A stretch of DNA of 64,000 bases from Candidatus Zhuqueibacterota bacterium (GTDB taxonomy: Bacteria; Zhuqueibacterota; Zhuqueibacteria; Oceanimicrobiales; Oceanimicrobiaceae). Shown here piece by piece: positions 1 to 64,000 of the stretch. The stretch covers positions 1 through 64,000 of the forward strand of contig JAJDAD010000006.1 in the NCBI GenBank assembly GCA_029262055.1. Direction: 5' to 3'. How positions within the stretch are numbered: the first letter of the stretch is position 1; each line of letters opens with the position of its first letter. The translations under genes and the position numbers were made by a program. Under the pieces are notes generated by a model, which did no database searches, was not told the origin of the DNA, and worked only from the letters and a program-made list of their open reading frames with translations.

Positions 1-78
1 CCGTCGCAGGATATCTGCCAGCTCAAGGCCGCCCTTCCTGCGCATCGATTTCACATCATGTAACCTGCAAACACCCAT
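1..78 (-). CDS. Partial ORF at left edge, possibly the N-terminus of an IS91-type transposase
   Basis: An open frame reads leftwards from an ATG at 78-76 off the window edge (26 codons visible), with a purine-rich GAAGAG just before the start. The end of the visible peptide, RKGGLELADILRR, resembles the 'LELADIxRR' opening seen in IS91-family transposases, which are often found beside tyrosine recombinases. That resemblance is from memory and rests on about ten residues, so the assignment is tentative. It is divergent from the recombinase at 280. If it is not a transposase it may be a chance open frame. Confidence 0.3.
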   Translation of the reverse strand, partial: MGVCRLHDVKSMRRKGGLELADILRR

Positions 79-212
79 CTCTTCAAATCCCCTAAGTTAC
101 ATCTTTATATAGACTTGCAACTCGTTGCTTCGTTCAACTAGGATTTCTATAGTTTTCTTCATAAGAACGTAAGATTGAAGAATTATTATTGACTCGCAAC
201 AAAAAGTTGACT
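58..212. other. Intergenic region with clustered GTT/AAC inverted repeats (possible recombination site)
   Basis: The stretch between the left-edge ORF and the recombinase holds several short inverted repeats. ATGTAAC (58-64) pairs with GTTACAT (96-102), GCAAC (117-121) with GTTGC (124-128), and a further GCAAC...GTTGAC pair lies around 196-211. One 7-mer, GTTCAAC near 132, fits the RYYYAAC half-site used by integron integrases. Two TTGACT boxes (189, 207) are 18 bp apart and could be -35 elements or repeats. No full attC or attI could be assembled, so this is only a candidate attachment or regulatory region. Confidence 0.25.
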
Positions 213-279
213 AAATACTAAATAAATCTAACTGTATAAGATCCAAATTACGCGTGATAAACAATTCTGTATAATTCTC

Positions 280-1623
280 ATGCTTCACATTTCCACACAA
301 TTAAAAGACAGTTACTCCCGGTTGTTGACGCAAAGACAGATCCCGCCATATAGTCACAACTACTACCTAAAATGGCTGCGCTTCTATCTTGATTTTTGCA
401 GGAAGTACAAGCATGCTTCCGCAAACCCGGCTGCACTCCCTCTTTTCATAAAGAAGCTGCAAACAAAAAACCAAACACATCGGCAGCAAAATCAGGCTGC
501 TCACGCAATAAAGTTGTATTATGTCATAAATAGTGATGCAGTAAATGCTCAAAAAATAAGCTCCCAAACATCCGCAGATAGCCCCGCGATCCAAAAAGCT
601 GCCGGCGCTCCCAAGCCGAAGCAGGCTTCCTGGCAACGTATTTACACAGATTTGGATGCTGCTATAAAGGTCCGCAACTATTCACCGAAAACTTACAAAA
701 GCTATGCTTCCTGGGTACGAAAATTTCAGGCTTTTACCTCAGCAAAGTCTCCCGAGTTGTTGACCGGTGATGATGTTGCGTCTTTTTTGACAAACCTGGC
801 AACGAAGCATCAGGTTTCTGCTTCCACACAGAATCAAGCGCTTAGTGCTCTGCTCTTTATGTTCCGTCATATTTTGAAACGGGACTTTGGACGTTTGGAG
901 GGTATCGTTTGGGCAAAAAGGAGCCGTTACATTCCGGTTGTCCTGTCTCGTGAAGAAATTGATTCCATTCTTCAACATCTCGTTTATCCGTATGATTTGG
1001 TCATTAAACTCTTATATGGCTGCGGATTGCGGCTTTTCGAGTGTTTGCAACTGCGTGTCAACAATCTCAATTTCGATACCATGATCCTGACCGTGCATGA
1101 TGGTAAAGGACTGAAAGATAGAACTGCACCAATTCCTTCCGTTATTCTGGATGACCTGAAAGAGCAAATTCGCCGGGTGCAGAATCTACATCAAAAAGAT
1201 TTGGCTGCCAGGTACCATGGCACATTCATGTTTGGTGCAATTGAGAAAAAATATGTGAATGCTGCTAAGGAATTCATTTGGCAATGGCTCTTCCCGGCCA
1301 AAGAATTGAGCGTAATTCCTGAAACCGATGAACGAAGACGCTATCATCTGCATCCGACACATGTTCAAAAAGCCTTGCGGAAAGCAGTCTACAAATCAAA
1401 AATTACCAAGCGCGCTACAGCCCACACCTTTCGCCATAGTTTTGCCAGCCACCTTTTGCAAGCTAATTACGATATACGAACCATTCAGCAACTTCTTGGA
1501 CATGGTGATATCAGAACCACCATGATTTACACACATACCGTACCAAGTGAAACCGTTAAAGAAGCAAGGAGTCCCTTGGACTTTACTAAAGAATCTGACA
1601 GAGCCGTGAGCCAGCAATTGTAG
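280..1623 (+). CDS. Integron-type tyrosine recombinase (IntI-like) with extended N-terminus
   Basis: This is a tyrosine site-specific recombinase that breaks and rejoins DNA through a 3'-phosphotyrosine. All six catalytic residues are visible: R251 (GCGLRLFE), K276, H382 and R385 (HTFRH), H408 (LLGHGD) and nucleophile Y417 (MIYTH). Between K276 and H382 it has the extra segment typical of integron integrases and absent from XerC/XerD; FIWQWLFP followed by RRYHLH matches the IntI-specific patch. At 447 aa it is about 110 residues longer than IntI1. The extra N-terminus (about 20-85) looks like a second SAM-like core-binding domain ahead of the normal one (about 125-205). The gene is intact. 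No cassette or attC array was recognised beside it. It could act on a mobile element rather than a true integron. Confidence 0.85.
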   Translation: MLHISTQLKDSYSRLLTQRQIPPYSHNYYLKWLRFYLDFCRKYKHASANPAALPLFIKKLQTKNQTHRQQNQAAHAIKLYYVINSDAVNAQKISSQTSADSPAIQKAAGAPKPKQASWQRIYTDLDAAIKVRNYSPKTYKSYASWVRKFQAFTSAKSPELLTGDDVASFLTNLATKHQVSASTQNQALSALLFMFRHILKRDFGRLEGIVWAKRSRYIPVVLSREEIDSILQHLVYPYDLVIKLLYGCGLRLFECLQLRVNNLNFDTMILTVHDGKGLKDRTAPIPSVILDDLKEQIRRVQNLHQKDLAARYHGTFMFGAIEKKYVNAAKEFIWQWLFPAKELSVIPETDERRRYHLHPTHVQKALRKAVYKSKITKRATAHTFRHSFASHLLQANYDIRTIQQLLGHGDIRTTMIYTHTVPSETVKEARSPLDFTKESDRAVSQQL

Positions 1624-1651
1624 CGTGGGCTCATCTTCTCGAACCCAACCT

Positions 1652-2184
1652 TCACTCCCCAAATGTATTTTCATTGGCAAAATAATTATCGTTGCAACCC
1701 CACTCTTCCGGATAATAACCCAATCTGAGATAACGACGAAAGCTCGACCATCTCCAATCGTAGGACTTGCTGACATAACCATGTTTTACCGGATTGAAAT
1801 GGATATAATCAAAGTGTCTGGCAAAGTCAATGTCATCCCTAATCATGTGTTCCCAATAACGTCGTTGCCAAACCGCGACTTCTTTTTTCTCTTGCCGCGA
1901 TTGATTTCGTGTGCCTTCGCGACCACCGGCTTTTAGATAACGCCGGCTGAACAGCCCTTTGATTAGACGCCATCGTTTGGGGTAATCACAATCGTCTGGT
2001 GGCATTCGCCACATACAATGCATGTGGTCAGGAAGCAAACAAATAGCCTCTACTTTGAACGGGTATTTTTCTTGCGCCTCTTTCCAGGCCTCCCGTAAGA
2101 TGCGTCGCGCAAGGTCTGAGGTTGAGAATTTGTGCCGGTCAAATATAATCCACCGGGTTGTTTTGCACGAACATAATTCGACAT
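1652..2184 (-). pseudogene. REP-associated tyrosine transposase (RAYT, IS200-like Y1 family), frameshifted
   Basis: RAYTs are single-stranded DNA transposases linked to REP palindromes. The frame ending at 1652 carries the family signatures LLPDHMHCMW (the HUH metal-binding histidines), WRLIKGLFSRRY and YIHFNPVKHGYV with WRWSSFRRY near the end. No good start exists in that frame. A family-typical start, MSNYVRAKQPGGLY, begins at the ATG at 2184-2182 in another frame, and the homology resumes after about position 2140 as DRHKFSTSDLARRILREAW. The expected 'FFTVVT' strand between them is missing, suggesting a deletion of roughly 20 bp that also shifted the frame. The gene is therefore probably inactive, although most of the catalytic domain is still open. 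It ends 28 bp from the convergent recombinase. Confidence 0.75.
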
Positions 2185-2664
2185 GCAGCGCCTTTGTTCA
2201 TTTCACGGGATCGTTGGGTTCAAGAAGACGAACCGAACCACCATAGATTACAAAATCGTGTAAGTTAGCGGGACGGGTATGAACATCTTCAGTCACTTGC
2301 GTTCACACCGGGGGTACATCCCTATCACAAAAATTGCCAAACCGGCAATGCTTCATCAAAAGTTGCAGGAGAAACACCGAGTAAATATTAAATCTTTGCG
2401 AATTTAGTAAAAAGACTGTGATGTGTCAAGCAAAAGGTCCTGGCCGGGGAAGGAAAAGCTGCTTAGGCCGAACCGTCTGTTCGTCTTTTCGGTTATTTGT
2501 GCCTTTTCCGAAAGAATTGGGCCGTTGCAGGGGTGCAGGTAGGTTCAACATCTGCAAAATATTTTTGCACCGCATGAGTGGATGTGTTTGACGCGTTGAA
2601 TCGATCCATTCAAGGCGTCAATTGTACTAAAAATACGCTTGTTTTTGAGGTAAAAGAGGTGATT
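2185..2664. other. Non-coding stretch between RAYT relic and HU gene
   Basis: About 480 bp without a convincing gene. The only open frames are short, in unrelated frames and lack homology. It contains one small hairpin (2333-2349, listed separately). No tRNA, attC or insertion-sequence end was recognised. It may be decayed mobile DNA adjoining the RAYT relic. Confidence 0.4.
2328..2349 (-). terminator. Weak rho-independent terminator candidate, minus strand
   Basis: ATTGCC (2333-2338) and GGCAAT (2344-2349) form a 6-bp stem with a 5-nt loop. Read on the minus strand it is followed by TTTTTGTG. It lies beyond the HU terminator and would block read-through into the RAYT relic. The stem is short, so confidence is modest. 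Confidence 0.35.
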
Positions 2665-2707
2665 AAACAAAAAAGGCCTGCGGAATTGTCGTCCTGGTCC
2701 GCAGGCC
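2665..2707 (-). terminator. Rho-independent terminator of the HU-like gene
   Basis: GGCCTGCGGA (2675-2684) is the exact reverse complement of TCCGCAGGCC (2698-2707), a perfect 10-bp GC-rich stem with a 13-nt loop. On the minus strand it is followed directly by a T-rich run (TTTTTTGTTT). It starts 36 bp after the HU stop codon. Confidence 0.85.
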
Positions 2708-2742
2708 GCAGGTTGTTACCGGGGGAAAGGGAAAGAGCCGGG

Positions 2743-3126
2743 CTAGTTGGCCTTTTTGTAGTCGATGTTGTTGAGCGCTTTTTGGATCTCCTTGCCGGGG
2801 CGGAAGCGCAGCTTGTTGCCTTTGATATTGCTTGAAGTCACCTCTTCTGATTTTTCCGAACCTTCGCTCTGTAAGGTCAGGCGAAAATTGCCAAAGTCTC
2901 CCAGCCCCACCACCTTGCCCTCAGAGATATTCTGCGGGATGACCTGCACCAAAGCTTCCAATACCGCCACGGTGTCGATGGTGCTGACCGTGGAAATATT
3001 GGAAATTTGGTTGGATAGGTCGCGAATCCCGACTTTCCCTGTGCTCCTGGCGTTGGTATAGAACTTCCTGGGAGCATCAGGGTCGCCAGGGTTCTTCTTT
3101 CCGACAACGGTATATTCTACCGACAT
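2743..3126 (-). CDS. HU-family DNA-binding protein (HU-related/HIG type)
   Basis: A 127-aa protein of the IHF/HU superfamily, which bend and compact DNA as dimers. The N-terminal 'MSVEYTVVGKKNPGDP' replaces the usual first HU helix and marks the longer HU-related subfamily common in Bacteroidota and relatives. The HU core follows: SNQISNISTVSTIDTVAVLEALVQVI, then VVGLGDFGNFRLTL (the GDFG turn), and a C-terminal strand ending in FRPGKEIQKALNNID. The start is fixed by GGAGGTG seven bases upstream of ATG. The gene is monocistronic by appearance, with its own strong terminator. The DNA targets cannot be told from sequence. Confidence 0.88.
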   Translation of the reverse strand: MSVEYTVVGKKNPGDPDAPRKFYTNARSTGKVGIRDLSNQISNISTVSTIDTVAVLEALVQVIPQNISEGKVVGLGDFGNFRLTLQSEGSEKSEEVTSSNIKGNKLRFRPGKEIQKALNNIDYKKAN

Positions 3127-3284
3127 AACACACCTCCATTGTTAAATGGGTTCACATCATTTGCTGAGGGTGTCGGTTGGCAGGCAGGCTTTCTGTAATC
3201 CGTTACGGCTTTTTAATGGGTAGAATGGAGGGTTCGCAGGCAAGCGGCAATGGAAAGTCCCGCTTGCCTTTCTTGAGCCGAAAG

Positions 3285-5039
3285 TTAGATCCGCGCCTGG
3301 TAAGTGTAAAGCTGGTGATAGCGCCCTTCCTTTGCAATCAAGTCCTCGTGCTTGCCCCGCTCCACGATTTCGCCGGCCTCGATCACCAGGATTTGGTCGG
3401 CTTGCCGGATGGTGCTGAGCCGGTGCGCGATCACGAAGGTCGTCCGTCCTTGCATCAGCTTGGTCAGGCTCTCCTGGATAAACAATTCGCTTTCCGTGTC
3501 AAGGTTTGAGGTGGCTTCGTCCAGGATCAGGATCCCCGGGTCCGCGAGCAAAGCGCGCGCGATCGCCACGCGCTGCCGCTGTCCGCCGGACAGTTTCACG
3601 CCGCGTTCGCCGATCAGCGTGTCGAGGCCGTCATCAAAACGGTCGGTGAACTCCTGAACGTGCGCTGCCGCCACCGCGGCCAGAACTTGTTCTTCAGTGG
3701 CATCCGGCTTGCCGAACAGGATGTTTTCCCGGATGGTACCCTCGTACAAGAAATCATCCTGCAGGACCACCCCCAGGTTTGACCGGTAGGAGTTCAGGGT
3801 GACGGTTGCCAGGTCCTGGCCATCGAGTTTGACCGTGCCAGAACTGGGCTGCAGGAAGGAGGCAGCCAGACCGGCGATGGTGGTCTTGCCTGAGCCGGAA
3901 CTGCCGACCAGGGCGGTGACGCTGCCCGGCGGCGCTTCAAAACTGACATTTTTGAGAACCTCATTGCCTTTTTCGTACGCAAAGGAAACGTCCTGAAACA
4001 CAATATCGCCGGTAATTCCGTCGAGTTTGTTCGTGCGTGCCGGGTCATCGTCCTCTTGCGCCACGTTCAGAATTTCCTCGGTCCGGTCCAATCCGGCAAA
4101 CGCCTCGGTGATTTGACTGCCGATATTGCCCATTTGCACGATAGGGGCGACCAGAAAACCCAGGTAAAGCGTAAAGGCAAAAAAGTCGCCGATGGTCATC
4201 TTGCCCTGTAAAATCATGGATGCCCCCAGTCCCATGATACCGAGGCTGGCCAAACCGAGCAGCAGAGTTGCCGCGCTGGTCACCAGGCTGGTGGTGGTGA
4301 GCGATTTGCGCACATTGTCAAAAATACGCGCCACGCCTTTTTCAAAGACGTTGACTTCCTGCTTTTCCGCATTGAACCCTTTGATGACCCGGATGCCGCC
4401 GAGCGACTCCGTGAGCCGGCCCGTGACCTCAGCGTTGATCTTGCCGCGCTCCCTGAAGATAGGGCGGATGTAGGCGAATGCTTTCAGTGAAATCAGGGCA
4501 AAGGCGACGAGCGGCAGCAGGGTGTAGAGCGTCATGAGCGCGTTGATGTTCAGGAGCAGCACTAGCGAAGCGATAGCGGTTAGAACGCCGCCGAACATCT
4601 GCACCAGGCCAGTGCCGACCAGGTTGCGCACGCCCTCGACATCCGACATAACGCGCGACACCAGCTCCCCGGACTTGGTGTTGTCGAAAAACCGTATCGG
4701 CAAATAGATGATGTGCTTTTGCACCTTGGCCCGCAGCAAAGAAATGAGGTGCTGCGCCTCGACACTAAGCAGTTTGGTCAGAAAGAAGGACGTTGCGGAT
4801 TGCACCAGAATGGCGATTCCGACAACGACCAGGAGAAGTTTAAGCAGCTCGGCATCGCGTTCTTTGATAACTTGGTCCATGAGAATCTTGCTGGAGTAGG
4901 GTAGGATCAACCCTGACGCCCGGTTAAACAGAATCAACACCAGCCCGAGCGACAGCAATTTTCTGCGGGGCCAAATGATATTTTTGAAGGCATAGGTGAC
5001 AGTGCCGAGTGAGGCTTTCTTTTTTGGTTTGTTTCTCAT
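3285..5039 (-). CDS. ABC exporter, fused permease-ATPase (MsbA/LmrA type)
   Basis: A half-transporter of 584 aa that should work as an inner-membrane homodimer exporting lipids, lipid-linked sugars or drugs. The N-terminal half (about 25-310) is a six-helix ABC type 1 transmembrane domain with hydrophobic runs such as LLSLGLVLILFN and LLKLLLVVVGIAILV. The C-terminal half is the nucleotide-binding domain: Walker A GSSGSGKTT with K385, Q-loop VVLQDDFLYEGTIRENI, signature LSGGQRQR at 483, Walker B ILILDEATS, H-loop IAHRLST. The basic N-terminus MRNKPKKK fits a cytoplasmic start. Substrate is unknown; MsbA-like length and architecture do not settle it. It lies downstream of the DUF819 gene across a 190-bp gap containing a long palindrome. 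Confidence 0.93.
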   Translation of the reverse strand: MRNKPKKKASLGTVTYAFKNIIWPRRKLLSLGLVLILFNRASGLILPYSSKILMDQVIKERDAELLKLLLVVVGIAILVQSATSFFLTKLLSVEAQHLISLLRAKVQKHIIYLPIRFFDNTKSGELVSRVMSDVEGVRNLVGTGLVQMFGGVLTAIASLVLLLNINALMTLYTLLPLVAFALISLKAFAYIRPIFRERGKINAEVTGRLTESLGGIRVIKGFNAEKQEVNVFEKGVARIFDNVRKSLTTTSLVTSAATLLLGLASLGIMGLGASMILQGKMTIGDFFAFTLYLGFLVAPIVQMGNIGSQITEAFAGLDRTEEILNVAQEDDDPARTNKLDGITGDIVFQDVSFAYEKGNEVLKNVSFEAPPGSVTALVGSSGSGKTTIAGLAASFLQPSSGTVKLDGQDLATVTLNSYRSNLGVVLQDDFLYEGTIRENILFGKPDATEEQVLAAVAAAHVQEFTDRFDDGLDTLIGERGVKLSGGQRQRVAIARALLADPGILILDEATSNLDTESELFIQESLTKLMQGRTTFVIAHRLSTIRQADQILVIEAGEIVERGKHEDLIAKEGRYHQLYTYQARI

Positions 5040-5125
5040 TTATCTCTCTCTGTTTTTGTACTGACGAATCCTGGCCTAACCTTTGAGCGCAGGATTATTC
5101 ATAAATCGCTGTGTTTAGCCGGGCG

Positions 5126-5177
5126 TGGAGTGCGGTTACTGTGTCACCGCAGGCATTGACACAGTCAATGCACTCCA
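5126..5177. repeat. Long imperfect palindrome (REP-like hairpin)
   Basis: TGGAGTGC (5126-5133) pairs with GCACTCCA (5170-5177), and nested inside ACTGTGTCA (5138-5146) pairs with TGACACAGT (5157-5165), leaving a 10-nt loop and a small internal loop. A competing 8-bp hairpin, GCATTGAC (5153-5160) with GTCAATGC (5164-5171), overlaps it. There is no T-run, so it is not a standard terminator. Size, position between genes and the GTGG just at its base resemble REP elements mobilised by RAYT transposases, a relic of which lies at 1652. Copies elsewhere in the genome would be needed to prove this. Confidence 0.5.
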
Positions 5178-5230
5178 TGTAAACAGGGAATATCAAATGC
5201 AACTTGGGCACCCGTTAGACGGTTGCCGTT

Positions 5231-6376
5231 TCACTTTAGCCAATATCCGAAAGCAACCCCAATAAACGTAGCCACCGCGTAGCCGAGGGTCCCACAAAGA
5301 ATTGCCGGAATGACGAGGCCATCCCAGCGGCGGGCTACGGCCATGGCTGCTGCAGTAGTCGGACCTCCCATATTCGCATTTGAAGCAACCACAATCTCGG
5401 CTAAATCCAGCCGAAAGACCATTCCGGCGAGCAACAGAAACAGCAGATGGGTTGTGAGAATAACCGCCGCAAACACAAACAGTACGGGACCGACCTTGAG
5501 TACCGTCGGGATGTTTGCGCTGGCGCCGATTACCACAAAAAAGATTTGCATGAAAAACGTGCCGATTTGATCGGCGCTGCCTAATTTTCCGAGCTTTTGC
5601 GGCAACGCCGTTGCCAGGACCACTACCATCGCGGTGATGATCAGAATTCCAGTGCCTTTGATTCCGGTTAAATTAGCCAGGGCAAATCCAATTGCACAGA
5701 TGGCCGCGCTCAAGGCCAGGGACGTAGCAAAATTGAGTAAGGTCAATTGCCGCGGTTCCCGTCCGGCAGGAGAGCCGGAACTCATCCCGGCTTGCGCGCC
5801 GTGCTCATGATCGGTCCTGAAGAATCTCTTCAGAAACGTCATGGAAGGCAACGCAAACAGGACCAGGAAGTAAACGGTCATGATCAAATTGTCGGCGGCC
5901 ACCGCAGCGCTGAGAATATCACCGGCCCGAAGCTGTACCGCCTCCGAGGCGGCAACAAAATTCATGGACCCGCCGATGTAGGTTGAACAGAAGATCCCGG
6001 CCAGCTTCCAGCCATCGGGACCCAACGGAACAAGTTTGAACGCTAACCAGGTGCCGAGCACCGTACCGAGGGCTCCCAGGGAGAAAGCCGCCAGCGTGGG
6101 ACCCGCCTCTCGGATAATCCGGCGCAGGTTCGCCTGAAACAACAGCAGAGGAATGGCCAGCGGTACCACGTAAGACCAGACAACATCGTAAGCCGGGGCC
6201 GCCACGGGAATGATTGTCAGGTTGGACAATAGGAAAGCAGCAAGAATGGAGATCACGGCACCGGACAGGCGCGCGCCCCAGCGGGTTTTCTCCGCCCAAA
6301 GACCGAAAGTAGCGATGCTCAACATGATGGCCCAGAGGGCCCAGTGATTATCTGCAGGGATTAACGTGCCGTCCAA
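5231..6376 (-). CDS. DUF819 family integral membrane protein
   Basis: A 381-aa polytopic membrane protein matching the DUF819 (YjcL-like) family by its layout and by segments such as PLAIPLLLFQANLRRI, TYIGGSMNFVAASEAV and SNANMGGPTTAAAMA. About ten hydrophobic helices are visible with glycine- and alanine-rich cores and a mid-protein hydrophilic loop (about 195-215). Members are predicted transporters but no substrate is established. The start is TTG at 6376, supported by GGAG eight bases upstream; it begins right before the first hydrophobic helix. It stands alone between the PQQ protein and the ABC exporter. Confidence 0.85.
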   Translation of the reverse strand: MDGTLIPADNHWALWAIMLSIATFGLWAEKTRWGARLSGAVISILAAFLLSNLTIIPVAAPAYDVVWSYVVPLAIPLLLFQANLRRIIREAGPTLAAFSLGALGTVLGTWLAFKLVPLGPDGWKLAGIFCSTYIGGSMNFVAASEAVQLRAGDILSAAVAADNLIMTVYFLVLFALPSMTFLKRFFRTDHEHGAQAGMSSGSPAGREPRQLTLLNFATSLALSAAICAIGFALANLTGIKGTGILIITAMVVVLATALPQKLGKLGSADQIGTFFMQIFFVVIGASANIPTVLKVGPVLFVFAAVILTTHLLFLLLAGMVFRLDLAEIVVASNANMGGPTTAAAMAVARRWDGLVIPAILCGTLGYAVATFIGVAFGYWLK

Positions 6377-6526
6377 AGTAATGGGCTCCTTATCTCAATG
6401 CCAGACAAACAAGATAGTGATCCCACAGCCAGGTTTCAAGAAAAAGGACTTCGGTTGCGGGAGAGTTATGATTTCAGTCCGAGGTAGCTCTTGCCCTGTC
6501 AGGATTGGCCATGATTCTCGTGCGAC

Positions 6527-7918
6527 TCAGTTCTTCCCAATTTTGTACAGATGCTGAGCGCTGCGCAGATAAATGTCATCCCCCGCTACGGCCGGAGATG
6601 CGTCGAACCGGCCATCGAGCTGATTGGTTGCGACCACATCTAGTTCAGGCCCGTGCTTTAGCACAGTTGTCAGTCCGTCCCGGCTTAGAAAATACAGATG
6701 ACCGTTTGCAGCGACCGGCGAGGCGTACAACACCTTCATCCCCTTCAGCCGAACCGGACCGAATATCGGTTGTCCGGTGGCAGCGTCGAGGCTGGTCAAA
6801 ATACCCTTCATGTGTTTGGTGAAGTAGAGCGTGTTTTGGTAGAGCACAGGCGAGGCAACATAGGGCGTGTCCTGGTCATAACGCCAGGCAATCGCTCCTG
6901 ATTTTTCAAGATCGCCCTGTGCCTGCTCCAGGTTGACTGCCAAAAACGCCGCACCTCGGTAGCCACTGGTTAAGAAAGCAGTTCCACTGGCAGAAATGGG
7001 CGTTGGAATGCAATTAACCGTCAACCCGGGGCCGCTCCAAAGCAATCTGCCCGTTTCAAGTTCATAGGCGCGCGTGTGGTTGGCCCCGGTCGTGATGACC
7101 TGAGGTTTGCCGTCAACTTCGGTCACCAGTGGCGTAAACCATGAACTGCGCTCATCGCGCTCCTGTCGCCAACGTTCCTCGCCTGTCCGTTTGTCCAGAG
7201 CGAGGATGAAGGACTCGCCTTCGTGGTCCCAATTGACAACGATCTTGTCGCCATGAACCGCGGGTGAACTACCTTCACCCCAGCCCCGGCGGGTTTCCAT
7301 ATTCCCCAGGTCTTTCTGCCAGACAAGGTCTCCTTTTGTGTTCAAGACGTAAAGCCCGTGTGAACCGAAGAAGGAAACGATATATTCTCCATCGGTGACC
7401 GGGGAGGCCGAGGCCCAGGTGTTGCTAGGATGAATCCCCTCATGTGGATGCACAGTGTTCAGGACTTTCTGCCAAACTTTGTTGCCATTTTCGCGGTTAA
7501 CGGCAATCAGCGCAAACTGCTGTTTTTTCCTGGAAAGAACATAGCTGTCGCCTTGAAAAATATCCGTGCCGTCGCGTTGCCATTCCTCCAATTTCTGATC
7601 GGTCTCAAGATTTGCCCCTGTCACAGGAATGGCAGTCTGCAAAAGCACCAGATTTTTCCACACAATTGGGGTCGAAGCACCCAACCCTGCTACTGCAATT
7701 TTCCAGGAGATGTTTTCGGTTTCACTCCACTTCACCGGGGGTTGGCCAAACGGCGAAACGCCATCCATATTCGGGCCGCGCCACTGGGGCCAGTTGCGCA
7801 GGCGCTCGCTGTTTTTCTTTTTAGGCTCAGATGGCCTGGCCAACAGGAAGCTAACCTGCGAACCAAAAACCAGGCTAAACAACAGGACCAAAACGGCTAG
7901 CTTGCTTATCTTATGCAT
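6527..7918 (-). CDS. Secreted PQQ-like beta-propeller repeat protein
   Basis: A 463-aa exported protein with a cleavable signal peptide (about 1-28, [19 protein letters not shown]). The rest is made of PQQ/WD-like propeller repeats recognisable by 'W..GP', '[18 protein letters not shown]', 'GNKVWQKVL', '[14 protein letters not shown]', 'GRLLWSGPG' and '[14 protein letters not shown]'. Such proteins resemble the beta-propeller of PQQ dehydrogenases and BamB, but no quinone-ligand set or enzyme domain is evident, so it is most likely a periplasmic scaffold or an uncharacterised quinoprotein-like protein. AAGGAG eight bases ahead of the ATG supports the start. Nearby upstream sequence is a kinase relic, not a co-transcribed gene. 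Confidence 0.82.
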
Positions 7919-7960
7919 CTCGTCTTTCTCCTTGGCGGTAATTCAATATGTTTGCCGTGG

Positions 7961-7988
7961 GTAGAGACGCATAATCATGCGTCTCTAC
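7961..7988. repeat. REP-like short palindrome
   Basis: A perfect 12-bp inverted repeat, GTAGAGACGCAT (7961-7972) and ATGCGTCTCTAC (7977-7988), with a 4-nt loop AATC. It begins with the GTAG tetranucleotide characteristic of REP elements, and GTAGAGACG/CGTCTCTAC palindromes are known as dispersed repeats in several phyla. It sits exactly where homology to a protein kinase stops in the relic at 7995-8102, as if inserted there. Confidence 0.65.
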
Positions 7989-7994
7989 GATTTG

Positions 7995-8102
7995 ATCCAT
8001 GTATTCCATGACGATGAACATCTCATCATCGTTTTCCTCAATGGCGTGAATGCTGGCGATGTTGGCATGGTTCAGCGCCGCCGCTGCCGGCTTGCCGTCC
8101 AA
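7995..8102 (-). pseudogene. Relic of a serine/threonine protein kinase
   Basis: About 36 codons read as [18 protein letters not shown]...MFIVMEYMD, the stretch from the alphaC helix to the hinge of Hanks-type kinases ('AALNHPNI..IHEIEE....FIVMEYVEG'). The ATP-binding glycine loop and lysine upstream, and the catalytic HRD/DFG loops downstream, are absent. The open frame continues as unrelated sequence across the REP-like palindrome and runs into the start of the PQQ gene. This is a fragment, not a functional kinase. The remaining sequence up to 8222 shows nothing recognisable. Confidence 0.65.
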
Positions 8103-8222
8103 TCAAATGCGCGCCGGCAGAACCCCCAACCTTCCACGAGGTCGGGGTGAATAACGGGCGTTTTTTGCATCGGGAAATGACCCCAGCTGACAGACATTCG
8201 GCGATAGCTGCTTGGTTCAACT

Positions 8223-10496
8223 TCACGGCCTTAGCAGCGCTGCCGCCGATTCCAGATGTTGACTAAACTTCTGCAACACGTCCGCAACTTTGACGATGTT
8301 CGGATCGACTTCCGACCACTTTCGCTGCTCGATGGCCTCGCGCACCGCCGGTAAGGTCTTGACTCCGTAGCCGGTATAAAAGCCGGGAGCATACATCTGA
8401 TGCTTGAACCAGGGGCGGTCCGGCAACCCTTCGGGCAACGTCAGGGCCTGTTCAGCCTGGATGAGTTTTTGATTCAGTCCTGCGGGTGATTCGCTACCGG
8501 ATTCCCTAAACCTAGTCACAGCCTGCTCATAATGACTTGCGCTGCGTTGGACATTCGCCATTGCATTTTCCAGCGGGGCGAAATTCAGAAAGGGTGGAGG
8601 GTCATGCTTCTTCGGCGGTCCAGGAGAATCGCCTTTTGGATCTTGGATCGCTTCGAAAACTCCGTCTGCTATTTGACGATTTGTTTCGGCGGTATCGTCG
8701 CGCATTTTCTCGGCAAGCTCCTTCAATTCATCGAGGTAAGTGGTGACGGTTTCGGCAAAATTCTCAAAATTAAACGGCAGCACCTCCGCTTCAGCCAAAC
8801 GCATGACGGCGGTTCCGGTAGTCTGCGCCAGGGCGCGGCCATAAACAAAGTCGGCATCGCCAAAATTCGTGTACCAATGAAAGCTGTCATAAGCCGAATG
8901 GTAAACGCCGTATCCTCCTTCACCGGAAAAACCGAGGTGCAACGAAGCGATGCCCAAGTGATCGAGAAAAGCGGTGTAGTCTGAACCTGAACCGAGGGCA
9001 TTTATCCTGAGATCTCCCCGAGTGCGCAGCTCGGCGCGAGCTTCCGATGACTTGGCGGCCGATATCTTTTTTCGCTGTACTCTTTCCCATACTGAAAACC
9101 TGGTTTCCGGGTCGTCGATGCTTTTAGCAACGTTGTTGATGAACCTCTCCAATGTGTGCGACCCCAGCATGGTTAGATAACCCCTGAGATTGCCGTCGGT
9201 ATTTATGTAGACCGCCGCCTTGCTCCGCAACTCAGCAGCATGTTCTTCCGCCCATTCAGTCGAGCCAATCAATCCTTGTTCCTCGGCATCCCAGGCACAG
9301 TAGACCAGCGTGCGTTTCGGCCGCCATCCGGCCTTGACAAGTTCGCTCATGGCACGCGCTTCCTCCATCAAGGCAACCATTCCTGAGATTGGGTCGGTGG
9401 CACCGCTGACCCAGGCGTCATGGTGGTTGCCGCGAATGATCCATTCATCCGGGTACTTGTGGCCTGCGATTTTAGCGATGACATTGTAGATTTCCTTCAT
9501 GTCCCAACTGGACTCGACTTTGAGACGCACCCTTGCCGGTCCGGGCCCGATGTGGTAGGTCAAGGGCAGGGCCCCGCGCCACGATTCAGGCACGACTGGT
9601 CCATCGAGTGCAGCCAAAAGAGGCAGCGCATCCGCATGTGACAATGGCAGGACCGGAATTTTCGTAAATGTCTCGACTTCGCTGCGCTTGAGGCGCTTTG
9701 CATTTTTGGTCGCACCCACACCCGGCGTAAGCGGGTCGCCCGGATAGAGTGGCATGTCCATTACGCTACCGCGCTGTACGGCATCCGGCGTCCGCCACGG
9801 CCCGGCTGGATACTCATCGCCTTTAACATAACCGTCGCCTTGCGGGTCGGAATAAATGAGACAGCCGACCGCTCCATGTTCCGCAGCAACCTTAGGTTTG
9901 ATGCCGCGCCATGAGCCGCCATATTTTGCTATGACTATCTTGCCCTGGACAGAAATCCCCAGGCGGTCCAGGTATTCGTAGTCGGCGGGGATGCCGTAGT
10001 TCACATAAACCAGCTCGGCCGTCACATCTCCATCGGCCGAGTACGCATGGTAGCCGGGCAATTGCTCGTCCTGTTGAGCGGAAGTTGCATCCTCGGGAAT
10101 AACCGGCTCCTGTAGTCCGGCCGTGAAATTAGTGGGAGAAACGAGTTGGACTATCCTCTCTTTAGGAGTGGGAAACAGGACGTCGTAGCTTTCGATTTCG
10201 GCATCCAAACCCCATTCCTGAAACTTTGCCAGAATCCATTCAGCGTTCTCCCGGTCGTAAGCAGAGCCGAGGTGATGGGGTCGAGCGGTGAGCTTTTGCA
10301 TGTAGGCGCGCAGATTTTCCGGCGCCGGAATTGCCCGAAATTTTTCTTCCCAAGCCTCTGTTTCACTATATAGAGGCTCAGGTGCGGCCGAATTTTCTTC
10401 GACTTGTGCGCGGGCTATGACCGCATGGGCATTGCCGCTGATCAGGTTGGGAAAGAAACACAAGGCCAGAACTACACCCACAGAACAGAACTTCAT
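8223..10496 (-). CDS. Secreted M28 zinc carboxypeptidase, glutamate carboxypeptidase II-like
   Basis: A 757-aa exported dinuclear zinc peptidase with the full GCPII/transferrin-receptor layout: signal peptide (about 1-25), N-terminal peptidase part, protease-associated (PA) domain (about 150-300, with VYVNYGI and GKIVIAKYG), catalytic M28 domain, and a C-terminal TfR-like dimerisation domain. Zinc ligands are in place: H358 (GNHHDAW), D368 (GATDPISG), E406 with catalytic base E405 (WDAEEQG), D434 (YINTDGN) and the His of VYHSAYDSF. Spacing between these ligands matches human GCPII exactly for the first four. It should release C-terminal residues from peptides in the periplasm or outside. GGGAGGT six bases upstream supports the start. 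It is divergent from the histidine kinase gene. Confidence 0.93.
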   Translation of the reverse strand: MKFCSVGVVLALCFFPNLISGNAHAVIARAQVEENSAAPEPLYSETEAWEEKFRAIPAPENLRAYMQKLTARPHHLGSAYDRENAEWILAKFQEWGLDAEIESYDVLFPTPKERIVQLVSPTNFTAGLQEPVIPEDATSAQQDEQLPGYHAYSADGDVTAELVYVNYGIPADYEYLDRLGISVQGKIVIAKYGGSWRGIKPKVAAEHGAVGCLIYSDPQGDGYVKGDEYPAGPWRTPDAVQRGSVMDMPLYPGDPLTPGVGATKNAKRLKRSEVETFTKIPVLPLSHADALPLLAALDGPVVPESWRGALPLTYHIGPGPARVRLKVESSWDMKEIYNVIAKIAGHKYPDEWIIRGNHHDAWVSGATDPISGMVALMEEARAMSELVKAGWRPKRTLVYCAWDAEEQGLIGSTEWAEEHAAELRSKAAVYINTDGNLRGYLTMLGSHTLERFINNVAKSIDDPETRFSVWERVQRKKISAAKSSEARAELRTRGDLRINALGSGSDYTAFLDHLGIASLHLGFSGEGGYGVYHSAYDSFHWYTNFGDADFVYGRALAQTTGTAVMRLAEAEVLPFNFENFAETVTTYLDELKELAEKMRDDTAETNRQIADGVFEAIQDPKGDSPGPPKKHDPPPFLNFAPLENAMANVQRSASHYEQAVTRFRESGSESPAGLNQKLIQAEQALTLPEGLPDRPWFKHQMYAPGFYTGYGVKTLPAVREAIEQRKWSEVDPNIVKVADVLQKFSQHLESAAALLRP

Positions 10497-10773
10497 AGTT
10501 GTACCTCCCTAAGTTAGGATGCCGGGTCGTCTTGACGCAACACGGTCTTACGTCCCGCTGCCCCCGGCGTCCGTTCACTTTGCTTCAGGGGTCGTCCAGA
10601 TGATTTTGGTGTTGTGTTTAAGAGCGGTTGGCTGTTTACCTGGAATCTTAACGCTAAGATAAGAGAATTATCATAGCTGTCAATGGAAACAGGCCAGGCG
10701 CCAGTGTGAGTTGAAACTTGTTTTTCGCAAGCAAAGTACGTAGCTTAGACTTTTCATAAGAAGTTAATTCTGC

Positions 10774-12660
10774 ATGAGTGAAAAATCCCAGAGAGTATTA
10801 GAGTTAGAGGCCGCGCTTGCGCAGCTTTCTGATAGCCAGAAAAAGGAAAGAGTAGACATCCTCGTTCAGTTGGCATGGGAGTCAGGGTTCGAACGCGTCG
10901 ACAGAGGCTTTGACTTAAATCAGGAAGCTGTGGCCCTGGCGCGCGAGATATCATATGAGCATGGCCTGGCCATGACCGATCATAACCTGGGCTTTTATTA
11001 CTATGCCAAATCAAGGTTTGAAAAGGCCCTTGAAAAAGCGACTGCTGCCGCGGATGCGTTCGAAAGGATGGAGAATCCCGACATGCGGGCCAACTCTACA
11101 ATGGTACTGGGCCTAATCTACTGGAGCCTGGGAAACTTCGAGCTGAGCCTCAAATATCTGCACGAAAGCGAGAGACATTTCAAAAAAGTCAAGAATACCG
11201 ACCGGCTGCCATGGACACTCACAACTCTTGGCGGAGTGCTGGAGAATCTGCAAGACTATGACAAAGCGCTGGCTTATCACGGCGAGAGCCTGGATTTCTT
11301 TCGACAGAATGAGGATGTTTTGGGGGAAGCACGGGCGCTTTCCGGGATGGGCACGGTTTATCAAAGCCAGGGCAATTACGCAAGAGCACTCGAATATGAA
11401 CGCAAAAGTCTTGCCCTGTTCCAGAGGGTTGGCAGCAGATTGGGTGAAGCCCGGGCTTACAACGACCTGGGCATGGCTTTTCAGGGCATGGGTAAACTTG
11501 CGGACGCGCTCGATTATCACAAGAAGAGCCTGGGGATTCGTGAGGAACTCGACAACAAGAACAGCGTGACGACCAGTCTTCTCAACATGGGCCGCGTTTA
11601 CAACCTCATGCAACAACCGGGAAAGGCGCTCGAAGTTTTGACACAGGCGCTGTCATACACCCAGGAACTCAATGCAAAATCCAAGATGTATCAGGTCCAT
11701 ATGGCGCTGTCCACCACCTACGAAAATTTGGGTGATCTGGACAATGCCCTGGCACACCTCAAGTTGCAGCAGTCTGTGCGGGAAGAGGTTTTCGGCGACG
11801 AAGCGAGGACCAGGCTGCAGCACCTCGAAATTCAATTCGAAGTGGAGAAGGCTCGCAAGGAGGCGGAAATCCATCGTCTGCGCAATATCGAACTGAAACA
11901 GGCCCTGGATGAATTGCGGGCCACCCAGGCGCAATTGATTCAGGCCGGCAAGATGGCGCTCCTGGGTCAATTAACCGCGGGCATTGCCCACGAGATCAAC
12001 AATCCCATCAGTGCGGTTAAGAGTGCGGCCGACTTGTGGCTGCGTGGCCTGCAGAGGTTGCAGGAAGAACCGGGAAGCGGCTCTTCAGGAAACGGTGACG
12101 CCAGAGCAAAGACCATCGGCATATTACAGCAGAACAGCCAGACCACGTTGGCGGCGGTTAAACGCATCGATAAAATTGTCAAGAGCCTGAGGAATTTTTC
12201 GAGACTAGATGAAGCTGAGTTTAAAAAGGTCAACATCCATGAAGGTATCGAAAGCACACTGACTTTGCTCGAACACAAGCTTGGACCTCGTATCAAGGTG
12301 AACAGGGAATATAGCGAGCTGCCCCTGATCGCGATATTCCCGAACCAAATGAACCAGGTGTTCATGACGGTGTTGAAAAATGCGATCCAGGCCGTTGATG
12401 GTAGCGGCATGATCTCGATCGTGACGGCGGTGAACGGCGACCATGTGGTCATCCGGATAGCAGATGATGGCAAAGGCATGTCGCAAGAGGTCGTGCAATC
12501 CCTGTTCGACTTGAGTTTCAAGACCAAAGCAAGACGTGTTGGCGTGGGTTTGGGGCTGTACACTGCCCACGATATTGTCGCCAGGCACGACGGCAAGATA
12601 GACGTCAAGAGTAAGGTCGGGCAGGGGACCGAATTCACCATTCAGCTCCCGATGCGCTAG
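10774..12660 (+). CDS. Soluble TPR-containing sensor histidine kinase
   Basis: A 628-aa kinase with no signal peptide or membrane helix. Residues about 25-345 are tandem tetratricopeptide repeats (e.g. ALAYHGESLDFFRQ, ALEYERKSLALFQ, ALDYHKKSLGIREE), followed by a charged coiled coil (about 350-390). The kinase core has the phosphoacceptor H406 in LTAGIAHEINNPIS, an N box (TVLKNAIQAVDG), G1 (DDGKGM) and G2 (GVGLGLYTAHDI). The TPRs probably sense a cytoplasmic protein or peptide partner. No receiver-domain protein is encoded nearby, so its phosphotransfer partner is unknown. It precedes the VWA/AAA+/HD-GYP genes by 138 bp and may be functionally coupled. Start ATG has only a weak ribosome binding site. 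Confidence 0.9.
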   Translation: MSEKSQRVLELEAALAQLSDSQKKERVDILVQLAWESGFERVDRGFDLNQEAVALAREISYEHGLAMTDHNLGFYYYAKSRFEKALEKATAAADAFERMENPDMRANSTMVLGLIYWSLGNFELSLKYLHESERHFKKVKNTDRLPWTLTTLGGVLENLQDYDKALAYHGESLDFFRQNEDVLGEARALSGMGTVYQSQGNYARALEYERKSLALFQRVGSRLGEARAYNDLGMAFQGMGKLADALDYHKKSLGIREELDNKNSVTTSLLNMGRVYNLMQQPGKALEVLTQALSYTQELNAKSKMYQVHMALSTTYENLGDLDNALAHLKLQQSVREEVFGDEARTRLQHLEIQFEVEKARKEAEIHRLRNIELKQALDELRATQAQLIQAGKMALLGQLTAGIAHEINNPISAVKSAADLWLRGLQRLQEEPGSGSSGNGDARAKTIGILQQNSQTTLAAVKRIDKIVKSLRNFSRLDEAEFKKVNIHEGIESTLTLLEHKLGPRIKVNREYSELPLIAIFPNQMNQVFMTVLKNAIQAVDGSGMISIVTAVNGDHVVIRIADDGKGMSQEVVQSLFDLSFKTKARRVGVGLGLYTAHDIVARHDGKIDVKSKVGQGTEFTIQLPMR

Positions 12661-12727
12661 GTCCCGAGAGCAATCGCGGCGACGGTGCTTTCTTGCCAAC
12701 GAGGGAATCCCCGAGCAGCGTAAACCG

Positions 12728-12756
12728 TTGACAAATTAGAGCTTGCTTTTATGGCA
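12728..12756 (+). promoter_or_regulatory. Weak sigma70-type promoter candidate before the VWA gene
   Basis: A perfect -35 box TTGACA (12728-12733) lies in the gap ahead of the VWA gene, but the -10 (TATGGC, 16 bp away) is poor. A 10-bp palindrome TACGCGCGTA (12771-12780) lies between this and the start codon and could be an operator. This would give the VWA-AAA-HD-GYP genes their own promoter. Confidence 0.3.
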
Positions 12757-12798
12757 GCAAATCTCAATATTACGCGCGTATTTTAAGTGAAATGAGCG

Positions 12799-13896
12799 AT
12801 GAAGTTTAGATACAGCGAATGGCGCGAAGGCCAGCACAAGAGTGGCCTGACCTTTGATGATCTCATGGGATTGTTCAGTCAGCTCCTGCTGCACACCAGC
12901 GGTAATGTGTCAGAGGCGTTGGAGTGGATGACCGACCTTGACAACGAGTATCGTTTTTTCGATGAAAAAGACGGCGTCGGGTTTGATGAGTTCCTGGATT
13001 GGCTTAAGGACGAGGGGTATCTTGATGAGTTTAATGATATTCTGGCACTGACGCATAAGGGGTCACGCCGCATCCGGCAGGACGCTCTCAAGGAAATATT
13101 TACGGCGTTAAAAAAGCGCCGGTTCGGTGAACATGAATCTCCGTACTCGGGGCAGGGAATAGAGCGTCTGAGCGAGACAAAACCATTCCAGTTTGGCGAC
13201 CAACCGAGTAACATCGATTTTTCCGCTACCATAAAAAACGCAATCCAACGTGAGGGATTGGACAATTTCAATCTGTGCGAGGATGATTTTGAAGTCTACG
13301 AGTCAGAGCACATGACCTCGTGCGCGACTGTACTGCTGCTCGATATCAGCCATAGTATGATTTTGTATGGTGAAGATCGCATTACCCCCGCCAAGAAAGT
13401 GGCCCTGGCCCTGGCAGAAATGATTCTGACGCAGTTCCCCAAAGACAGCCTGGATGTGGTCGTCTTCGGCGACCGCGCATTTGAGGTCAATTTAGAGGAT
13501 ATTCCGACGATCGCCGTCGGGCCTTTTCATACGAATACGGCAGATGCGCTCGAGCTGGCACAGCGAATTCTGAAGAGAAAACGCAATGTCAACAAACAGA
13601 TTTTTATGGTCACGGATGGCAAGCCGTCGGCGGTGTTCCGGGCCGGCAAGTTGTTCAAGAATCCGTATGGCCTGGACCGGGTAATTGTCAATCAAACGCT
13701 GAATCAGGCGCGCACCTGCCGGAAGAACAACATTCTTATTACAACTTTTATGGTTGCCCGGGATCCCTGGCTGGTGGACTTCGTTAAACAGCTAACTGAA
13801 GTCAACAAAGGCCGGGCCTACTACTCGTCCCTCAACCGTTTAGGAGAATATATTTTTGCGGATTACATCCGTAACCGCAAGCAAAGATTCAAATAG
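12799..13896 (+). CDS. Cytoplasmic von Willebrand factor A (VWA) domain protein
   Basis: A 365-aa soluble protein with a helical N-terminal region (about 1-165) and a C-terminal VWA domain. The MIDAS metal site starts with D182-x-S184-x-S186 (LLLDISHSM); the later elements are in HTNTADAL and the strand MVTDGKPS. Such proteins pair with MoxR or chelatase-like AAA+ ATPases to load metals or remodel complexes, and the next gene, nine bases downstream, is such an ATPase. No signal peptide or membrane anchor is present, unlike BatA/BatB. The client is unknown. It would be cytoplasmic. Confidence 0.85.
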   Translation: MKFRYSEWREGQHKSGLTFDDLMGLFSQLLLHTSGNVSEALEWMTDLDNEYRFFDEKDGVGFDEFLDWLKDEGYLDEFNDILALTHKGSRRIRQDALKEIFTALKKRRFGEHESPYSGQGIERLSETKPFQFGDQPSNIDFSATIKNAIQREGLDNFNLCEDDFEVYESEHMTSCATVLLLDISHSMILYGEDRITPAKKVALALAEMILTQFPKDSLDVVVFGDRAFEVNLEDIPTIAVGPFHTNTADALELAQRILKRKRNVNKQIFMVTDGKPSAVFRAGKLFKNPYGLDRVIVNQTLNQARTCRKNNILITTFMVARDPWLVDFVKQLTEVNKGRAYYSSLNRLGEYIFADYIRNRKQRFK

Positions 13897-13904
13897 GGGA
13901 ATAG

Positions 13905-15398
13905 ATGAACAAAGCAAAAACCATTGGCGAGCTAAAGAAGTCGAGCTACCGCTCGCGCACAGTGAAGCAGGAAATTCGCGAAAACCTCGCGCGCAAACTG
14001 CGCAATCGTGAGACGCTTTTTCCGGGGATCATAGGTTACGATCAGACTGTCATACCGGCATTGTGCAATGCAATCTTTTCTTATCACGATTTCATCCTTC
14101 TCGGCCTGCGCGGCCAGGCCAAAACGCGGATCATCCGCTCACTGCCGGCGCTTCTGGACGAGTTCATCCCGACTGTAAGAGGTAGCGAAATACACGATGA
14201 TCCGTATGCGCCGGTCAGCAAAATGGCTAGCGATTTGCTCAAAGAACACGGCGACGAGGTCGAAATTGAGTGGCTGCACCGCGATGAACGTTTCGGTGAA
14301 AAGTTGGCAACGCCGGACGTCACGATCGCAGACTTGATCGGAGACATAGATCCCATCAAAGCCGCCTCCCAACGCCTGCACTATGCGCATGAAGGTGTCA
14401 TCCATTTCGGCATCATCCCGCGCAGTAACCGCGGAATATTTGCAATCAACGAATTGCCCGATCTGCAACCCAGAATCCAGGTAGGTCTGTTCAACATCAT
14501 GCAGGAAAAAGACATCCAGATTCGGGGGTTTCCCATCCGGATTCCGCTGGACATCGTGATCGTTTACACCGCTAATCCGGAAGATTACACCAATCGCGGC
14601 AGCATTATTACGCCGTTGAAGGATCGCATCGGTTCTCAGATAATCACACACTACCCACGTACACGGGAAGAGGGCATCGAAATCACGAGCCAGGAAGCGC
14701 TCGAGGCCCGCGACGATGCTCCGGAAGTCAACGTTCCTTATTTTCTGCGTGAAATCATTGAGCAGATTGCGTTCGAAGCGCGTGCGAGTGAGTTTGTTGA
14801 CCAACAATCAGGCGTGAGCGTGCGCATGACCGTGACCAGCCTTGAAAATCTCATCAGCAATGCAGAGCGCCGGTCAATCATTCACGGTGAAAATGAGATT
14901 GTCCCGCGTGTGTCCGATCTGTACGCCGCGCTCCCGGCAATTACGGGCAAAATAGAGTTGGTTTATGAGGGAGAGCAGGAAGGCGAAGTCAACGTCACCC
15001 GAGCCTTGATCGGCAAAGCGGTGAGGTCCATATTCTTGAATTATTTCAAAGATCCGCTGACCTCGATGAAGAAGGGGGAGCAGACTTATAGCCAAGTGGT
15101 TGATTGGTTCAAAGGCAATCGCGCCCTGGAAGTGTCAGACGACATGAGCACCGCGGACTATCTTGCTGCGCTAAACGGCGTGACCGGACTGGAAAAGCTG
15201 GTGGATGACCAGATGCAGTTAAACGGCAACGCCGGAGCCGCATTCAAGGGGGTGGCGATGGAGCTTGCGCTTGACGGACTGCACCAAAGTTCGATGTTAA
15301 GCAAGGATGTGCTCGATGGCGCAACCTCGTACAGCGACATGCTCAATACCATGTTCAGCTCGATCAGCTCTGACGATGACTTTACAGACCGCGGATAA
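13905..15398 (+). CDS. MoxR/magnesium-chelatase-like AAA+ ATPase
   Basis: A 497-aa AAA+ ATPase of the chelatase/MoxR superfamily. Walker A is GLRGQAKT (67-74, K73). The Walker B segment reads GIFAINELPDL, with N182-E183 where most chelatase-type ATPases have Asp-Glu. Sensor and arginine-finger regions follow in VIVYTANPEDYTNRG and ITPLKDRIGSQI. The C-terminal part (about 275-345) is the helical lid, with an extra C-terminal extension to 497. AGGGG six bases upstream supports the ATG. It is almost certainly co-translated with the VWA protein and works with it as a chaperone-like remodelling machine. The substrate cannot be inferred. Confidence 0.88.
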   Translation: MNKAKTIGELKKSSYRSRTVKQEIRENLARKLRNRETLFPGIIGYDQTVIPALCNAIFSYHDFILLGLRGQAKTRIIRSLPALLDEFIPTVRGSEIHDDPYAPVSKMASDLLKEHGDEVEIEWLHRDERFGEKLATPDVTIADLIGDIDPIKAASQRLHYAHEGVIHFGIIPRSNRGIFAINELPDLQPRIQVGLFNIMQEKDIQIRGFPIRIPLDIVIVYTANPEDYTNRGSIITPLKDRIGSQIITHYPRTREEGIEITSQEALEARDDAPEVNVPYFLREIIEQIAFEARASEFVDQQSGVSVRMTVTSLENLISNAERRSIIHGENEIVPRVSDLYAALPAITGKIELVYEGEQEGEVNVTRALIGKAVRSIFLNYFKDPLTSMKKGEQTYSQVVDWFKGNRALEVSDDMSTADYLAALNGVTGLEKLVDDQMQLNGNAGAAFKGVAMELALDGLHQSSMLSKDVLDGATSYSDMLNTMFSSISSDDDFTDRG

Positions 15399-15408
15399 GA
15401 GGCCCTCA

Positions 15409-16992
15409 ATGCTCCCGGATTCCAAACAAGATTATCCAAAGACCTCAGAAGCAAAACAGCAAGTCAAAGCTGAAGAGCAGATCGACAAGCTTAACAAGAT
15501 TGGGATAGCTCTCTCCAGCGAACAGAACCTCAATAAGCTGTTGGAAGTCATCGTGGCTGAGGCGCGTAGCTTTACCCATGCCGACGGTGGCAGCATTTAC
15601 ATCATCGAGGATGGCCGGCTCAACTTTGTCGTGGCGCAGACGGAGTCGTTGCAGCGCCGGGGGGGCAATAAAGAGCCGTTCAAGTCGGTCTATCTGCCGT
15701 TGACCACAGAGAGTATTGCCGGCTACGTGGCAACCACGGGCGAACTGCTCAACCTGGCGGATGTCTACCGTGTCCGGCCGACCGTGGAGTACCGGGTCAA
15801 CAAGCGCTTCGACATCCAGAACAACTATCGCTCGAAATCAATGTTGGTGGTTCCCATGAAAGATGCGGAGGGGAACACCACCGGCGTGCTGCAATTGATC
15901 AACTCCACGGATGCAAACGGGAAGGTCGTGCCATTTTGTCCTGAGCACGAAAGCCTGATCCTGTCTTTAGCATCCCAGGCAGCAGTCGCGATCCAAAATG
16001 TACGACTTATCGAAGAAATCAAGAATCTGTTCAAGTCACTTGTCAGATACTCGGTAAAGGCGATCGATGCCCGGAGCCCACATACCGCGGGTCACTCCGG
16101 CAGGGTGGCGATGTATGCCGTGCGCATCGCAGACGCCATCAACAGGGAAACAAGCGGAAGGTTTGCCGATGTTGGCTTCACTCCTCCCGAAATCGAGGAG
16201 CTGCGAATGGCCGGCTGGCTGCATGACATAGGCAAGATCGGCGTCAGTGAACGGGTCCTGGAGAAAGAGGCCAAGCTGACTGATGATCAATTGAATTGCA
16301 TACGGGAGCGCTTCGAAAGCATAAAGCGAGCCATGGAAAACGAGTTTCTGGAAAGCCAGATCGAGTGCCTTCTGGAGAACAACAAACGCCTCGGCCATAT
16401 TGAGCGCTACCGGCAGGCCTCGCGCAGCCGCACCAGCGAAGTTGACCGGGATTTTGAATTTCTCAAGCGCATTAATGTCCCAGGCTATTTGACCAAAAAA
16501 GATCGAGCCCGGTTAAAATCGATCGCTGAAAAAACATACCGGAGCATAAAAGGGGAGACCTGTTACTTTCTACTGCCCGAGGAATATGAACACCTTGCCG
16601 TCGTTAAGGGTAATTTAACTAAAGCAGAATATGTTGAAGTTCAGGGACATGTCGCGCACACTCTGGATATACTGGAAAAGATACCTTTTACCCGGGATCT
16701 CGCCAACATCCCCGCTCATGCGGCGGGTCATCACGAATATCTGGACGGAAGCGGTTACCCGAGAGGCTTGCACGGCGATGAAATCTCAATTCAAAGCAGA
16801 ATTCTGTGTGTCGCAGACATCTATGATGCATTGAGCTCACCCGACCGACCGTATAAGCAGCCCATGTCAACCACGGAAGCGCTTGTGGTCCTTGACAAAG
16901 AAGTCGCCGCAGGCAAAATAGACAGTGACATTGTGCGGGTTTTCATCGAGAACAAGCTCTATCAGGCGACCCGTTGTGAAGATGATGATTGA
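15409..16992 (+). CDS. GAF-HD-GYP cyclic-di-GMP phosphodiesterase
   Basis: A 527-aa soluble sensor-effector. The GAF domain (about 30-195) begins IGIALSSEQNLNKLLEVIV and includes GGSIYIIEDGRL and SMLVVPMKDAEG. The C-terminal HD-GYP domain has HSGRVAMYAVRIADAIN, the HD pair H272-D273 (WLHDIGKIG), HHEYLDGSGYP with G449-Y450-P451, and ILCVADIYDAL. It should hydrolyse cyclic di-GMP under GAF ligand control. The segment between HDIGK and HHE is about 165 residues, roughly 100 more than usual, containing a charged helical insert. The start at 15409, 11 bases after the ATPase stop and preceded by AGAGG, is preferred over in-frame starts overlapping the ATPase gene. Confidence 0.88.
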   Translation: MLPDSKQDYPKTSEAKQQVKAEEQIDKLNKIGIALSSEQNLNKLLEVIVAEARSFTHADGGSIYIIEDGRLNFVVAQTESLQRRGGNKEPFKSVYLPLTTESIAGYVATTGELLNLADVYRVRPTVEYRVNKRFDIQNNYRSKSMLVVPMKDAEGNTTGVLQLINSTDANGKVVPFCPEHESLILSLASQAAVAIQNVRLIEEIKNLFKSLVRYSVKAIDARSPHTAGHSGRVAMYAVRIADAINRETSGRFADVGFTPPEIEELRMAGWLHDIGKIGVSERVLEKEAKLTDDQLNCIRERFESIKRAMENEFLESQIECLLENNKRLGHIERYRQASRSRTSEVDRDFEFLKRINVPGYLTKKDRARLKSIAEKTYRSIKGETCYFLLPEEYEHLAVVKGNLTKAEYVEVQGHVAHTLDILEKIPFTRDLANIPAHAAGHHEYLDGSGYPRGLHGDEISIQSRILCVADIYDALSSPDRPYKQPMSTTEALVVLDKEVAAGKIDSDIVRVFIENKLYQATRCEDDD

Positions 16993-17062
16993 GCTGTAAG
17001 ATTGCCATGTCCACATGCAGATCTAAGTTGAGTCTGCATTAACCATCAACCACCCGATCGCA

Positions 17063-18847
17063 GTGGCCCATTCAATTCCACAAGATAAAATCGACGAAGT
17101 CCGGGATGCTACCGACATCACAGAGTTGGTTTCGGACTATGTGACTTTGAAACGCAAAGGCCAGAACCTCTTTGGCCTTTGCCCATTTCACAACGAAAAA
17201 ACGCCGTCTTTCAGTGTCTATCCCGAAAAGCAGATTTTTCACTGCTTTGGATGTGGCGCCGGTGGCAACGCCTTTACGTTCCTTATGCGGCTGGAGGGCA
17301 TCGGTTTCCCCGATGCCGTGAAATATCTGGCACGCAAGATCGGATTGGAACTGGACTACGAGCCCGTTGACACCGAAGGGGCCAAGGAGAACGAAGCCCT
17401 CTACCACATAAATGAATTCGCGGCAGATTTCTTTCAAAAGCAGCTTTTTGATAAAACCGGTTCCCACGCACTCAAGTACATCACGGCGCGCGGCTTTGAC
17501 GAAGAAGATGTGCGCCGGTTTGGCCTGGGATACGCCCCTCCGGGCTGGGACACTCTGCTCAAGGAAACAAAGAGGACAGCCAACGACGAATCGGTTCTCC
17601 TGCGGGCGGGGCTGATCATTGAAAACGAGTCCGGCAGGAGATACGACCGCTTTCGTGATCGACTCATCTTTCCCATCAGGAACCTCTCCGGCCGCGTAGT
17701 GGCATTCGGCGGCAGGATTCTGCAGCAAGATCCGGATTCACCGAAATACATCAATTCGCCGGAAACAACGGTCTATGAAAAGAGCAAGATCTTGTACGGC
17801 CTGTACCAGAATCGCGACGAAGTACGAAAGACGAAAGAAGCGGTGTTTGTCGAAGGTTACATGGACCTCCTGAGTTTGACCGCAAAAGGCATCAAGAACG
17901 TTGTTGCGACATCAGGAACGTCCTTGACTGAAGATCAGACACGCCTGATCAAGCGGTATACTGACAGAGCCGTTTTGATGTACGACAGCGATGCCGCTGG
18001 TGTGGCCGCCACCATGCGCGGGGCGGATATCTTGCTGGCCGGGGGCCTGGATGTGCGCCTGGTCACGTTGCCGCAAGGGCAGGACCCTGACAGCTTTGTG
18101 CGTGAGGCCGGCCCGGCGGCTCTTACCGATAAAATAGCCAAAGCGCCTAGCATTTTTGATTTCAAGCTCAGTCAGGTTGTCGAGACGGCCGTCGACAAAA
18201 GAGGAGAGGGCATCAACGATATTCTGGGATCTTTGGCCAGGGTAAAAGATCAGATTAAACGCAGCCTGCTGGTGTCATCCGTGGCAACCCGGCTGGGCCT
18301 GGAGGAGAAGCTGCTTTGGGCGAAGCTGCAAGAGGTTGCTCACAAAGAGCGCCGGCCTGTGGCACGAAGAATGACTGTGGAAGGCGATTCAAGGAAATCC
18401 CGAAAAAGAACACTACTGGAAAAAGCCACCGAAGACCTTATTGGTATTCTGCTGCGGGATTGGGAGTTGGCAGAGTTCGTCTTTGAGAACATCGACGAAA
18501 CGGAAGTTCAGGCCTGTTCGAAAGTTGAGATCTTTACCTATTTCAAGAACCATTTCAAAGGAGGAAAGCGTCCGGTCGAGTCAGCGCTGCTCAGTCATTT
18601 CAACAATGTAGAACTGTCGGAATTTCTCGTGGGTGAAATCAGCAAAGATATGCAAGACATCAACCTGATGCAATGTGCTTTCGACTGCATGAAAGCCATC
18701 AAAATCGAGAATTTACAGCGCCAGATCGAAGCGACAAGACAGCGCCTCAAGGAAAATATTAGCAAGGACCAGACGCGCTCGGATCTGAAAAAATGCAAGG
18801 AGCTCGAAGCGCAGAAGCAACGAATCGCCGCCCTGCAACCCGCCTAA
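17063..18847 (+). CDS. dnaG: DNA primase DnaG
   Basis: The replicative primase, which makes RNA primers at the replication fork. All domains are present in 594 aa: N-terminal CHC2 zinc ribbon (C40, H43, C61, C64), the catalytic RNA-polymerase core (about 110-260) and the Toprim fold with FVEGYMD (acidic Glu) and LMYDSDAAG (the DxD). The C-terminal helicase-binding region is helical and charged. The start is GTG at 17063, giving the typical opening IPQDKIDEVRDATDITELVSDYV; no clear ribosome binding site is seen. It is separated from the HD-GYP gene by 70 bp and followed by an AT-rich promoter region for the lacI-type gene. Confidence 0.96.
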   Translation: MAHSIPQDKIDEVRDATDITELVSDYVTLKRKGQNLFGLCPFHNEKTPSFSVYPEKQIFHCFGCGAGGNAFTFLMRLEGIGFPDAVKYLARKIGLELDYEPVDTEGAKENEALYHINEFAADFFQKQLFDKTGSHALKYITARGFDEEDVRRFGLGYAPPGWDTLLKETKRTANDESVLLRAGLIIENESGRRYDRFRDRLIFPIRNLSGRVVAFGGRILQQDPDSPKYINSPETTVYEKSKILYGLYQNRDEVRKTKEAVFVEGYMDLLSLTAKGIKNVVATSGTSLTEDQTRLIKRYTDRAVLMYDSDAAGVAATMRGADILLAGGLDVRLVTLPQGQDPDSFVREAGPAALTDKIAKAPSIFDFKLSQVVETAVDKRGEGINDILGSLARVKDQIKRSLLVSSVATRLGLEEKLLWAKLQEVAHKERRPVARRMTVEGDSRKSRKRTLLEKATEDLIGILLRDWELAEFVFENIDETEVQACSKVEIFTYFKNHFKGGKRPVESALLSHFNNVELSEFLVGEISKDMQDINLMQCAFDCMKAIKIENLQRQIEATRQRLKENISKDQTRSDLKKCKELEAQKQRIAALQPA

Positions 18848-18883
18848 TACCATTTTCTCGCACAACCGCTCGCCGAAAGTTTA

Positions 18884-18930
18884 TTTTTTTTAAAAAAAAT
18901 CTTGACAAACGTCTCACTGATTCTTACTAT
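18884..18930 (+). promoter_or_regulatory. Strong sigma70-type promoter with AT-rich upstream element, for the LacI-family gene
   Basis: TTGACA (18902-18907) and TACTAT (18925-18930) are separated by exactly 17 bp. Directly upstream is a run of eight T and eight A (about 18885-18900), like an UP element. Transcription would start near 18937, leaving a leader of about 115 nt before the regulator gene. This is the best consensus promoter noticed in the window and probably drives the first part of the glucan locus. Confidence 0.75.
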
Positions 18931-18942
18931 GAATCAGGATTT

Positions 18943-18988
18943 GGAAGCCCTTCCAGCGAATCGGTGGATGTCCCCTGGAAGGACTTCC
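18943..18988 (+). promoter_or_regulatory. Leader hairpin / twin GGAAG-CTTCC motifs downstream of the lacI promoter
   Basis: Two near-identical motifs, GGAAGCCCTTCC (18943-18954) and GGAAGGACTTCC (18977-18988), lie 34 bp apart just after the predicted transcription start. The sequence CCTTCCAG (18949-18956) is also the exact complement of CTGGAAGG (18975-18982), so the transcript can fold into an 8-bp hairpin. They may be operators for autoregulation by the LacI-type protein or an RNA structure. They lack the central CG usual in LacI-family operators. Confidence 0.4.
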
Positions 18989-19053
18989 GTCAGACACGTC
19001 TTCTGTTTCTTATCCAAGTCATTCTCTTAAACCCAAGCCTTTGCGTTGAAATT

Positions 19054-20073
19054 GTGCCAGTGACAATTTATGATGTTGCCAAAAAGGCAGGTGTCGGAAT
19101 CGGGACCGTATCGCGTGCAATCAACGGCAGCGCGCAAATAACGGAAAAGACCAAGCAGCGTGTCATGCAGGTCATTGCGGATCTTAACTATCAGCCGCAT
19201 TCCGTTGCCCAGAGCCTGGCCCGACAAAAGACCAACACAATCGGGTGTATTATCCCCTTTTTTACTGGCTATTTCTCTATCGAGCTGCTGCGCGGTATTC
19301 AACGCAAAACAACCGACTGCCAGTACGATTTGATCTTGTACAGCGTTGATATCATGGACAAACGCGACACCTTTCTAGAGCGTGCGTTGCAAGAACGCAG
19401 AGTCGATGGCATCTTGCTGGTTTCTCTCGGGATTTCTGACCAGTTAGCTGAAAAGTTCATTGCGCACAAGCTTCCGATCGTGCTCCTGGATAGTTCGCAT
19501 TCGGCGCTGGACTCGATAAAAGTAGACAATATTGAAGGCGCCTACGCAGCTACGCTGCACCTTATAGATCTCGGCTATGAGCGACTTGCGATGATTGGCG
19601 GAAAGACGTCCAGCGTGCCAACCAAACTTCGACTGCAGGGCTATCAACGAGCTCTGTCAGCCCGCGGGCTGCAATATGATGAAAAGTACTTTGTGCCGTG
19701 TGATTTTGCCCTCGACAACGACGGCTTTAACAAAGAATCCGGCTACGTCGCCATGCAACGCTTGCTCGCATTCTCCGATGGCCGGCCGCGGGCGGTTTTC
19801 GTTTCCAGCGATATTCAGGCTATCGGGGCCATGCAGGCTATTCGCGAGCGCGGACTGCGCATTCCCGACGATGTGGCGATTGTAGCTTTTGACGACATTG
19901 AGTTGGCTGATTTCGTCCGACTCACCACCATGAAGCAGCCAATGGTCCAGATGGGCGAACTTGCCATGCAGAGGTTGATGAAGAAAATCGAGGACCCCGA
20001 CGACACGATCTTGGATAAACACTTTGGCACAAGCCTGGTCATTCGAGACAGTTGTGGTGCGATCCATGTCTAA
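19054..20073 (+). CDS. LacI-family transcriptional regulator
   Basis: A sugar-responsive repressor of about 339 aa. The N-terminal helix-turn-helix and hinge are clear: TIYDVAKKAGVGIGTVSRAINGS...TKQRVMQVIADLNYQPHSVAQSLARQKT. The effector-binding domain resembles periplasmic sugar-binding proteins (GCIIPFF, VDGILLV, LPIVLLDSS, LAMIGGK, AVFVSSDIQAIGAMQAI, VAIVAFDDIELAD). The start is taken as GTG at 19054 (MPVTIYDVAK...); GTG 19060 is the alternative, and longer in-frame openings inside the leader lack homology. Gene context (TonB receptor, GH13 enzymes) suggests control of alpha-glucan use by a maltose- or glucose-type ligand. Its stop overlaps the next start by eight bases. Confidence 0.93.
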   Translation: MPVTIYDVAKKAGVGIGTVSRAINGSAQITEKTKQRVMQVIADLNYQPHSVAQSLARQKTNTIGCIIPFFTGYFSIELLRGIQRKTTDCQYDLILYSVDIMDKRDTFLERALQERRVDGILLVSLGISDQLAEKFIAHKLPIVLLDSSHSALDSIKVDNIEGAYAATLHLIDLGYERLAMIGGKTSSVPTKLRLQGYQRALSARGLQYDEKYFVPCDFALDNDGFNKESGYVAMQRLLAFSDGRPRAVFVSSDIQAIGAMQAIRERGLRIPDDVAIVAFDDIELADFVRLTTMKQPMVQMGELAMQRLMKKIEDPDDTILDKHFGTSLVIRDSCGAIHV

Positions 20074-21763
20074 CTATATCCTGAAAAGTTCGCTCGTAAA
20101 CTATACTGGTTTAGTCCTCTGCGGCCTGTTTTTGTCATGCGGCCAAGCCGAGGATACCGCTCGCTTGACCGAGAATAGCCTCGCTCTGATCGGTAACCGA
20201 ACCATCGAGCAAAGAGCCTTTGTCGATCGTTACAACGATTTCCGAAAGCGCACTGGCGACGGTGTACCCGACACGTACGAGGCCCGGCGCCAGGTGCTGA
20301 ATCTCTATGTCGACGAGGAGATCCTCATCAGCGAGGCGGAACGGCGTGGCTTCAACCGGGATGGTGCAGGCAGCCTGGAGCAGCGTCGGATTGAGACGCA
20401 AGAATTGTTGAATCTGTTCAATCGCGAGATGATTGCCGGTAAGGTCACCGTCAGCGAGGATGAACTGAAGGAGCTTTTCATACGACTGAACAGTCGCCTG
20501 CGTGTGCGGCACTTGTATGCAGCAACCCGCGCGGAAGCCGACTCGCTGCATGCTTTGGTCGAGAATGGTGAAAGTTTTGATGCCCTGGCCAGGCAGATTT
20601 TTCAGGATGAAAGACTGCGCGACTCCGGCGGATTGCTCGGCGAGATTACGGTTGATGAGATGGAGGCGGGTTTCGAAGATGCCGCCTTCGGTCTGGCGGA
20701 GGGTGAGGTGTCGCAGCCGGTCAGAACCTCCGACGGGTACAGCATCATCCGGGTCGACCAGCGCATCACCAAACCGCTTCTGACCGAGCACGAGTACGCC
20801 AAGCATAAACACAAACTGTTTCCATATCAAAAGAACCGCAAAATCAAACAAGCAATGCAGGCGTTCAGCGATTCACTGAGCGAAGCTCTGAATATTTCAT
20901 TTGATCCTGCCGGCGTGCGTGCTATCTATTCGGTTTTTGCACGCAACAAGAGTACCATTACCAACGAAGGTGCGATATCTAAGGCCGTTGCCGCAATGGA
21001 ACTTATGCATTCGGACTTGGGCACCTGGACGGTAGGCGACTTTCAGGAGCGCGCAGTATTCACCGCGGCTGAGCATCATGCGCGCATCCAACGCGTGCGG
21101 GACTTTGAGGAGTTCGTCAAGGGGCTGGTTGTGCGTGACAAGATTTTGCAGTTGGCCAGACGGGCCAACTTGAATTCGCGCAGTGCGTATGCCGACGCCG
21201 TCAGAAGCAAAATGGACGTGTATCTTCTGACCCGCATGGAAAAGCAGCTCGACGACGACATGGTTATTTCCGAGGATTCGATTCGGGTTTACTTTGAACG
21301 CAATGCCTCGAGGTTTGTGGCGCCGGCGGCAATCAACTTACGTGAAATCGTGGTTCAAACCAAAGAGGATGCGGACCTTGTTGCGCGCAAACTTGCCGGC
21401 GGTGCTGATTTTGCGCAATTGGCGCGCACGCACTCCGTTCGCGACTGGAGCGCAAAGCAAGGCGGGGAGATCGGCTTGAAACGCAGCGCCGACTTTGGCC
21501 GCTGGTCAGATTTGGTTTTTTCAATGCAGGTGGGTGACAGGAAGGGACCGGTCGTGATGGACTCGATGTATGTTTTTCTCGAGTGCATCGCCAAACAAAG
21601 TGAGAGGCAACTGAGCCTGGAAGAAGCAAGGGCAGATGTAGTGAAGGCCGTAAGGTACACTTTACATGACGAATACCGGCGCGCGAAAATTAACGAGATT
21701 CGTCCTCATATCGAAAACATATCAGTTCTAACGCCAAGGTTAAAGTCGCTCAAGTTGATGTAG
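20066..21763 (+). CDS. SurA-like parvulin peptidyl-prolyl isomerase, probable lipoprotein
   Basis: A 565-aa exported protein with two parvulin-like domains. The first (about 150-245) has VRHLYAATRAEADSLHALV, DSGGLLGEITVDEM and VRTSDGYSIIRVD; the second (about 410-510) has INLREIVVQTKEDADLVARKL and GGEIGLKR. Helical SurA_N-type regions flank them. The N-terminus YTGLVLCGLFLSC ends in a cysteine that could be lipidated, though the lipobox is imperfect. Such proteins chaperone outer-membrane beta-barrels in the periplasm; the next gene encodes one. The start ATG at 20066 lies inside the lacI gene (ATGTCTAA overlap), implying translational coupling. Confidence 0.85.
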   Translation: MSNYILKSSLVNYTGLVLCGLFLSCGQAEDTARLTENSLALIGNRTIEQRAFVDRYNDFRKRTGDGVPDTYEARRQVLNLYVDEEILISEAERRGFNRDGAGSLEQRRIETQELLNLFNREMIAGKVTVSEDELKELFIRLNSRLRVRHLYAATRAEADSLHALVENGESFDALARQIFQDERLRDSGGLLGEITVDEMEAGFEDAAFGLAEGEVSQPVRTSDGYSIIRVDQRITKPLLTEHEYAKHKHKLFPYQKNRKIKQAMQAFSDSLSEALNISFDPAGVRAIYSVFARNKSTITNEGAISKAVAAMELMHSDLGTWTVGDFQERAVFTAAEHHARIQRVRDFEEFVKGLVVRDKILQLARRANLNSRSAYADAVRSKMDVYLLTRMEKQLDDDMVISEDSIRVYFERNASRFVAPAAINLREIVVQTKEDADLVARKLAGGADFAQLARTHSVRDWSAKQGGEIGLKRSADFGRWSDLVFSMQVGDRKGPVVMDSMYVFLECIAKQSERQLSLEEARADVVKAVRYTLHDEYRRAKINEIRPHIENISVLTPRLKSLKLM

Positions 21764-21793
21764 TATTCACTGTCCTTAAAAAGTAGGCTTGTT

Positions 21794-24613
21794 ATGCACA
21801 GACAAATGCTCTTCGTGGTTCTGCTCATACTTGGAGTAAGTTCGCCCGGCAGCGCACAAAAATTCGGTAAATTGAGCGGGCAGGTCATCGACGCGGAAAC
21901 CGGAGATCCGCTTCCGGGCGCTAATATCGTTGTTGTCGGCTCGTCGCTCGGCGCTGCAAGTGGCCTGGATGGTGCCTACACAATCCTACGCGTACCACCG
22001 GGGACGTACGAACTGCGGGCGGACTTCATTGGGTACCAGAAAGTGCTGACCCGGAATGTTGAAGTTCTGACTGACCTCACGACCAGAATCAACTTTTCTC
22101 TAAACACAGAGACGGTTGAACTGGGGGAGGAAGTGGTGGTGATAGCCGAGCGTCCCATTATCCGCAAAGATCTTACCTCGGCCGAGGCCCGCGTACAGGC
22201 GGACGAAATCCTGCGGCTGCCGGTGCAGGAACTTGGGGACATCTTGAATCTGCAAGCCGGGATCAGTCGCGACAGCGGCGGCGGTATTCACATTCGCGGT
22301 GGCAGGTCTACAGAAGTTGCCTACATGGTAAATGGTGTTCGTATTACGGATGACTTTACCAGGTCGCAAAGCTTTCAAGTGGAAAACGAGTCGATTCAAG
22401 AATTGCAGGTTATCAGTGGCACTTTCAATGCCGAATATGGCGAGGCACTCAGTGGCATTGTCAACATCGTGACAAAGGCGGGTGGCAATAATTTTCACGG
22501 CAGTTTTGAAGCCTGGTCGGGCGATTATGTTAGTAACAAGGACGATTTCTTTTTCAATATTGACGACTTTAGTGCTACAGCTAACCATAATTTTTCCGCT
22601 TCTCTGAGTGGCCCGATCATCAAAGACCGGCTTACGTTTTTTGTAACGGGTCGGCGTTTCAACAATGATGGCCACATTTACGGCGTCAACGCATTTAATG
22701 TGAATCCTTTCGCGCTTACAGACACTTCCATAGCGTTCGCAGATCCGCCGGACAGCAGTGCATTTGGTTTTAATTTCAAAGAGCGGTGGAGTGGCCAGGC
22801 AAGCCTGGAGTGGAAAATAGCAGGTCCACTGAAATTTAAGGTGGATTTCTTAGGCAGCAAAGAAGAGCGCGGAAAATATGACGAAGGCATTCACAAAAAC
22901 AGACTGATACCGGATGCTGTACGTGGCGATGACGAGCGTGGATTTACGGTAATCGGAAACCTTACCCATGCGATCAGCGCCAACACCTTTTATGAGCTAA
23001 CCGGTTCATACAAAGAGAGCCAACTTGAATCTTTTCTCTTCGATGACCCACTGGATCCCCGTTATGTCCACCCTGATTTTACTCGTGCTTTGATTTCAAT
23101 TATTTTCGGCCTTTCGCCACAGGACGCAGAGGCAATTGAAGCCGCACCCGATCAATTTAATTTGTTTGGCCAGGACATGGGGAGGTTTGAACGCAAAACC
23201 AAGAGCTGGATCGGCAAGTTCGATTTGACTAGCCAAGTTACCAAAAGGCATCAGGTCAAGACCGGCGTCGAGATTAAGTCTGATGATGTGTTTATGGACG
23301 ACTTTTCTTTGCAATTTGACGGGACAGCGCCGAACGGAATCGGCGCGGCATCTATCCGTACGCCGGAGCAGTCGGGGCGCAATATCCTAAACCGGGACCC
23401 ATTTACATTTGCTGCATATATTCAGGATAAAATTGAATATGAAAGCCTCATCATCAATGCGGGTCTGCGCTTTGACCTTTTTGACGCCAATGGCTTTGTG
23501 CCTGCGGATCTCAGCGATCCGAATATTTTCAACCCGGCCAGACCGACAAATATATGGAATGACACCAACGGCGATGGCATAATTAGTTTGGCAGAGCAAA
23601 CTGATGCTAATGTCAAAACCGTGGCAGAGCGTGAAGCTGGTGGCTGGTATCGCAATACCAGCGTAAAGACCCAGCTTAGCCCGCGGCTTGGCATTGCTTA
23701 CCCTATTACAGACCAGGGAGTCATTCATTTCTCGTTCGGAATTTTTACGCAGATTCCCGATTTCGAACAGCTTTTTCGTGAAGATCGCTTGAAGATCACG
23801 ACCGGAACCGGGCTGCAGGGGGAGAGGTTTGGCAATCCGGACCTAAAACCGCAGAAGACGACAATGTACGAATTGGGTCTGCAACAGCAGCTCGGAGAAA
23901 ATCTGGGGGCAGACCTGACGTTCTTTTACCGGGACATTCGCGACTGGGTTGGCGTGACAGCGCCGATCGATGCTTTTACGGCCGGCGTCGCATATACCCG
24001 TCGAATAAATCGAGATTTTGCCAATGTGACCGGTTTCACGTTGGCACTGAATCGCCGCTTTGCCAATAGCTTTTCCTTTAATGTGGATTACACATTCCAG
24101 GTTGCCGAGGGAACTAATTCGAATCCGGACCAGGAATTCTTCACTCAAAAAGACGGTGGGGAACCGACGAAGCAGTTGACACCGCTCGATTGGGATCAAC
24201 AACATGCCCTGAATTCGAATCTGTTTGTCGGTGGCGACGATTGGGGTGCAAGTCTTATCCAACGATTTAACAGCGGCCAGCCTTATACACCGGACGTGAG
24301 CACAGCCCGGGAGGGCGGTGCAAGCGTTATTCAGGGGTTGGAAAAAAACAGCCGCAGGAAGCCCATAAATTTCACCCTCGATTTTAATGCGTTTAAGCAA
24401 TTTCACTTCGGTGATTTTCGGGTCAAATTTTTCGGTAAGGTGTTTAATCTTCTTGACTCCGATAACGCCACCGGCGTTTTTGGTGACACGGGCGAGGCCG
24501 ACTTTACTTTGGCACAGCTCATCTCCGCAAATGCTGATGAAGGATTTTTTGTCAGACCAGATTTTTACTCCGAACCAAGAAGAATTCAACTCGGGATGAG
24601 TGTTGGCTTCTAA
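21794..24613 (+). CDS. TonB-dependent outer-membrane receptor with carboxypeptidase-like regulatory domain
   Basis: A 939-aa outer-membrane beta-barrel, energised by TonB, that should import a large ligand. Order: signal peptide (1-21); CarboxypepD_reg-like beta-sandwich (about 25-110, LSGQVIDAETGDPLPGANIVV...SGLDGAYTILRVPPGTYELRADFIGYQ); plug domain (about 125-235, VQELGDILNLQAGISRDSGGGIHIRGGRSTEVAYMVNG and EYGEALSGIVNIVTK); then the barrel, ending in RIQLGMSVGF with a terminal Phe. The N-terminal domain is SusC-like, but no SusD gene follows. Location ahead of secreted glucan-binding and amylase genes suggests maltodextrin uptake. It follows the SurA-like chaperone by 30 bp. Confidence 0.93.
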   Translation: MHRQMLFVVLLILGVSSPGSAQKFGKLSGQVIDAETGDPLPGANIVVVGSSLGAASGLDGAYTILRVPPGTYELRADFIGYQKVLTRNVEVLTDLTTRINFSLNTETVELGEEVVVIAERPIIRKDLTSAEARVQADEILRLPVQELGDILNLQAGISRDSGGGIHIRGGRSTEVAYMVNGVRITDDFTRSQSFQVENESIQELQVISGTFNAEYGEALSGIVNIVTKAGGNNFHGSFEAWSGDYVSNKDDFFFNIDDFSATANHNFSASLSGPIIKDRLTFFVTGRRFNNDGHIYGVNAFNVNPFALTDTSIAFADPPDSSAFGFNFKERWSGQASLEWKIAGPLKFKVDFLGSKEERGKYDEGIHKNRLIPDAVRGDDERGFTVIGNLTHAISANTFYELTGSYKESQLESFLFDDPLDPRYVHPDFTRALISIIFGLSPQDAEAIEAAPDQFNLFGQDMGRFERKTKSWIGKFDLTSQVTKRHQVKTGVEIKSDDVFMDDFSLQFDGTAPNGIGAASIRTPEQSGRNILNRDPFTFAAYIQDKIEYESLIINAGLRFDLFDANGFVPADLSDPNIFNPARPTNIWNDTNGDGIISLAEQTDANVKTVAEREAGGWYRNTSVKTQLSPRLGIAYPITDQGVIHFSFGIFTQIPDFEQLFREDRLKITTGTGLQGERFGNPDLKPQKTTMYELGLQQQLGENLGADLTFFYRDIRDWVGVTAPIDAFTAGVAYTRRINRDFANVTGFTLALNRRFANSFSFNVDYTFQVAEGTNSNPDQEFFTQKDGGEPTKQLTPLDWDQQHALNSNLFVGGDDWGASLIQRFNSGQPYTPDVSTAREGGASVIQGLEKNSRRKPINFTLDFNAFKQFHFGDFRVKFFGKVFNLLDSDNATGVFGDTGEADFTLAQLISANADEGFFVRPDFYSEPRRIQLGMSVGF

Positions 24614-24647
24614 TGGTCATCTCAGAAAGAGAGAGGGAATTGTTAGG

Positions 24648-27600
24648 ATGAATACATCGACGTTGAGGAAACACGTTGGAGCGCTGACGGTAACCGTCTT
24701 CATGCTTCTCGGCAGTGCACTGATGGCCCAGGTAGAGAATCATGTGCCGTCAGATAATCGCGGCGTTCCGGTGTTTCGACGGAAGTCAAATATGGATGGC
24801 AACAACCTCAGAGCGACCGTGTTCAATTTCGGTTTCAGTGGCCGGACGTCGGCCCGGCCGGACGAGTTCCCGTACGAGTGGCCGAAAAACACCGGCCGCA
24901 TTTATATCGCTCTAGTGGCCATTTGGAAAGCCGCGGAGGTAACGGATGAAGATGGCAATATCATTCAAATTGTGGATTTCCCTACTTTTCGGGATAGTCC
25001 TAGCGGTGGCTCCTGGAGTCTCGAACCGGTGGAGGGCTTCATCAATCCCGAGGCAAATTCAATCGCACGCAGTGACAAACCGGATAGCTGGCCCGGTGCC
25101 TTGCAACAGGGCTGGCGGGACAAGCGTGAAGATCCAGTAGATCCGGGTTGGGTTGGCTCATGGAACGGCTTCTTCGGAAAGAATATTTTCAATGCCGATC
25201 AGGAAATGTTTTACCGAACCTCGGACGACCTTTACGACAGATTTGATTACATCCCGGATGAGACAGATCCCACGCGGGGCGGCCTGGGAATGATTATGGA
25301 TGTGCGCGGTTTGGCCTGGTCGCAAATTTTGATCAGTGATGTTATCTTTTTTATTCATGACATCCTGAATGACGGTACCAAGCGGATCCCCAAAACAAGT
25401 TTCTTGATTTGGCTTGCTGATATCGTTGGCGGAGATGCTCAGGATGATTTACCGTTTGTCGATTTGCAAACCAGTGTCACCTTTTTGACGGATGGCGATC
25501 GGGTCGGCATTGAAGCCTTTGGCGGTGAACCCGTTGGGCTTGGATCGGTGAAATTTTTGGAAACACCCGGCAATCAGGTTGATGGCATTGACAACGATGG
25601 TGACGCCGACAATACTCCGGAGGTTTTGACGCTCTTTCCAGGTGATATTGATGAAGTCGTGCCATTGTTTACTGCGGACGATTTTTTGCCCAGGACTATC
25701 GGTCCGGGCGACAAGATTGTTCTGATCGATTCTCTGACTTTCGAACGACGGGTCATAGCCTATCCTGCAGGGGGCGGGCTGGTACAAACATTGGGCGGCC
25801 GCGTGAACCTGCCACCCGGCGGCATCACAGTGGTGGAAGATACGTTGGCGGATTTGATCGACGACGATCTGGATGGTCTTATCGACGAGCGCGAAACAAT
25901 TCATTTGATGCGGTTTGACGAGATTACGGAAACCGTGCGGCCAGTGCGGTTTATCAACTACCTGTCTTTTGCGATCGGCGACACCATCAAACGAGGGTTC
26001 GCTGTAGCAGGAAAATCAGCCGAACCGTCTTATCAGAATGTCGCGCCAATGATTGACGAATCACGTGATGACGGATTTGACAATGATAATGATTGGAATT
26101 CTTTTCAGGACGATGTCGGACTTGATGGCGTGGAGGGTTCCGGTGATCCGGGCGATGGTGACGGCTTGATAACCAGCGGTTCCGGAACCAACTTTCCGGG
26201 AGAGCCAAACATAGATAAGACCGACGTCAGCGAAACGGATCTGATCGGTTTGACATCCGCATTGCAGGATCCGGAAGGTGGGGTCCAATTCAATTCAGTT
26301 CCGGACGCCACGATTTGGCGAAAGTTTTTTACGCCCGGCAAGTTTTTTCTGACTCGACAAATTGGTCAATTCGACATGTACCTTTCGTCGGGTTTCTTCC
26401 CGATTGAACCCGGGCAGAGGCAGCGCATGGCGATTTCCGTCGCGATGGCCGGAGGCGGCCAAAGCGCAGCTGTAGATATTGCCAGCGCCATCAGAAAACA
26501 GGAGCAAGCCCGCACAGCATTTGCCACGGATTATCAATTTGCCCAGGCGCCTCTGCAAGTAACCGTCGAAGCAGTGCCTGGAGACAAACGGGTCACGCTT
26601 TACTGGGACGCCCTTTCTGAACAGTCGGAAGATCGATTCGTTAAACGGTTGGGTGGTAATCCAAAGGACTTTGAGGGCTATCGTATCTACAGAGCGACTG
26701 ACGCAGCTTTCCTTGATTCACGCACCATCACAGACGGCAATGGTGTTCCCACGTTGCTGCGGCCCATCGCTCAATTCGATTTGAAGGACGGCATTAGCGG
26801 CTTTCATCCCGTCGACATCAATGGCGTTAAGTTTGAACTGGGCACTGATAGTGGGCTCAAACACTCATTTACCGACACTAATGTCGTAAATGGGCAACGT
26901 TATTTCTATGCCGTAACAGCCTACGACTTTGGCCTTGCGTTCGGGGATATTTCTCCAACGGAGACCTCTGTCAAGGTAACCATTGGCCCGGAAGGCGACG
27001 TTATTGAGACCGGTACTAATGTCGCAGTGGTTCGGCCTCGTGCTTCGGTGGCAGGTTACTTGCCGGCTGGAGTTGCCGCGCTGGAGCACCCACAGGGGAC
27101 GAGCACAGGCCAGGTTGGTTTCGAAATCCTGGACCCCAGGGCTGTTCAGGATGGTCACACATATCAGATTACTTTCGAGGATACTTTGGTTCGGGGTCTT
27201 GGATTCAATAATGTTGCCACCAAGAATTTTACAGTTACAGATCTAGACGATGGTGACAAAATAAAGCTGTCGAAAAGCAAACTGTTTAATGTCGGCGATG
27301 AAGTGCCCCTGATCGATGGTTTTAGGCTTTCCTTCATAAATGAAGATAGAGTTAAGTTGGACGAGTCTCTTTCAGGCTGGAGCGATGACAGTGTATTCGA
27401 CTTTCAGTTTGCGCGGGCACAATTTCTTGACGTAATCGGCGAGGAAATCCCGAACGATTATCAAATCATCATCGGTGAACCGGGTGTGGCTTCCTCCAAA
27501 GATACTTCAATCAGTTTTCTGCCTTTGCCTGCAGTATCGGTTAATTTTCAAATAATAAATAGCATAACCGGGGCCCCGGTGCCGTTTGCATTTGCCGAAA

Positions 27601-28175
27601 TCGATGGCAATGACGGACGCTTCACCATTGACCCAACCAATGCTAATCGCACAGACACCATCTATCTTTTTGAGCGAAATCCGACTGGCGATTTGGTCTA
27701 TGCATGGCAAGTTACTTTGAATACCCAGCCACCAGATGGTAGAAACCCGGAGGTCGGGGACACTTTGACAGTCGTATTGCGCAAACCGTTTTTATCAACT
27801 GATGTTTTTGAATTTACCATGCGTGGTGAGAGCGCTCCGGCGCAGCAAGCAAAGGAACAATTGCGCGAGATTCGAGTTGTTCCCAACCCTTACATTGCAG
27901 CCGCCTCATGGGAGCCGCGTAATACCTTTAGTTCCGGCCGCGGTTCGAGGGAACTGCATTTCATTAACTTACCGCAACAATGTACCATCCGCATCTTTAA
28001 TGTCAGTGGCGTTCTGATAGATACGATTGAACATGACTCCGAGCTCGATAACGGCACAGCAATATGGGACATGCTGAGCCGGGACAACCTAGACATCTCA
28101 TACGGTTTGTATGTTTATCACGTAACAGCGCCAGGCATCGGCGAACGAACCGGCAACTTTGCCATTATAAAGTAA
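24648..28175 (+). CDS. Large secreted protein with Asp-rich segments, FnIII-like domain and T9SS-type C-terminus
   Basis: An extracellular or surface protein of 1175 aa from ATG 24648 (signal peptide ending about ALMAQ). Residues about 310-505 hold three aspartate-rich, probably calcium-binding stretches (GIDNDGDADN, DDDLDGLIDE, DNDNDWNSFQDD). A fibronectin-III-like domain is centred near 630-755 (VTVEAVPGDKRVTLYWD...FYAVTAYDFG). The C-terminus (about 1085-1175) has VVPNPYI...IRIFNVSGVLIDTI...YGLYVYHVTAPG, the form of a Por-secretion sorting/FlgD-like domain. No catalytic motif was recognised. Proteins of this type often sit between a TonB receptor and a PorV homologue in FCB genomes, as here. 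It might be a surface partner of the receptor. Confidence 0.72.
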   Translation: MNTSTLRKHVGALTVTVFMLLGSALMAQVENHVPSDNRGVPVFRRKSNMDGNNLRATVFNFGFSGRTSARPDEFPYEWPKNTGRIYIALVAIWKAAEVTDEDGNIIQIVDFPTFRDSPSGGSWSLEPVEGFINPEANSIARSDKPDSWPGALQQGWRDKREDPVDPGWVGSWNGFFGKNIFNADQEMFYRTSDDLYDRFDYIPDETDPTRGGLGMIMDVRGLAWSQILISDVIFFIHDILNDGTKRIPKTSFLIWLADIVGGDAQDDLPFVDLQTSVTFLTDGDRVGIEAFGGEPVGLGSVKFLETPGNQVDGIDNDGDADNTPEVLTLFPGDIDEVVPLFTADDFLPRTIGPGDKIVLIDSLTFERRVIAYPAGGGLVQTLGGRVNLPPGGITVVEDTLADLIDDDLDGLIDERETIHLMRFDEITETVRPVRFINYLSFAIGDTIKRGFAVAGKSAEPSYQNVAPMIDESRDDGFDNDNDWNSFQDDVGLDGVEGSGDPGDGDGLITSGSGTNFPGEPNIDKTDVSETDLIGLTSALQDPEGGVQFNSVPDATIWRKFFTPGKFFLTRQIGQFDMYLSSGFFPIEPGQRQRMAISVAMAGGGQSAAVDIASAIRKQEQARTAFATDYQFAQAPLQVTVEAVPGDKRVTLYWDALSEQSEDRFVKRLGGNPKDFEGYRIYRATDAAFLDSRTITDGNGVPTLLRPIAQFDLKDGISGFHPVDINGVKFELGTDSGLKHSFTDTNVVNGQRYFYAVTAYDFGLAFGDISPTETSVKVTIGPEGDVIETGTNVAVVRPRASVAGYLPAGVAALEHPQGTSTGQVGFEILDPRAVQDGHTYQITFEDTLVRGLGFNNVATKNFTVTDLDDGDKIKLSKSKLFNVGDEVPLIDGFRLSFINEDRVKLDESLSGWSDDSVFDFQFARAQFLDVIGEEIPNDYQIIIGEPGVASSKDTSISFLPLPAVSVNFQIINSITGAPVPFAFAEIDGNDGRFTIDPTNANRTDTIYLFERNPTGDLVYAWQVTLNTQPPDGRNPEVGDTLTVVLRKPFLSTDVFEFTMRGESAPAQQAKEQLREIRVVPNPYIAAASWEPRNTFSSGRGSRELHFINLPQQCTIRIFNVSGVLIDTIEHDSELDNGTAIWDMLSRDNLDISYGLYVYHVTAPGIGERTGNFAIIK

Positions 28176-28192
28176 TCGAACCTGGGAGAGTA

Positions 28193-29230
28193 ATGGCTAT
28201 GCGATACATGAATTTTGTCAGAGTCCTTTTTTGCCTGGTCTTGGTTGTTTACGGTGGCGATTCGGCGTTAAGCCAGGTTAGGAAGGTGGGGACGTCGTCG
28301 GCAGCGTTTCTACGGATTCCGGTCGGCGTCAGGGCCGGGGCCATGGGCAGTGCCTTTGTCGCAGTCTCCGACGATGCATCTTCGATGTTTTGGAATCCGG
28401 GCGGGTTGGCGCGGGTGCAAGACATCTCGCTTATGGTAGACTATTCCCCATGGCTGCCCGGTGTTGACTTCAGTTATTTTGGTTTAGTTATCCCGGTACC
28501 CTCTTTCGGCACGGTAGGTGTTAATGTCACGGCTTTAACCTCAGATGAAATTGAGGTCACGACCGTGCAAGCGCCCCTGGGAACGGGCGAGAGCTTCACC
28601 GCAAATAGCTTTGCGGTCGGCATTGCATACTCGCGTGGGCTCACGGATCGGTTTTCTATCGGCGCCAACTTTAAGGTGGTAAACGAATCCATCTTAAACT
28701 CAAGTGCTACCGGTTTTATGTTAGATATTGGCACTTTGTATAACACACCGTTCCCGGGTATTACTCTTGGCGTGAGTATTTCCAATATCGGCACAAGCAT
28801 GCAAATCACAGGCGACGACTTGAACATCAGGGCCGACATCGCACCACAGCAGCAGGGCGACAACCAGAGCATCGTGGCTCAGTTGAGTACGGATGACTTT
28901 GATGCGCCAATTATCATGCGCGTTGGGCTCGCCTGGCAGGCATTTACCAGCGAGGCGGGCTCGCTGAGGCTTAGCGCTGATGGACTGAACCCGAATGACA
29001 ATGCGCAGAGTGTCAACTTTGGCGCCGAATACAGTTTGTTTGACAGATTGCTTGTATTGCGTGGCGGCTTTAATGACCTTTTCCTTGACGAAGGAGAAAT
29101 GGGCCTGACTTTCGGTTTTGGAGTCAATCTGACCACAGCTAACGGCATTGGTTTTTCAGGTGGATATGCGTATCAGGATTTTGAGACCCTTGATGCAGTT
29201 AATCGATTTTCTTTAGAACTTAAATTTTGA
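28193..29230 (+). CDS. PorV/PorQ-family outer-membrane protein
   Basis: A 345-aa beta-barrel protein with a signal peptide (about 1-28) followed by the family hallmark AFLRIPVGVRAGAMGSAFVAVSDDASSMFWNPGGLA. Amphipathic strands and a barrel closing segment (GGYAYQDFETLDAVNRFSLELKF, final Phe) agree with the FadL-like PorV fold. PorV is the shuttle that brings T9SS cargo to the surface attachment machinery; this homologue lies between two predicted T9SS cargo genes. GGGAG before ATG 28193 fixes the start; the longer open frame upstream overlaps the preceding gene. Confidence 0.85.
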   Translation: MAMRYMNFVRVLFCLVLVVYGGDSALSQVRKVGTSSAAFLRIPVGVRAGAMGSAFVAVSDDASSMFWNPGGLARVQDISLMVDYSPWLPGVDFSYFGLVIPVPSFGTVGVNVTALTSDEIEVTTVQAPLGTGESFTANSFAVGIAYSRGLTDRFSIGANFKVVNESILNSSATGFMLDIGTLYNTPFPGITLGVSISNIGTSMQITGDDLNIRADIAPQQQGDNQSIVAQLSTDDFDAPIIMRVGLAWQAFTSEAGSLRLSADGLNPNDNAQSVNFGAEYSLFDRLLVLRGGFNDLFLDEGEMGLTFGFGVNLTTANGIGFSGGYAYQDFETLDAVNRFSLELKF

Positions 29231-29324
29231 TTAAAATTGACTGAGCAACAAAATGAAAGGAGGTCTTAAAGCCAACATTTGTGCGTTACGAGTAAAAGTC
29301 ACTAATTCAAATCTCGGAGGCGTT

Positions 29325-31505
29325 ATGAACAAAAGTGTTTTCAAAGTCGTTGTCTTAACCTGCATGTTTGGACTGGCAATGTTCTCGGTTGCGCCGGTTA
29401 CGGGCCAAACAGTCAACGTGACCTTCACCGCAAACACGTCTACAAACCTCGACACGCTAGGTGAAGGCGGCGTGATCCAAATCCGTGGCGCGGTCCTCGG
29501 CAGCGACAACGTTGAGGGTGAGGGCGACATCTTACCTGGTGGCGGCAACATCAGTTGGAGTTCCGCCTCTTCACTTGTGCTAAGCAATGTCGGTGGCGAC
29601 TATTGGCAAGGAACATTCGAGCTCACCGTTGGCGACACGCTTACTTACAAGTATTGGACTGATCACAACTCCCTCGATGGTGGCGGTACAAAGCCGGATG
29701 GCGGATGGGAGGGCCCGTTTAATGATACACAAAACGTCAGTCGCGATACACGGATTCTGATTGTGGGTTCCAACGACACGACATTGCAAACGCAATACTA
29801 TCAGCCGGGTGGCGGCAGTGCAGCAAAGGACGAATTTACAGCGCCGTTTGCCACGAAAGCAGACTCTGTCGCGATTTACTTCCGCGTGAATCTGGCCGGC
29901 ATAGAAGAAGCGCTGCAATTTGATCCCGTCAGCAACGGGCCGGTTGGAGTTAGAGGAGATGCAGGAACTTCTGGCGGTTCGATTGATTGGGGTGAAACCA
30001 GAGTGCTGTTGACCCGAGAGGAGTTGATAGACTCCGACGAGAATATCAGTTCTTTCTGGTCCGGAACTGCGTATGTGGACAAAGACTCAATTACGGTTGG
30101 TAGCACTCAGGCCTACAAGTTCTTTATTGAGAACAATGGCGGCATTGATTGGGAAGGAGCGGTTGATCCCAATGGTCCGGATAATAACAGGTTCTATATT
30201 TATAGTGCGAACCTAACTGCAACTATGGACACGACTCTACACTGGGTTTATTTTAACAACACCGCACCAACGGGTCTCCCCCCAGTTGACCCGGTTGCGA
30301 GTCAGGTGACGTTTCGCGTCAGCACCGAAGCGCTGGAGACTTTGGGACTCTTTGATCGCGGTGTTGGGGATGAAATCAAGGTAATCGGCGCCAAAGGGTG
30401 GGGTAGACCGGATGAGTTCATTGACCTGGCGTTTGTTCCCGCACTGCAAGAGTGGGCTGCTACTGAGCCGTTTTCAGTCATACCTGACACCGAAATACGG
30501 TACAAATATTTCGTGGTTTTTGACACCTCTCGCACCGATCCCAACAGTCCTAACTTCATACCTAACCTGAAGATTCAGGGGGTAAATGATAACAACGAGG
30601 ATAGTGGATGGGAGGAACCCTCGGTCACCGGAGGTGCAGACCGTAATTTTATCTACGCCAATGCTGCTACGCAAGCGCCTGCTGGCGACTTCGGTTTTGA
30701 CCGTCAATTTTTCAACAGTGTGCCCGCCAATGCCGGTATTCCCCACGGTGTGGCAGTGACGTTTAGTGTGGATATGACTCCGGCAACCGATGGTGCTTCC
30801 AACTCTCTTGCGCTGTTCAGGCCCGGTGTCGATTCAGTCTATATTCAACCGGACGGATCTTTGCTCGCTTTGTCACAAGGTTTTGAAACCGTGGGTGACC
30901 AGGTTGTTCTACTGGAGGACCCGGACGGCGACATGATCTACACCGGCACATGGAATATTCAGGACCACGCCTGGTATCAAATCGGGTATGTTATTGCCTA
31001 CGGAAATACTGCAGATGGCTTTAACACCAACGGTGGTGGCACCACGGCCGGCCGGCGTTATTATCAGTTCATTCAACCGACCAGTGTTGGCGCAGATGGC
31101 AGTACGACCTGGCCATCGGAATTTACGCTGGCAACCGTAACGTGGGTAGAAAGAGATCTCCCATTTGAACCTCCCCCGGACCTGACACAGCCCACCAGTG
31201 TGTTCGACGACAGTGGACAGCTACCGGAGAGATTTGCGCTGGCGCAAAACTATCCTAATCCGTTTAACCCGGAGACCAGCATTGAATACCAAATCGCTTC
31301 AGCCAGCGATGTCAAGATCCAGGTGTTCAATGTTGTCGGCCAGTTGGTCAACACTCTGGTCGACGAAAAACAAACCCCCGGCAGCTACACCATCAGCTGG
31401 CGTGGTGATAACGTTCGAGGCTTCCAGGTCTCTTCGGGAATTTACTACCTGAAGATGGTCGCCGGCGATTTCAACAGCGTCCGGAAAATGACTTTGCTTA
31501 GGTAA
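29325..31505 (+). CDS. Secreted multi-module carbohydrate-binding protein with T9SS sorting domain
   Basis: A 726-aa exported protein with a signal peptide (about 1-26), four consecutive beta-sandwich modules and a C-terminal sorting domain (about 635-726, LPERFALAQNYPNPFNP then GIYYLKMVAGDF). Modules begin at VNVTFTAN (about 28), AIYFRVNLAG (about 185), VTFRVSTEAL (about 325) and AVTFSVDM (about 480); each contains 'YKYW', 'YKFFIENN', 'RYKYFV'-type motifs like starch-binding CBM20/48/SusE-style domains. No catalytic domain is visible, so it likely binds alpha-glucan at the surface. GGAGG four bases ahead of ATG supports the start. A strong hairpin follows the stop. Confidence 0.75.
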   Translation: MNKSVFKVVVLTCMFGLAMFSVAPVTGQTVNVTFTANTSTNLDTLGEGGVIQIRGAVLGSDNVEGEGDILPGGGNISWSSASSLVLSNVGGDYWQGTFELTVGDTLTYKYWTDHNSLDGGGTKPDGGWEGPFNDTQNVSRDTRILIVGSNDTTLQTQYYQPGGGSAAKDEFTAPFATKADSVAIYFRVNLAGIEEALQFDPVSNGPVGVRGDAGTSGGSIDWGETRVLLTREELIDSDENISSFWSGTAYVDKDSITVGSTQAYKFFIENNGGIDWEGAVDPNGPDNNRFYIYSANLTATMDTTLHWVYFNNTAPTGLPPVDPVASQVTFRVSTEALETLGLFDRGVGDEIKVIGAKGWGRPDEFIDLAFVPALQEWAATEPFSVIPDTEIRYKYFVVFDTSRTDPNSPNFIPNLKIQGVNDNNEDSGWEEPSVTGGADRNFIYANAATQAPAGDFGFDRQFFNSVPANAGIPHGVAVTFSVDMTPATDGASNSLALFRPGVDSVYIQPDGSLLALSQGFETVGDQVVLLEDPDGDMIYTGTWNIQDHAWYQIGYVIAYGNTADGFNTNGGGTTAGRRYYQFIQPTSVGADGSTTWPSEFTLATVTWVERDLPFEPPPDLTQPTSVFDDSGQLPERFALAQNYPNPFNPETSIEYQIASASDVKIQVFNVVGQLVNTLVDEKQTPGSYTISWRGDNVRGFQVSSGIYYLKMVAGDFNSVRKMTLLR

Positions 31506-31542
31506 TCTCCGCATCATCTGAACGTTCAAGAGTGAATTCTTT

Positions 31543-31579
31543 AAGAGGGGCATGGGTTAAGCTCATGCCCCTCTTTACT
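31543..31579 (+). terminator. Rho-independent-type terminator
   Basis: AAGAGGGGCATG (31543-31554) and CATGCCCCTCTT (31564-31575) form a perfect 12-bp stem with a 9-nt loop, followed by the moderately T-rich TACTCTT. It lies 38 bp after the carbohydrate-binding protein and probably ends the transcript that starts at the lacI promoter. The stem is nearly symmetrical, but there is no minus-strand gene nearby. Confidence 0.75.
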
Positions 31580-31698
31580 CTTGCATAAGCGAGAGACAAT
31601 CGAGTTCAGGGTCGAACCGAGTTCTCTCAAGGTAGTGCAGCGGCGCCAAAAGTGAGCGTTCCAGCATTTCTTCGAAAGGCAAGGTTAACTCGATAAGA

Positions 31699-33591
31699 GT
31701 GTCTAAGAAAATCAAGAAGACACCCGCAAGCGTTGCTCCAGCACGCAGGAAGCTGTTTGCACTCATGGCGGCAGCAATCCCGGTTCTTTTCTTCGTGCTG
31801 CTCGAGGGCGGACTGCGCCTTCTGGACTACGGCGGCAATCTTGACCTGTTTATCTCCGCCCCGGGGGCTTATTCGGATTACTTCCTGTGCAATCCGAAGG
31901 TGGGACGCCGGTACTTTTTCATGCAAAACACTGTGCCTAACCCGCCTAACGATCTGTTCCTGAAAGTCAAACCCTCAAACGGCTACCGAATATTTGCTTT
32001 GGGTGGTTCCACAACCGCGGGATATCCGTACGGCAACAACATCATGTTTCCGAGAATCCTGCAATCCCGGCTGGCGGATATCTTCCCGGACAAGCAGATC
32101 GAGGTGGTAAACACCGCCATGACCGCAGTCAATAGTTTCACCATGCTGGATTACATGGATGAGATTCTAGCAATGCAGCCGGACGCCATCCTCATTTATG
32201 GTGGACACAATGAGTTTTACGGCGCTTTGGGCGCTGCGTCAAATGAATCTCTGGGCCGGTTCCGTGGATTTGTCAAACTTTATTTGAAGCTGCAACGCGC
32301 CAAGACATTCCTGCTGATGCGCGACCTCATCGGCGGGATCAAGAAACTTGTGAGCCGAACTTTCTTCAAGGGTGATATTAGCCATCCTTCCGCCACCCTG
32401 ATGGAGCGAATCGTCGGCGAGCAAACCATAGCGCTAGGCAGCACGCTATACGAAATCGGAAAGCGGCAGTTTACGTACAATCTGCGCGACATCGTTCAGA
32501 CTGCACAGGCTGCCGGCGTCTCCGTCATCCTGAGCGAGTTGGTCAGCAATGTCAGGGATGTGAGTCCCTTCGTATCAATCGCAACGGACTCGCTGCCGGC
32601 TGCGGGTGCCGTCTTTGAGCAGGCGCAGCAGTTGGAACAGAAGGAGCGGTACGAAGAGGCGCGGCGTGCGTATCTCCGCGCCAAAGATTTGGACGCGCTG
32701 CGTTTTCGTGCTTCCGAAGAGTTCAACGCAATCATCCGGGAAACTGGTGCCGAGCATGGCGTTCCGGTTGTGCCGATGAAACAACGCTTCGAAAAAACGT
32801 CGCCGAACGGTTTGGTTGGCAACAACCTGATGCTGGAACATCTGCATCCGAATCTGGAGGGATATTTCTTGATGGCGGATGCCTTCTTGCAGGTCATGCG
32901 CACGGAAGGCATGATCGCAGGCGCCTGGGAAACAAACCGGATACAGCCGGCCGAGGACCATCGCGAAAACTATGGTTTTACGGAACTGGACCGGGCGTAC
33001 TCGGACATTCGCATCAAGATTCTGAAAGGCAGCTGGCCGTTTCAGCCGAAAGCGTTGCCGAATCGAGCTCTTCTAAATTACCAACCGCAGGCGAAAATTG
33101 ACTCTCTTGCATTCAAAGCCTGGAAAGATGATGAATTTGGCCTTGAGCACGCCCACGTTGAGCTTGCGGAATTTTATGAAAGAAAAGGCATGTTCCTGCA
33201 GGCATTTGATGAGTACAACGCGCTCACTTGCCTGACGCCGTTAAATGATTCGCCTTATTTACATGCAGCGGATATGCTGATTAAAGCGCGGCAGCTCGGT
33301 CGTGCATTACCTTATTTGCATGATGCGTTGGCACTCGAAGAAAACGCGTTTTCCAACAAGTGGATCGGCCAAATCTATCTGGATGGCGGCCGGACGGCGG
33401 AAGCGTTGCCGTTCCTGGAAGCTGCCGCCAGAATGAATCCTAAGGATGCCCAGACAATATACAATCTCAGCGGTGCGCATGCACTCAGTGGCCATTATGA
33501 AGATGCAAAAAAGTCATTGGACAAACTGTACACCCTAAATCCAAATTTTCCGGGTGCAGATGACTTGAAACGGCAATTGGATAAACTCTGA
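31699..33591 (+). CDS. Membrane-anchored SGNH/GDSL-type hydrolase with TPR repeats
   Basis: A 630-aa protein with one N-terminal membrane helix (about 20-40), a periplasmic SGNH hydrolase domain and C-terminal TPRs (about 470-625). Block I is FALGGSTTAG with candidate nucleophile S104; block III is YGGHNEFYG; block V is LEHLHPN with E380 and H383 where the family normally has Asp and His. A TPR-like helical hairpin (about 305-335, EQAQQLEQKERYEEARRAYLRA) is inserted inside the hydrolase domain. Such enzymes act as esterases or acetyltransferase partners on glycans. The start is GTG at 31699. It lies between the terminator and the first GH13 gene and may belong to either unit. Confidence 0.75.
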   Translation: MSKKIKKTPASVAPARRKLFALMAAAIPVLFFVLLEGGLRLLDYGGNLDLFISAPGAYSDYFLCNPKVGRRYFFMQNTVPNPPNDLFLKVKPSNGYRIFALGGSTTAGYPYGNNIMFPRILQSRLADIFPDKQIEVVNTAMTAVNSFTMLDYMDEILAMQPDAILIYGGHNEFYGALGAASNESLGRFRGFVKLYLKLQRAKTFLLMRDLIGGIKKLVSRTFFKGDISHPSATLMERIVGEQTIALGSTLYEIGKRQFTYNLRDIVQTAQAAGVSVILSELVSNVRDVSPFVSIATDSLPAAGAVFEQAQQLEQKERYEEARRAYLRAKDLDALRFRASEEFNAIIRETGAEHGVPVVPMKQRFEKTSPNGLVGNNLMLEHLHPNLEGYFLMADAFLQVMRTEGMIAGAWETNRIQPAEDHRENYGFTELDRAYSDIRIKILKGSWPFQPKALPNRALLNYQPQAKIDSLAFKAWKDDEFGLEHAHVELAEFYERKGMFLQAFDEYNALTCLTPLNDSPYLHAADMLIKARQLGRALPYLHDALALEENAFSNKWIGQIYLDGGRTAEALPFLEAAARMNPKDAQTIYNLSGAHALSGHYEDAKKSLDKLYTLNPNFPGADDLKRQLDKL

Positions 33592-33717
33592 TGGTGAACT
33601 TTGCACCAATGCAGGCAGAGAAGGAATATGAAACGGCTTGCCCGTGCCTAAGTTGGAAGCAAGTCCAGGAACATCAGATGAGCACATGGCAACCTAACTA
33701 ATCATAGCGAGACATCC

Positions 33718-35541
33718 ATGAAGGCATTTTCCACACAAATCTGTCTAGTTGCACTGACCCTGCTCATTGCCAGCACGGGCTGCGGGCCACAAGGTGCTCA
33801 TGAGCCGGATCAGACTTCGGAAGCCCTGTCCTGGGCAAAAGGCGCGGTCTGGTACCAGATTTTTCCGGAAAGATTCAGGAATGGTGACGCAGCCAACGAC
33901 CCGGTCAAATCTTCCGTTGTCAAGGACAACATCAAGAGTTGGCAAGTCCAGCCGTGGACATCGGACTGGTACGCCCTCCAGCCCTGGGAAAAGGAAAGGG
34001 GGCAGAGCTTTTATGAAGTCGTGTTCGATCGAAGGTATGGCGGTGATTTGGTGGGCGTCATCGAAAAGCTGGATTACCTGTCGGAGCTTGGCATTGACGT
34101 CATCTACTTTAACCCGATTTTTGAAGCTCATTCCCTGCACAAGTACGACGCCAGTACCTACCACCACATCGACAACAACTTTGGCCGGGACCGCGCAAGG
34201 GATCTGCAGGCCATCAAGAGCGAAACCGAGAATCCCGATACCTGGTCCTGGACGAGTGCCGACAAGGTCTTTCTGGAGCTGATTGAAAAAGCGCATGCAA
34301 AAGGAATCCGCATTGTCATCGATGGTGTTTTCAACCATTGTGGCACGGAGTTCTGGGCATTCCAGGATGTGGTACAGAACCAACAGGCTTCGCGCTACAG
34401 CGAGTGGTTCGATGTGCTGAGCTGGGACGATCCAGCCACTCCGGATACCAATGAATTCGATCACAAAGGCTGGTGGGGTTATAAGCCGCTACCCGAGTTC
34501 AAAGAGGATGAGCAGGGTCTGATACCACCTGTCAGAGACTACATTTTCAACATTACAAGAAGGTGGATGGATCCAAACGGGGATGGGGATCCTTCTGACG
34601 GCATCGATGGCTGGCGACTGGATGTCGCGAAAGATGTTAGTGTGGTTTTTTGGGAGGATTGGTACAGATTAGTGAAGTCAATAAATCCGGCAGCGATTAC
34701 GGTTGGGGAAATCTGGGAAGAAGCCGGCGAGTGGATTGAAAAGAAGCGTTTTGATGCGGTCATGAATTATCCGTTTGCGTATCCGGCCATTGATTTTTTT
34801 GTTGACCGAGAGACTCAAATCGCAAGTTCTCAATTTGATAAGGAACTGGCGCGAGTGCGGCAACTCTACAGCGCGGAGACAAATCTGATCATGATGAATC
34901 TGGTCGACGGGCACGATACGGACCGAATCGCCAGCATGATCATGAATCCGGACCGAAAATTCGATCGTGACGCCGGGCCATGGCACAACCAACAGTACGA
35001 CCCAACCAAGCCGGATGCCAGGGCGCGCAAGATTCAAAAACTCATTGCGCTGTTTCAGATGACCTACATCGGGGCGCCCATGATCTACTACGGCGATGAG
35101 GCCGGCATGTGGGGAGCCGATGATCCCGACGACCGCAAACCCATGTTGTGGGGAGACTTAAAGTACGAAGACGAAACTTACTCATCGGTTTTACCCGACA
35201 ACACCGTGCGCGACAAAGTCGAATTCGACGCAGTGATGTTTGACTATTACAAGAATCTCATCCGGCTCCGGCATGAAAATCCGCCCCTGCAGCTAGGCAC
35301 GATGCGGGGCATCCTGACGGACGATGAGCGCCGCATCTACGGCTTTTCACGAGCACATGACGGCGAAACGCTTGTCGTTTTGCTGAACAACAATGAAGAG
35401 AGCCAGGACGTGCGGGTGCCGGTGGGTTTTCCTGCGGCGCAAGTGCTGGACCTGCTGAGCGGAAAGCAATATCCGGTTAGTGACGGCGAGGTTCATTTAT
35501 CTGTCGGGGCTTTTGCCGGTGCAGTTCTCAAGAAGCTTTAG
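33718..35541 (+). CDS. GH13 alpha-amylase-family glycosidase, lipoprotein
   Basis: A 607-aa alpha-glucan hydrolase or transferase. The N-terminus MKAFSTQICLVALTLLIASTGC ends in a lipobox-like STGC, so it should be lipid-anchored in the envelope. The (beta/alpha)8 barrel begins AVWYQIFPERFRNGD, typical of neopullulanase/cyclomaltodextrinase-like GH13 members. The catalytic triad is D302 (GWRLDVAKD), E331 (VGEIWEE) and D400 (VDGHDTDR), with region I FNHC. A C-terminal beta domain (about 520-607) follows. No separate carbohydrate-binding module is present. It is the first of four GH13 genes in tandem and may trim malto-oligosaccharides close to the membrane. Confidence 0.93.
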   Translation: MKAFSTQICLVALTLLIASTGCGPQGAHEPDQTSEALSWAKGAVWYQIFPERFRNGDAANDPVKSSVVKDNIKSWQVQPWTSDWYALQPWEKERGQSFYEVVFDRRYGGDLVGVIEKLDYLSELGIDVIYFNPIFEAHSLHKYDASTYHHIDNNFGRDRARDLQAIKSETENPDTWSWTSADKVFLELIEKAHAKGIRIVIDGVFNHCGTEFWAFQDVVQNQQASRYSEWFDVLSWDDPATPDTNEFDHKGWWGYKPLPEFKEDEQGLIPPVRDYIFNITRRWMDPNGDGDPSDGIDGWRLDVAKDVSVVFWEDWYRLVKSINPAAITVGEIWEEAGEWIEKKRFDAVMNYPFAYPAIDFFVDRETQIASSQFDKELARVRQLYSAETNLIMMNLVDGHDTDRIASMIMNPDRKFDRDAGPWHNQQYDPTKPDARARKIQKLIALFQMTYIGAPMIYYGDEAGMWGADDPDDRKPMLWGDLKYEDETYSSVLPDNTVRDKVEFDAVMFDYYKNLIRLRHENPPLQLGTMRGILTDDERRIYGFSRAHDGETLVVLLNNNEESQDVRVPVGFPAAQVLDLLSGKQYPVSDGEVHLSVGAFAGAVLKKL

Positions 35542-35569
35542 GTGCGAACCGGAGCGCCGTCCTGTGCAA

Positions 35570-38203
35570 ATGCTGGTAAAGACCACACACATTATGCGAA
35601 TCCTGTTCGTAACGCTGCTGTTCTCGTTTGCCACCGCTTCCGCCCAGCCAGGTGCAAGCACGCCGCGCGCAAGTGAGCTGAACCTGCACGTTCCGTCTCC
35701 CGACTGGCGCGACCAGATTATCTACTTTCTGATGATCGATCGTTTTAACGATGGCGACCCCGGCAACAATGATCAGGGCGCGAACGAATTCGATCCCGGT
35801 GACAGTCGGAAGTTCAGTGGTGGTGATCTCGAAGGCATCATCGAGAAAGTCGGCTACATCAAGGATTTGGGGGCCACGGCTGTCTGGATCACGCCGCCGG
35901 TGGCCAACCAGTGGTGGGATCCGCGGATTGCATACGGGGGCTACCACGGCTACTGGGCCGAGAATTTTAAGAAAATAGACGCACATTTCGGCAGCCTGGA
36001 AACCTACCAAAGACTGTCACATACTTTGCATGAAAATGGCATGTATCTGATTCAGGATATTGTCATCAATCATACCGGCAACTTCTTCGAATATCTGGGC
36101 GAGTTTGATTCGTCTGATCCAGCCAGGAATTTTCATCTGAAGGAAGGACCGGCGCCGAGCCAGCATCCGTTCAATATGAATGATGTGCGCGATGAGCGCC
36201 ATCGCCGGGCCGCGATCTACCACTGGACGCCGGCCATAACCGACTACGGCGATCCGGCCCAGAAACAGCGCCACCAGTTGGCGGGGCTGGACGACATCAA
36301 TACTGAGAACCCGGAAGTCCGCCGGGTTTTGCGGGACTCTTTCGGGCATTGGGTTCGGGAAGCCGGGGTCGACGGGTTCAGGATCGACACCATAATTTAT
36401 GTAGAAAAGGATTTCTGGCAAGACTTCTTCTACTCCGGGGAAACCGGGGCGCCTGGCATCAACTTGCTGGCGGACTCCACCGGGCGGGAAGACTTCCTGA
36501 GTTTCGGCGAGGCTTTCATTTCCGCCGACCCGATGGACAATACCACCGAGCGCGAAATCGCAACTTACGTGGGCACGAAAGGAGCGCCTGCGCTCAGCTC
36601 CATGCTGAACTTTCCTCTGTTCTTTACCATCAACAAGGTCTTCGCCCAGGGTCTGCCGACGCGCTATCTGGCGTATCGTTTGAATACGATGATGGACCCG
36701 GAAATCTACGCAAACCCATTCGTGTTGACCAACTTCCTGGACAATCACGATGTGCAAAGGCTGGTCAGGGCATCGACTCCGGTGGCACTCGAGCAGGCTT
36801 TGCTTTTTTTGATGACGATTCCAGGCATTCCCGTCATTTATCAGGGGACGGAGCAGCTTTTCGAGGAGGATCGTGCATCGATGTTCGCGAGTGGCTGGGG
36901 GGCAGATGGCGTAGACCATTTTGAGCAAGACTCCAGAATGTTTTTGTTCGTGAAGAATCTTTGCCGGATTCGCAGGGAAAATAGACTCTTTTCGCGCGGC
37001 GCGCTGACCGTTCTCGCGGATTCGCCGGACGGTGCCGGCGTTCTGGCGTACCAGCGCCAGTTGGGAGATCAGCGCGCTCTGGTTCTGTTTAATACCGCGG
37101 ACCAGGCAATGCTTCTGGAAAATATGACGGCCGGCGTTGCGGCAGGAACACGTTTGCAACAGCTTGCAGGGTTGGGCCTGTCCGGCGATTTGATTGCAGG
37201 AACAGGCGGGAGAATAACCGAGGAGCTGCCGGCGCGCGCGGCCGGGGTTTACCTGATTCGTGGCGAGATCGCGCAGCCCGTCAACAACGACCTGGAGCTG
37301 ACCGTAGCAGCGGACCTGGCCGGCAATACGTTCACACGGGACTTCGTCGTAACTGGCTGGACATCCGATAGTAGGGCGTCCCAGCAGCTTGTGATTGACG
37401 GAAAACTCGAGCAAGCAATTGCTCTGTTTCCGAATAGCGCCGGGGACTGGGAGGTAGCGGTTCCGATCGAGCGCTTTCCGTTTGGGTGGTCAAGCCACTC
37501 GCTAACGGCTTATGCCGCCGGCCGGAAGGTGGCGTCAGAGACCCGGCGCTTTATGACGGACCTGGCTGTTCAACAGGGTCGCCGGACCAGCGTCGACGAT
37601 GCCGCGCATGACGACCACGGCCCGGCAGGCGACTATCTGAAGCCCAGGCACCCGGGTTTCACCGGACAAATGGATATCCGTCGTACCGAGGTCATCTCGC
37701 TGGGCGGAAATCTGAGGATTGAATTAACTGTGGGAGAGATCAGCGATCCCTGGCTGCCCCCGAATGGATTTGATCATGCGGCGTTTCACATATTCATCGA
37801 TCTTCCTGATAAGACCGGGGCGTCGGTTCTGCCCAAGCTGCACGCCGGCGCTCCGGAAGCGTTCGCCTGGGACTACTTCTCATACATCGGCGGATGGAAC
37901 AACATGCTTTTTTCTTCCGACGGCGCCGGTGCAGACGAGTTTGGCGCGGTGATCACGCCTGTGCCGAAGATTGAGGTCAATAAGGAAGAGAAGAAGATAA
38001 CGCTGGAATTCTTGCCCGCGTCACTGGGCAACCCGGTGACTCTGGCCGGCGCCAGGATTTATATCACCACCTGGGACAACACAGGCGCAAACGGCCTGCA
38101 CAGGCCGATCGGGCCAGCCGCCGGCGCTTTCACTTTTGGTGGGTCCGACGATCCGCAGGCGCCGCTGATTCTGGATGACACGGTGGTCATTACGCTTGAA
38201 TAG
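35570..38203 (+). CDS. Secreted GH13 alpha-amylase with glucodextranase-type C-terminal module
   Basis: An enzyme of 877 aa from ATG 35570; an ATG at 35594 (MRILFVTLLFSFATASAQ) gives a cleaner signal peptide and may be the true start. The GH13 barrel opens DQIIYFLMIDRFNDGDPGNN. Catalytic residues in 35570 numbering are D273 (GFRIDT), E314 (SFGEAF) and D394 (LDNHDVQR). After the barrel and its beta domain, the last 230 residues or so (MDIRRTEVISLGGNLRIEL...FHIFIDLPDKTG...FGAVITP) resemble the C-terminal binding module of glucodextranases and bacterial amylopullulanases. There is no T9SS sorting domain. It acts outside the cytoplasm on alpha-glucans; linkage preference is unknown. Confidence 0.9.
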   Translation: MLVKTTHIMRILFVTLLFSFATASAQPGASTPRASELNLHVPSPDWRDQIIYFLMIDRFNDGDPGNNDQGANEFDPGDSRKFSGGDLEGIIEKVGYIKDLGATAVWITPPVANQWWDPRIAYGGYHGYWAENFKKIDAHFGSLETYQRLSHTLHENGMYLIQDIVINHTGNFFEYLGEFDSSDPARNFHLKEGPAPSQHPFNMNDVRDERHRRAAIYHWTPAITDYGDPAQKQRHQLAGLDDINTENPEVRRVLRDSFGHWVREAGVDGFRIDTIIYVEKDFWQDFFYSGETGAPGINLLADSTGREDFLSFGEAFISADPMDNTTEREIATYVGTKGAPALSSMLNFPLFFTINKVFAQGLPTRYLAYRLNTMMDPEIYANPFVLTNFLDNHDVQRLVRASTPVALEQALLFLMTIPGIPVIYQGTEQLFEEDRASMFASGWGADGVDHFEQDSRMFLFVKNLCRIRRENRLFSRGALTVLADSPDGAGVLAYQRQLGDQRALVLFNTADQAMLLENMTAGVAAGTRLQQLAGLGLSGDLIAGTGGRITEELPARAAGVYLIRGEIAQPVNNDLELTVAADLAGNTFTRDFVVTGWTSDSRASQQLVIDGKLEQAIALFPNSAGDWEVAVPIERFPFGWSSHSLTAYAAGRKVASETRRFMTDLAVQQGRRTSVDDAAHDDHGPAGDYLKPRHPGFTGQMDIRRTEVISLGGNLRIELTVGEISDPWLPPNGFDHAAFHIFIDLPDKTGASVLPKLHAGAPEAFAWDYFSYIGGWNNMLFSSDGAGADEFGAVITPVPKIEVNKEEKKITLEFLPASLGNPVTLAGARIYITTWDNTGANGLHRPIGPAAGAFTFGGSDDPQAPLILDDTVVITLE

Positions 38204-38288
38204 ACAGCTGGGAATTCGTGCGTGTCCTGAGCTGCGGTTCTCTGTTTTATTTGACGCAATAGAGGCAAGGTAAATCACTGGAGGGAGT

Positions 38289-40100
38289 ATGTCCACACTA
38301 GATTATGGCATCGTTATCACGTACATTTCGGCAATGGTGGGCGTGGGGTTGTTTATGCAAAGACGGGCTTCGAAAGGCATCGAGGGTTACTTTCTCGGAA
38401 ATCGTAAGCTGCCCTGGTGGGTGCTCGGGGCGTCCGGCATGGCGTCGAATCTGGACGTCAGCGGTACCATGATCAACACCGCGTTTATCTTCGCACTAGG
38501 CGCTTCCGGTTTCTTTGTAGAAATCCGGGGCGGCGTGACGCTGATCATGGCTTTCCTGATGATTTTTCAGGGCAAGTGGAATCGCCGCGCAGAGGTCATG
38601 ACCCTGGCTGAATGGATGCATTTCCGATTTGGCAAAGAAAAGGACGGCGATGTCGCGCGTATCATTGCGGCAGGCTCCATCATTATCATGACCATCGCCA
38701 TGATCACCTACTTCGCCATTGGGTCCGGCAAATTCGTCAGCGAGTTCCTCGGCATCCCGGGTTTTATGGGGCTGGAGCCGCAATTTTGGGCCGCGGTCAT
38801 GATGATCGTCCTGGCCATGGTGTACACGGTCGCCAGCGGCCTTTATGGCGTGGTTTGGACAGACGTGTTCCAGGGATTCTTGATTTTTGGAACCATCATG
38901 TATGTCTGTGTTTTGGCCTTTACGCAGTTCACCTTGCCGGACACATTCATGGTTTCCGTCCCTCTGCGCGACGGTGGCTTCCAGGCTATCGAAACCACCA
39001 AGGAAGCCTGGACTTCCCTGGTACCACCGTGGGAAATGAATTTTGCCCCTGAGTCCGCTTATTCGATCTATAATCTGTTCGGAGTCGCGATTCTATTTTA
39101 CTTGCTGAAAGTGATCATCGAGGGCAGTGGTGGTACCAGCCAGTACATGATTCAACGCTTCTTTGCATCGCGCAGCGACCGTGAATCAGGTCTGCTCTCC
39201 CTTTTCTGGACGTCTTTGCTAGCATTCCGCTGGCCGTTCATTATGGCCATTGCCATGATGGGTGTCGTGTTAGGCACGCAACAGGGAGTGATTCAGGACC
39301 CGGAGAGGGTGTTGCCGGTCGTCATCAACCAGCTGGTGCCGGTAGGCGTGAAAGGATTGCTGGTGGCAGGCCTGATGGCAGCGGCCATGTCAACCTTTGA
39401 TTCAACCGTCAACGCGGGGGCCGCCTACTGGGTGAAGGATATCTACCAAACGTACATCAACCCGCAAGCCAGCCAAAAAACGCTGATGCTGCATGGCCGG
39501 GTATCCTCTGTGATTCTTGTCGTGCTTGGACTGTTGTTTATGCTGGTGATCAAGAACATCAACGAAATCTGGGGCTGGATCACTTCGAGCCTGGGCGCCG
39601 GATTGTTGCTGCCGACTCTGGCACGCTGGTACTGGTGGCGCATGAACGGCTATGGCTTTGCAGCAGGCACGGTTGCAGGCATGGTGGCTGCGGTCATTCA
39701 AAGGCTGGTTGCTCCAGACATCCCCGAGTACTTTGCCTTTGTGTTTACGACCCTGGCCTCTCTGATCGGAATGCTGATTGGGACTTATTTAACCAAACCG
39801 ACGAACGAGGATGTCTTGCTTGCGTTTTACAAGAAGACCCGCCCATTCGGATTCTGGGGACCGGTCAAGAAAAGACTCGATCCGGCTATCCTCAGTCAAA
39901 TCGATCGTGAGAATAGCCGCGACAAGTTGGCAACCTTTTTTGCCGTGCCGTGGCAGGTTGTTTTGTTCTTGACGGGTATGGCCTTGATCATGAAAACGTG
40001 GACGCAGTTCGGCTGGCTGCTCCTGATTCTCATTGGACTATCGACCGGGCTCTACCTAACCTGGTTCCGGCATCTGTCCAGTGAAGTCAAGGTGGATTGA
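38289..40100 (+). CDS. Sodium:solute symporter (SSS/SGLT family)
   Basis: A 603-aa inner-membrane transporter with about 13-14 helices, coupling sodium entry to solute uptake. The family core is visible in FLGNRKLPWWVLGASGMASNLDVSGTMINTAF and the glycine-rich helices AFFLMIFQ..., MVYTVASGLYGVVWTDVFQG (sodium-site region), GLLVAGLMAAAMSTFDSTVNAGAAYWVKDIY. A long C-terminal hydrophilic part precedes a last pair of helices. Lying between GH13 genes, it most likely imports glucose, maltose or a short maltodextrin released in the periplasm. GGAGGG five bases before ATG confirms the start. Confidence 0.9.
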   Translation: MSTLDYGIVITYISAMVGVGLFMQRRASKGIEGYFLGNRKLPWWVLGASGMASNLDVSGTMINTAFIFALGASGFFVEIRGGVTLIMAFLMIFQGKWNRRAEVMTLAEWMHFRFGKEKDGDVARIIAAGSIIIMTIAMITYFAIGSGKFVSEFLGIPGFMGLEPQFWAAVMMIVLAMVYTVASGLYGVVWTDVFQGFLIFGTIMYVCVLAFTQFTLPDTFMVSVPLRDGGFQAIETTKEAWTSLVPPWEMNFAPESAYSIYNLFGVAILFYLLKVIIEGSGGTSQYMIQRFFASRSDRESGLLSLFWTSLLAFRWPFIMAIAMMGVVLGTQQGVIQDPERVLPVVINQLVPVGVKGLLVAGLMAAAMSTFDSTVNAGAAYWVKDIYQTYINPQASQKTLMLHGRVSSVILVVLGLLFMLVIKNINEIWGWITSSLGAGLLLPTLARWYWWRMNGYGFAAGTVAGMVAAVIQRLVAPDIPEYFAFVFTTLASLIGMLIGTYLTKPTNEDVLLAFYKKTRPFGFWGPVKKRLDPAILSQIDRENSRDKLATFFAVPWQVVLFLTGMALIMKTWTQFGWLLLILIGLSTGLYLTWFRHLSSEVKVD

Positions 40101-40151
40101 GCACTACTGTTGACAATCTTTAAGGAAAACCCATCAGGAATTCATTTGAAC

Positions 40152-42548
40152 ATGTTGAATAGATTTGTCTTGTGTGGGGTACTAGTGTGTGCTGCTGCCA
40201 ATCTGAAGGCCGGCATATCCGACCTCATCAAACCGGTTTCTTTGATTGCCGGTCGAACCAGTACGTTTGAGATCAGAAATTTCTTCTTTGCAGAAGAGTA
40301 CGACGGTTTCAGTTTCAAGCCGCAGTCAGACTTAGAGGCACAATTCGACAACAGTACGGGTAAAATAACTCTGCGGGCGTCCGAAGGGTTTGCAGGGTTT
40401 ACGCTCCTGGGATTCAACTTTGCAGGAAGTGATTACGAAATCCCCGTCTTTTCCAGGGCGCTTCAGAAGGCCGTCATCCGCTTTACGCCGGAGCGGCAGC
40501 CGCAGAGCAGGCTGAACCTGATGGGGACGTTCAACGACTGGAATCGCAACGGCACGAAAATGCAGGACGACGACGGCGATGGCACATACGAAGCAGAGCT
40601 GGCGCTCGACCCGGGGCAGTACCTGTACCAATTTGTTTTCGACGACCGGGAGTTTCCCGATCCCAACAACCCGCAACGGGTGGACAACGGCTTTGGCAGC
40701 TACAATTCGGTTCTATCGGTTCCGGATCCCGCCGGTCCTGATTTGTTCCTGCATGCCCCGCAGGAACGAGGCGGGACCCTGTCTTATGTTTTGCAGGCGA
40801 CCCGGGAACTGGACAGCCCTGAGTTGTTCTGCTTGTTGGACAATCGCCGGCTTGACAGGTTCAAGCCGGAGCGTGCTTTTACCGGCAAGGGCGGCGCTTT
40901 CTTTTGGGAGTTTACCGTGCCTGCCGAGGTTGCAAAGGGGGCTGGCGGCCCCACTCTGCGCGCAATCGCAGTGCACAACCGGCATGCCTCCAACCTGCAA
41001 ACGCTTCTTGTGAAAGATGCGGCAGGGGCCTCGGATTCAGGAGAACTCCGGAGCTGGCGTGATGCGATTATCTACGCCATCATGATCGACCGCTTCAGCG
41101 ATGGGGATTCCGGCAACACGCAACCGGTGGAAAACGATTCGCTCTTGCCGCCGGCAAATTACAAAGGTGGCGACCTGCAGGGGGTTTTGGACAAAATCGA
41201 AAACGGGTATTTTGACGCCCTGGGCGTAAATACACTTTGGTTGTCGCCGGTTAATGAGAATACTGACGCGGCATTCAGAGAATGGCCGGAGCCACACCGC
41301 TATTTTTCCGGATACCACGGCTACTGGCCGACGCACCACCAGAAAGTCGAACGACGCTTTGGCGATATGCCTCTGCTGCGCAAAGTGGTTGCAGCCGCTC
41401 ATGATCGGGGTATGAAGGTCTTGCTTGACTTCATCGCAAACCATGTTCACCAGGGTCATCCATACTTCGACGCGCACCGTGACTGGTTCGGTACCTATGA
41501 CTTGCCTGACGGGCGAAAAAACATGCGCCTTTGGGATGAGTTCCGGCTGACGACCTGGTTCGAACCATTCCTACCGTCTTTCGACTTCGTGGGTTCTGCC
41601 GAAGCTCTGGACACAATGACTGACAATGCAATCTGGTGGCTTAAGCAGACCGGTGCTGATGGCTTTCGTCACGACGCGGTTAAACACATCCCAAATCGAT
41701 TCTGGCAGGTGTTGACCAGGAAAATTCGCTCTGAGATAGAAATCCCGCGTAATCAGGAGGCGTTCCAGATAGGGGAGACCTTTGGCAGCTACGAATTGGT
41801 CGGCTCTTACGTCAACAATGGACAATTGGATAGCCAGTTCAATTTCAATTTGTATGACCGGGCGGTGTACACGTTTCTGACGCCGGAGGCGAGTTTCGAA
41901 ACCGTGGCTCAGGAGCTAAAACGCACCCTGGCGGTCTACGGAACAAACCACCTCATGGGCAACGTGATGGATAGTCATGACAAGGTGCGTTTCATGGCCT
42001 ATGCCGATGGCGACGTTCCTTTCAACAGTGGTGAGGCTAAAGAAATCGGCTGGAACAATCCACCGGTGGTGGACAATCCCCCTAGTTATGAACTGGCCAA
42101 ACTCTACCTGGCCTACATGATGACCATTCCCGGCGTTCCGGTTCTTTATTATGGTGACGAGATCGGCCTAACCGGAGCAGACGATCCGGACAATCGCCGC
42201 ATGATGCGGTTTGACGGAGATCTGTCCAAACTTGAAACTGCTATGCTGGGCGATGTCCGAAAAATAGTGGCGCTGCGGCGCAAACATCCGGCATTGCGCT
42301 ACGGTGATTTTCGCTCCCTGGTGGTGGACCACGACGTGTTTGTCTATCAGCGCTCTAATGTCAATGAGCGTATCCTTGTGCTTTTGAACAAGGGAAAGAA
42401 GATACAATCTGTTTCTGTCGACCTGCCGGAATTTTACTCGGTGCAGGTGGCCACGGATCTCGTAAGCGGGGAGCGTTTTGAACCGGAGGGCAGTACCCTG
42501 GCGGTTGGCCTCCCTGCGCTTGGTTGGCGGGTCGTCAAACTGGACTGA
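40152..42548 (+). CDS. Secreted GH13 alpha-amylase-family enzyme with N-terminal glycogen-binding-like domain
   Basis: An exported enzyme of 798 aa from ATG 40152 (signal peptide ending about NLKAG); a TTG six bases upstream is an alternative start. Residues about 20-105 are a beta domain, and about 105-195 form a CBM48/AMPK-type glycogen-binding domain (VIRFTPERQPQSRLNLMGTFNDW...YQFVFDDREFPDP). The GH13 barrel starts AIIYAIMIDRFSDGD; the triad is D508 (GFRHDAV), E542 (QIGETFG) and D610 (MDSHDKVR). A C-terminal beta domain closes the protein. No lipobox or T9SS domain is seen, so it is probably periplasmic. Neighbours suggest degradation of imported maltodextrins. Confidence 0.92.
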   Translation: MLNRFVLCGVLVCAAANLKAGISDLIKPVSLIAGRTSTFEIRNFFFAEEYDGFSFKPQSDLEAQFDNSTGKITLRASEGFAGFTLLGFNFAGSDYEIPVFSRALQKAVIRFTPERQPQSRLNLMGTFNDWNRNGTKMQDDDGDGTYEAELALDPGQYLYQFVFDDREFPDPNNPQRVDNGFGSYNSVLSVPDPAGPDLFLHAPQERGGTLSYVLQATRELDSPELFCLLDNRRLDRFKPERAFTGKGGAFFWEFTVPAEVAKGAGGPTLRAIAVHNRHASNLQTLLVKDAAGASDSGELRSWRDAIIYAIMIDRFSDGDSGNTQPVENDSLLPPANYKGGDLQGVLDKIENGYFDALGVNTLWLSPVNENTDAAFREWPEPHRYFSGYHGYWPTHHQKVERRFGDMPLLRKVVAAAHDRGMKVLLDFIANHVHQGHPYFDAHRDWFGTYDLPDGRKNMRLWDEFRLTTWFEPFLPSFDFVGSAEALDTMTDNAIWWLKQTGADGFRHDAVKHIPNRFWQVLTRKIRSEIEIPRNQEAFQIGETFGSYELVGSYVNNGQLDSQFNFNLYDRAVYTFLTPEASFETVAQELKRTLAVYGTNHLMGNVMDSHDKVRFMAYADGDVPFNSGEAKEIGWNNPPVVDNPPSYELAKLYLAYMMTIPGVPVLYYGDEIGLTGADDPDNRRMMRFDGDLSKLETAMLGDVRKIVALRRKHPALRYGDFRSLVVDHDVFVYQRSNVNERILVLLNKGKKIQSVSVDLPEFYSVQVATDLVSGERFEPEGSTLAVGLPALGWRVVKLD

Positions 42549-42682
42549 GGGCGCTTGCACACGTTCGGCGAATAGGGTTTCTTCAGCCCTGAATATCTGG
42601 ATTGGCTCAAAGCCTGTTTTGAAGCGGCAATGCCGCAAACGTAATTCTCTGACAGCGTGTCTGTCTTAGTTTTGATGGAGTT

Positions 42683-45600
42683 ATGGTTATGATGATGAAT
42701 TTCTTGAAATCGAATGTGTTGAATATTCGCATTCTGATGGCCGGCTTTTTCATTCTTGCCCTTGCCGCAATATCCAGCGCCCAGGTGGTTACCTCGATTC
42801 CCAGAGCAGCCACCATAGATGATTCCATTCTGGTTATCTTCGACGCCAAAGAGGGGGACGGCGGGCTGGCCGGCTTTACCGGCGATGTTTATGTGCACAC
42901 TGGTGTGATCACGGACCAGAGCACCGGCCCCGGCGACTGGAAGCACGTCATAGGCAACTGGGGGGAAAACAACATCCAGCCGCAATTGACCAGTTTGGGA
43001 GACGACCGGTGGCAACTGACAGTAGGTGACATCCGGTCTTTCTACGGTGTGCCGGAGAATGAAAATGTCAGACAACTGGCTTTCGTTTTTCGCAGCGCTG
43101 ACTCCCAGATAACCGGCAGGGACGTCGGCGGAGCAGACATATTCCTGGACATCTTAGAATCAACCGGCGCCGGGCGCGTGGTCACTACCACTCCGGAAGT
43201 GCCATCAACCCGGGATTCGGTCCTTGTTTTTTTTCATGCAACCGAAGGCGATGGCGGGCTGGCCGGATTCACCGGAGATGTTTATGTCCACACCGGTCTC
43301 ATCACCGATCAGAGCAACAATCCCAGCGATTGGAAACACGTCATCGGCGACTGGGGCGACAACCTTGTGCAACCGCAATTGACAAATGTCGGACCTGATT
43401 TGTGGCAGCTAACCATTGGTGACATACGGACATTCTACGGTGTCGCCTCAAATGAGAGGGTTCTGGCGCTGGCGATGGTGTTCAGAAGCGCGGATAGCAA
43501 TCTGACCGGGCGCGACGTCGGTGGCGCAGACATCTTTGCCGACGTTCTGGATCCGACCCCGACGGTCACACTGATTTCGCCCAGGATTTCTCAAACTCTT
43601 GGCGACCCGCTGCGCGAACCAGCGTTCGTGGCCCGCGACGACACGCTCAGGTTCGTGGCCACTAGCACGGCCCTGGGCGCGGAATTCTTGTCCCTGACGC
43701 TCTTGCTGGACGAGACTCCGGTGGCACAGGTCACGGCGGATACCTTGCGCTACGATTTTATTGCGGCGCAGTCCAACGCAGGCATGCACAATTTCCTGCT
43801 GTTGGCGGAAAGAGCCACCGGCGAGACGGATACAACCGGCATCGCCGTCATGGTAAATCCGGAAGTCTCGGAAGCAGCGCGTCCGGCCGGCATCGTGGAC
43901 GGCGTGAACCTGGTGGACAACTCAACTGTCACGGTTTCGATCTTTGCGCCGCGAAAGGAATTCGCTTACGTCATCGGTGATTTCAACGACTGGACTATCG
44001 ACCCAGCCTATTTCATGAACCGTGAGACCATTCGAGAAGATAGCGTGCACTACTGGCTCAACCTGACCGAGCTAGATCCCGATGCCAGCTATGGTTTTCA
44101 GTATTTCATCGATGGCGAATTACGCGTGGCTGACCCGTACACCCGGCTTGTTCTGCAGGCATTCGACGATCAATTCATACCGGCAAGTGTCTTTCCCGAC
44201 CTTAAACTCTACCCGGATGGCAAAACCACGGACAACGTGTCGGTGTTCAGGATCAGCGAAGAGGCCTTCGACTGGCAGGTAGCCGAGTTTCAAAAACCGG
44301 AGAAGAGCGATCTGGTTATCTATGAACTGCTGGTGCGTGACTTTATCGCCGCGCACGACTATAGCACAATGGTCGACACGCTTGACTACCTGGACCGGCT
44401 GGGGGTGACCGCCATCGAGCTGATGCCGGTGACAGAGTTTGAAGGCAACAGCAGTTGGGGCTACAATCCGGCATCCTATTTTGCCCCGGACAAATACTAC
44501 GGTCCGGCGGACGACCTGAAGCGCTTCATTGATGAATGCCACAAACGTGGCATTGCGGTTATCCTCGATATGGTTTTAAACCATTCTTTCGGACAGCATC
44601 CGCTGGTGCGTTTGTACTCGTCAGGGAACTTCGGGCCGCCCACTGATGACAATCCGTGGTACAATCGTACGGCGCGGCATCCGTTCAATGTCGGCTTTGA
44701 TTTCAATCATGAGAGTTCCGTGACCAAAGCGTTTGTCGACCGCGTCAATGCCTACTGGTTGACCGAATTCAAGGTAGATGGTTTCAGGTTCGATCTTTCA
44801 AAGGGGTTTACACAGAAATTTTCCAACAATGACGGACAGTTCAGGTTGTTCGACCAGTCGCGCGTTGACATCCTGAAGCGCATGGCGGACCGGATCTGGG
44901 AGGTAGACTCGACTGCTTACGTCATTCTGGAGCACTTTGCCGAGAACAGGGAAGAAATCGAGCTTACCGATTACGGCATGATGGTTTGGGGCAACATGAA
45001 CATCGCCTACAGTCAATCCGCCATGGGTTGGTTGTCGGATCCGCAGCAGCGCTCAGATCTTGCCGGCGGGTATTACAAGAACCGAGGGTTTTCAAAACCG
45101 CACCTGATCACCTACATGGAGAGTCACGACGAACCCTGGTTGACGTACAAGAACCTGCGATTTGGACGCCAGAGCAGCAACGGCTCCTACAATGTGAAAG
45201 AACTCACGACCGCGCTGGAGCGAATAAAACTGGTGGCAACCTTCTTCCTGACCATTCCCGGCCCAAAGATGATGTGGCAGTTCGGGGAGTTAGGTTACGA
45301 CCAGGAGTTGCCGGAAATCGGACGGACCGATCCGAAGCCGATCTTGTGGAACTATTTTGAGAACGAGGAGAGAAGATCACTGTACAAATTTATGTCCGCT
45401 CTGCTCAAGCTGCGCAAAGAGGTAGAAGCCTTCCGAAGTCCCGTGTCGAACGTACAGATGCGGGTTGGACAGAGCCAGTTCGATCGCCGCATCCAGATTT
45501 CACACCCCAGCACAAACGTGACCATTATTGGGAATTTTGACGTGTTTGAGCGTGACGTCAATCCCGCGTTCATCCACAGCGGCACCTGGTACGATTATTT

Positions 45601-46024
45601 CTTCAGAGACAGCGTGAATGTGGTAAACTCCAACGAACCGATGCGACTGAAGCCCGGGGAATTCCATCTTTTTACCGATCGGAATGTCGGTTTTCCGGAG
45701 GAAATTCTGGTGACGAGTGTTGTATCTTCAGGGCGGTTGCTACCGGAGGAATTCAACCTCTTGCAGAACTACCCAAATCCATTCAATCCCGAGACTACTA
45801 TTCGGTTTGAGTTGGCTAAAGGTTCGGATGTGAAGATCGAAATATACAACATGCTCGGTCAAAAGGTGAAAACACTGGTTAACCGGAAGGAAGTCGCCGG
45901 ATCTTACAGCGTCACCTGGGATGGAAAGAGTGCCCTGGGCAATGATGTCGGTTCCGGAGTATATGTTGCCCGCATGGTGGCCGGCGACTTTAACAGGTCG
46001 ATCAAACTCTTGAAATTGAAGTAA
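42683..46024 (+). CDS. Surface-secreted multidomain GH13 amylase with T9SS sorting domain
   Basis: The largest glycosidase of the locus (1113 aa). Order: signal peptide (about 1-33); two near-identical beta modules (35-165 and 166-296) probably binding starch; a linker region; a CBM48-like domain (about 410-520, TVSIFAPRKEFAYVIGDFNDW); the GH13 barrel with D704 (GFRFDLSK), E750 (ILEHFAE) and D816 (MESHDEPW); a beta domain; and a C-terminal T9SS sorting domain (about 1020-1113, NLLQNYPNPFNPETTIRFEL). It should be exported by T9SS and held at the surface. The ATG cluster 42683-42695 leaves the start slightly uncertain; GGAG spacing favours 42689 or 42692. Confidence 0.92.
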   Translation: MVMMMNFLKSNVLNIRILMAGFFILALAAISSAQVVTSIPRAATIDDSILVIFDAKEGDGGLAGFTGDVYVHTGVITDQSTGPGDWKHVIGNWGENNIQPQLTSLGDDRWQLTVGDIRSFYGVPENENVRQLAFVFRSADSQITGRDVGGADIFLDILESTGAGRVVTTTPEVPSTRDSVLVFFHATEGDGGLAGFTGDVYVHTGLITDQSNNPSDWKHVIGDWGDNLVQPQLTNVGPDLWQLTIGDIRTFYGVASNERVLALAMVFRSADSNLTGRDVGGADIFADVLDPTPTVTLISPRISQTLGDPLREPAFVARDDTLRFVATSTALGAEFLSLTLLLDETPVAQVTADTLRYDFIAAQSNAGMHNFLLLAERATGETDTTGIAVMVNPEVSEAARPAGIVDGVNLVDNSTVTVSIFAPRKEFAYVIGDFNDWTIDPAYFMNRETIREDSVHYWLNLTELDPDASYGFQYFIDGELRVADPYTRLVLQAFDDQFIPASVFPDLKLYPDGKTTDNVSVFRISEEAFDWQVAEFQKPEKSDLVIYELLVRDFIAAHDYSTMVDTLDYLDRLGVTAIELMPVTEFEGNSSWGYNPASYFAPDKYYGPADDLKRFIDECHKRGIAVILDMVLNHSFGQHPLVRLYSSGNFGPPTDDNPWYNRTARHPFNVGFDFNHESSVTKAFVDRVNAYWLTEFKVDGFRFDLSKGFTQKFSNNDGQFRLFDQSRVDILKRMADRIWEVDSTAYVILEHFAENREEIELTDYGMMVWGNMNIAYSQSAMGWLSDPQQRSDLAGGYYKNRGFSKPHLITYMESHDEPWLTYKNLRFGRQSSNGSYNVKELTTALERIKLVATFFLTIPGPKMMWQFGELGYDQELPEIGRTDPKPILWNYFENEERRSLYKFMSALLKLRKEVEAFRSPVSNVQMRVGQSQFDRRIQISHPSTNVTIIGNFDVFERDVNPAFIHSGTWYDYFFRDSVNVVNSNEPMRLKPGEFHLFTDRNVGFPEEILVTSVVSSGRLLPEEFNLLQNYPNPFNPETTIRFELAKGSDVKIEIYNMLGQKVKTLVNRKEVAGSYSVTWDGKSALGNDVGSGVYVARMVAGDFNRSIKLLKLK
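42785..43557 (+). repeat. Tandem in-gene duplication encoding two starch-binding-like modules
   Basis: Two copies of a 393-bp unit (131 codons) lie head to tail inside the GH13 gene: 42785-43177 and 43178-about 43557. Both encode the pattern VVT-x-P...GDGGLAGFTGDVYVHTG...DWKHVIG-W...W-LT-GDIR-FYGV...FRSAD...TGRDVGGADIF. Long stretches remain nearly identical at the DNA level, so the duplication looks recent or is being homogenised. Confidence 0.85.
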
Positions 46025-46107
46025 CATAATCCGGCTACAGGAATTACGCTGCGCCAGTTGCGTCAACATAAGAATTCATTCAACCAAGTCAGAGGAGGGG
46101 GCACGAA

Positions 46108-48276
46108 TTGAAAAAAGTAAACATCGCATTCGGCATCCACAATCATCAGCCGGTGGGCAATTTCGACTTCGTTTTTGAAGAAGCGTACAACAAGTCGTAT
46201 CTGCCTTTTCTGGAGCTTATGGAAAGGCACCCGGGTGTCAAGATGGCGCAGCATTACACCGGTATTCTCTTTGAGTGGATCAAAGAGCACAAACCGGATT
46301 TTATCCCGCGCCTGCGCATCCTGGTCGAACGCGGTCAGGTCGAGATGATGACCGGCGGCTATTATGAGCCGGTCATGTCCGTGATACCGTACGCGGATAA
46401 GGTCGGACAGGTCAAAAAACTGACCGACTTCGTGGTCGGGAATACCGGTTACGCACCGCGGGGAATGTGGCTTGCCGAACGCATTTGGGAACCTCATCTG
46501 CCGAAAGCATTTGCCGAGGCCGGCGTCGAGTACGTTGTCCTGGATGACTCGCATTTCAAGAATGCCGGCCTGCAGGGCGGTGAGCTCCACGGTTATTACG
46601 TGACCGAAGAGGAGGGACATTCGGTTTTTCTGTTCCCCGTGAGCGAGCAGCTCAGATACACCATCCCGTTTCAAATGCCGGAAAAAACCATCGAATTTCT
46701 CGATTCGATAGCCACGGAAGACGGCCAGGCCCTCGTCGTCTTTGCCGACGACGGTGAGAAATTCGGCGTCTGGCCGGAGACATACAAGCATTGCTACGAA
46801 GACCGCTGGCTGGAACGCTTCTTCAGTGCACTCGAAGAGAACTCGAGCTGGATAAACATCATTCACCTGTCACAGGCCCTGGATGAGATCGAGCCCAAGG
46901 GGCGCGTTTACCTTCCCACCGCTTCCTACCGCGAGATGATGGAGTGGGCCATGCCGGCTCAGGCAATTACGGACTACGATGCGTTTGAAGATGTGTTGAA
47001 GCAACAAGATTTACACGAGAAGTACAAAGTCTTTGTTCGCGGCGGTTTCTGGCGCAACTTCATGGTGAAGTACCCGGAGTCCAACAACATGCACAAGAAA
47101 ATGCTCCATCTGAGCCGTCGCTTGCAACGACTGCAGGGAGACTTTGGATCCGACTCTGTGTTTCTGCGAGCGCGCGACCACATTTGGGCCGGTCAGTGCA
47201 ACTGTCCCTATTGGCATGGCGTCTTTGGCGGCCTTTACCTGAACCATCTCAGATACGCTACCTACCACCAGTTCTTGCAGGCTGAGGCCATTCTCGACCA
47301 ACTGGAGAATCCCGGTTCAGGCGACGACTGGGTCAAGCTGGCGGAAGAAGATTTCGACGGCGACGGTTTTCCCGAGCTGCTCGTATCCAACCGCCTGCTG
47401 AATCTCTACATTTCACCTAAAGTCGGTGGCGCGATCTTCGAGTTGGACTACAAACCACGTGCGCTCAACCTGCTTGACACCATGGCCCGGAGAAAAGAAA
47501 GCTACCACCAGAAACTTGTCGAGCACGCAGCGTCTCAGTCTGACCAGACAGGCCAGGGCAATGCGGATGAACACGGCGAGATCGCCAGCATTCATGACAT
47601 CGTCGTTGTCAAGGAAGAAGGGCTGGAGAAACAACTCTTCTACGACTGGCACCGCCGGAGTTCGCTGCAGGAGCACTTCCTGGCGCACGACACTACGCTG
47701 GAGAGCTTTGCCCAGTGCTCCTACCGGGAGCTGGGTGATTTTGTCACCGGTCAATTTGAGCAAACAGTTGTGCGTTCAGATAATCAGATCGACATCCGCC
47801 TTGAACGCCGGGGCGCACTGCACGATGACGGTACCGCGAGTCCGGTACACCTGGTCAAACGCCTGACCCTGTCCGGACGAAGTTCCACCCTGCGCGTGGC
47901 GTACGAGATACGCAACCTGTCGAACAGTGAGCAGGACTACTGGTTCGCTTCCGAGTGGGGCTTTGCCTTGCTGGCTGGGGACGCACATGACCGCTACTAC
48001 GTCTTTCCCGGCACTGAGCTGGAGGATGCGCGCCTGCGCAGCACCGGCGAGGTCGCAGGCCGTGAAGCCGGCGTCGTCGATGAATGGCTCAAAGTTGCCG
48101 CAAACCTGAAGATGGACCAGGATACCAGTTTCTGGCGCTTCCCCATCGAAACAGTGTCGCAATCGGAATCCGGTTTCGAGCGCGTGTACCAGAGTTCCGT
48201 GCTTCTGCCCAACTGGAAGTTTCGTCTGGCAGCCGGCGAAAAATGGGAAGTAGCGTTCGAACTGGAGATAAAATAA
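46108..48276 (+). CDS. GH57 4-alpha-glucanotransferase (cytoplasmic)
   Basis: A 722-aa enzyme that transfers maltodextrin chains between acceptors. It matches the GH57 amylase/4-alpha-glucanotransferase family from the first strand (FGIHNHQPVGNFDFVFEEAY) through QHYTGILFEW and GYYEPVMSVIP. The catalytic nucleophile is E124 (WLAERIWEP) and the acid/base lies in FADDGEKFG (D214/D215); both positions agree with the Thermococcus litoralis enzyme. The C-terminal half (about 340-722) holds the usual DUF1925/1926-like beta domains. There is no signal peptide, so it acts on imported maltodextrins. Start is TTG, backed by AGAGGAGG about nine bases upstream. A terminator follows the gene. Confidence 0.93.
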   Translation: MKKVNIAFGIHNHQPVGNFDFVFEEAYNKSYLPFLELMERHPGVKMAQHYTGILFEWIKEHKPDFIPRLRILVERGQVEMMTGGYYEPVMSVIPYADKVGQVKKLTDFVVGNTGYAPRGMWLAERIWEPHLPKAFAEAGVEYVVLDDSHFKNAGLQGGELHGYYVTEEEGHSVFLFPVSEQLRYTIPFQMPEKTIEFLDSIATEDGQALVVFADDGEKFGVWPETYKHCYEDRWLERFFSALEENSSWINIIHLSQALDEIEPKGRVYLPTASYREMMEWAMPAQAITDYDAFEDVLKQQDLHEKYKVFVRGGFWRNFMVKYPESNNMHKKMLHLSRRLQRLQGDFGSDSVFLRARDHIWAGQCNCPYWHGVFGGLYLNHLRYATYHQFLQAEAILDQLENPGSGDDWVKLAEEDFDGDGFPELLVSNRLLNLYISPKVGGAIFELDYKPRALNLLDTMARRKESYHQKLVEHAASQSDQTGQGNADEHGEIASIHDIVVVKEEGLEKQLFYDWHRRSSLQEHFLAHDTTLESFAQCSYRELGDFVTGQFEQTVVRSDNQIDIRLERRGALHDDGTASPVHLVKRLTLSGRSSTLRVAYEIRNLSNSEQDYWFASEWGFALLAGDAHDRYYVFPGTELEDARLRSTGEVAGREAGVVDEWLKVAANLKMDQDTSFWRFPIETVSQSESGFERVYQSSVLLPNWKFRLAAGEKWEVAFELEIK

Positions 48277-48314
48277 TCTGACGCCCCCGGTTTGGACTTT
48301 CGGGAGTACCCGCT

Positions 48315-48341
48315 AAGCAAGCCCGGCCGGGCTTGCTTTTC
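48315..48341 (+). terminator. Rho-independent terminator of the amylolytic operon
   Basis: AAGCAAGCCC (48315-48324) pairs perfectly with GGGCTTGCTT (48329-48338) around a GGCC loop, followed by TTTCAATT. It lies 39 bp after the GH57 stop and separates the glucan locus from the peptidase gene. Confidence 0.82.
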
Positions 48342-48441
48342 AATTAAAATGCCCTATATTCGTGATTTGTGCCCGGGATCGGTATGCGTCGTTTTGTTGC
48401 GCACAACACAATCACACTTGTTAGGCTGAACAGGAGTCTGC

Positions 48442-50652
48442 ATGTACGCCAGAAGAATAATGCCATTGTTGCTCGCAAGCGCATTGCTTGTCAACCCGGC
48501 GCCCGGTGCGCCCGGTAATAAGAAGCTCACTCTGCCTGAAATCTTTGATTCGAGCAGGTTCGACGGTAGAAGTATTTCTGACGTCCAGTGGCATCCCGGT
48601 AGCGCCAGGTTTACTTTTTCACGCAAGAACCCGGCGACCGGCAAACGCGACGTTTTCCTACATGAGGTCGAAAGCGGCGCGGAAGAGCTGCTGATAGCCG
48701 GCAGCAGCCTGAAGTACGGTGAGCAAACCATTCCTGTCAGCAGCTACAGTTGGACAGACGATGGCAGGCACCTGCTGGTGGCCGGCAAACAAGAGCAAAT
48801 CTGGCGGCACTCAACCCAGGGCCCTTACTATCTTTACGAGCTTGCGACGCAAGAACTGCGCGCTCTGGCCGGGGGCTCCGCCAAATTACGAAACGTCAAA
48901 CTGGCGCCGGACGGCAAGTCAGTCGGGTTTGTCCGCAACCACAATATTTTTGTGCATCATCTGCTTACTGGCGAAGAACGCAGGATCACCGAAGATGGGA
49001 CGCCGGACGTTTTGAACGGCGAGTTTGACTGGGTGTACGAGGAAGAGTTTGGTCTTGCGGATGCATGGCGCTGGTCACCGGACGGCAGCAGAATCGCCTT
49101 TTGGCAAATCGATCAAAGCCGGGTCAAATCGTTTAACCTGGTGGATGAGCTACCGCTCTACAACACTGTCACGAAGCTAAAATACCCGAAAGTCGGGGAA
49201 CAGAACGCACTGGTAAAGATCGGCATAGCCGATCTTAAAACCGGCAAGATAACCTGGGTGGACATTGGCGAGAATGAGGATATTTACATCCCGCGTATCT
49301 ATTGGGCAGACTCCGGGCAGCTCGCGGTTTTGCGGCTGAACCGGCTGCAGAATCACCTTGAGTTGCTGCTGGCTGATGCGCACACCGGTGCCGGCAAAAC
49401 CATCATTGAAGATGAAAACAGCACGTGGATCGATGTGGAGCAGGACTTGTTTTTTTTGCGTGAAAAAAAACAGGTGGTGTGGCTGTCGGAGCGGTCGGGC
49501 TTCAAACACGCATACCTGTACGATTTTGCTGGTAACCTTCAGAACCAAGTCACCAGCGGAGACTGGGAAATCAGCGCGCTGGCAGGAGTAGATGACGTCA
49601 ACCAGTGGCTCTACTTCTACGGTAAAAAAGATTCGCCAATTGAACAGAATGTCTACCGTTCACAATTTGACGGCTCGAAGATCGAGAGGGTTTCACAGAG
49701 AACCGGGTGGCACACAGGAAGTTTTTCACCCGACTTCAAGCATGTGGTCGGCGTCTTTTCCGACATAAACACCCCAACCCAGGTGATGCTGCGCAAGACG
49801 GACGGCACCCTGGTTCGGTTTCTGGAAAAAAACAACATCGCTGCGCTGCAAGACTATGACTTGCCGCCGGTGGAGTTCTTTTCGTTCAAGACTAGCGATA
49901 ACGAACTGTTGAACAGCTATATGATCAAACCGTTGGATTTTGATGCCGGGAAAAAGTATCCGGTGATCGTCTACGGTTACGGCGGGCCCGGTTCGCAGAC
50001 AGTCAAGAATCAGTGGGGTATGGGGTCGCGCCCATACCATTTCAAGCAACGTATTCTCTGGCAGCAAATGATGACTGAGAAAGGATTCATCATTTTTTGC
50101 GTCGACAATCGCGGCACCGGCGGGCGAGGCAAAGCCTTCAAGGATGTCTGTTACGAAGATGTCGGCAAGTGGGCGGTCAACGACCAGGTCGAGGGCGCGA
50201 AGTATCTGCGTTCCCTGCCTTATGTCGACGGCGAGCGCATCGGATTCTGGGGCTGGAGCGGTGGCGGCTATTTAGCGCTCATGCTGATGACCCGCGCCGA
50301 CGAGTACTTCAAAGTGGGAATCTCGATAGCACCGGTGTCGGACTTTCGCTTTTACGACACAATCTGGACCGAACGTTACATGGGGCTGCCGTCGAAGAAT
50401 ACGCAAGGCTACCGGGATGGAAATGTGCTGACTTACCTGGACAACCTGAAAGGCAAACTCTTGCTCGTGCACGGCACCGGGGATGACAATGTACATGTAC
50501 AAAACGCCATGCACGTAGCAAATGAGCTGCAGAACCGCGGACTGCAATTCGACATGATGTTCTACCCAAACCGTAACCACCGCATTTCCGGTGGAAAAAC
50601 GCAATTACATCTTTTTACCAAAATGACGGACTATTTCTTGAGTCATTTGTAG
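48442..50652 (+). CDS. Dipeptidyl peptidase IV-type S9 serine peptidase
   Basis: A 736-aa exported peptidase releasing dipeptides after Pro or Ala at position 2. A signal peptide (about 1-23) precedes an eight-bladed beta-propeller (about 60-480), which carries the DPP-IV double-glutamate motif (DWVYEEEFG) that anchors the substrate N-terminus. The alpha/beta-hydrolase domain has S606 (GWSGGGY), D681 (GTGDDNVH) and H713 (NRNHRI), with the oxyanion region VYGYGGPGSQ. It matches bacterial S9B enzymes in length. AGGAG six bases before ATG supports the start. With the M28 enzyme at 8223, it indicates extracytoplasmic peptide use. It is followed after five bases by a small membrane protein. Confidence 0.95.
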   Translation: MYARRIMPLLLASALLVNPAPGAPGNKKLTLPEIFDSSRFDGRSISDVQWHPGSARFTFSRKNPATGKRDVFLHEVESGAEELLIAGSSLKYGEQTIPVSSYSWTDDGRHLLVAGKQEQIWRHSTQGPYYLYELATQELRALAGGSAKLRNVKLAPDGKSVGFVRNHNIFVHHLLTGEERRITEDGTPDVLNGEFDWVYEEEFGLADAWRWSPDGSRIAFWQIDQSRVKSFNLVDELPLYNTVTKLKYPKVGEQNALVKIGIADLKTGKITWVDIGENEDIYIPRIYWADSGQLAVLRLNRLQNHLELLLADAHTGAGKTIIEDENSTWIDVEQDLFFLREKKQVVWLSERSGFKHAYLYDFAGNLQNQVTSGDWEISALAGVDDVNQWLYFYGKKDSPIEQNVYRSQFDGSKIERVSQRTGWHTGSFSPDFKHVVGVFSDINTPTQVMLRKTDGTLVRFLEKNNIAALQDYDLPPVEFFSFKTSDNELLNSYMIKPLDFDAGKKYPVIVYGYGGPGSQTVKNQWGMGSRPYHFKQRILWQQMMTEKGFIIFCVDNRGTGGRGKAFKDVCYEDVGKWAVNDQVEGAKYLRSLPYVDGERIGFWGWSGGGYLALMLMTRADEYFKVGISIAPVSDFRFYDTIWTERYMGLPSKNTQGYRDGNVLTYLDNLKGKLLLVHGTGDDNVHVQNAMHVANELQNRGLQFDMMFYPNRNHRISGGKTQLHLFTKMTDYFLSHL

Positions 50653-50657
50653 ATAGA

Positions 50658-50990
50658 ATGCAAGAACTCTTAACACAGCTTAAGACGTGGTTTTTTGGTC
50701 TTGGTGAGCAGTACAATGTGAATCCGGTTATTTTCGGCGCTATCTATGTGGCTGCGATTCCTTTCTTCTCCGCCTCGATTGCCTGGCTGGTGAGGAATAT
50801 TCGCTCGTCAAAATCGATCATCCTGCCGGCACTCTCGGCAGGTCTCTGTTTTGTCTCCGCATATCTCTACCTGATCGTGGTCGGGAGGAATGTCCCTCTC
50901 TGGGTTTATTTCTTCATATTGGCCATGGTTGTTTTTGGCGCTTACTCGACCGTCCAAAAAGTACGGCAACGGAGTCAGGCCGAGAACTGA
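50658..50990 (+). CDS. Small membrane protein with three predicted helices
   Basis: A 110-aa hypothetical protein with three hydrophobic segments (about 25-45, 55-75, 80-100), for example VIFGAIYVAAIPFFSASIAWLV and LWVYFFILAMVVFGAYSTV, and short basic loops. No family was recognised. Its ATG comes five bases after the DPP-IV stop codon and has no clear ribosome binding site, so it is probably translated by coupling to that gene. The inner membrane is the likely location; no function is proposed. Confidence 0.65.
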   Translation: MQELLTQLKTWFFGLGEQYNVNPVIFGAIYVAAIPFFSASIAWLVRNIRSSKSIILPALSAGLCFVSAYLYLIVVGRNVPLWVYFFILAMVVFGAYSTVQKVRQRSQAEN

Positions 50991-51202
50991 GTGCCACCGC
51001 TACGGAATGCCAGCAGAGGTCTTGCCACCGAAACGGCTTTGTAGTCCTTACAATGGACAACGAGCACTTTTTGTGCACACGCTCGAAAAGTTCTTGATAA
51101 ACTGCACAAACTACCTTATACTTAAAGTTGTTTTATTGCGGACACAAATTGAGTTTAACGCTCTGTATTTAGACACAGAGATTTTCAGGAGTTTTTTTTC
51201 GA

Positions 51203-51871
51203 ATGCTTAAAGCCCAAAAGAAGCTAACCCGCAGGCAGATTAAAGAAGACAAGTTTGTCACCTATTATTTCAAAACACAGGAATATGTGCGCGAAAACGG
51301 CCAGACCATTCTCTACGGAATCGGCATCGTCGCCGCGATTCTGATCGCTTCTCTTATTTTCTCCAGCAAGAGCGCGGAAAAAGAACAGTCGGCTGTTGTC
51401 CAGCTTACACAGGCAAAGCTAGAGTATTTTAACAACAACTATGCCGCCGCCATACCGATTCTCAACAACCTGATCTCATCCTATGGTGGAACGGCAAGTG
51501 GACATGAGGCGCGCTACTACCTGGGCAATTCCCATTTCAACAATGGCGACCATGCTGAAGCTGAGAAGTACTTCAAGGAGTACCTCGAAGACGGCGGCGA
51601 TGAAGTCCTGCAAGCCTCGGCCACTGCCGGCATAGCAGCAAGCCTGGAAGAGCAAAAGAACTACGCTGCAGCCGCTGAGTTTTACAGCGAAGCCGCACGC
51701 AAGTATAGTGAGGTATTCCTGGCAGCGGAAACCCTGTACAATTCGGCCCGGTGCCATGTTTTGGCCGGCAACACCGAACAGGCGCGGAGCGTACTGTCAC
51801 TACTACTAGAAAAATACCCGGACTCCAGCATCAAGAACGAAGCGGAAATTTTTCTGGCAGAGCTGATGTAG
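51203..51871 (+). CDS. Membrane-anchored tetratricopeptide repeat protein (YfgM-like)
   Basis: A 222-aa protein with a basic cytoplasmic N-terminus (KAQKKLTRRQIKED), one membrane helix (about 33-54, TILYGIGIVAAILIASLIF) and periplasmic TPRs (about 65-220: AKLEYFNNNYAAAIPILNNLI, ARYYLGNSHFNNGDHAEAEKYFKEYL, AAAEFYSEAARKY, ARCHVLAGNTEQARSVLSLLLEKYPDSS). The layout is that of YfgM/CpoB-like accessory proteins working with periplasmic chaperones or the Sec translocon. AGGAG lies 11 bases upstream of ATG. It is separated from rimP by a terminator-like hairpin. Confidence 0.78.
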   Translation: MLKAQKKLTRRQIKEDKFVTYYFKTQEYVRENGQTILYGIGIVAAILIASLIFSSKSAEKEQSAVVQLTQAKLEYFNNNYAAAIPILNNLISSYGGTASGHEARYYLGNSHFNNGDHAEAEKYFKEYLEDGGDEVLQASATAGIAASLEEQKNYAAAAEFYSEAARKYSEVFLAAETLYNSARCHVLAGNTEQARSVLSLLLEKYPDSSIKNEAEIFLAELM

Positions 51872-51890
51872 AGTTGAGAGGAGAATTTCC

Positions 51891-51919
51891 TTGCAAAGGG
51901 CAGATAAAAGTGTTATATT
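51891..51919 (+). promoter_or_regulatory. Promoter candidate for the rimP-nusA-infB operon
   Basis: TTGCAA (51891-51896) and TATATT (51914-51919) are separated by 17 bp, a good sigma70-type promoter. Its transcript would start around 51926, immediately before the hairpin at 51928. Confidence 0.5.
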
Positions 51920-51927
51920 TTTGTTCT

Positions 51928-51954
51928 AAAGTGGGTCAATTGGCCCACTTTTTT
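51928..51954 (+). terminator. Terminator or leader attenuator before rimP
   Basis: AAAGTGGG (51928-51935) pairs with CCCACTTT (51944-51951); the stem extends by two more pairs (one G-U) to an AATT loop, and six T follow. It is a textbook intrinsic terminator. It either ends the TPR gene transcript or, if the promoter at 51891 is real, forms the extreme 5' end of the rimP-nusA mRNA, where it could act as an attenuator or protective hairpin. Confidence 0.75.
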
Positions 51955-51955
51955 A

Positions 51956-52423
51956 TTGTATGGACTTTTGGTTTTGAAAACGGTACTTGACAAGGTCACC
52001 CAAATCGTCACAGCTGCTCTCGTCCGGGAGCAGGTAGAACTAGTGGATCTACAACTGAAGGGTCGTTCCGGTAGTCAGGTTTTGAAGGTTTATATCGATG
52101 GTGAGGCTCCGGTCACACTTGACAGGTGCACGCAGGTGAGTCGCAGTTTGTCGGATGAATTGGACATCGCTGATGTCATTCCGGGTAAGTACCGTCTGGA
52201 GGTTTCATCTCCGGGCGTGGATCGTCCTTTGCAAACAGAGCGAGACTTCCAAAGAAATTTGAACAAGGATGTCGAAATTCTGCTTGACGGAGAAGAGCAG
52301 GGTAGCTTTAAGGGCAAGGTTGTGTCTGTTGGTGACGAGGGTGTGTCTGTGCGTAACGGTGATGTGACCAGAACCATCCCATTGTCGTCCATCAAGCGGT
52401 GCAATCTAAGCCTTCCGTGGTAG
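51956..52423 (+). CDS. rimP: Ribosome maturation factor RimP
   Basis: RimP helps assemble the 30S ribosomal subunit. The 155-aa frame shows the family features: an N-terminal alpha/beta domain (VELVDLQLKGRSGSQVLKVYID...TLDRCTQVSRSLSDELD...YRLEVSSPGVDRPLQTERDFQRNLNK) and a C-terminal SH3-like barrel (VEILLDGEEQGSFKGKVVSVGDEGVSV). The start is uncertain: TTG at 51956 abuts the hairpin, and TTG at 51974 gives a more typical N-terminus (KTVLDKVTQIVTAAL). It begins the standard rimP-nusA-infB order. Confidence 0.9.
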   Translation: MYGLLVLKTVLDKVTQIVTAALVREQVELVDLQLKGRSGSQVLKVYIDGEAPVTLDRCTQVSRSLSDELDIADVIPGKYRLEVSSPGVDRPLQTERDFQRNLNKDVEILLDGEEQGSFKGKVVSVGDEGVSVRNGDVTRTIPLSSIKRCNLSLPW

Positions 52424-52453
52424 AAAGCATTAACAGGAGGTACGTTTAATCTC

Positions 52454-53746
52454 ATGAAAGCTGACATTGTAGAAGCTCTGTCCCAAATCGCCAAGGAAAA
52501 GAATATTGAGCGGGAACTGCTCGGAGAGATTTTGGAGAGCACCATCCTTTCGATCATAAAGAAGAAATACGGCAAGGCAGATAACTTTGATATTTTTGTT
52601 AGCATGGACAAGGGTGAAATAGAGATCTACCAGAACAAGGTGATCGTGGAAGAGGTTATGGATGAGGTCGAAGAGATTGAGCTGGAAAGAGCCAAGCTGA
52701 TCGAGCCTGATCTTGAAGTTGGGGACGAGTTCATTGAGATCATCGATCCGATGAGTTTTGGCAGGCGGCTGATTGTTTCTGCGAAGCAAAATCTGAATCA
52801 GAAACTGAAGGACGCGGAAAAAGAGATTCTGCATGCGGAATACAGCAAGAGGATCGGAGAGATCGTCATCGGCGATGTCCGTCAAATCAGCCGGCACGAA
52901 ATCTACTTGAATATCGACCGCACCGAGATGATTTTACCTAAATCGGAGCAAATCCATAGCGAGCGTTACCGGCGCGGGGACAATGTACGGGCAATCATAA
53001 AGTCGGTAGAAAAAACGAGTCGTGGACTGGAGATTATTGTGTCGCGGGCAGACCCGCAAATCCTTATCCGCCTTTTTGAGTTGGAAGTGCCGGAAATATA
53101 CGACGGTATAATCGAAGTCAAAAACGTAGCCCGTGAGGCAGGGGAGCGGGCCAAAATCGCGGTCCTCTCCAACGACAAGCGTATTGATGCACTCGGCGCT
53201 TGCGTCGGCATGAAGGGTATTCGCATTCAATCCATCAGCAAAGAGCTCAACAATGAAAAGATAGATGTTATCAACTGGCATCCTGATCCGGGCATTTTTA
53301 TTTCAAGGTCGCTAAGTCCTGCCAAGGTGTTCAAGGTCATTGTTGATCCAAACAAGAGGAAAGCGATCGCAGTGCTTTCCGACGATCAGATCTCGCTTGC
53401 CATCGGCCGCGGCGGGCAGAACAGGAGATTGGCATCACGCTTGTCAGGTTTTGAAATTGAGATCATCAAGGAGTCGGAATACAAGCGCATCCTTGCCGAC
53501 CAAATGGGAGGTGCACCGGAGGAAGAGGATTATGACGAGCCTGTCCGCCGTCTCCAGGTTTCAAATGATGGCGGGCTTGACAAGATTTCGGCTCTAACCT
53601 CCGCGCAATTGCGGAAACTGCTCGAGGGTGGGCTTGAATCTGTAGCACAGGTCAGGCAGGCCGGTCTGGAGGGCTTGATGAGCTTGCCCGGTGTCGGCGA
53701 AAAGACGGCGCAGAAGATCCTGGAGATCGTCAATGAATCTTCCTGA
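52454..53746 (+). CDS. nusA: Transcription elongation/termination factor NusA
   Basis: NusA binds RNA polymerase and nascent RNA to control pausing, termination and antitermination. In 430 aa it has the N-terminal polymerase-binding domain (about 1-125), S1 domain (about 135-200, GEIVIGDVRQISRHEIYLNI), two KH domains (about 200-345, with GACVGMKGIRIQSI and IGRGGQNRRLA) and a helix-hairpin-helix tail (LMSLPGVGEKTAQKILEIV). The tail replaces the acidic repeats of the E. coli protein. AGGAGGT lies about a dozen bases before ATG. It is 30 bp from rimP and 42 bp from infB. Confidence 0.97.
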   Translation: MKADIVEALSQIAKEKNIERELLGEILESTILSIIKKKYGKADNFDIFVSMDKGEIEIYQNKVIVEEVMDEVEEIELERAKLIEPDLEVGDEFIEIIDPMSFGRRLIVSAKQNLNQKLKDAEKEILHAEYSKRIGEIVIGDVRQISRHEIYLNIDRTEMILPKSEQIHSERYRRGDNVRAIIKSVEKTSRGLEIIVSRADPQILIRLFELEVPEIYDGIIEVKNVAREAGERAKIAVLSNDKRIDALGACVGMKGIRIQSISKELNNEKIDVINWHPDPGIFISRSLSPAKVFKVIVDPNKRKAIAVLSDDQISLAIGRGGQNRRLASRLSGFEIEIIKESEYKRILADQMGGAPEEEDYDEPVRRLQVSNDGGLDKISALTSAQLRKLLEGGLESVAQVRQAGLEGLMSLPGVGEKTAQKILEIVNESS

Positions 53747-53788
53747 TCATGATCGTGATTCTATAAAATCAATCTTGGAGTAGCTGTT

Positions 53789-56398
53789 TTGAGCAAGAAG
53801 CGAAGAGTCTTTCAAGTGGCGCGTGAGTTGAATATTTCCAACGAGGCGGTATTGGAATTCCTCGGCAAGAAAGATAAGGCGGTCAAGACCCAGATGAGCG
53901 CCGTAAGCGAGGAATTGTACGACGAAATCTGCCAGGAGTGGCGTGGCGAGCCTGCGCCCGGCGAGCAAGCTTTGGACTTTCGTGCTCAGCTTAAAGAAAA
54001 GCACATCCTTGAAGAAATGCGCCGCAACAAGGCGAAACAAGAGCTTGAAGAGCGCCTGCGGTTTGCCACTCAGTTAGCTGAAGAACGCCCGACCCGCCTC
54101 GAGGAGGCGCGTAAAGCCAAGGAAGAAGAAGAGGCACAAAGAGACGCGACGAAGCGGTTGGCCGCTGAAGAGTCCGCCAGAAAGAAAGAGGAAGCTGCCG
54201 CAGCCGAAATGTCTGTGGTCGATATGATCTCCCAGGCTAAGAAACAGATTGACGCGGAGGAGAAGTCAGCAAAAGAGAAGCGTGGGCACGAGTCCAAGAG
54301 CGCTCCACCACCGGCAGAGCCGAAAGTCGAAGCAGAGGAAGTGGTCGCGCCGAAGGAGCAACCCAAAGCTGAAGATAAGGCTGCCGCCAGCGGAGTTGAA
54401 GAGGCGAAGAAGAAGGAAGTTACACCCGTAGAAAGTAAGCCGGCGACCCCCGAGAAAAAGCCTGCCGCCGATACGCAGAAAGACCGCCGCCGCAAGGGCA
54501 AGAAGAAAAAGAAACGCAAGATCAGCGAAGAGGAAATCCAGGCCAACATAAAACAGACGTTGGCCGCTATGGATGAAACCAAGCCGAAGAGGCGTCGCCG
54601 CAAGTCCAAGGATGTGGACGGTGAGATGATCGAAGAGGAAGTCATGTCAATCCGTGTCAACGAATATATTTCCGCGGCTGAACTGGCGGAAGAGCTAGGA
54701 GTTGAGTCAGGCGAGATCCTTAAGGCCTGCCTGGAACTGGGCATGATGGTTTCGATAAATCAGCGTCTCGATATGGACATCATAGAGGCCGTGGCTGATG
54801 AATTTGGCTTCCAGGTAGAAAAACTTGAAGAATACGGCACAGATATCATCGATCAATACGAGGACAGTGCTGAAGATGAAGCTAAGGCGTTGCCGCGGCC
54901 ACCGGTTGTGACGATCATGGGCCACGTCGACCATGGCAAGACCTCGCTTCTCGACTACATTCGCAGCAGCACAATCATCTCGGGAGAAGCCGGTGGTATA
55001 ACCCAGCACATCGGAGCATACGAAGTCGAAGTTGGGGGCAAGGAGATAACGTTCCTCGATACGCCTGGTCACGAGGCTTTTACGGCCATGCGCGCCCGCG
55101 GGGCGCAGGTAACGGATCTTGTGGTTCTGATTGTTGCGGCTGACGATGGCGTGCAACCGCAGACTGTGGAGGCTATCAATCATGCGATGGCCGCCTCTGC
55201 ACCGGTTGTTGTCGCCATCAACAAAATCGACAAACCAACCGCAAATATCGAAGCGATCAAAAAGCAACTGGCCGATCACAATGTCCTGGTGGAAGAGTGG
55301 GGCGGTAAGTATCAGACCGTCGAAGTCTCTGCCAAGACCGGACAGGGCATTGACAGACTGCTGGAGCTGATTCTTCTCGAGGCTGAACTCCTCGAACTTA
55401 AGGCCAACCCCGACCGCATGGCCTCCGGCATTATCATTGAGGCCCAGCTGGACAAGGGCAAGGGGCCGGTCGGGACTGTCCTCGTGCAAAAAGGAACGCT
55501 CAAGGTCGGCGATCTGTTTGTGGCCGGCAGTTTTGGCGGTAAAGTACGGGCCATGTATGATGAACGCAGCAAAGCGGTCAAGAAGGCTGGGCCCTCCACT
55601 CCGGTACAGGTCATCGGTTTCGATGATGTGCCGCAAGCGGGTGATAGTTTTACGGTGCTGGACAGCGAGCGCGAAGTTCGTGAGATAAGCACCAAGCGCC
55701 GGCAGTTGAAACGCGAGCACGATTTCCGCAAGACGCGCCACATGTCGCTGGACCAGTTGTCGCAGCAGATTAAGCACGGCCGCGTCAAGGAACTGAATAT
55801 TATCCTGAAGGCAGACGTGGACGGCTCCAACGAAGCGCTGAGCGATGCACTGATGAAGGTTTCCAACGAGGAAGTCTCGGTCAATGTCATCCACAAAGCT
55901 GTTGGTGGAATTTCAGAGTCTGATGTCTTGCTCGCTTCGGCCTCGGAAGCAATCATCATCGGCTTCCACGTGCGACCGACTACGCAGGCACGGGAGCTGG
56001 CCAAAAAAGAAGAAATTGATATCAGGCTTTATGACATCATTTATGCCGCCGTCGAAGAGGTTAAGGCGGCCCTGGAGGGAATGCTCGATCCGGAGATCAC
56101 CGAAGAGCTAACCGCCACAATCGAAGTTCGTGAGACGTTCAAAGTCCCCAAAGTGGGTACCATCGCCGGCAGTTACGTGGTTTCAGGGAAAGCTTCCCGT
56201 AACGATTACATTCGTATCTACCGGGAGGACAAGTTGCTGCACGAAACACGCCTCAGCTCACTGAAGCGTTTTAAGGAGGATGTTCGTGAAGTAGCGTCCG
56301 GTTTTGAGTGTGGTGTCGGCCTTGAGGGCTTTGATGACATCAAGATTGGCGATGTATTCGAAACCTATCGCCAGGTTGAAACTGCCCGTAAGCTTTAA
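53789..56398 (+). CDS. infB: Translation initiation factor IF-2
   Basis: The GTPase that delivers initiator tRNA to the ribosome. In 869 aa it has an N-terminal IF2_N helical domain ([19 protein letters not shown]), a long Lys/Glu/Ala-rich linker (about 75-275), a second IF2_N-like domain ([28 protein letters not shown]), then the G domain with G1 GHVDHGKT (378-385), DTPGHEAF and NKIDKP, and the C-terminal domains binding fMet-tRNA. Start is TTG at 53789 with GGAG nine bases upstream. It is the third gene of the operon. Confidence 0.97.
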
Positions 56399-56428
56399 TT
56401 GTAAAGGCAGTGCCGGTGAAAAAGAACA

Positions 56429-56710
56429 ATGCTTGTAGCTGTTTGTCAAATTGAGATGTTTTTGCCCGAGAGCTCTTCTTTGAAGTCAAAACGCAGTGTC
56501 TTGAACAGTTTGAAAACGCGCATCCGGAGCAAATTCAATGTGTCCGTGACCGAGGTGGCACATCATGACAAGTGGCAACGCACGACCATGGGCATTTCGA
56601 TGATCTCTAATGAAGGCAAATTCCTGGACAAGACTGTTTCTGCCATCTTGCAGCTTGTCGAAGAGGAGAGTCGCGTAGAAATTCTGGACCACTCAGTGGA
56701 GTTGTTTTAA
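56429..56710 (+). CDS. ylxP: DUF503 (YlxP-like) protein
   Basis: A 93-aa protein of the YlxP/DUF503 family, regularly found between infB and rbfA. The family pattern is intact: LVAVCQIEMFLPESSSLKSKRSVLNSLKTRIRSKFNVSVTEVAHHDKWQRTTMGISMIS. It has a ferredoxin-like alpha/beta fold by family; a role near ribosome assembly is presumed from context, not proven. Its stop codon is two bases before the rbfA start. Confidence 0.9.
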   Translation: MLVAVCQIEMFLPESSSLKSKRSVLNSLKTRIRSKFNVSVTEVAHHDKWQRTTMGISMISNEGKFLDKTVSAILQLVEEESRVEILDHSVELF

Positions 56711-56712
56711 TC

Positions 56713-57063
56713 GTGGCCGACTTCAAGAGAGTTTCCAGAGTAGCGGCCATGCTCAAACAAGAGATAAGTCGGCTTATTACCATGGACGTGAAGGATCCAG
56801 CGGTCAGGATGGTGAGTATTACCCGAATAAAACTCACGGACGATCTCAAGTTTGCCACTGTCTACACCAGTATCCTGGGAGATGAGAAGGCACAAAAAAC
56901 TACCATGCAAGGGTTGGACCGGGCAAAGAGCTTTATTCGTGCCGAGATCGCCCGCAAAACCGACCTGCGCGTTGCTCCTGATTTGAAATTTGTACACGAT
57001 GATTCAGCAGAATACGCTCAAAATATTGAATCCATCATCAACCGGCTCAAGGATGAGGAATAG
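56713..57063 (+). CDS. rbfA: Ribosome-binding factor A
   Basis: RbfA is a 30S maturation factor needed for 16S rRNA 5'-end processing. The 116-aa protein has the typical KH-like sequence: RVSRVAAMLKQEISRLI..DVKDPAVRMVSITRIKLTDDLKFATVYTSILGDE...LDRAKSFIRAEIARKTDLRVAPDLKFVHDDS. Start is GTG directly after ylxP. The end overlaps the truB start by 11 bases. Confidence 0.95.
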   Translation: MADFKRVSRVAAMLKQEISRLITMDVKDPAVRMVSITRIKLTDDLKFATVYTSILGDEKAQKTTMQGLDRAKSFIRAEIARKTDLRVAPDLKFVHDDSAEYAQNIESIINRLKDEE

Positions 57064-57790
57064 TCCGACGCCACCTGCCGACGTGTTTGCGGCAAATCAT
57101 GCCAATTCCTTGCTTCTGTTTGAGCAGGGACAAACCATCAACATAAACAAACCGGCTGACTGGACTTCATTCGATGTGGTCAAGAAAATTCGAAGCGCGA
57201 TCCGCGTGAAGAAAGTCGGGCATGCCGGCACCCTTGACCCGTTTGCAACCGGCGTCTTGCTTGTCTGTACAGGAAAAGAGACAAAGAAAGTTGACCGGCT
57301 TATGGGGCTGGAGAAGGAGTATCTCGCAACAATCGAATTGGGGGTCAGCACCGATAGTTACGACCGTACCGGGGCCACTACGCACAAAGGGCACACGGAC
57401 AGCCTGACGCGCGCAGACATAGTGGCTGCATGTATGCGATTTCAGGGAGAGATTCTGCAGACACCGCCGATGTACTCCGCATTGAAAGTCAATGGCCAAC
57501 GGCTTTACAAATTAGCAAGAAAAGGAATCAGCGTGGCGCGCGCACCGCGCAAAGTGGTGATTCACCAAATGAATATTTTGGCAGTCGATCTGCCGCATGT
57601 AACAGTGTCGATCGTCTGCTCCAAAGGTACATACATACGTTCTCTGGCACATGATATCGGTGAAGCATTGGGCTGTGGCGGACACCTGAGCGAGTTGCAA
57701 CGAACGCGTATCGGTGATTATTCCATCGAGGATGCCACTGCCGTTCCAGCCTTTTTGAATAGCGTCAGGAGGTTGCAGAGTACAGCTTAA
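57053..57790 (+). CDS. truB: tRNA pseudouridine(55) synthase TruB
   Basis: TruB makes pseudouridine 55 in the T-loop of tRNAs. Motif II holds the catalytic aspartate D62 in KVGHAGTLDPFATGVLLV; also seen are GINKPADWTS-like opening NINKPADWTSFDVV, GEILQTPPMYSALKVNGQRLYKLARKG and CSKGTYIRSLAHDIGEALG. The 245-aa length lacks the C-terminal PUA extension of E. coli TruB. The ATG at 57053 lies inside rbfA, and the stop shares one base with the ribF start (TAATG), so translation is coupled on both sides. Confidence 0.95.
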   Translation: MRNSPTPPADVFAANHANSLLLFEQGQTININKPADWTSFDVVKKIRSAIRVKKVGHAGTLDPFATGVLLVCTGKETKKVDRLMGLEKEYLATIELGVSTDSYDRTGATTHKGHTDSLTRADIVAACMRFQGEILQTPPMYSALKVNGQRLYKLARKGISVARAPRKVVIHQMNILAVDLPHVTVSIVCSKGTYIRSLAHDIGEALGCGGHLSELQRTRIGDYSIEDATAVPAFLNSVRRLQSTA

Positions 57791-58743
57791 TGAAAGTCTG
57801 TTTTGGCGCAGATAACATGGTCAGAGATCCTGACTCGGTATTGACAGTGGGGACTTTTGATGGGATTCACCTGGGGCATCAGTTCGTTTTAGAAAAGTTG
57901 ACTACGCGGGCTATGCAGCAGGGCGTAAGTTCTACGTTGGTGACATTTGAACCCCACCCCAGAACCGTTATCCCATCGACGAACGCACAACACGGTTTCA
58001 AGCTCCTGACAACCATTGATGAGAAGCTGGCATTGCTTGAATCACAGAACCTTGACCGTGTGGTGGTTTTGGAATTCACGCCTGCTTTTTCAGAGATTCG
58101 GGCGAGCATTTTCATAGAGACGATCCTGTACGAACGCGTCGGGTTTCGGGAAATACTGGTTGGCTACGACCATGCTTTTGGAAAGAACCGTGAGGGGAGT
58201 GTCCGCACATGCAAGGAGGCTGCCGCGAAGCTGCACTTTAGCGTGAAAGAACTGGGTGAGTTCAAAGATGACTACATGCATCTGAGCAGTTCGACCATCC
58301 GCAACTATCTGCAACAGGGTCGACTCAGTGACGCCAATCGTGCTCTTGGCAGGAAATATACCGTCTCAGGCACGGTGGTCTCTGGAGACAAGCGCGGCCG
58401 CTGTTTGGGTTTTCCGACGGCAAATCTGTCTGTCGAGCCCGCTGAAAAGCTGCTACCCGGTAAAGGAATCTACGCCGTAGAGGTCACGCTTGGCAGCCGG
58501 AATCTGTCCGGCATGCTAAACATAGGCGTGCGTCCAACGTTTGGCGAGAATCAGGCGTTGACTGCGGAAGTCCATTTATTCAATTTCTCAGAAGAGATTT
58601 ATGGGGAGAAATTAACCATACACGTCGCGGAGAAAATCCGTGATGAAATGAAATTTGCAAGTCCTGATGAACTCAGAAATCAATTGCATGAGGACAAAAA
58701 AAAGAGTATTCACATTTTAACACGCAAGAAACAGGAGGCCTAA
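57790..58743 (+). CDS. ribF: Bifunctional riboflavin kinase/FAD synthetase
   Basis: RibF converts riboflavin to FMN and FMN to FAD. The N-terminal adenylyltransferase domain (about 15-180) has [13 protein letters not shown] (the nucleotide-binding HxGH-like motif) and [14 protein letters not shown]. The C-terminal riboflavin kinase domain (about 185-310) has [11 protein letters not shown] (Mg/ATP-binding PTAN) and YAVEV...[11 protein letters not shown] followed by AEVHLFNF. The 317-aa length is normal. Both ends overlap neighbours by one base (TAATG), placing it firmly in the ribosomal operon. Confidence 0.96.
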
Positions 58744-59012
58744 TGGCAGTCGCAAAGGAGCATAAAACCGAAATAATATCAAAATACGGAGACAACGAGC
58801 AGGACTCTGGTAAAGCAGAAGTGCAGATCGCGCTGTTGACCAGGAACATCAACGAGTTGAACTCGCACTTTAAGGAGCACGCGAGAGACCATCACTCGAG
58901 AAGAGGCCTGCTCAAAATGGTTGGCCAGCGCCGCCGCCTCTTGGACTATTTGGCCAAGAAGGATATCGAGAGATACAGAGCGATCATCAAAGAGCTCGGG
59001 CTTCGACGGTAA
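58743..59012 (+). CDS. rpsO: 30S ribosomal protein S15
   Basis: An 89-aa S15 protein, a primary 16S rRNA-binding protein of the platform. Diagnostic segments are [59 protein letters not shown] and the ending IIKELGLRR. The ATG overlaps the ribF stop by one base. Length and sequence are fully conventional. In many bacteria rpsO and pnp form a regulated pair, as here. Confidence 0.98.
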
Positions 59013-59068
59013 TGGCAATCGTTCAACGAAAAAGCTGTATTTTCCTCATTTGTTTGTCATGGTGAGTC

Positions 59069-59154
59069 GGTTCTTATTGGGAACCACCCCGGTTACGGTT
59101 GAGAGTAACGAACGCAATTCGTGACGCTTACGCCGAGGCGAATACTACAGTATT
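59069..59154 (+). promoter_or_regulatory. rpsO-pnp intercistronic region with several small hairpins
   Basis: The 171-bp gap between rpsO and pnp holds three inverted repeats: GGTTC/GAACC (59069-59085), GTTAC/GTAAC (59092-59109) and AATACT/AGTATT (59141-59154). None has a terminator T-run. In E. coli the equivalent leader folds into an RNase III-cleaved stem used for PNPase autoregulation; a similar role is inferred from position only. Confidence 0.35.
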
Positions 59155-59183
59155 TAGGATAATTTAACGGAGTTATTTATAGA

Positions 59184-61280
59184 ATGATGCATATAGAAAA
59201 AGTAGATTTTGGGGGCAGGGAATACTCCATCGAAACCGGAAGAATGGCAAAACAGGCCGACGGCGCAGTGCTTGCCCGTCTCGGTGACACGATGGTTTTG
59301 GTCACGGTAGTGGGCGCCACGGAGCCAACCGCAGGGCTTAGTTTTTTTCCACTTACGGTGGATTATCGCGAAAAGGCCTATGCGGCCGGCAAGATCCCGG
59401 GCGGCTTCTTTAAACGCGAAGCACGCCCAAGCGAACATGAAATTCTCAGTGCCCGGGTCATTGATCGGTCGATACGACCACTTTTTGAGGACGGTTACAA
59501 AAACGAAGTTCAGGTATTGGTCTCAGTCTTGTCAGCAGACAAAGACAACAATCCTGATGTTGTAGCCATGACCGCCACCTCCGCCGCGCTGGCGATTTCG
59601 GAAATTCCTTTTCACAAGATTGTGGCCGGCGTGCGGGTTGGGCGAGTCGGAGGAAACTTAATCGCAAACCCGACTTTCAGCGAGCTTGAGAACGGTGATC
59701 TGGATCTGGTGGTTACCGGAACCGAAGAATCTATCGTTATGGTAGAAGGCGAGTCAAATGAAGTCAACGAAGCAGATATGCTCTCCGCTTTGGAGTTTGG
59801 TCACGAACAGATCAAAGTGCTGGTCAAACTGCAACGCGCTCTGCAGGAAAAGGCCGGAAAACCCAAAAGAGAATGGGTCGCTCCCGAAGTTAATGCAGAG
59901 CTGCTGCAACAGGTCTCTGATTTGGTAAAGGGACAATTGCCCGCAGTGTTTAGCACGACTGATAAGAAAGAACGAAAGTTGGCCTTTAGCGAGCTCAAGG
60001 AAAAAACTCAGGAAGCCCTGGCGGAAGCATTCCCTGAGTCCGAGGGAGAAATTTCGTCAATGATCCATGACCTGGAAAAAGATTTTGTCCGCAACCAGAT
60101 CGTCACGGAACAGAAACGGATCGATGGCCGCGGCCTGGACGATATTCGTGACATCACATGTGAAGTCGGTATTCTCCCCAGAACGCACGGCTCTGCGCTT
60201 TTTACCCGCGGACAGACCCAGTCACTCGGGGCTGTGACGTTGGGTACCAAACTCGACGAGCAGAAGATGGACAAGCTGGAAGGCGAGTACTGGAAGAGCT
60301 ACATGCTGCACTACAATTTTCCACCCTCATGTGTCGGCGAGATCCGGCCCATGCGCGGAACCAGCAGAAGAGAAGTCGGGCACGGAAACTTGGCGGAAAG
60401 AGCTATCAGGCCCGCCATGCCGGCGTTGGACGTTTTCCCGTACACCGTGCGCGTGGTTTCCGAAGTACTCGAATCAAATGGCTCGTCTTCGATGGCGAGT
60501 GTTTGCTCCGGAACACTTTCCCTGATGGATGCCGGTGTCCCGCTGAAAACACCCATAGCAGGTATCGCCATGGGCCTCATCAAAGAGGGGGACCAGCACT
60601 GTGTCCTGACCGATATCCTCGGTGACGAGGACCATCTCGGCGACATGGATTTCAAAGTAGCCGGTTCCGAAGCAGGTGTCACGGCTTTTCAAATGGACAT
60701 CAAAATCAAAGGCATCCCGACAGATGTTCTGGCACAAGCTCTGGACAAAGCCCGAGAGGCACGCCTGAAGATACTAGAGATCATGAAGGCGACCATCGCT
60801 CAGCCCAGGGACGAAATGTCCTCGTACGCGCCCCGCATCACGACTATCAAAGTAAAAGTCGACCACATTGGCGCCATCATCGGTCCGGGCGGCAAGATGA
60901 TTCGCGAGATCACCGAAAAGTCCGGCGCAACCATCAACATCGATGATGACGGGACTGTCCTGATCGCTGCCACCGAAGCAGAAAGCAGCAAGCTGGCCAA
61001 ACAGATGATCGAAGACCTGGTCCGGGAACCCGAACGGGGAAAAGTCTACAACGGCAAAGTGAAGAAGATCACAAACTTTGGCGCGTTTGTAGAGATTCTG
61101 CCCGGCAAAGAAGGGTTGTTGCACATATCGCAAATAGCTCACAACAGAATCAACAGGGTGGAAGATGTGTTGAAAGTCGGCGAACAAGTCGAAGTCAAAT
61201 TGCTCGACATCGACCCGCAAGGCAAGCTTGACCTGAGCCGCAAAGTCCTTCTGCCCCGCGAAGATGAAGTGTCTAACTAA
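59184..61280 (+). CDS. pnp: Polyribonucleotide nucleotidyltransferase (PNPase)
   Basis: A 698-aa 3'-5' phosphorolytic exoribonuclease of mRNA decay. Domain order is standard: first RNase PH domain (about 10-215, with FFKREARPSEHEILSARVIDRSIRPLF), helical linker, catalytic second RNase PH domain (about 310-545, RTHGSALFTRGQTQSLGAVTLGT and GDEDHLGDMDFKVAGSEAGVTAFQMDIK), KH domain (GAIIGPGGKMIREI) and S1 domain (GKVYNGKVKKITNFGAFVEILPGKEGLLHISQIA). GGAG precedes the ATG by about a dozen bases. It is followed 22 bp later by an M16 peptidase gene, a common order. Confidence 0.98.
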   Translation: MMHIEKVDFGGREYSIETGRMAKQADGAVLARLGDTMVLVTVVGATEPTAGLSFFPLTVDYREKAYAAGKIPGGFFKREARPSEHEILSARVIDRSIRPLFEDGYKNEVQVLVSVLSADKDNNPDVVAMTATSAALAISEIPFHKIVAGVRVGRVGGNLIANPTFSELENGDLDLVVTGTEESIVMVEGESNEVNEADMLSALEFGHEQIKVLVKLQRALQEKAGKPKREWVAPEVNAELLQQVSDLVKGQLPAVFSTTDKKERKLAFSELKEKTQEALAEAFPESEGEISSMIHDLEKDFVRNQIVTEQKRIDGRGLDDIRDITCEVGILPRTHGSALFTRGQTQSLGAVTLGTKLDEQKMDKLEGEYWKSYMLHYNFPPSCVGEIRPMRGTSRREVGHGNLAERAIRPAMPALDVFPYTVRVVSEVLESNGSSSMASVCSGTLSLMDAGVPLKTPIAGIAMGLIKEGDQHCVLTDILGDEDHLGDMDFKVAGSEAGVTAFQMDIKIKGIPTDVLAQALDKAREARLKILEIMKATIAQPRDEMSSYAPRITTIKVKVDHIGAIIGPGGKMIREITEKSGATINIDDDGTVLIAATEAESSKLAKQMIEDLVREPERGKVYNGKVKKITNFGAFVEILPGKEGLLHISQIAHNRINRVEDVLKVGEQVEVKLLDIDPQGKLDLSRKVLLPREDEVSN

Positions 61281-61302
61281 AAGGGATGGGCCACATTAAC
61301 AA

Positions 61303-62547
61303 ATGACCGGAGGACACCACAACAAGACACGGCTGGACAACGGGATTAGGATTGTTACCGAAAGAATCCCCCATGTTCGGTCCGTGTCGATCGGTGCCTG
61401 GGTCATGGTCGGTTCCAGGCACGAGAACAGCGAAAACAACGGTATCTCGCACTACATCGAGCACATGCTGTTCAAGGGAACCCGGAACCGGACGGCTGCC
61501 GAAATCGCGCAAAGCCTTGAATCTGTCGGCGGCCATCTGAACGCCTTCACCGGTAAGGACCTGACCTGCTACTACGCCCACGTTCTGGACGAGCACTGCC
61601 CAAGGGCCGTTGACGTGCTGTCGGACATCATGGCCAACTCTGTCTTCGAAGAAGAGGAGATGGCCAAAGAAAAACGCGTGATCATCGAGGAACTCAGCAC
61701 GATCGAAGAAACCCCGGAGGAACTGATCCATGATCTCTTCTGGGGCGACTTGTTTCCCAGGCACCCTCTTGGATATGCCATCATCGGCCGCCGGGAAAGT
61801 ATCGATTCAATCAAACGTGCAGATATCTTTGAATATCTGAAAAGTAATTACACGGGCGAGAGGATCGTAATCTGCGCTGCCGGCAATCTGGAGCATGACT
61901 CGCTGGTGGATATGGTCCGGGAAAAGTTTGGGTCTTTCAATGCCGGGGAACAGCAGTTACAAAAAAGCCCCGACGGTCCGGTCTCCGGCAAGCACATCAT
62001 CGAGAATGGCGCGATCCAGGCGCATGTTTGCCTGGGAACGCATGCTTATGATTATCGTAACAAGAACAAGTTTGCTCTGTTTGTCCTCAACACTCTGTTC
62101 GGAGCCGGGATGAGTTCACGATTGTTTCAGAATATTCGTGAGCAACACGGTCTGGCCTATTCCATCTATTCGTTTGTTGAGTTCTTGTTCGATACCGGTA
62201 TCTTCGGGATCTACCTGGGAACCGATAAAGGGAATGTCGATGCATCGCTTGCACTGATCGACCAAGAATTAACCACGCTTAAAGAAACAAAAGTCCCGGA
62301 AGACGAGTTGGAACGCACCAAATCCCAACTCAAGGGCAACCTCATGCTTGGCCTGGAAAGTACTTCAAGTCGCATGAACCGGCTTGCACGGCTGGAGATC
62401 TTTCTGGATGGCTACCTCTCATTGGACGAGACGATTGACGAGATTAACAAAGTTACAACAACTGATCTGAGCAATGTGGCGAATGAGCTCTTCGCCGCTG
62501 ACCGAATTCAAACGACGATCTTGAAGCCTGGATCCGTGGTCCAATAG
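61303..62547 (+). CDS. M16-family zinc peptidase (mitochondrial processing peptidase-like)
   Basis: A 414-aa cytoplasmic zinc peptidase. The inverted HxxEH motif is H50-x-x-E53-H54 (SHYIEHMLF), and the third ligand E130 lies 76 residues further on, as in this family. The C-terminal half contains the second M16 fold and the R/Y region typical of the family (GAGMSSRLFQNIREQHGLAYSIYSF). Homologues next to pnp are common (YmxG-like) but poorly characterised; peptide turnover is the usual assumption. Start ATG is preceded by no strong ribosome binding site. Confidence 0.93.
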   Translation: MTGGHHNKTRLDNGIRIVTERIPHVRSVSIGAWVMVGSRHENSENNGISHYIEHMLFKGTRNRTAAEIAQSLESVGGHLNAFTGKDLTCYYAHVLDEHCPRAVDVLSDIMANSVFEEEEMAKEKRVIIEELSTIEETPEELIHDLFWGDLFPRHPLGYAIIGRRESIDSIKRADIFEYLKSNYTGERIVICAAGNLEHDSLVDMVREKFGSFNAGEQQLQKSPDGPVSGKHIIENGAIQAHVCLGTHAYDYRNKNKFALFVLNTLFGAGMSSRLFQNIREQHGLAYSIYSFVEFLFDTGIFGIYLGTDKGNVDASLALIDQELTTLKETKVPEDELERTKSQLKGNLMLGLESTSSRMNRLARLEIFLDGYLSLDETIDEINKVTTTDLSNVANELFAADRIQTTILKPGSVVQ

Positions 62548-62559
62548 GAGACTGTGATT

Positions 62560-63672
62560 ATGATAGTCGGTGTACCTAAAGAAATCAAGGCCAACGAAAA
62601 CCGTGTCTCACTCCTGCCGGTTGGTGCCGAGCTGCTGAAGTTGCACGGGCACAGTGTTCTGGTTGAAACCGGCGCCGGTGTTGGTAGCGGTTTTTCCGAT
62701 GATGATTATAAAGAATCCGGTGCAGAAATAATCGAAAGTCCCGCCGAAGTTTACCAGAGGGCGGATATGATACTGAAGGTCAAAGAACCCCTGCCTTCTG
62801 AGTTTGACTTGATTCGCGAGGGGCAAATACTCTTTACCTATTTCCACTTTGCGGCGTCGCGGCCATTGACTGAGGCGATCATCAAGTCACGCTGCATCGC
62901 CATTGCCTATGAAACGGTGCAGGATGATGCAGGCAGGCTACCACTGCTCGAACCAATGAGTGAAGTGGCGGGCAGGATGTCGATACAGGTCGGTGCTAAG
63001 CATCTTGAGAAACTGTACGGCGGAATTGGCATTTTGCTGGGAGGCGTTCCCGGTGTTGAACCTGCCAACGTTGCGATTCTTGGTGGTGGTATCGTCGGAA
63101 CCAATGCGGCAAAAATTGCTGCCGGCCTGGGCGCCAGAGTCTCGATTCTCGATATCAACCTGGAGCGGATGCGTTACCTGGATGATGTCATGCCCAGAAA
63201 CGTCATCACGATCATGTCAAATCCGGCAAACATTCGCACTGCGATAGCCGAAGCCGATTTGGTGGTCGGTGCAGTCCTGATTCCGGGAGCCAAAGCACCG
63301 AGTCTGATTACGCGCGACATGCTGAAGCTGATGAAACGCAATTCCGTCATCGTCGACGTTGCGGTCGACCAGGGCGGCTGCGTCGAGACCATAAGAGCCA
63401 CGACCCATGAAGAACCCACCTATCAGATAGACGGGGTGATTCATTATGGCGTGGCAAACATTCCAGGTGCCGTCCCTATGACCTCCACAAAAGCGCTGAC
63501 CAATGTGACGTTGCCCTATGCCATTCAGATTGCCAACAACGGCTTTCCGGATATTTGTAAGGTCAATGCAGCAGTCGCCAAGGGCGCAAATATCGTATCC
63601 GGCAAGTTGACGCACCGCGGTGTGTCCGAGGCGTTTAATATCCCATATACCCCTCTGGAGAGCTGTACCTGA
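62560..63672 (+). CDS. ald: Alanine dehydrogenase
   Basis: A 370-aa NAD-dependent enzyme interconverting L-alanine with pyruvate and ammonia. The N-terminal catalytic part has GVPKEIKANENRVSLLP and VKVKEPLPSEF-like ILKVKEPLPSEFDLI; PMSEVAGRMSIQVGA and the Rossmann motif ILGGGIVGTNAAKIAAGLGA (about 170-190) follow, then DVAVDQGGCVETIRATTHEEP. Length and motifs fit Ald rather than the longer transhydrogenase alpha subunit. The ATG at 62560 is nine bases after GGAG and is preferred to the GTG two codons upstream. It could feed amino acids from the peptidases into central carbon metabolism. Confidence 0.94.
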   Translation: MIVGVPKEIKANENRVSLLPVGAELLKLHGHSVLVETGAGVGSGFSDDDYKESGAEIIESPAEVYQRADMILKVKEPLPSEFDLIREGQILFTYFHFAASRPLTEAIIKSRCIAIAYETVQDDAGRLPLLEPMSEVAGRMSIQVGAKHLEKLYGGIGILLGGVPGVEPANVAILGGGIVGTNAAKIAAGLGARVSILDINLERMRYLDDVMPRNVITIMSNPANIRTAIAEADLVVGAVLIPGAKAPSLITRDMLKLMKRNSVIVDVAVDQGGCVETIRATTHEEPTYQIDGVIHYGVANIPGAVPMTSTKALTNVTLPYAIQIANNGFPDICKVNAAVAKGANIVSGKLTHRGVSEAFNIPYTPLESCT

Positions 63673-63705
63673 GAGGTGTTTGCAGACCGAAATCCATGAG
63701 GGATT

Positions 63706-64000
63706 ATGTCTGTTCCGATTCTTGCATACCATCACATCCAGGCTGAATTTGGTGGGTGCCTGCCATATACCACGCTGACCCAGTTTCGTCGGCAGATAGC
63801 ATTCCTGCACGACCAGGGGTTTCGTTCTATCTCCATTGCCGACTACGTTAGTGGTGCAGAGCTGGGCCCCAAAAATGTCATTATAACTTTTGATGACGCC
63901 TACCGATCCGCCTACACGGACGCCTTGCCGGTACTGCACCAGTTTGGATTTGTCGCCTCGATTTTTGTAATCACCAAATATGTGGACGACTGGAATCGCT
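63706..64000 (+). CDS. Polysaccharide deacetylase family protein (5' part, cut by window edge)
   Basis: The first 98 codons of a NodB-homology carbohydrate esterase. It begins MSVPILAYHHIQAEFGG, continues TLTQFRRQIAFLHDQGFRSISIADYV and contains NVIITFDDAYRSAYTDALPVL, the motif 1 of the family with the metal-binding and catalytic Asp pair, then FVASIFVITKYVDDW. Members remove acetyl groups from peptidoglycan or exopolysaccharide sugars. There is no signal peptide at this start. GAGGG lies just before the ATG. The rest lies beyond the window. Confidence 0.88.
   Translation, partial: MSVPILAYHHIQAEFGGCLPYTTLTQFRRQIAFLHDQGFRSISIADYVSGAELGPKNVIITFDDAYRSAYTDALPVLHQFGFVASIFVITKYVDDWNR

Follow-up and report, generated by a model that had tools for sequence, protein, structure and literature searches.

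IntI1 of class 1 integrons and VchIntIA (IntI4; structure 2a3v) share with the integrase described here the catalytic hexad, the IntI-specific segment, and one SAM-like core-binding domain, as well as the layout in which intI is divergent from the attC array. How integron integrases (IntIs) tell attI, which is double-stranded, from attC, which is a folded single strand, is a long-standing question. Arm sites stabilize the recombination complex of lambda Int, and DR1/DR2 do so for IntI1. Longer integrases have also been reported; in its passages on "clade 15," an earlier survey described integrases mainly from Deltaproteobacteria that are ~120 aa longer through a shared fusion and that were held to be functional (Nemergut et al., 2008; PMC2426708).

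In this work, we analyzed positions 1-64000 of contig C60 (JAJDAD010000006.1) of a Candidatus Zhuqueibacterota bacterium; this stretch of 64,000 nucleotides is hereafter called the window. The draft genome comprises 114 contigs and is 97% complete. The gene near the start of the window is an intact integron integrase of the long type (Table 1). Overall, the locus likely holds a chromosomal integron integrase that is intact, probably active, and a member of a long clade with two SAM-like domains; the steps through which it would work are inferred below.

Table 1. Features at the integrase end of the window, in window coordinates.
Feature	Position	Strand	Evidence
Beginning of the first cassette, truncated where the contig stops and common to two other attI loci	1-135	-	Identity to contigs C2 and C24
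Putative attI core, TTATGAAGAAAACTATAGAAATCCTAGTT on the minus strand, G/TT crossover at 136-138; would encode the leader MKKTIEILV	136-164	-	Six near-identical copies in the genome; flank switching
Promoter-like hexamers of intI, TTGACT (189-194) and TAAATA (212-217), putative	189-217	+	Position fits the TTGACA-N17-TATAAT-like sequence of relatives
Conserved attI/promoter box CTAACTGTATAAGA	228-241	+	Conservation in the long clade; kept in five attI copies without intI
intI, long-type integron integrase, 447 aa, intact	280-1623	+	Open reading frame; TIGR02249; catalytic residues; clade position
Extra N-terminal SAM-like core-binding domain, residues 1-95	280-564	+	PF13495; AlphaFold; Foldseek; dN/dS
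Canonical IntI core-binding SAM-like domain, residues ~115-200	622-879	+	PF13495 at residues 123-203; helices 115-198
Tyrosine-recombinase catalytic domain, residues 222-420 (R251, K276, H382, R385, H408, Y417)	943-1539	+	PF00589; alignment with VchIntIA (2a3v)
IntI-specific segment FIWQWLFP...RRYHLH	1273-1353	+	Aligns with EFRWHYLFP...RRHHMN of VchIntIA
Decayed Y1/RAYT-like transposase gene, neighbor of intI and not part of the integron	1652-2240	-	128-aa fragment of an intact 183-aa homolog in C46

Identity and Distribution of the Integrase

In profile searches, the intI product scored 369.9 bits against the integron integrase model TIGR02249 (cut-off 265), whereas the XerC (148 vs. 335 bits) and XerD (134 vs. 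330 bits) models remained far below their cut-offs. By sequence, the best solved structure is that of VchIntIA (2a3v; E = 8e-71), to which this integrase has a TM-score of 0.86, and the identity to IntI1 is 41% over residues 120-434. The first-pass annotation of this DNA had claimed a complete R/K/H/R/H/Y set. All six residues were found at the positions it gave, aligned with the same residues of IntI1 and VchIntIA, and across 114 aligned proteins each has a conservation of 98% or more; the IntI-specific segment that it named likewise has its counterpart in VchIntIA (Table 1). In a tree made by a quick method and with long outgroup branches, the integrase grouped with IntIs rather than with Xer proteins, as the 73 IntI rows were split at 100% from three Xer-like rows of the same genome.

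A search for related loci found 80, at least 68 of which are intact and full length with the same architecture. Most of these long-type relatives are from Desulfobacterota, and the rest are from Planctomycetes, Nitrospirae, KSB1, Gammaproteobacteria, and other groups. When the shared region was used for a tree, the long forms fell into one large and deep IntI clade, the members of which have the ~110 extra residues in common apart from fragments, and the standard IntIs of the same phylum are placed on the other side. The rows labeled "std" inside the long clade are fragments or broken frames. The earlier statement that known IntIs have 320-340 aa had overlooked the ~120 aa longer group described in the passages cited above (PMC2426708).

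A Second SAM-Like Domain

Standard IntI1 and VchIntIA are without the first ~110 residues of this integrase, which had been annotated from the sequence as a second SAM-like domain. The evidence agrees with that claim. Searched by themselves, residues 1-120 reach 29.8 bits against PF13495 (Phage_int_SAM_4; gathering threshold 27; E = 8e-7), and the N-termini of 36 of 42 relatives match this family as well. A profile built from the extra domain also recognizes, in 38 training sequences, the normal core-binding domain of the proteins concerned, as well as the one core-binding domain of standard IntIs, and a profile-profile comparison of the extra with the normal core-binding domain gave a modest match (E = 1.6e-4, probability 51%). 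For residues 1-95, the fold is SAM-like according to the AlphaFold model and Foldseek. The model has four helices (6-18, 23-42, 52-62, and 67-94; pLDDT ~96) in the order found in the normal core-binding domain, and the Foldseek matches include an archaeal Xer (probability 1.00, TM 0.67), VchIntIA (0.96, 2.7 Å), and XerA, with the weak E-values expected for a small and helical domain. The dN/dS of the extra domain is ~0.12-0.29 in most close pairs, the exception being one pair with few changes, and the linker diverges freely between close relatives. Therefore, the N-terminal residues form a genuine extra domain that shares ancestry with the core-binding domain and is kept under purifying selection. 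Its conserved basic residues are K31, K42, K59, and K63. One member of the long clade (L107) has no recognizable extra domain.

The Array Side of intI

The first-pass annotation had also noted that no attC site or cassette array was in view. This is correct for the letters of the window, in which the first 6 kb gave zero relaxed attC matches and the only stronger candidates, one at 31 kb and one at 47 kb, are both at chance level. It is an edge effect: the contig is cut 279 bp 5' of intI, the side on which relatives carry their arrays.

Among the relatives, attC-like sites with a score of at least 13 numbered 38 in 277 kb upstream (2 in shuffles) vs. four in 579 kb downstream. Such upstream sites are present in 23 of the 49 loci with >1 kb of sequence there, compared with 0-2 in each of ten shuffled replicates. 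The long-form IntI on a Thiodictyon plasmid has five canonical attC sites of 96-97 nt, all on its 5' side. Furthermore, contigs end within 700 bp of intI on the 5' side in 31 of 80 relatives vs. four of 80 on the 3' side (p = 2e-7), as expected if repeats lie there. The counts were obtained with a home-made scored scanner and shuffled controls rather than with HattCI or IntegronFinder; as a positive control, it recovered two class 1 attC sites. A strict scan (exact RYYYAAC/GTTRRRY with paired arms) was too insensitive and was replaced by the scored one.

For the genome itself, the attC scan covered ~1.8 of 5.7 Mb, namely the first 20 kb of most contigs. At a low threshold the matches were at chance level overall, and only contigs C22 and C53 stood out. 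The two-attC cluster of C53 (L185, 157-4884) has no intI and contains a TIR-domain gene that matches the Thoeris ThsB TIR, a serine/threonine kinase gene, and a DUF1801 gene.

On the other side of the integrase gene, a HU-HIG family DNA-binding protein gene (PF18291; window 2746-3126, minus strand) adjoins the integron. Y1/RAYT-like transposase genes (window 1652-2240; L089, 5128-5679; L153, 3170-3781) adjoin intI, the C-terminal fragment of intI on C46, and the cassette genes of C103 at their far end.

Six Copies of a Putative attI Core

An attI-like core is located 115 bp upstream of intI, at window 136-164, and contains ATGAAGAAAACTATAGAAATCCTAGTT on the minus strand. Near-identical cores were found six times in the genome (C60, C2, C24, C22, C56, and C103), and only the C60 copy adjoins intI. 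Full-length intI was found only on C60; beyond it, the one IntI-like sequence worth noting is a fragment of the C-terminus on C46, and another intI could be missed in a draft assembly of this completeness. The attI core of this genome is absent from all seven family relatives. Since the sister genome G024 has a single attI, the presence of multiple attI sites is not a family-wide trait.

The flanks of these copies are shared in different combinations. Contigs C2 and C24 end in sequence that is 100% identical to window 25-164 and 28-164. On the cassette side, C60, C2, and C24 are 100% identical, with 27-38% on their intI side; on the intI side, C2/C22 and C24/C103 are 97% alike, with 25-37% on their cassette side. 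Such independent switching of flanks at the core is the pattern that site-specific exchange would leave, and simple duplication would hardly produce it. That the same 140 bp stand beside three attI copies with unrelated other flanks points to recent recombination. An IS91-like origin of the flank shared by C60, C2, and C24 was considered and rejected, as this flank has no similarity to the IS91 transposase in L273.

Contig C22 has attI together with three canonical attC sites and cassette genes but no intI, and C103 has one attC-like site adjoining attI. The core may encode a translated leader that runs into the first cassette, because an AAAGGAG-like sequence is located upstream of the leader start in C103 and C24. 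ORF-11 of attI1 is a precedent for a leader encoded in attI. Rfam gave nothing significant on the attI leaders and nothing at the gathering threshold for the related loci.

Several other repeats and cassette genes were observed near such sites. The first gene past attI on C56 (L154, 379-882) matches SieB, a superinfection-exclusion protein. Some attI copies are flanked on their intI side by a repeat of 130-290 bp with a constant outer end, which is found without attI as well (C22, C2, C56, C110, C73, C64, and C76). In Desulfocicer vacuolatum (G082), the 96 bp directly past the attI crossover of a long-type intI are 100% identical to a segment of another contig (C62:3923-4018 vs. L045, 1-96), and the identity ends at the AAC core, which suggests a moved cassette. 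In addition, an element of ~120 bp with three hairpins abuts attI and attC core sites of long-type integrons in several phyla and ends with GGGAAC at the crossover. It is present in Methylomicrobium sp. wino1 (L078, 9750-9875, plus four copies, at -2.8 to -9.5 kb from intI), where copies in one chromosome are 98-99% identical, and similar sequences occur in L019, L018, L027, L068, and L077. This is possibly a non-autonomous element targeting integron recombination sites.

A Conserved Box at the intI Promoter and the attI-Like Copies

Upstream of intI in the long clade, a TTGACA-N17-TATAAT-like sequence is followed directly by a box with the consensus CTAACYGNATAWCA. Of 73 loci, 53 have the box at 36-75 nt upstream of the start codon when up to three mismatches are allowed; a slightly longer motif is found with up to one mismatch in 32 of 75 loci and in none of the reversed controls, and the members of the clade are related, such that these counts do not represent independent events. 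About a quarter of the long clade has no clear box, and it is absent upstream of the standard IntIs of the same phylum and of IntI1. At ~55% protein identity, intergenic DNA would not be kept without constraint.

The five attI copies without intI have kept the box at 81-82 nt from the crossover, and promoter hexamers are not obvious there. The spacing from AAC to the box is 90 in G024 vs. 81-92 in this genome. From this distribution, the box appears to be part of attI and would most simply be bound by the integrase, in which the extra SAM-like domain is perhaps the natural candidate for gripping it. It might also be an operator for an unrelated regulator.

Proposed Mechanism and Alternatives

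We propose that the integrase would recombine the folded attC sites of cassettes with attI at the G/TT crossover and that cassettes would be inserted on the 5' side of intI. It would also serve the five other attI copies in trans, since no other full-length intI was found. In the least certain step, the extra SAM-like domain would be a second DNA-binding module on the box between the crossover and intI. This contact would stabilize the attI complex, comparable to the arm sites of lambda Int and to DR1/DR2 of IntI1, and would repress intI as well, because the box overlaps the intI transcription start. These steps can be extended, tentatively, to a distributed integron, a model that is possible and as a whole rather improbable. 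At least six attI platforms dispersed over one chromosome, each carrying a leader and cassettes of its own, would be acted on in trans by one double-SAM integrase. Its extra domain would be an arm-type DNA-binding domain that recognizes the box common to these platforms and to most intI promoters of the long clade, coupling the choice of attI with self-repression. If true, six attI platforms sharing a single intI would revise the view that each array has one integrase, and attI would be able to move and to function apart from an intI of its own. The discrimination between attI and attC would also become directly testable in a large natural clade whose integrases combine an added DNA-binding domain with a conserved partner box.

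A serious alternative, with somewhat less than an even chance in our judgment, is that the extra domain is a protein-protein module, acting in oligomerization or as a directionality factor, and that a host regulator binds the box. In recombinase synapses, SAM-like domains are engaged in protein contacts as well, the profile-profile link between the two domains is only moderate, and the box overlaps the start of the intI promoter as an operator would. However, it is kept in attI copies that have neither intI nor obvious promoter hexamers, the four conserved lysines suit contact with DNA, and LexA operators differ among the phyla that share the box. For the cores themselves, it is unlikely that they are the ends of a mobile repeat that adjoins intI by chance. 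The ~130-290 bp on the intI side are indeed a dispersed repeat that is partly found without a core, but the boundary lies precisely at the integron core AAC/GTT, attI occupies the same position in relatives, canonical attC sites directly follow the core in C22, and both flanks vary independently rather than just one.

The first-pass annotation had raised the possibility of a lone integron remnant or a recombinase reassigned to another element. Its domain reading, an IntI with a duplicated core-binding region, is retained, and neither outcome that it named as a refutation, placement in the XerC/D clade or an N-terminus lacking a SAM-like fold, was observed. The functional part is not supported, given the intact gene, the attI-like site upstream, and the relatives of the same architecture beside attC arrays. 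A degenerate remnant, i.e., an intI stranded without an array and with recombination lost, is quite improbable. The lack of attC in the first 6 kb and the truncated second intI copy on C46 would fit it, and pseudo-integrons are common (PMC2426708); against it, the gene has its full length, none of the catalytic residues is missing, the absent side lies off the contig, and the shared 140 bp recur beside attI copies with unrelated other flanks. It could still be that the five other attI loci stem from old integrons in which intI was lost and recombination has ceased. Reassignment to an IS91-like, phage, or Xer function has hardly any likelihood: a pair of IS91 transposase and short integrase is located inside one related array, but the bit scores, the tree position, and the layout of attI, attC, and intI in relatives all argue for an integron integrase.

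Comparison with Known Systems

Clusters of attC without an integrase (CALINs) are matched by C53, with two attC sites, and by C22, with three, both without intI. Unlike plain CALINs, the loci on C22, C56, C103, C2, and C24 have an attI core with its leader. CALINs are by definition without a neighboring integrase, and we know of none that keeps attI.

From size and taxonomy, with the clade-15 sequences lying outside our tree, we infer that the long clade corresponds to clade 15 as characterized in the passages concerned (Nemergut et al., 2008; PMC2426708). The two are alike in the ~120 extra aa and in the weight of Desulfobacterota among their members, and the long clade found here reaches several more phyla than those passages give. 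With the 2008 remark, the long N-terminus in itself is for the most part not new, although the passages on clade 15 do not describe the extra residues as a second SAM-like domain and mention neither the box nor multiple attI sites. Our literature search found no paper that pairs "integron integrase" with "SAM-like domain" and, on multiple attI sites, nothing beyond one class 1 paper. The intI-promoter box of the long clade and the six attI cores in one genome look new.

The IntI of Candidatus Thiodictyon syntrophicum plasmid pTs485 (WP_269467352) is similar in length (454 aa), has a weak second SAM match at its N-terminus, and has its attC array 5' of the gene. It differs in having 34.8% identity, a position on the standard side of the tree, and no box. 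The double architecture may have arisen twice, or it may predate the long clade.
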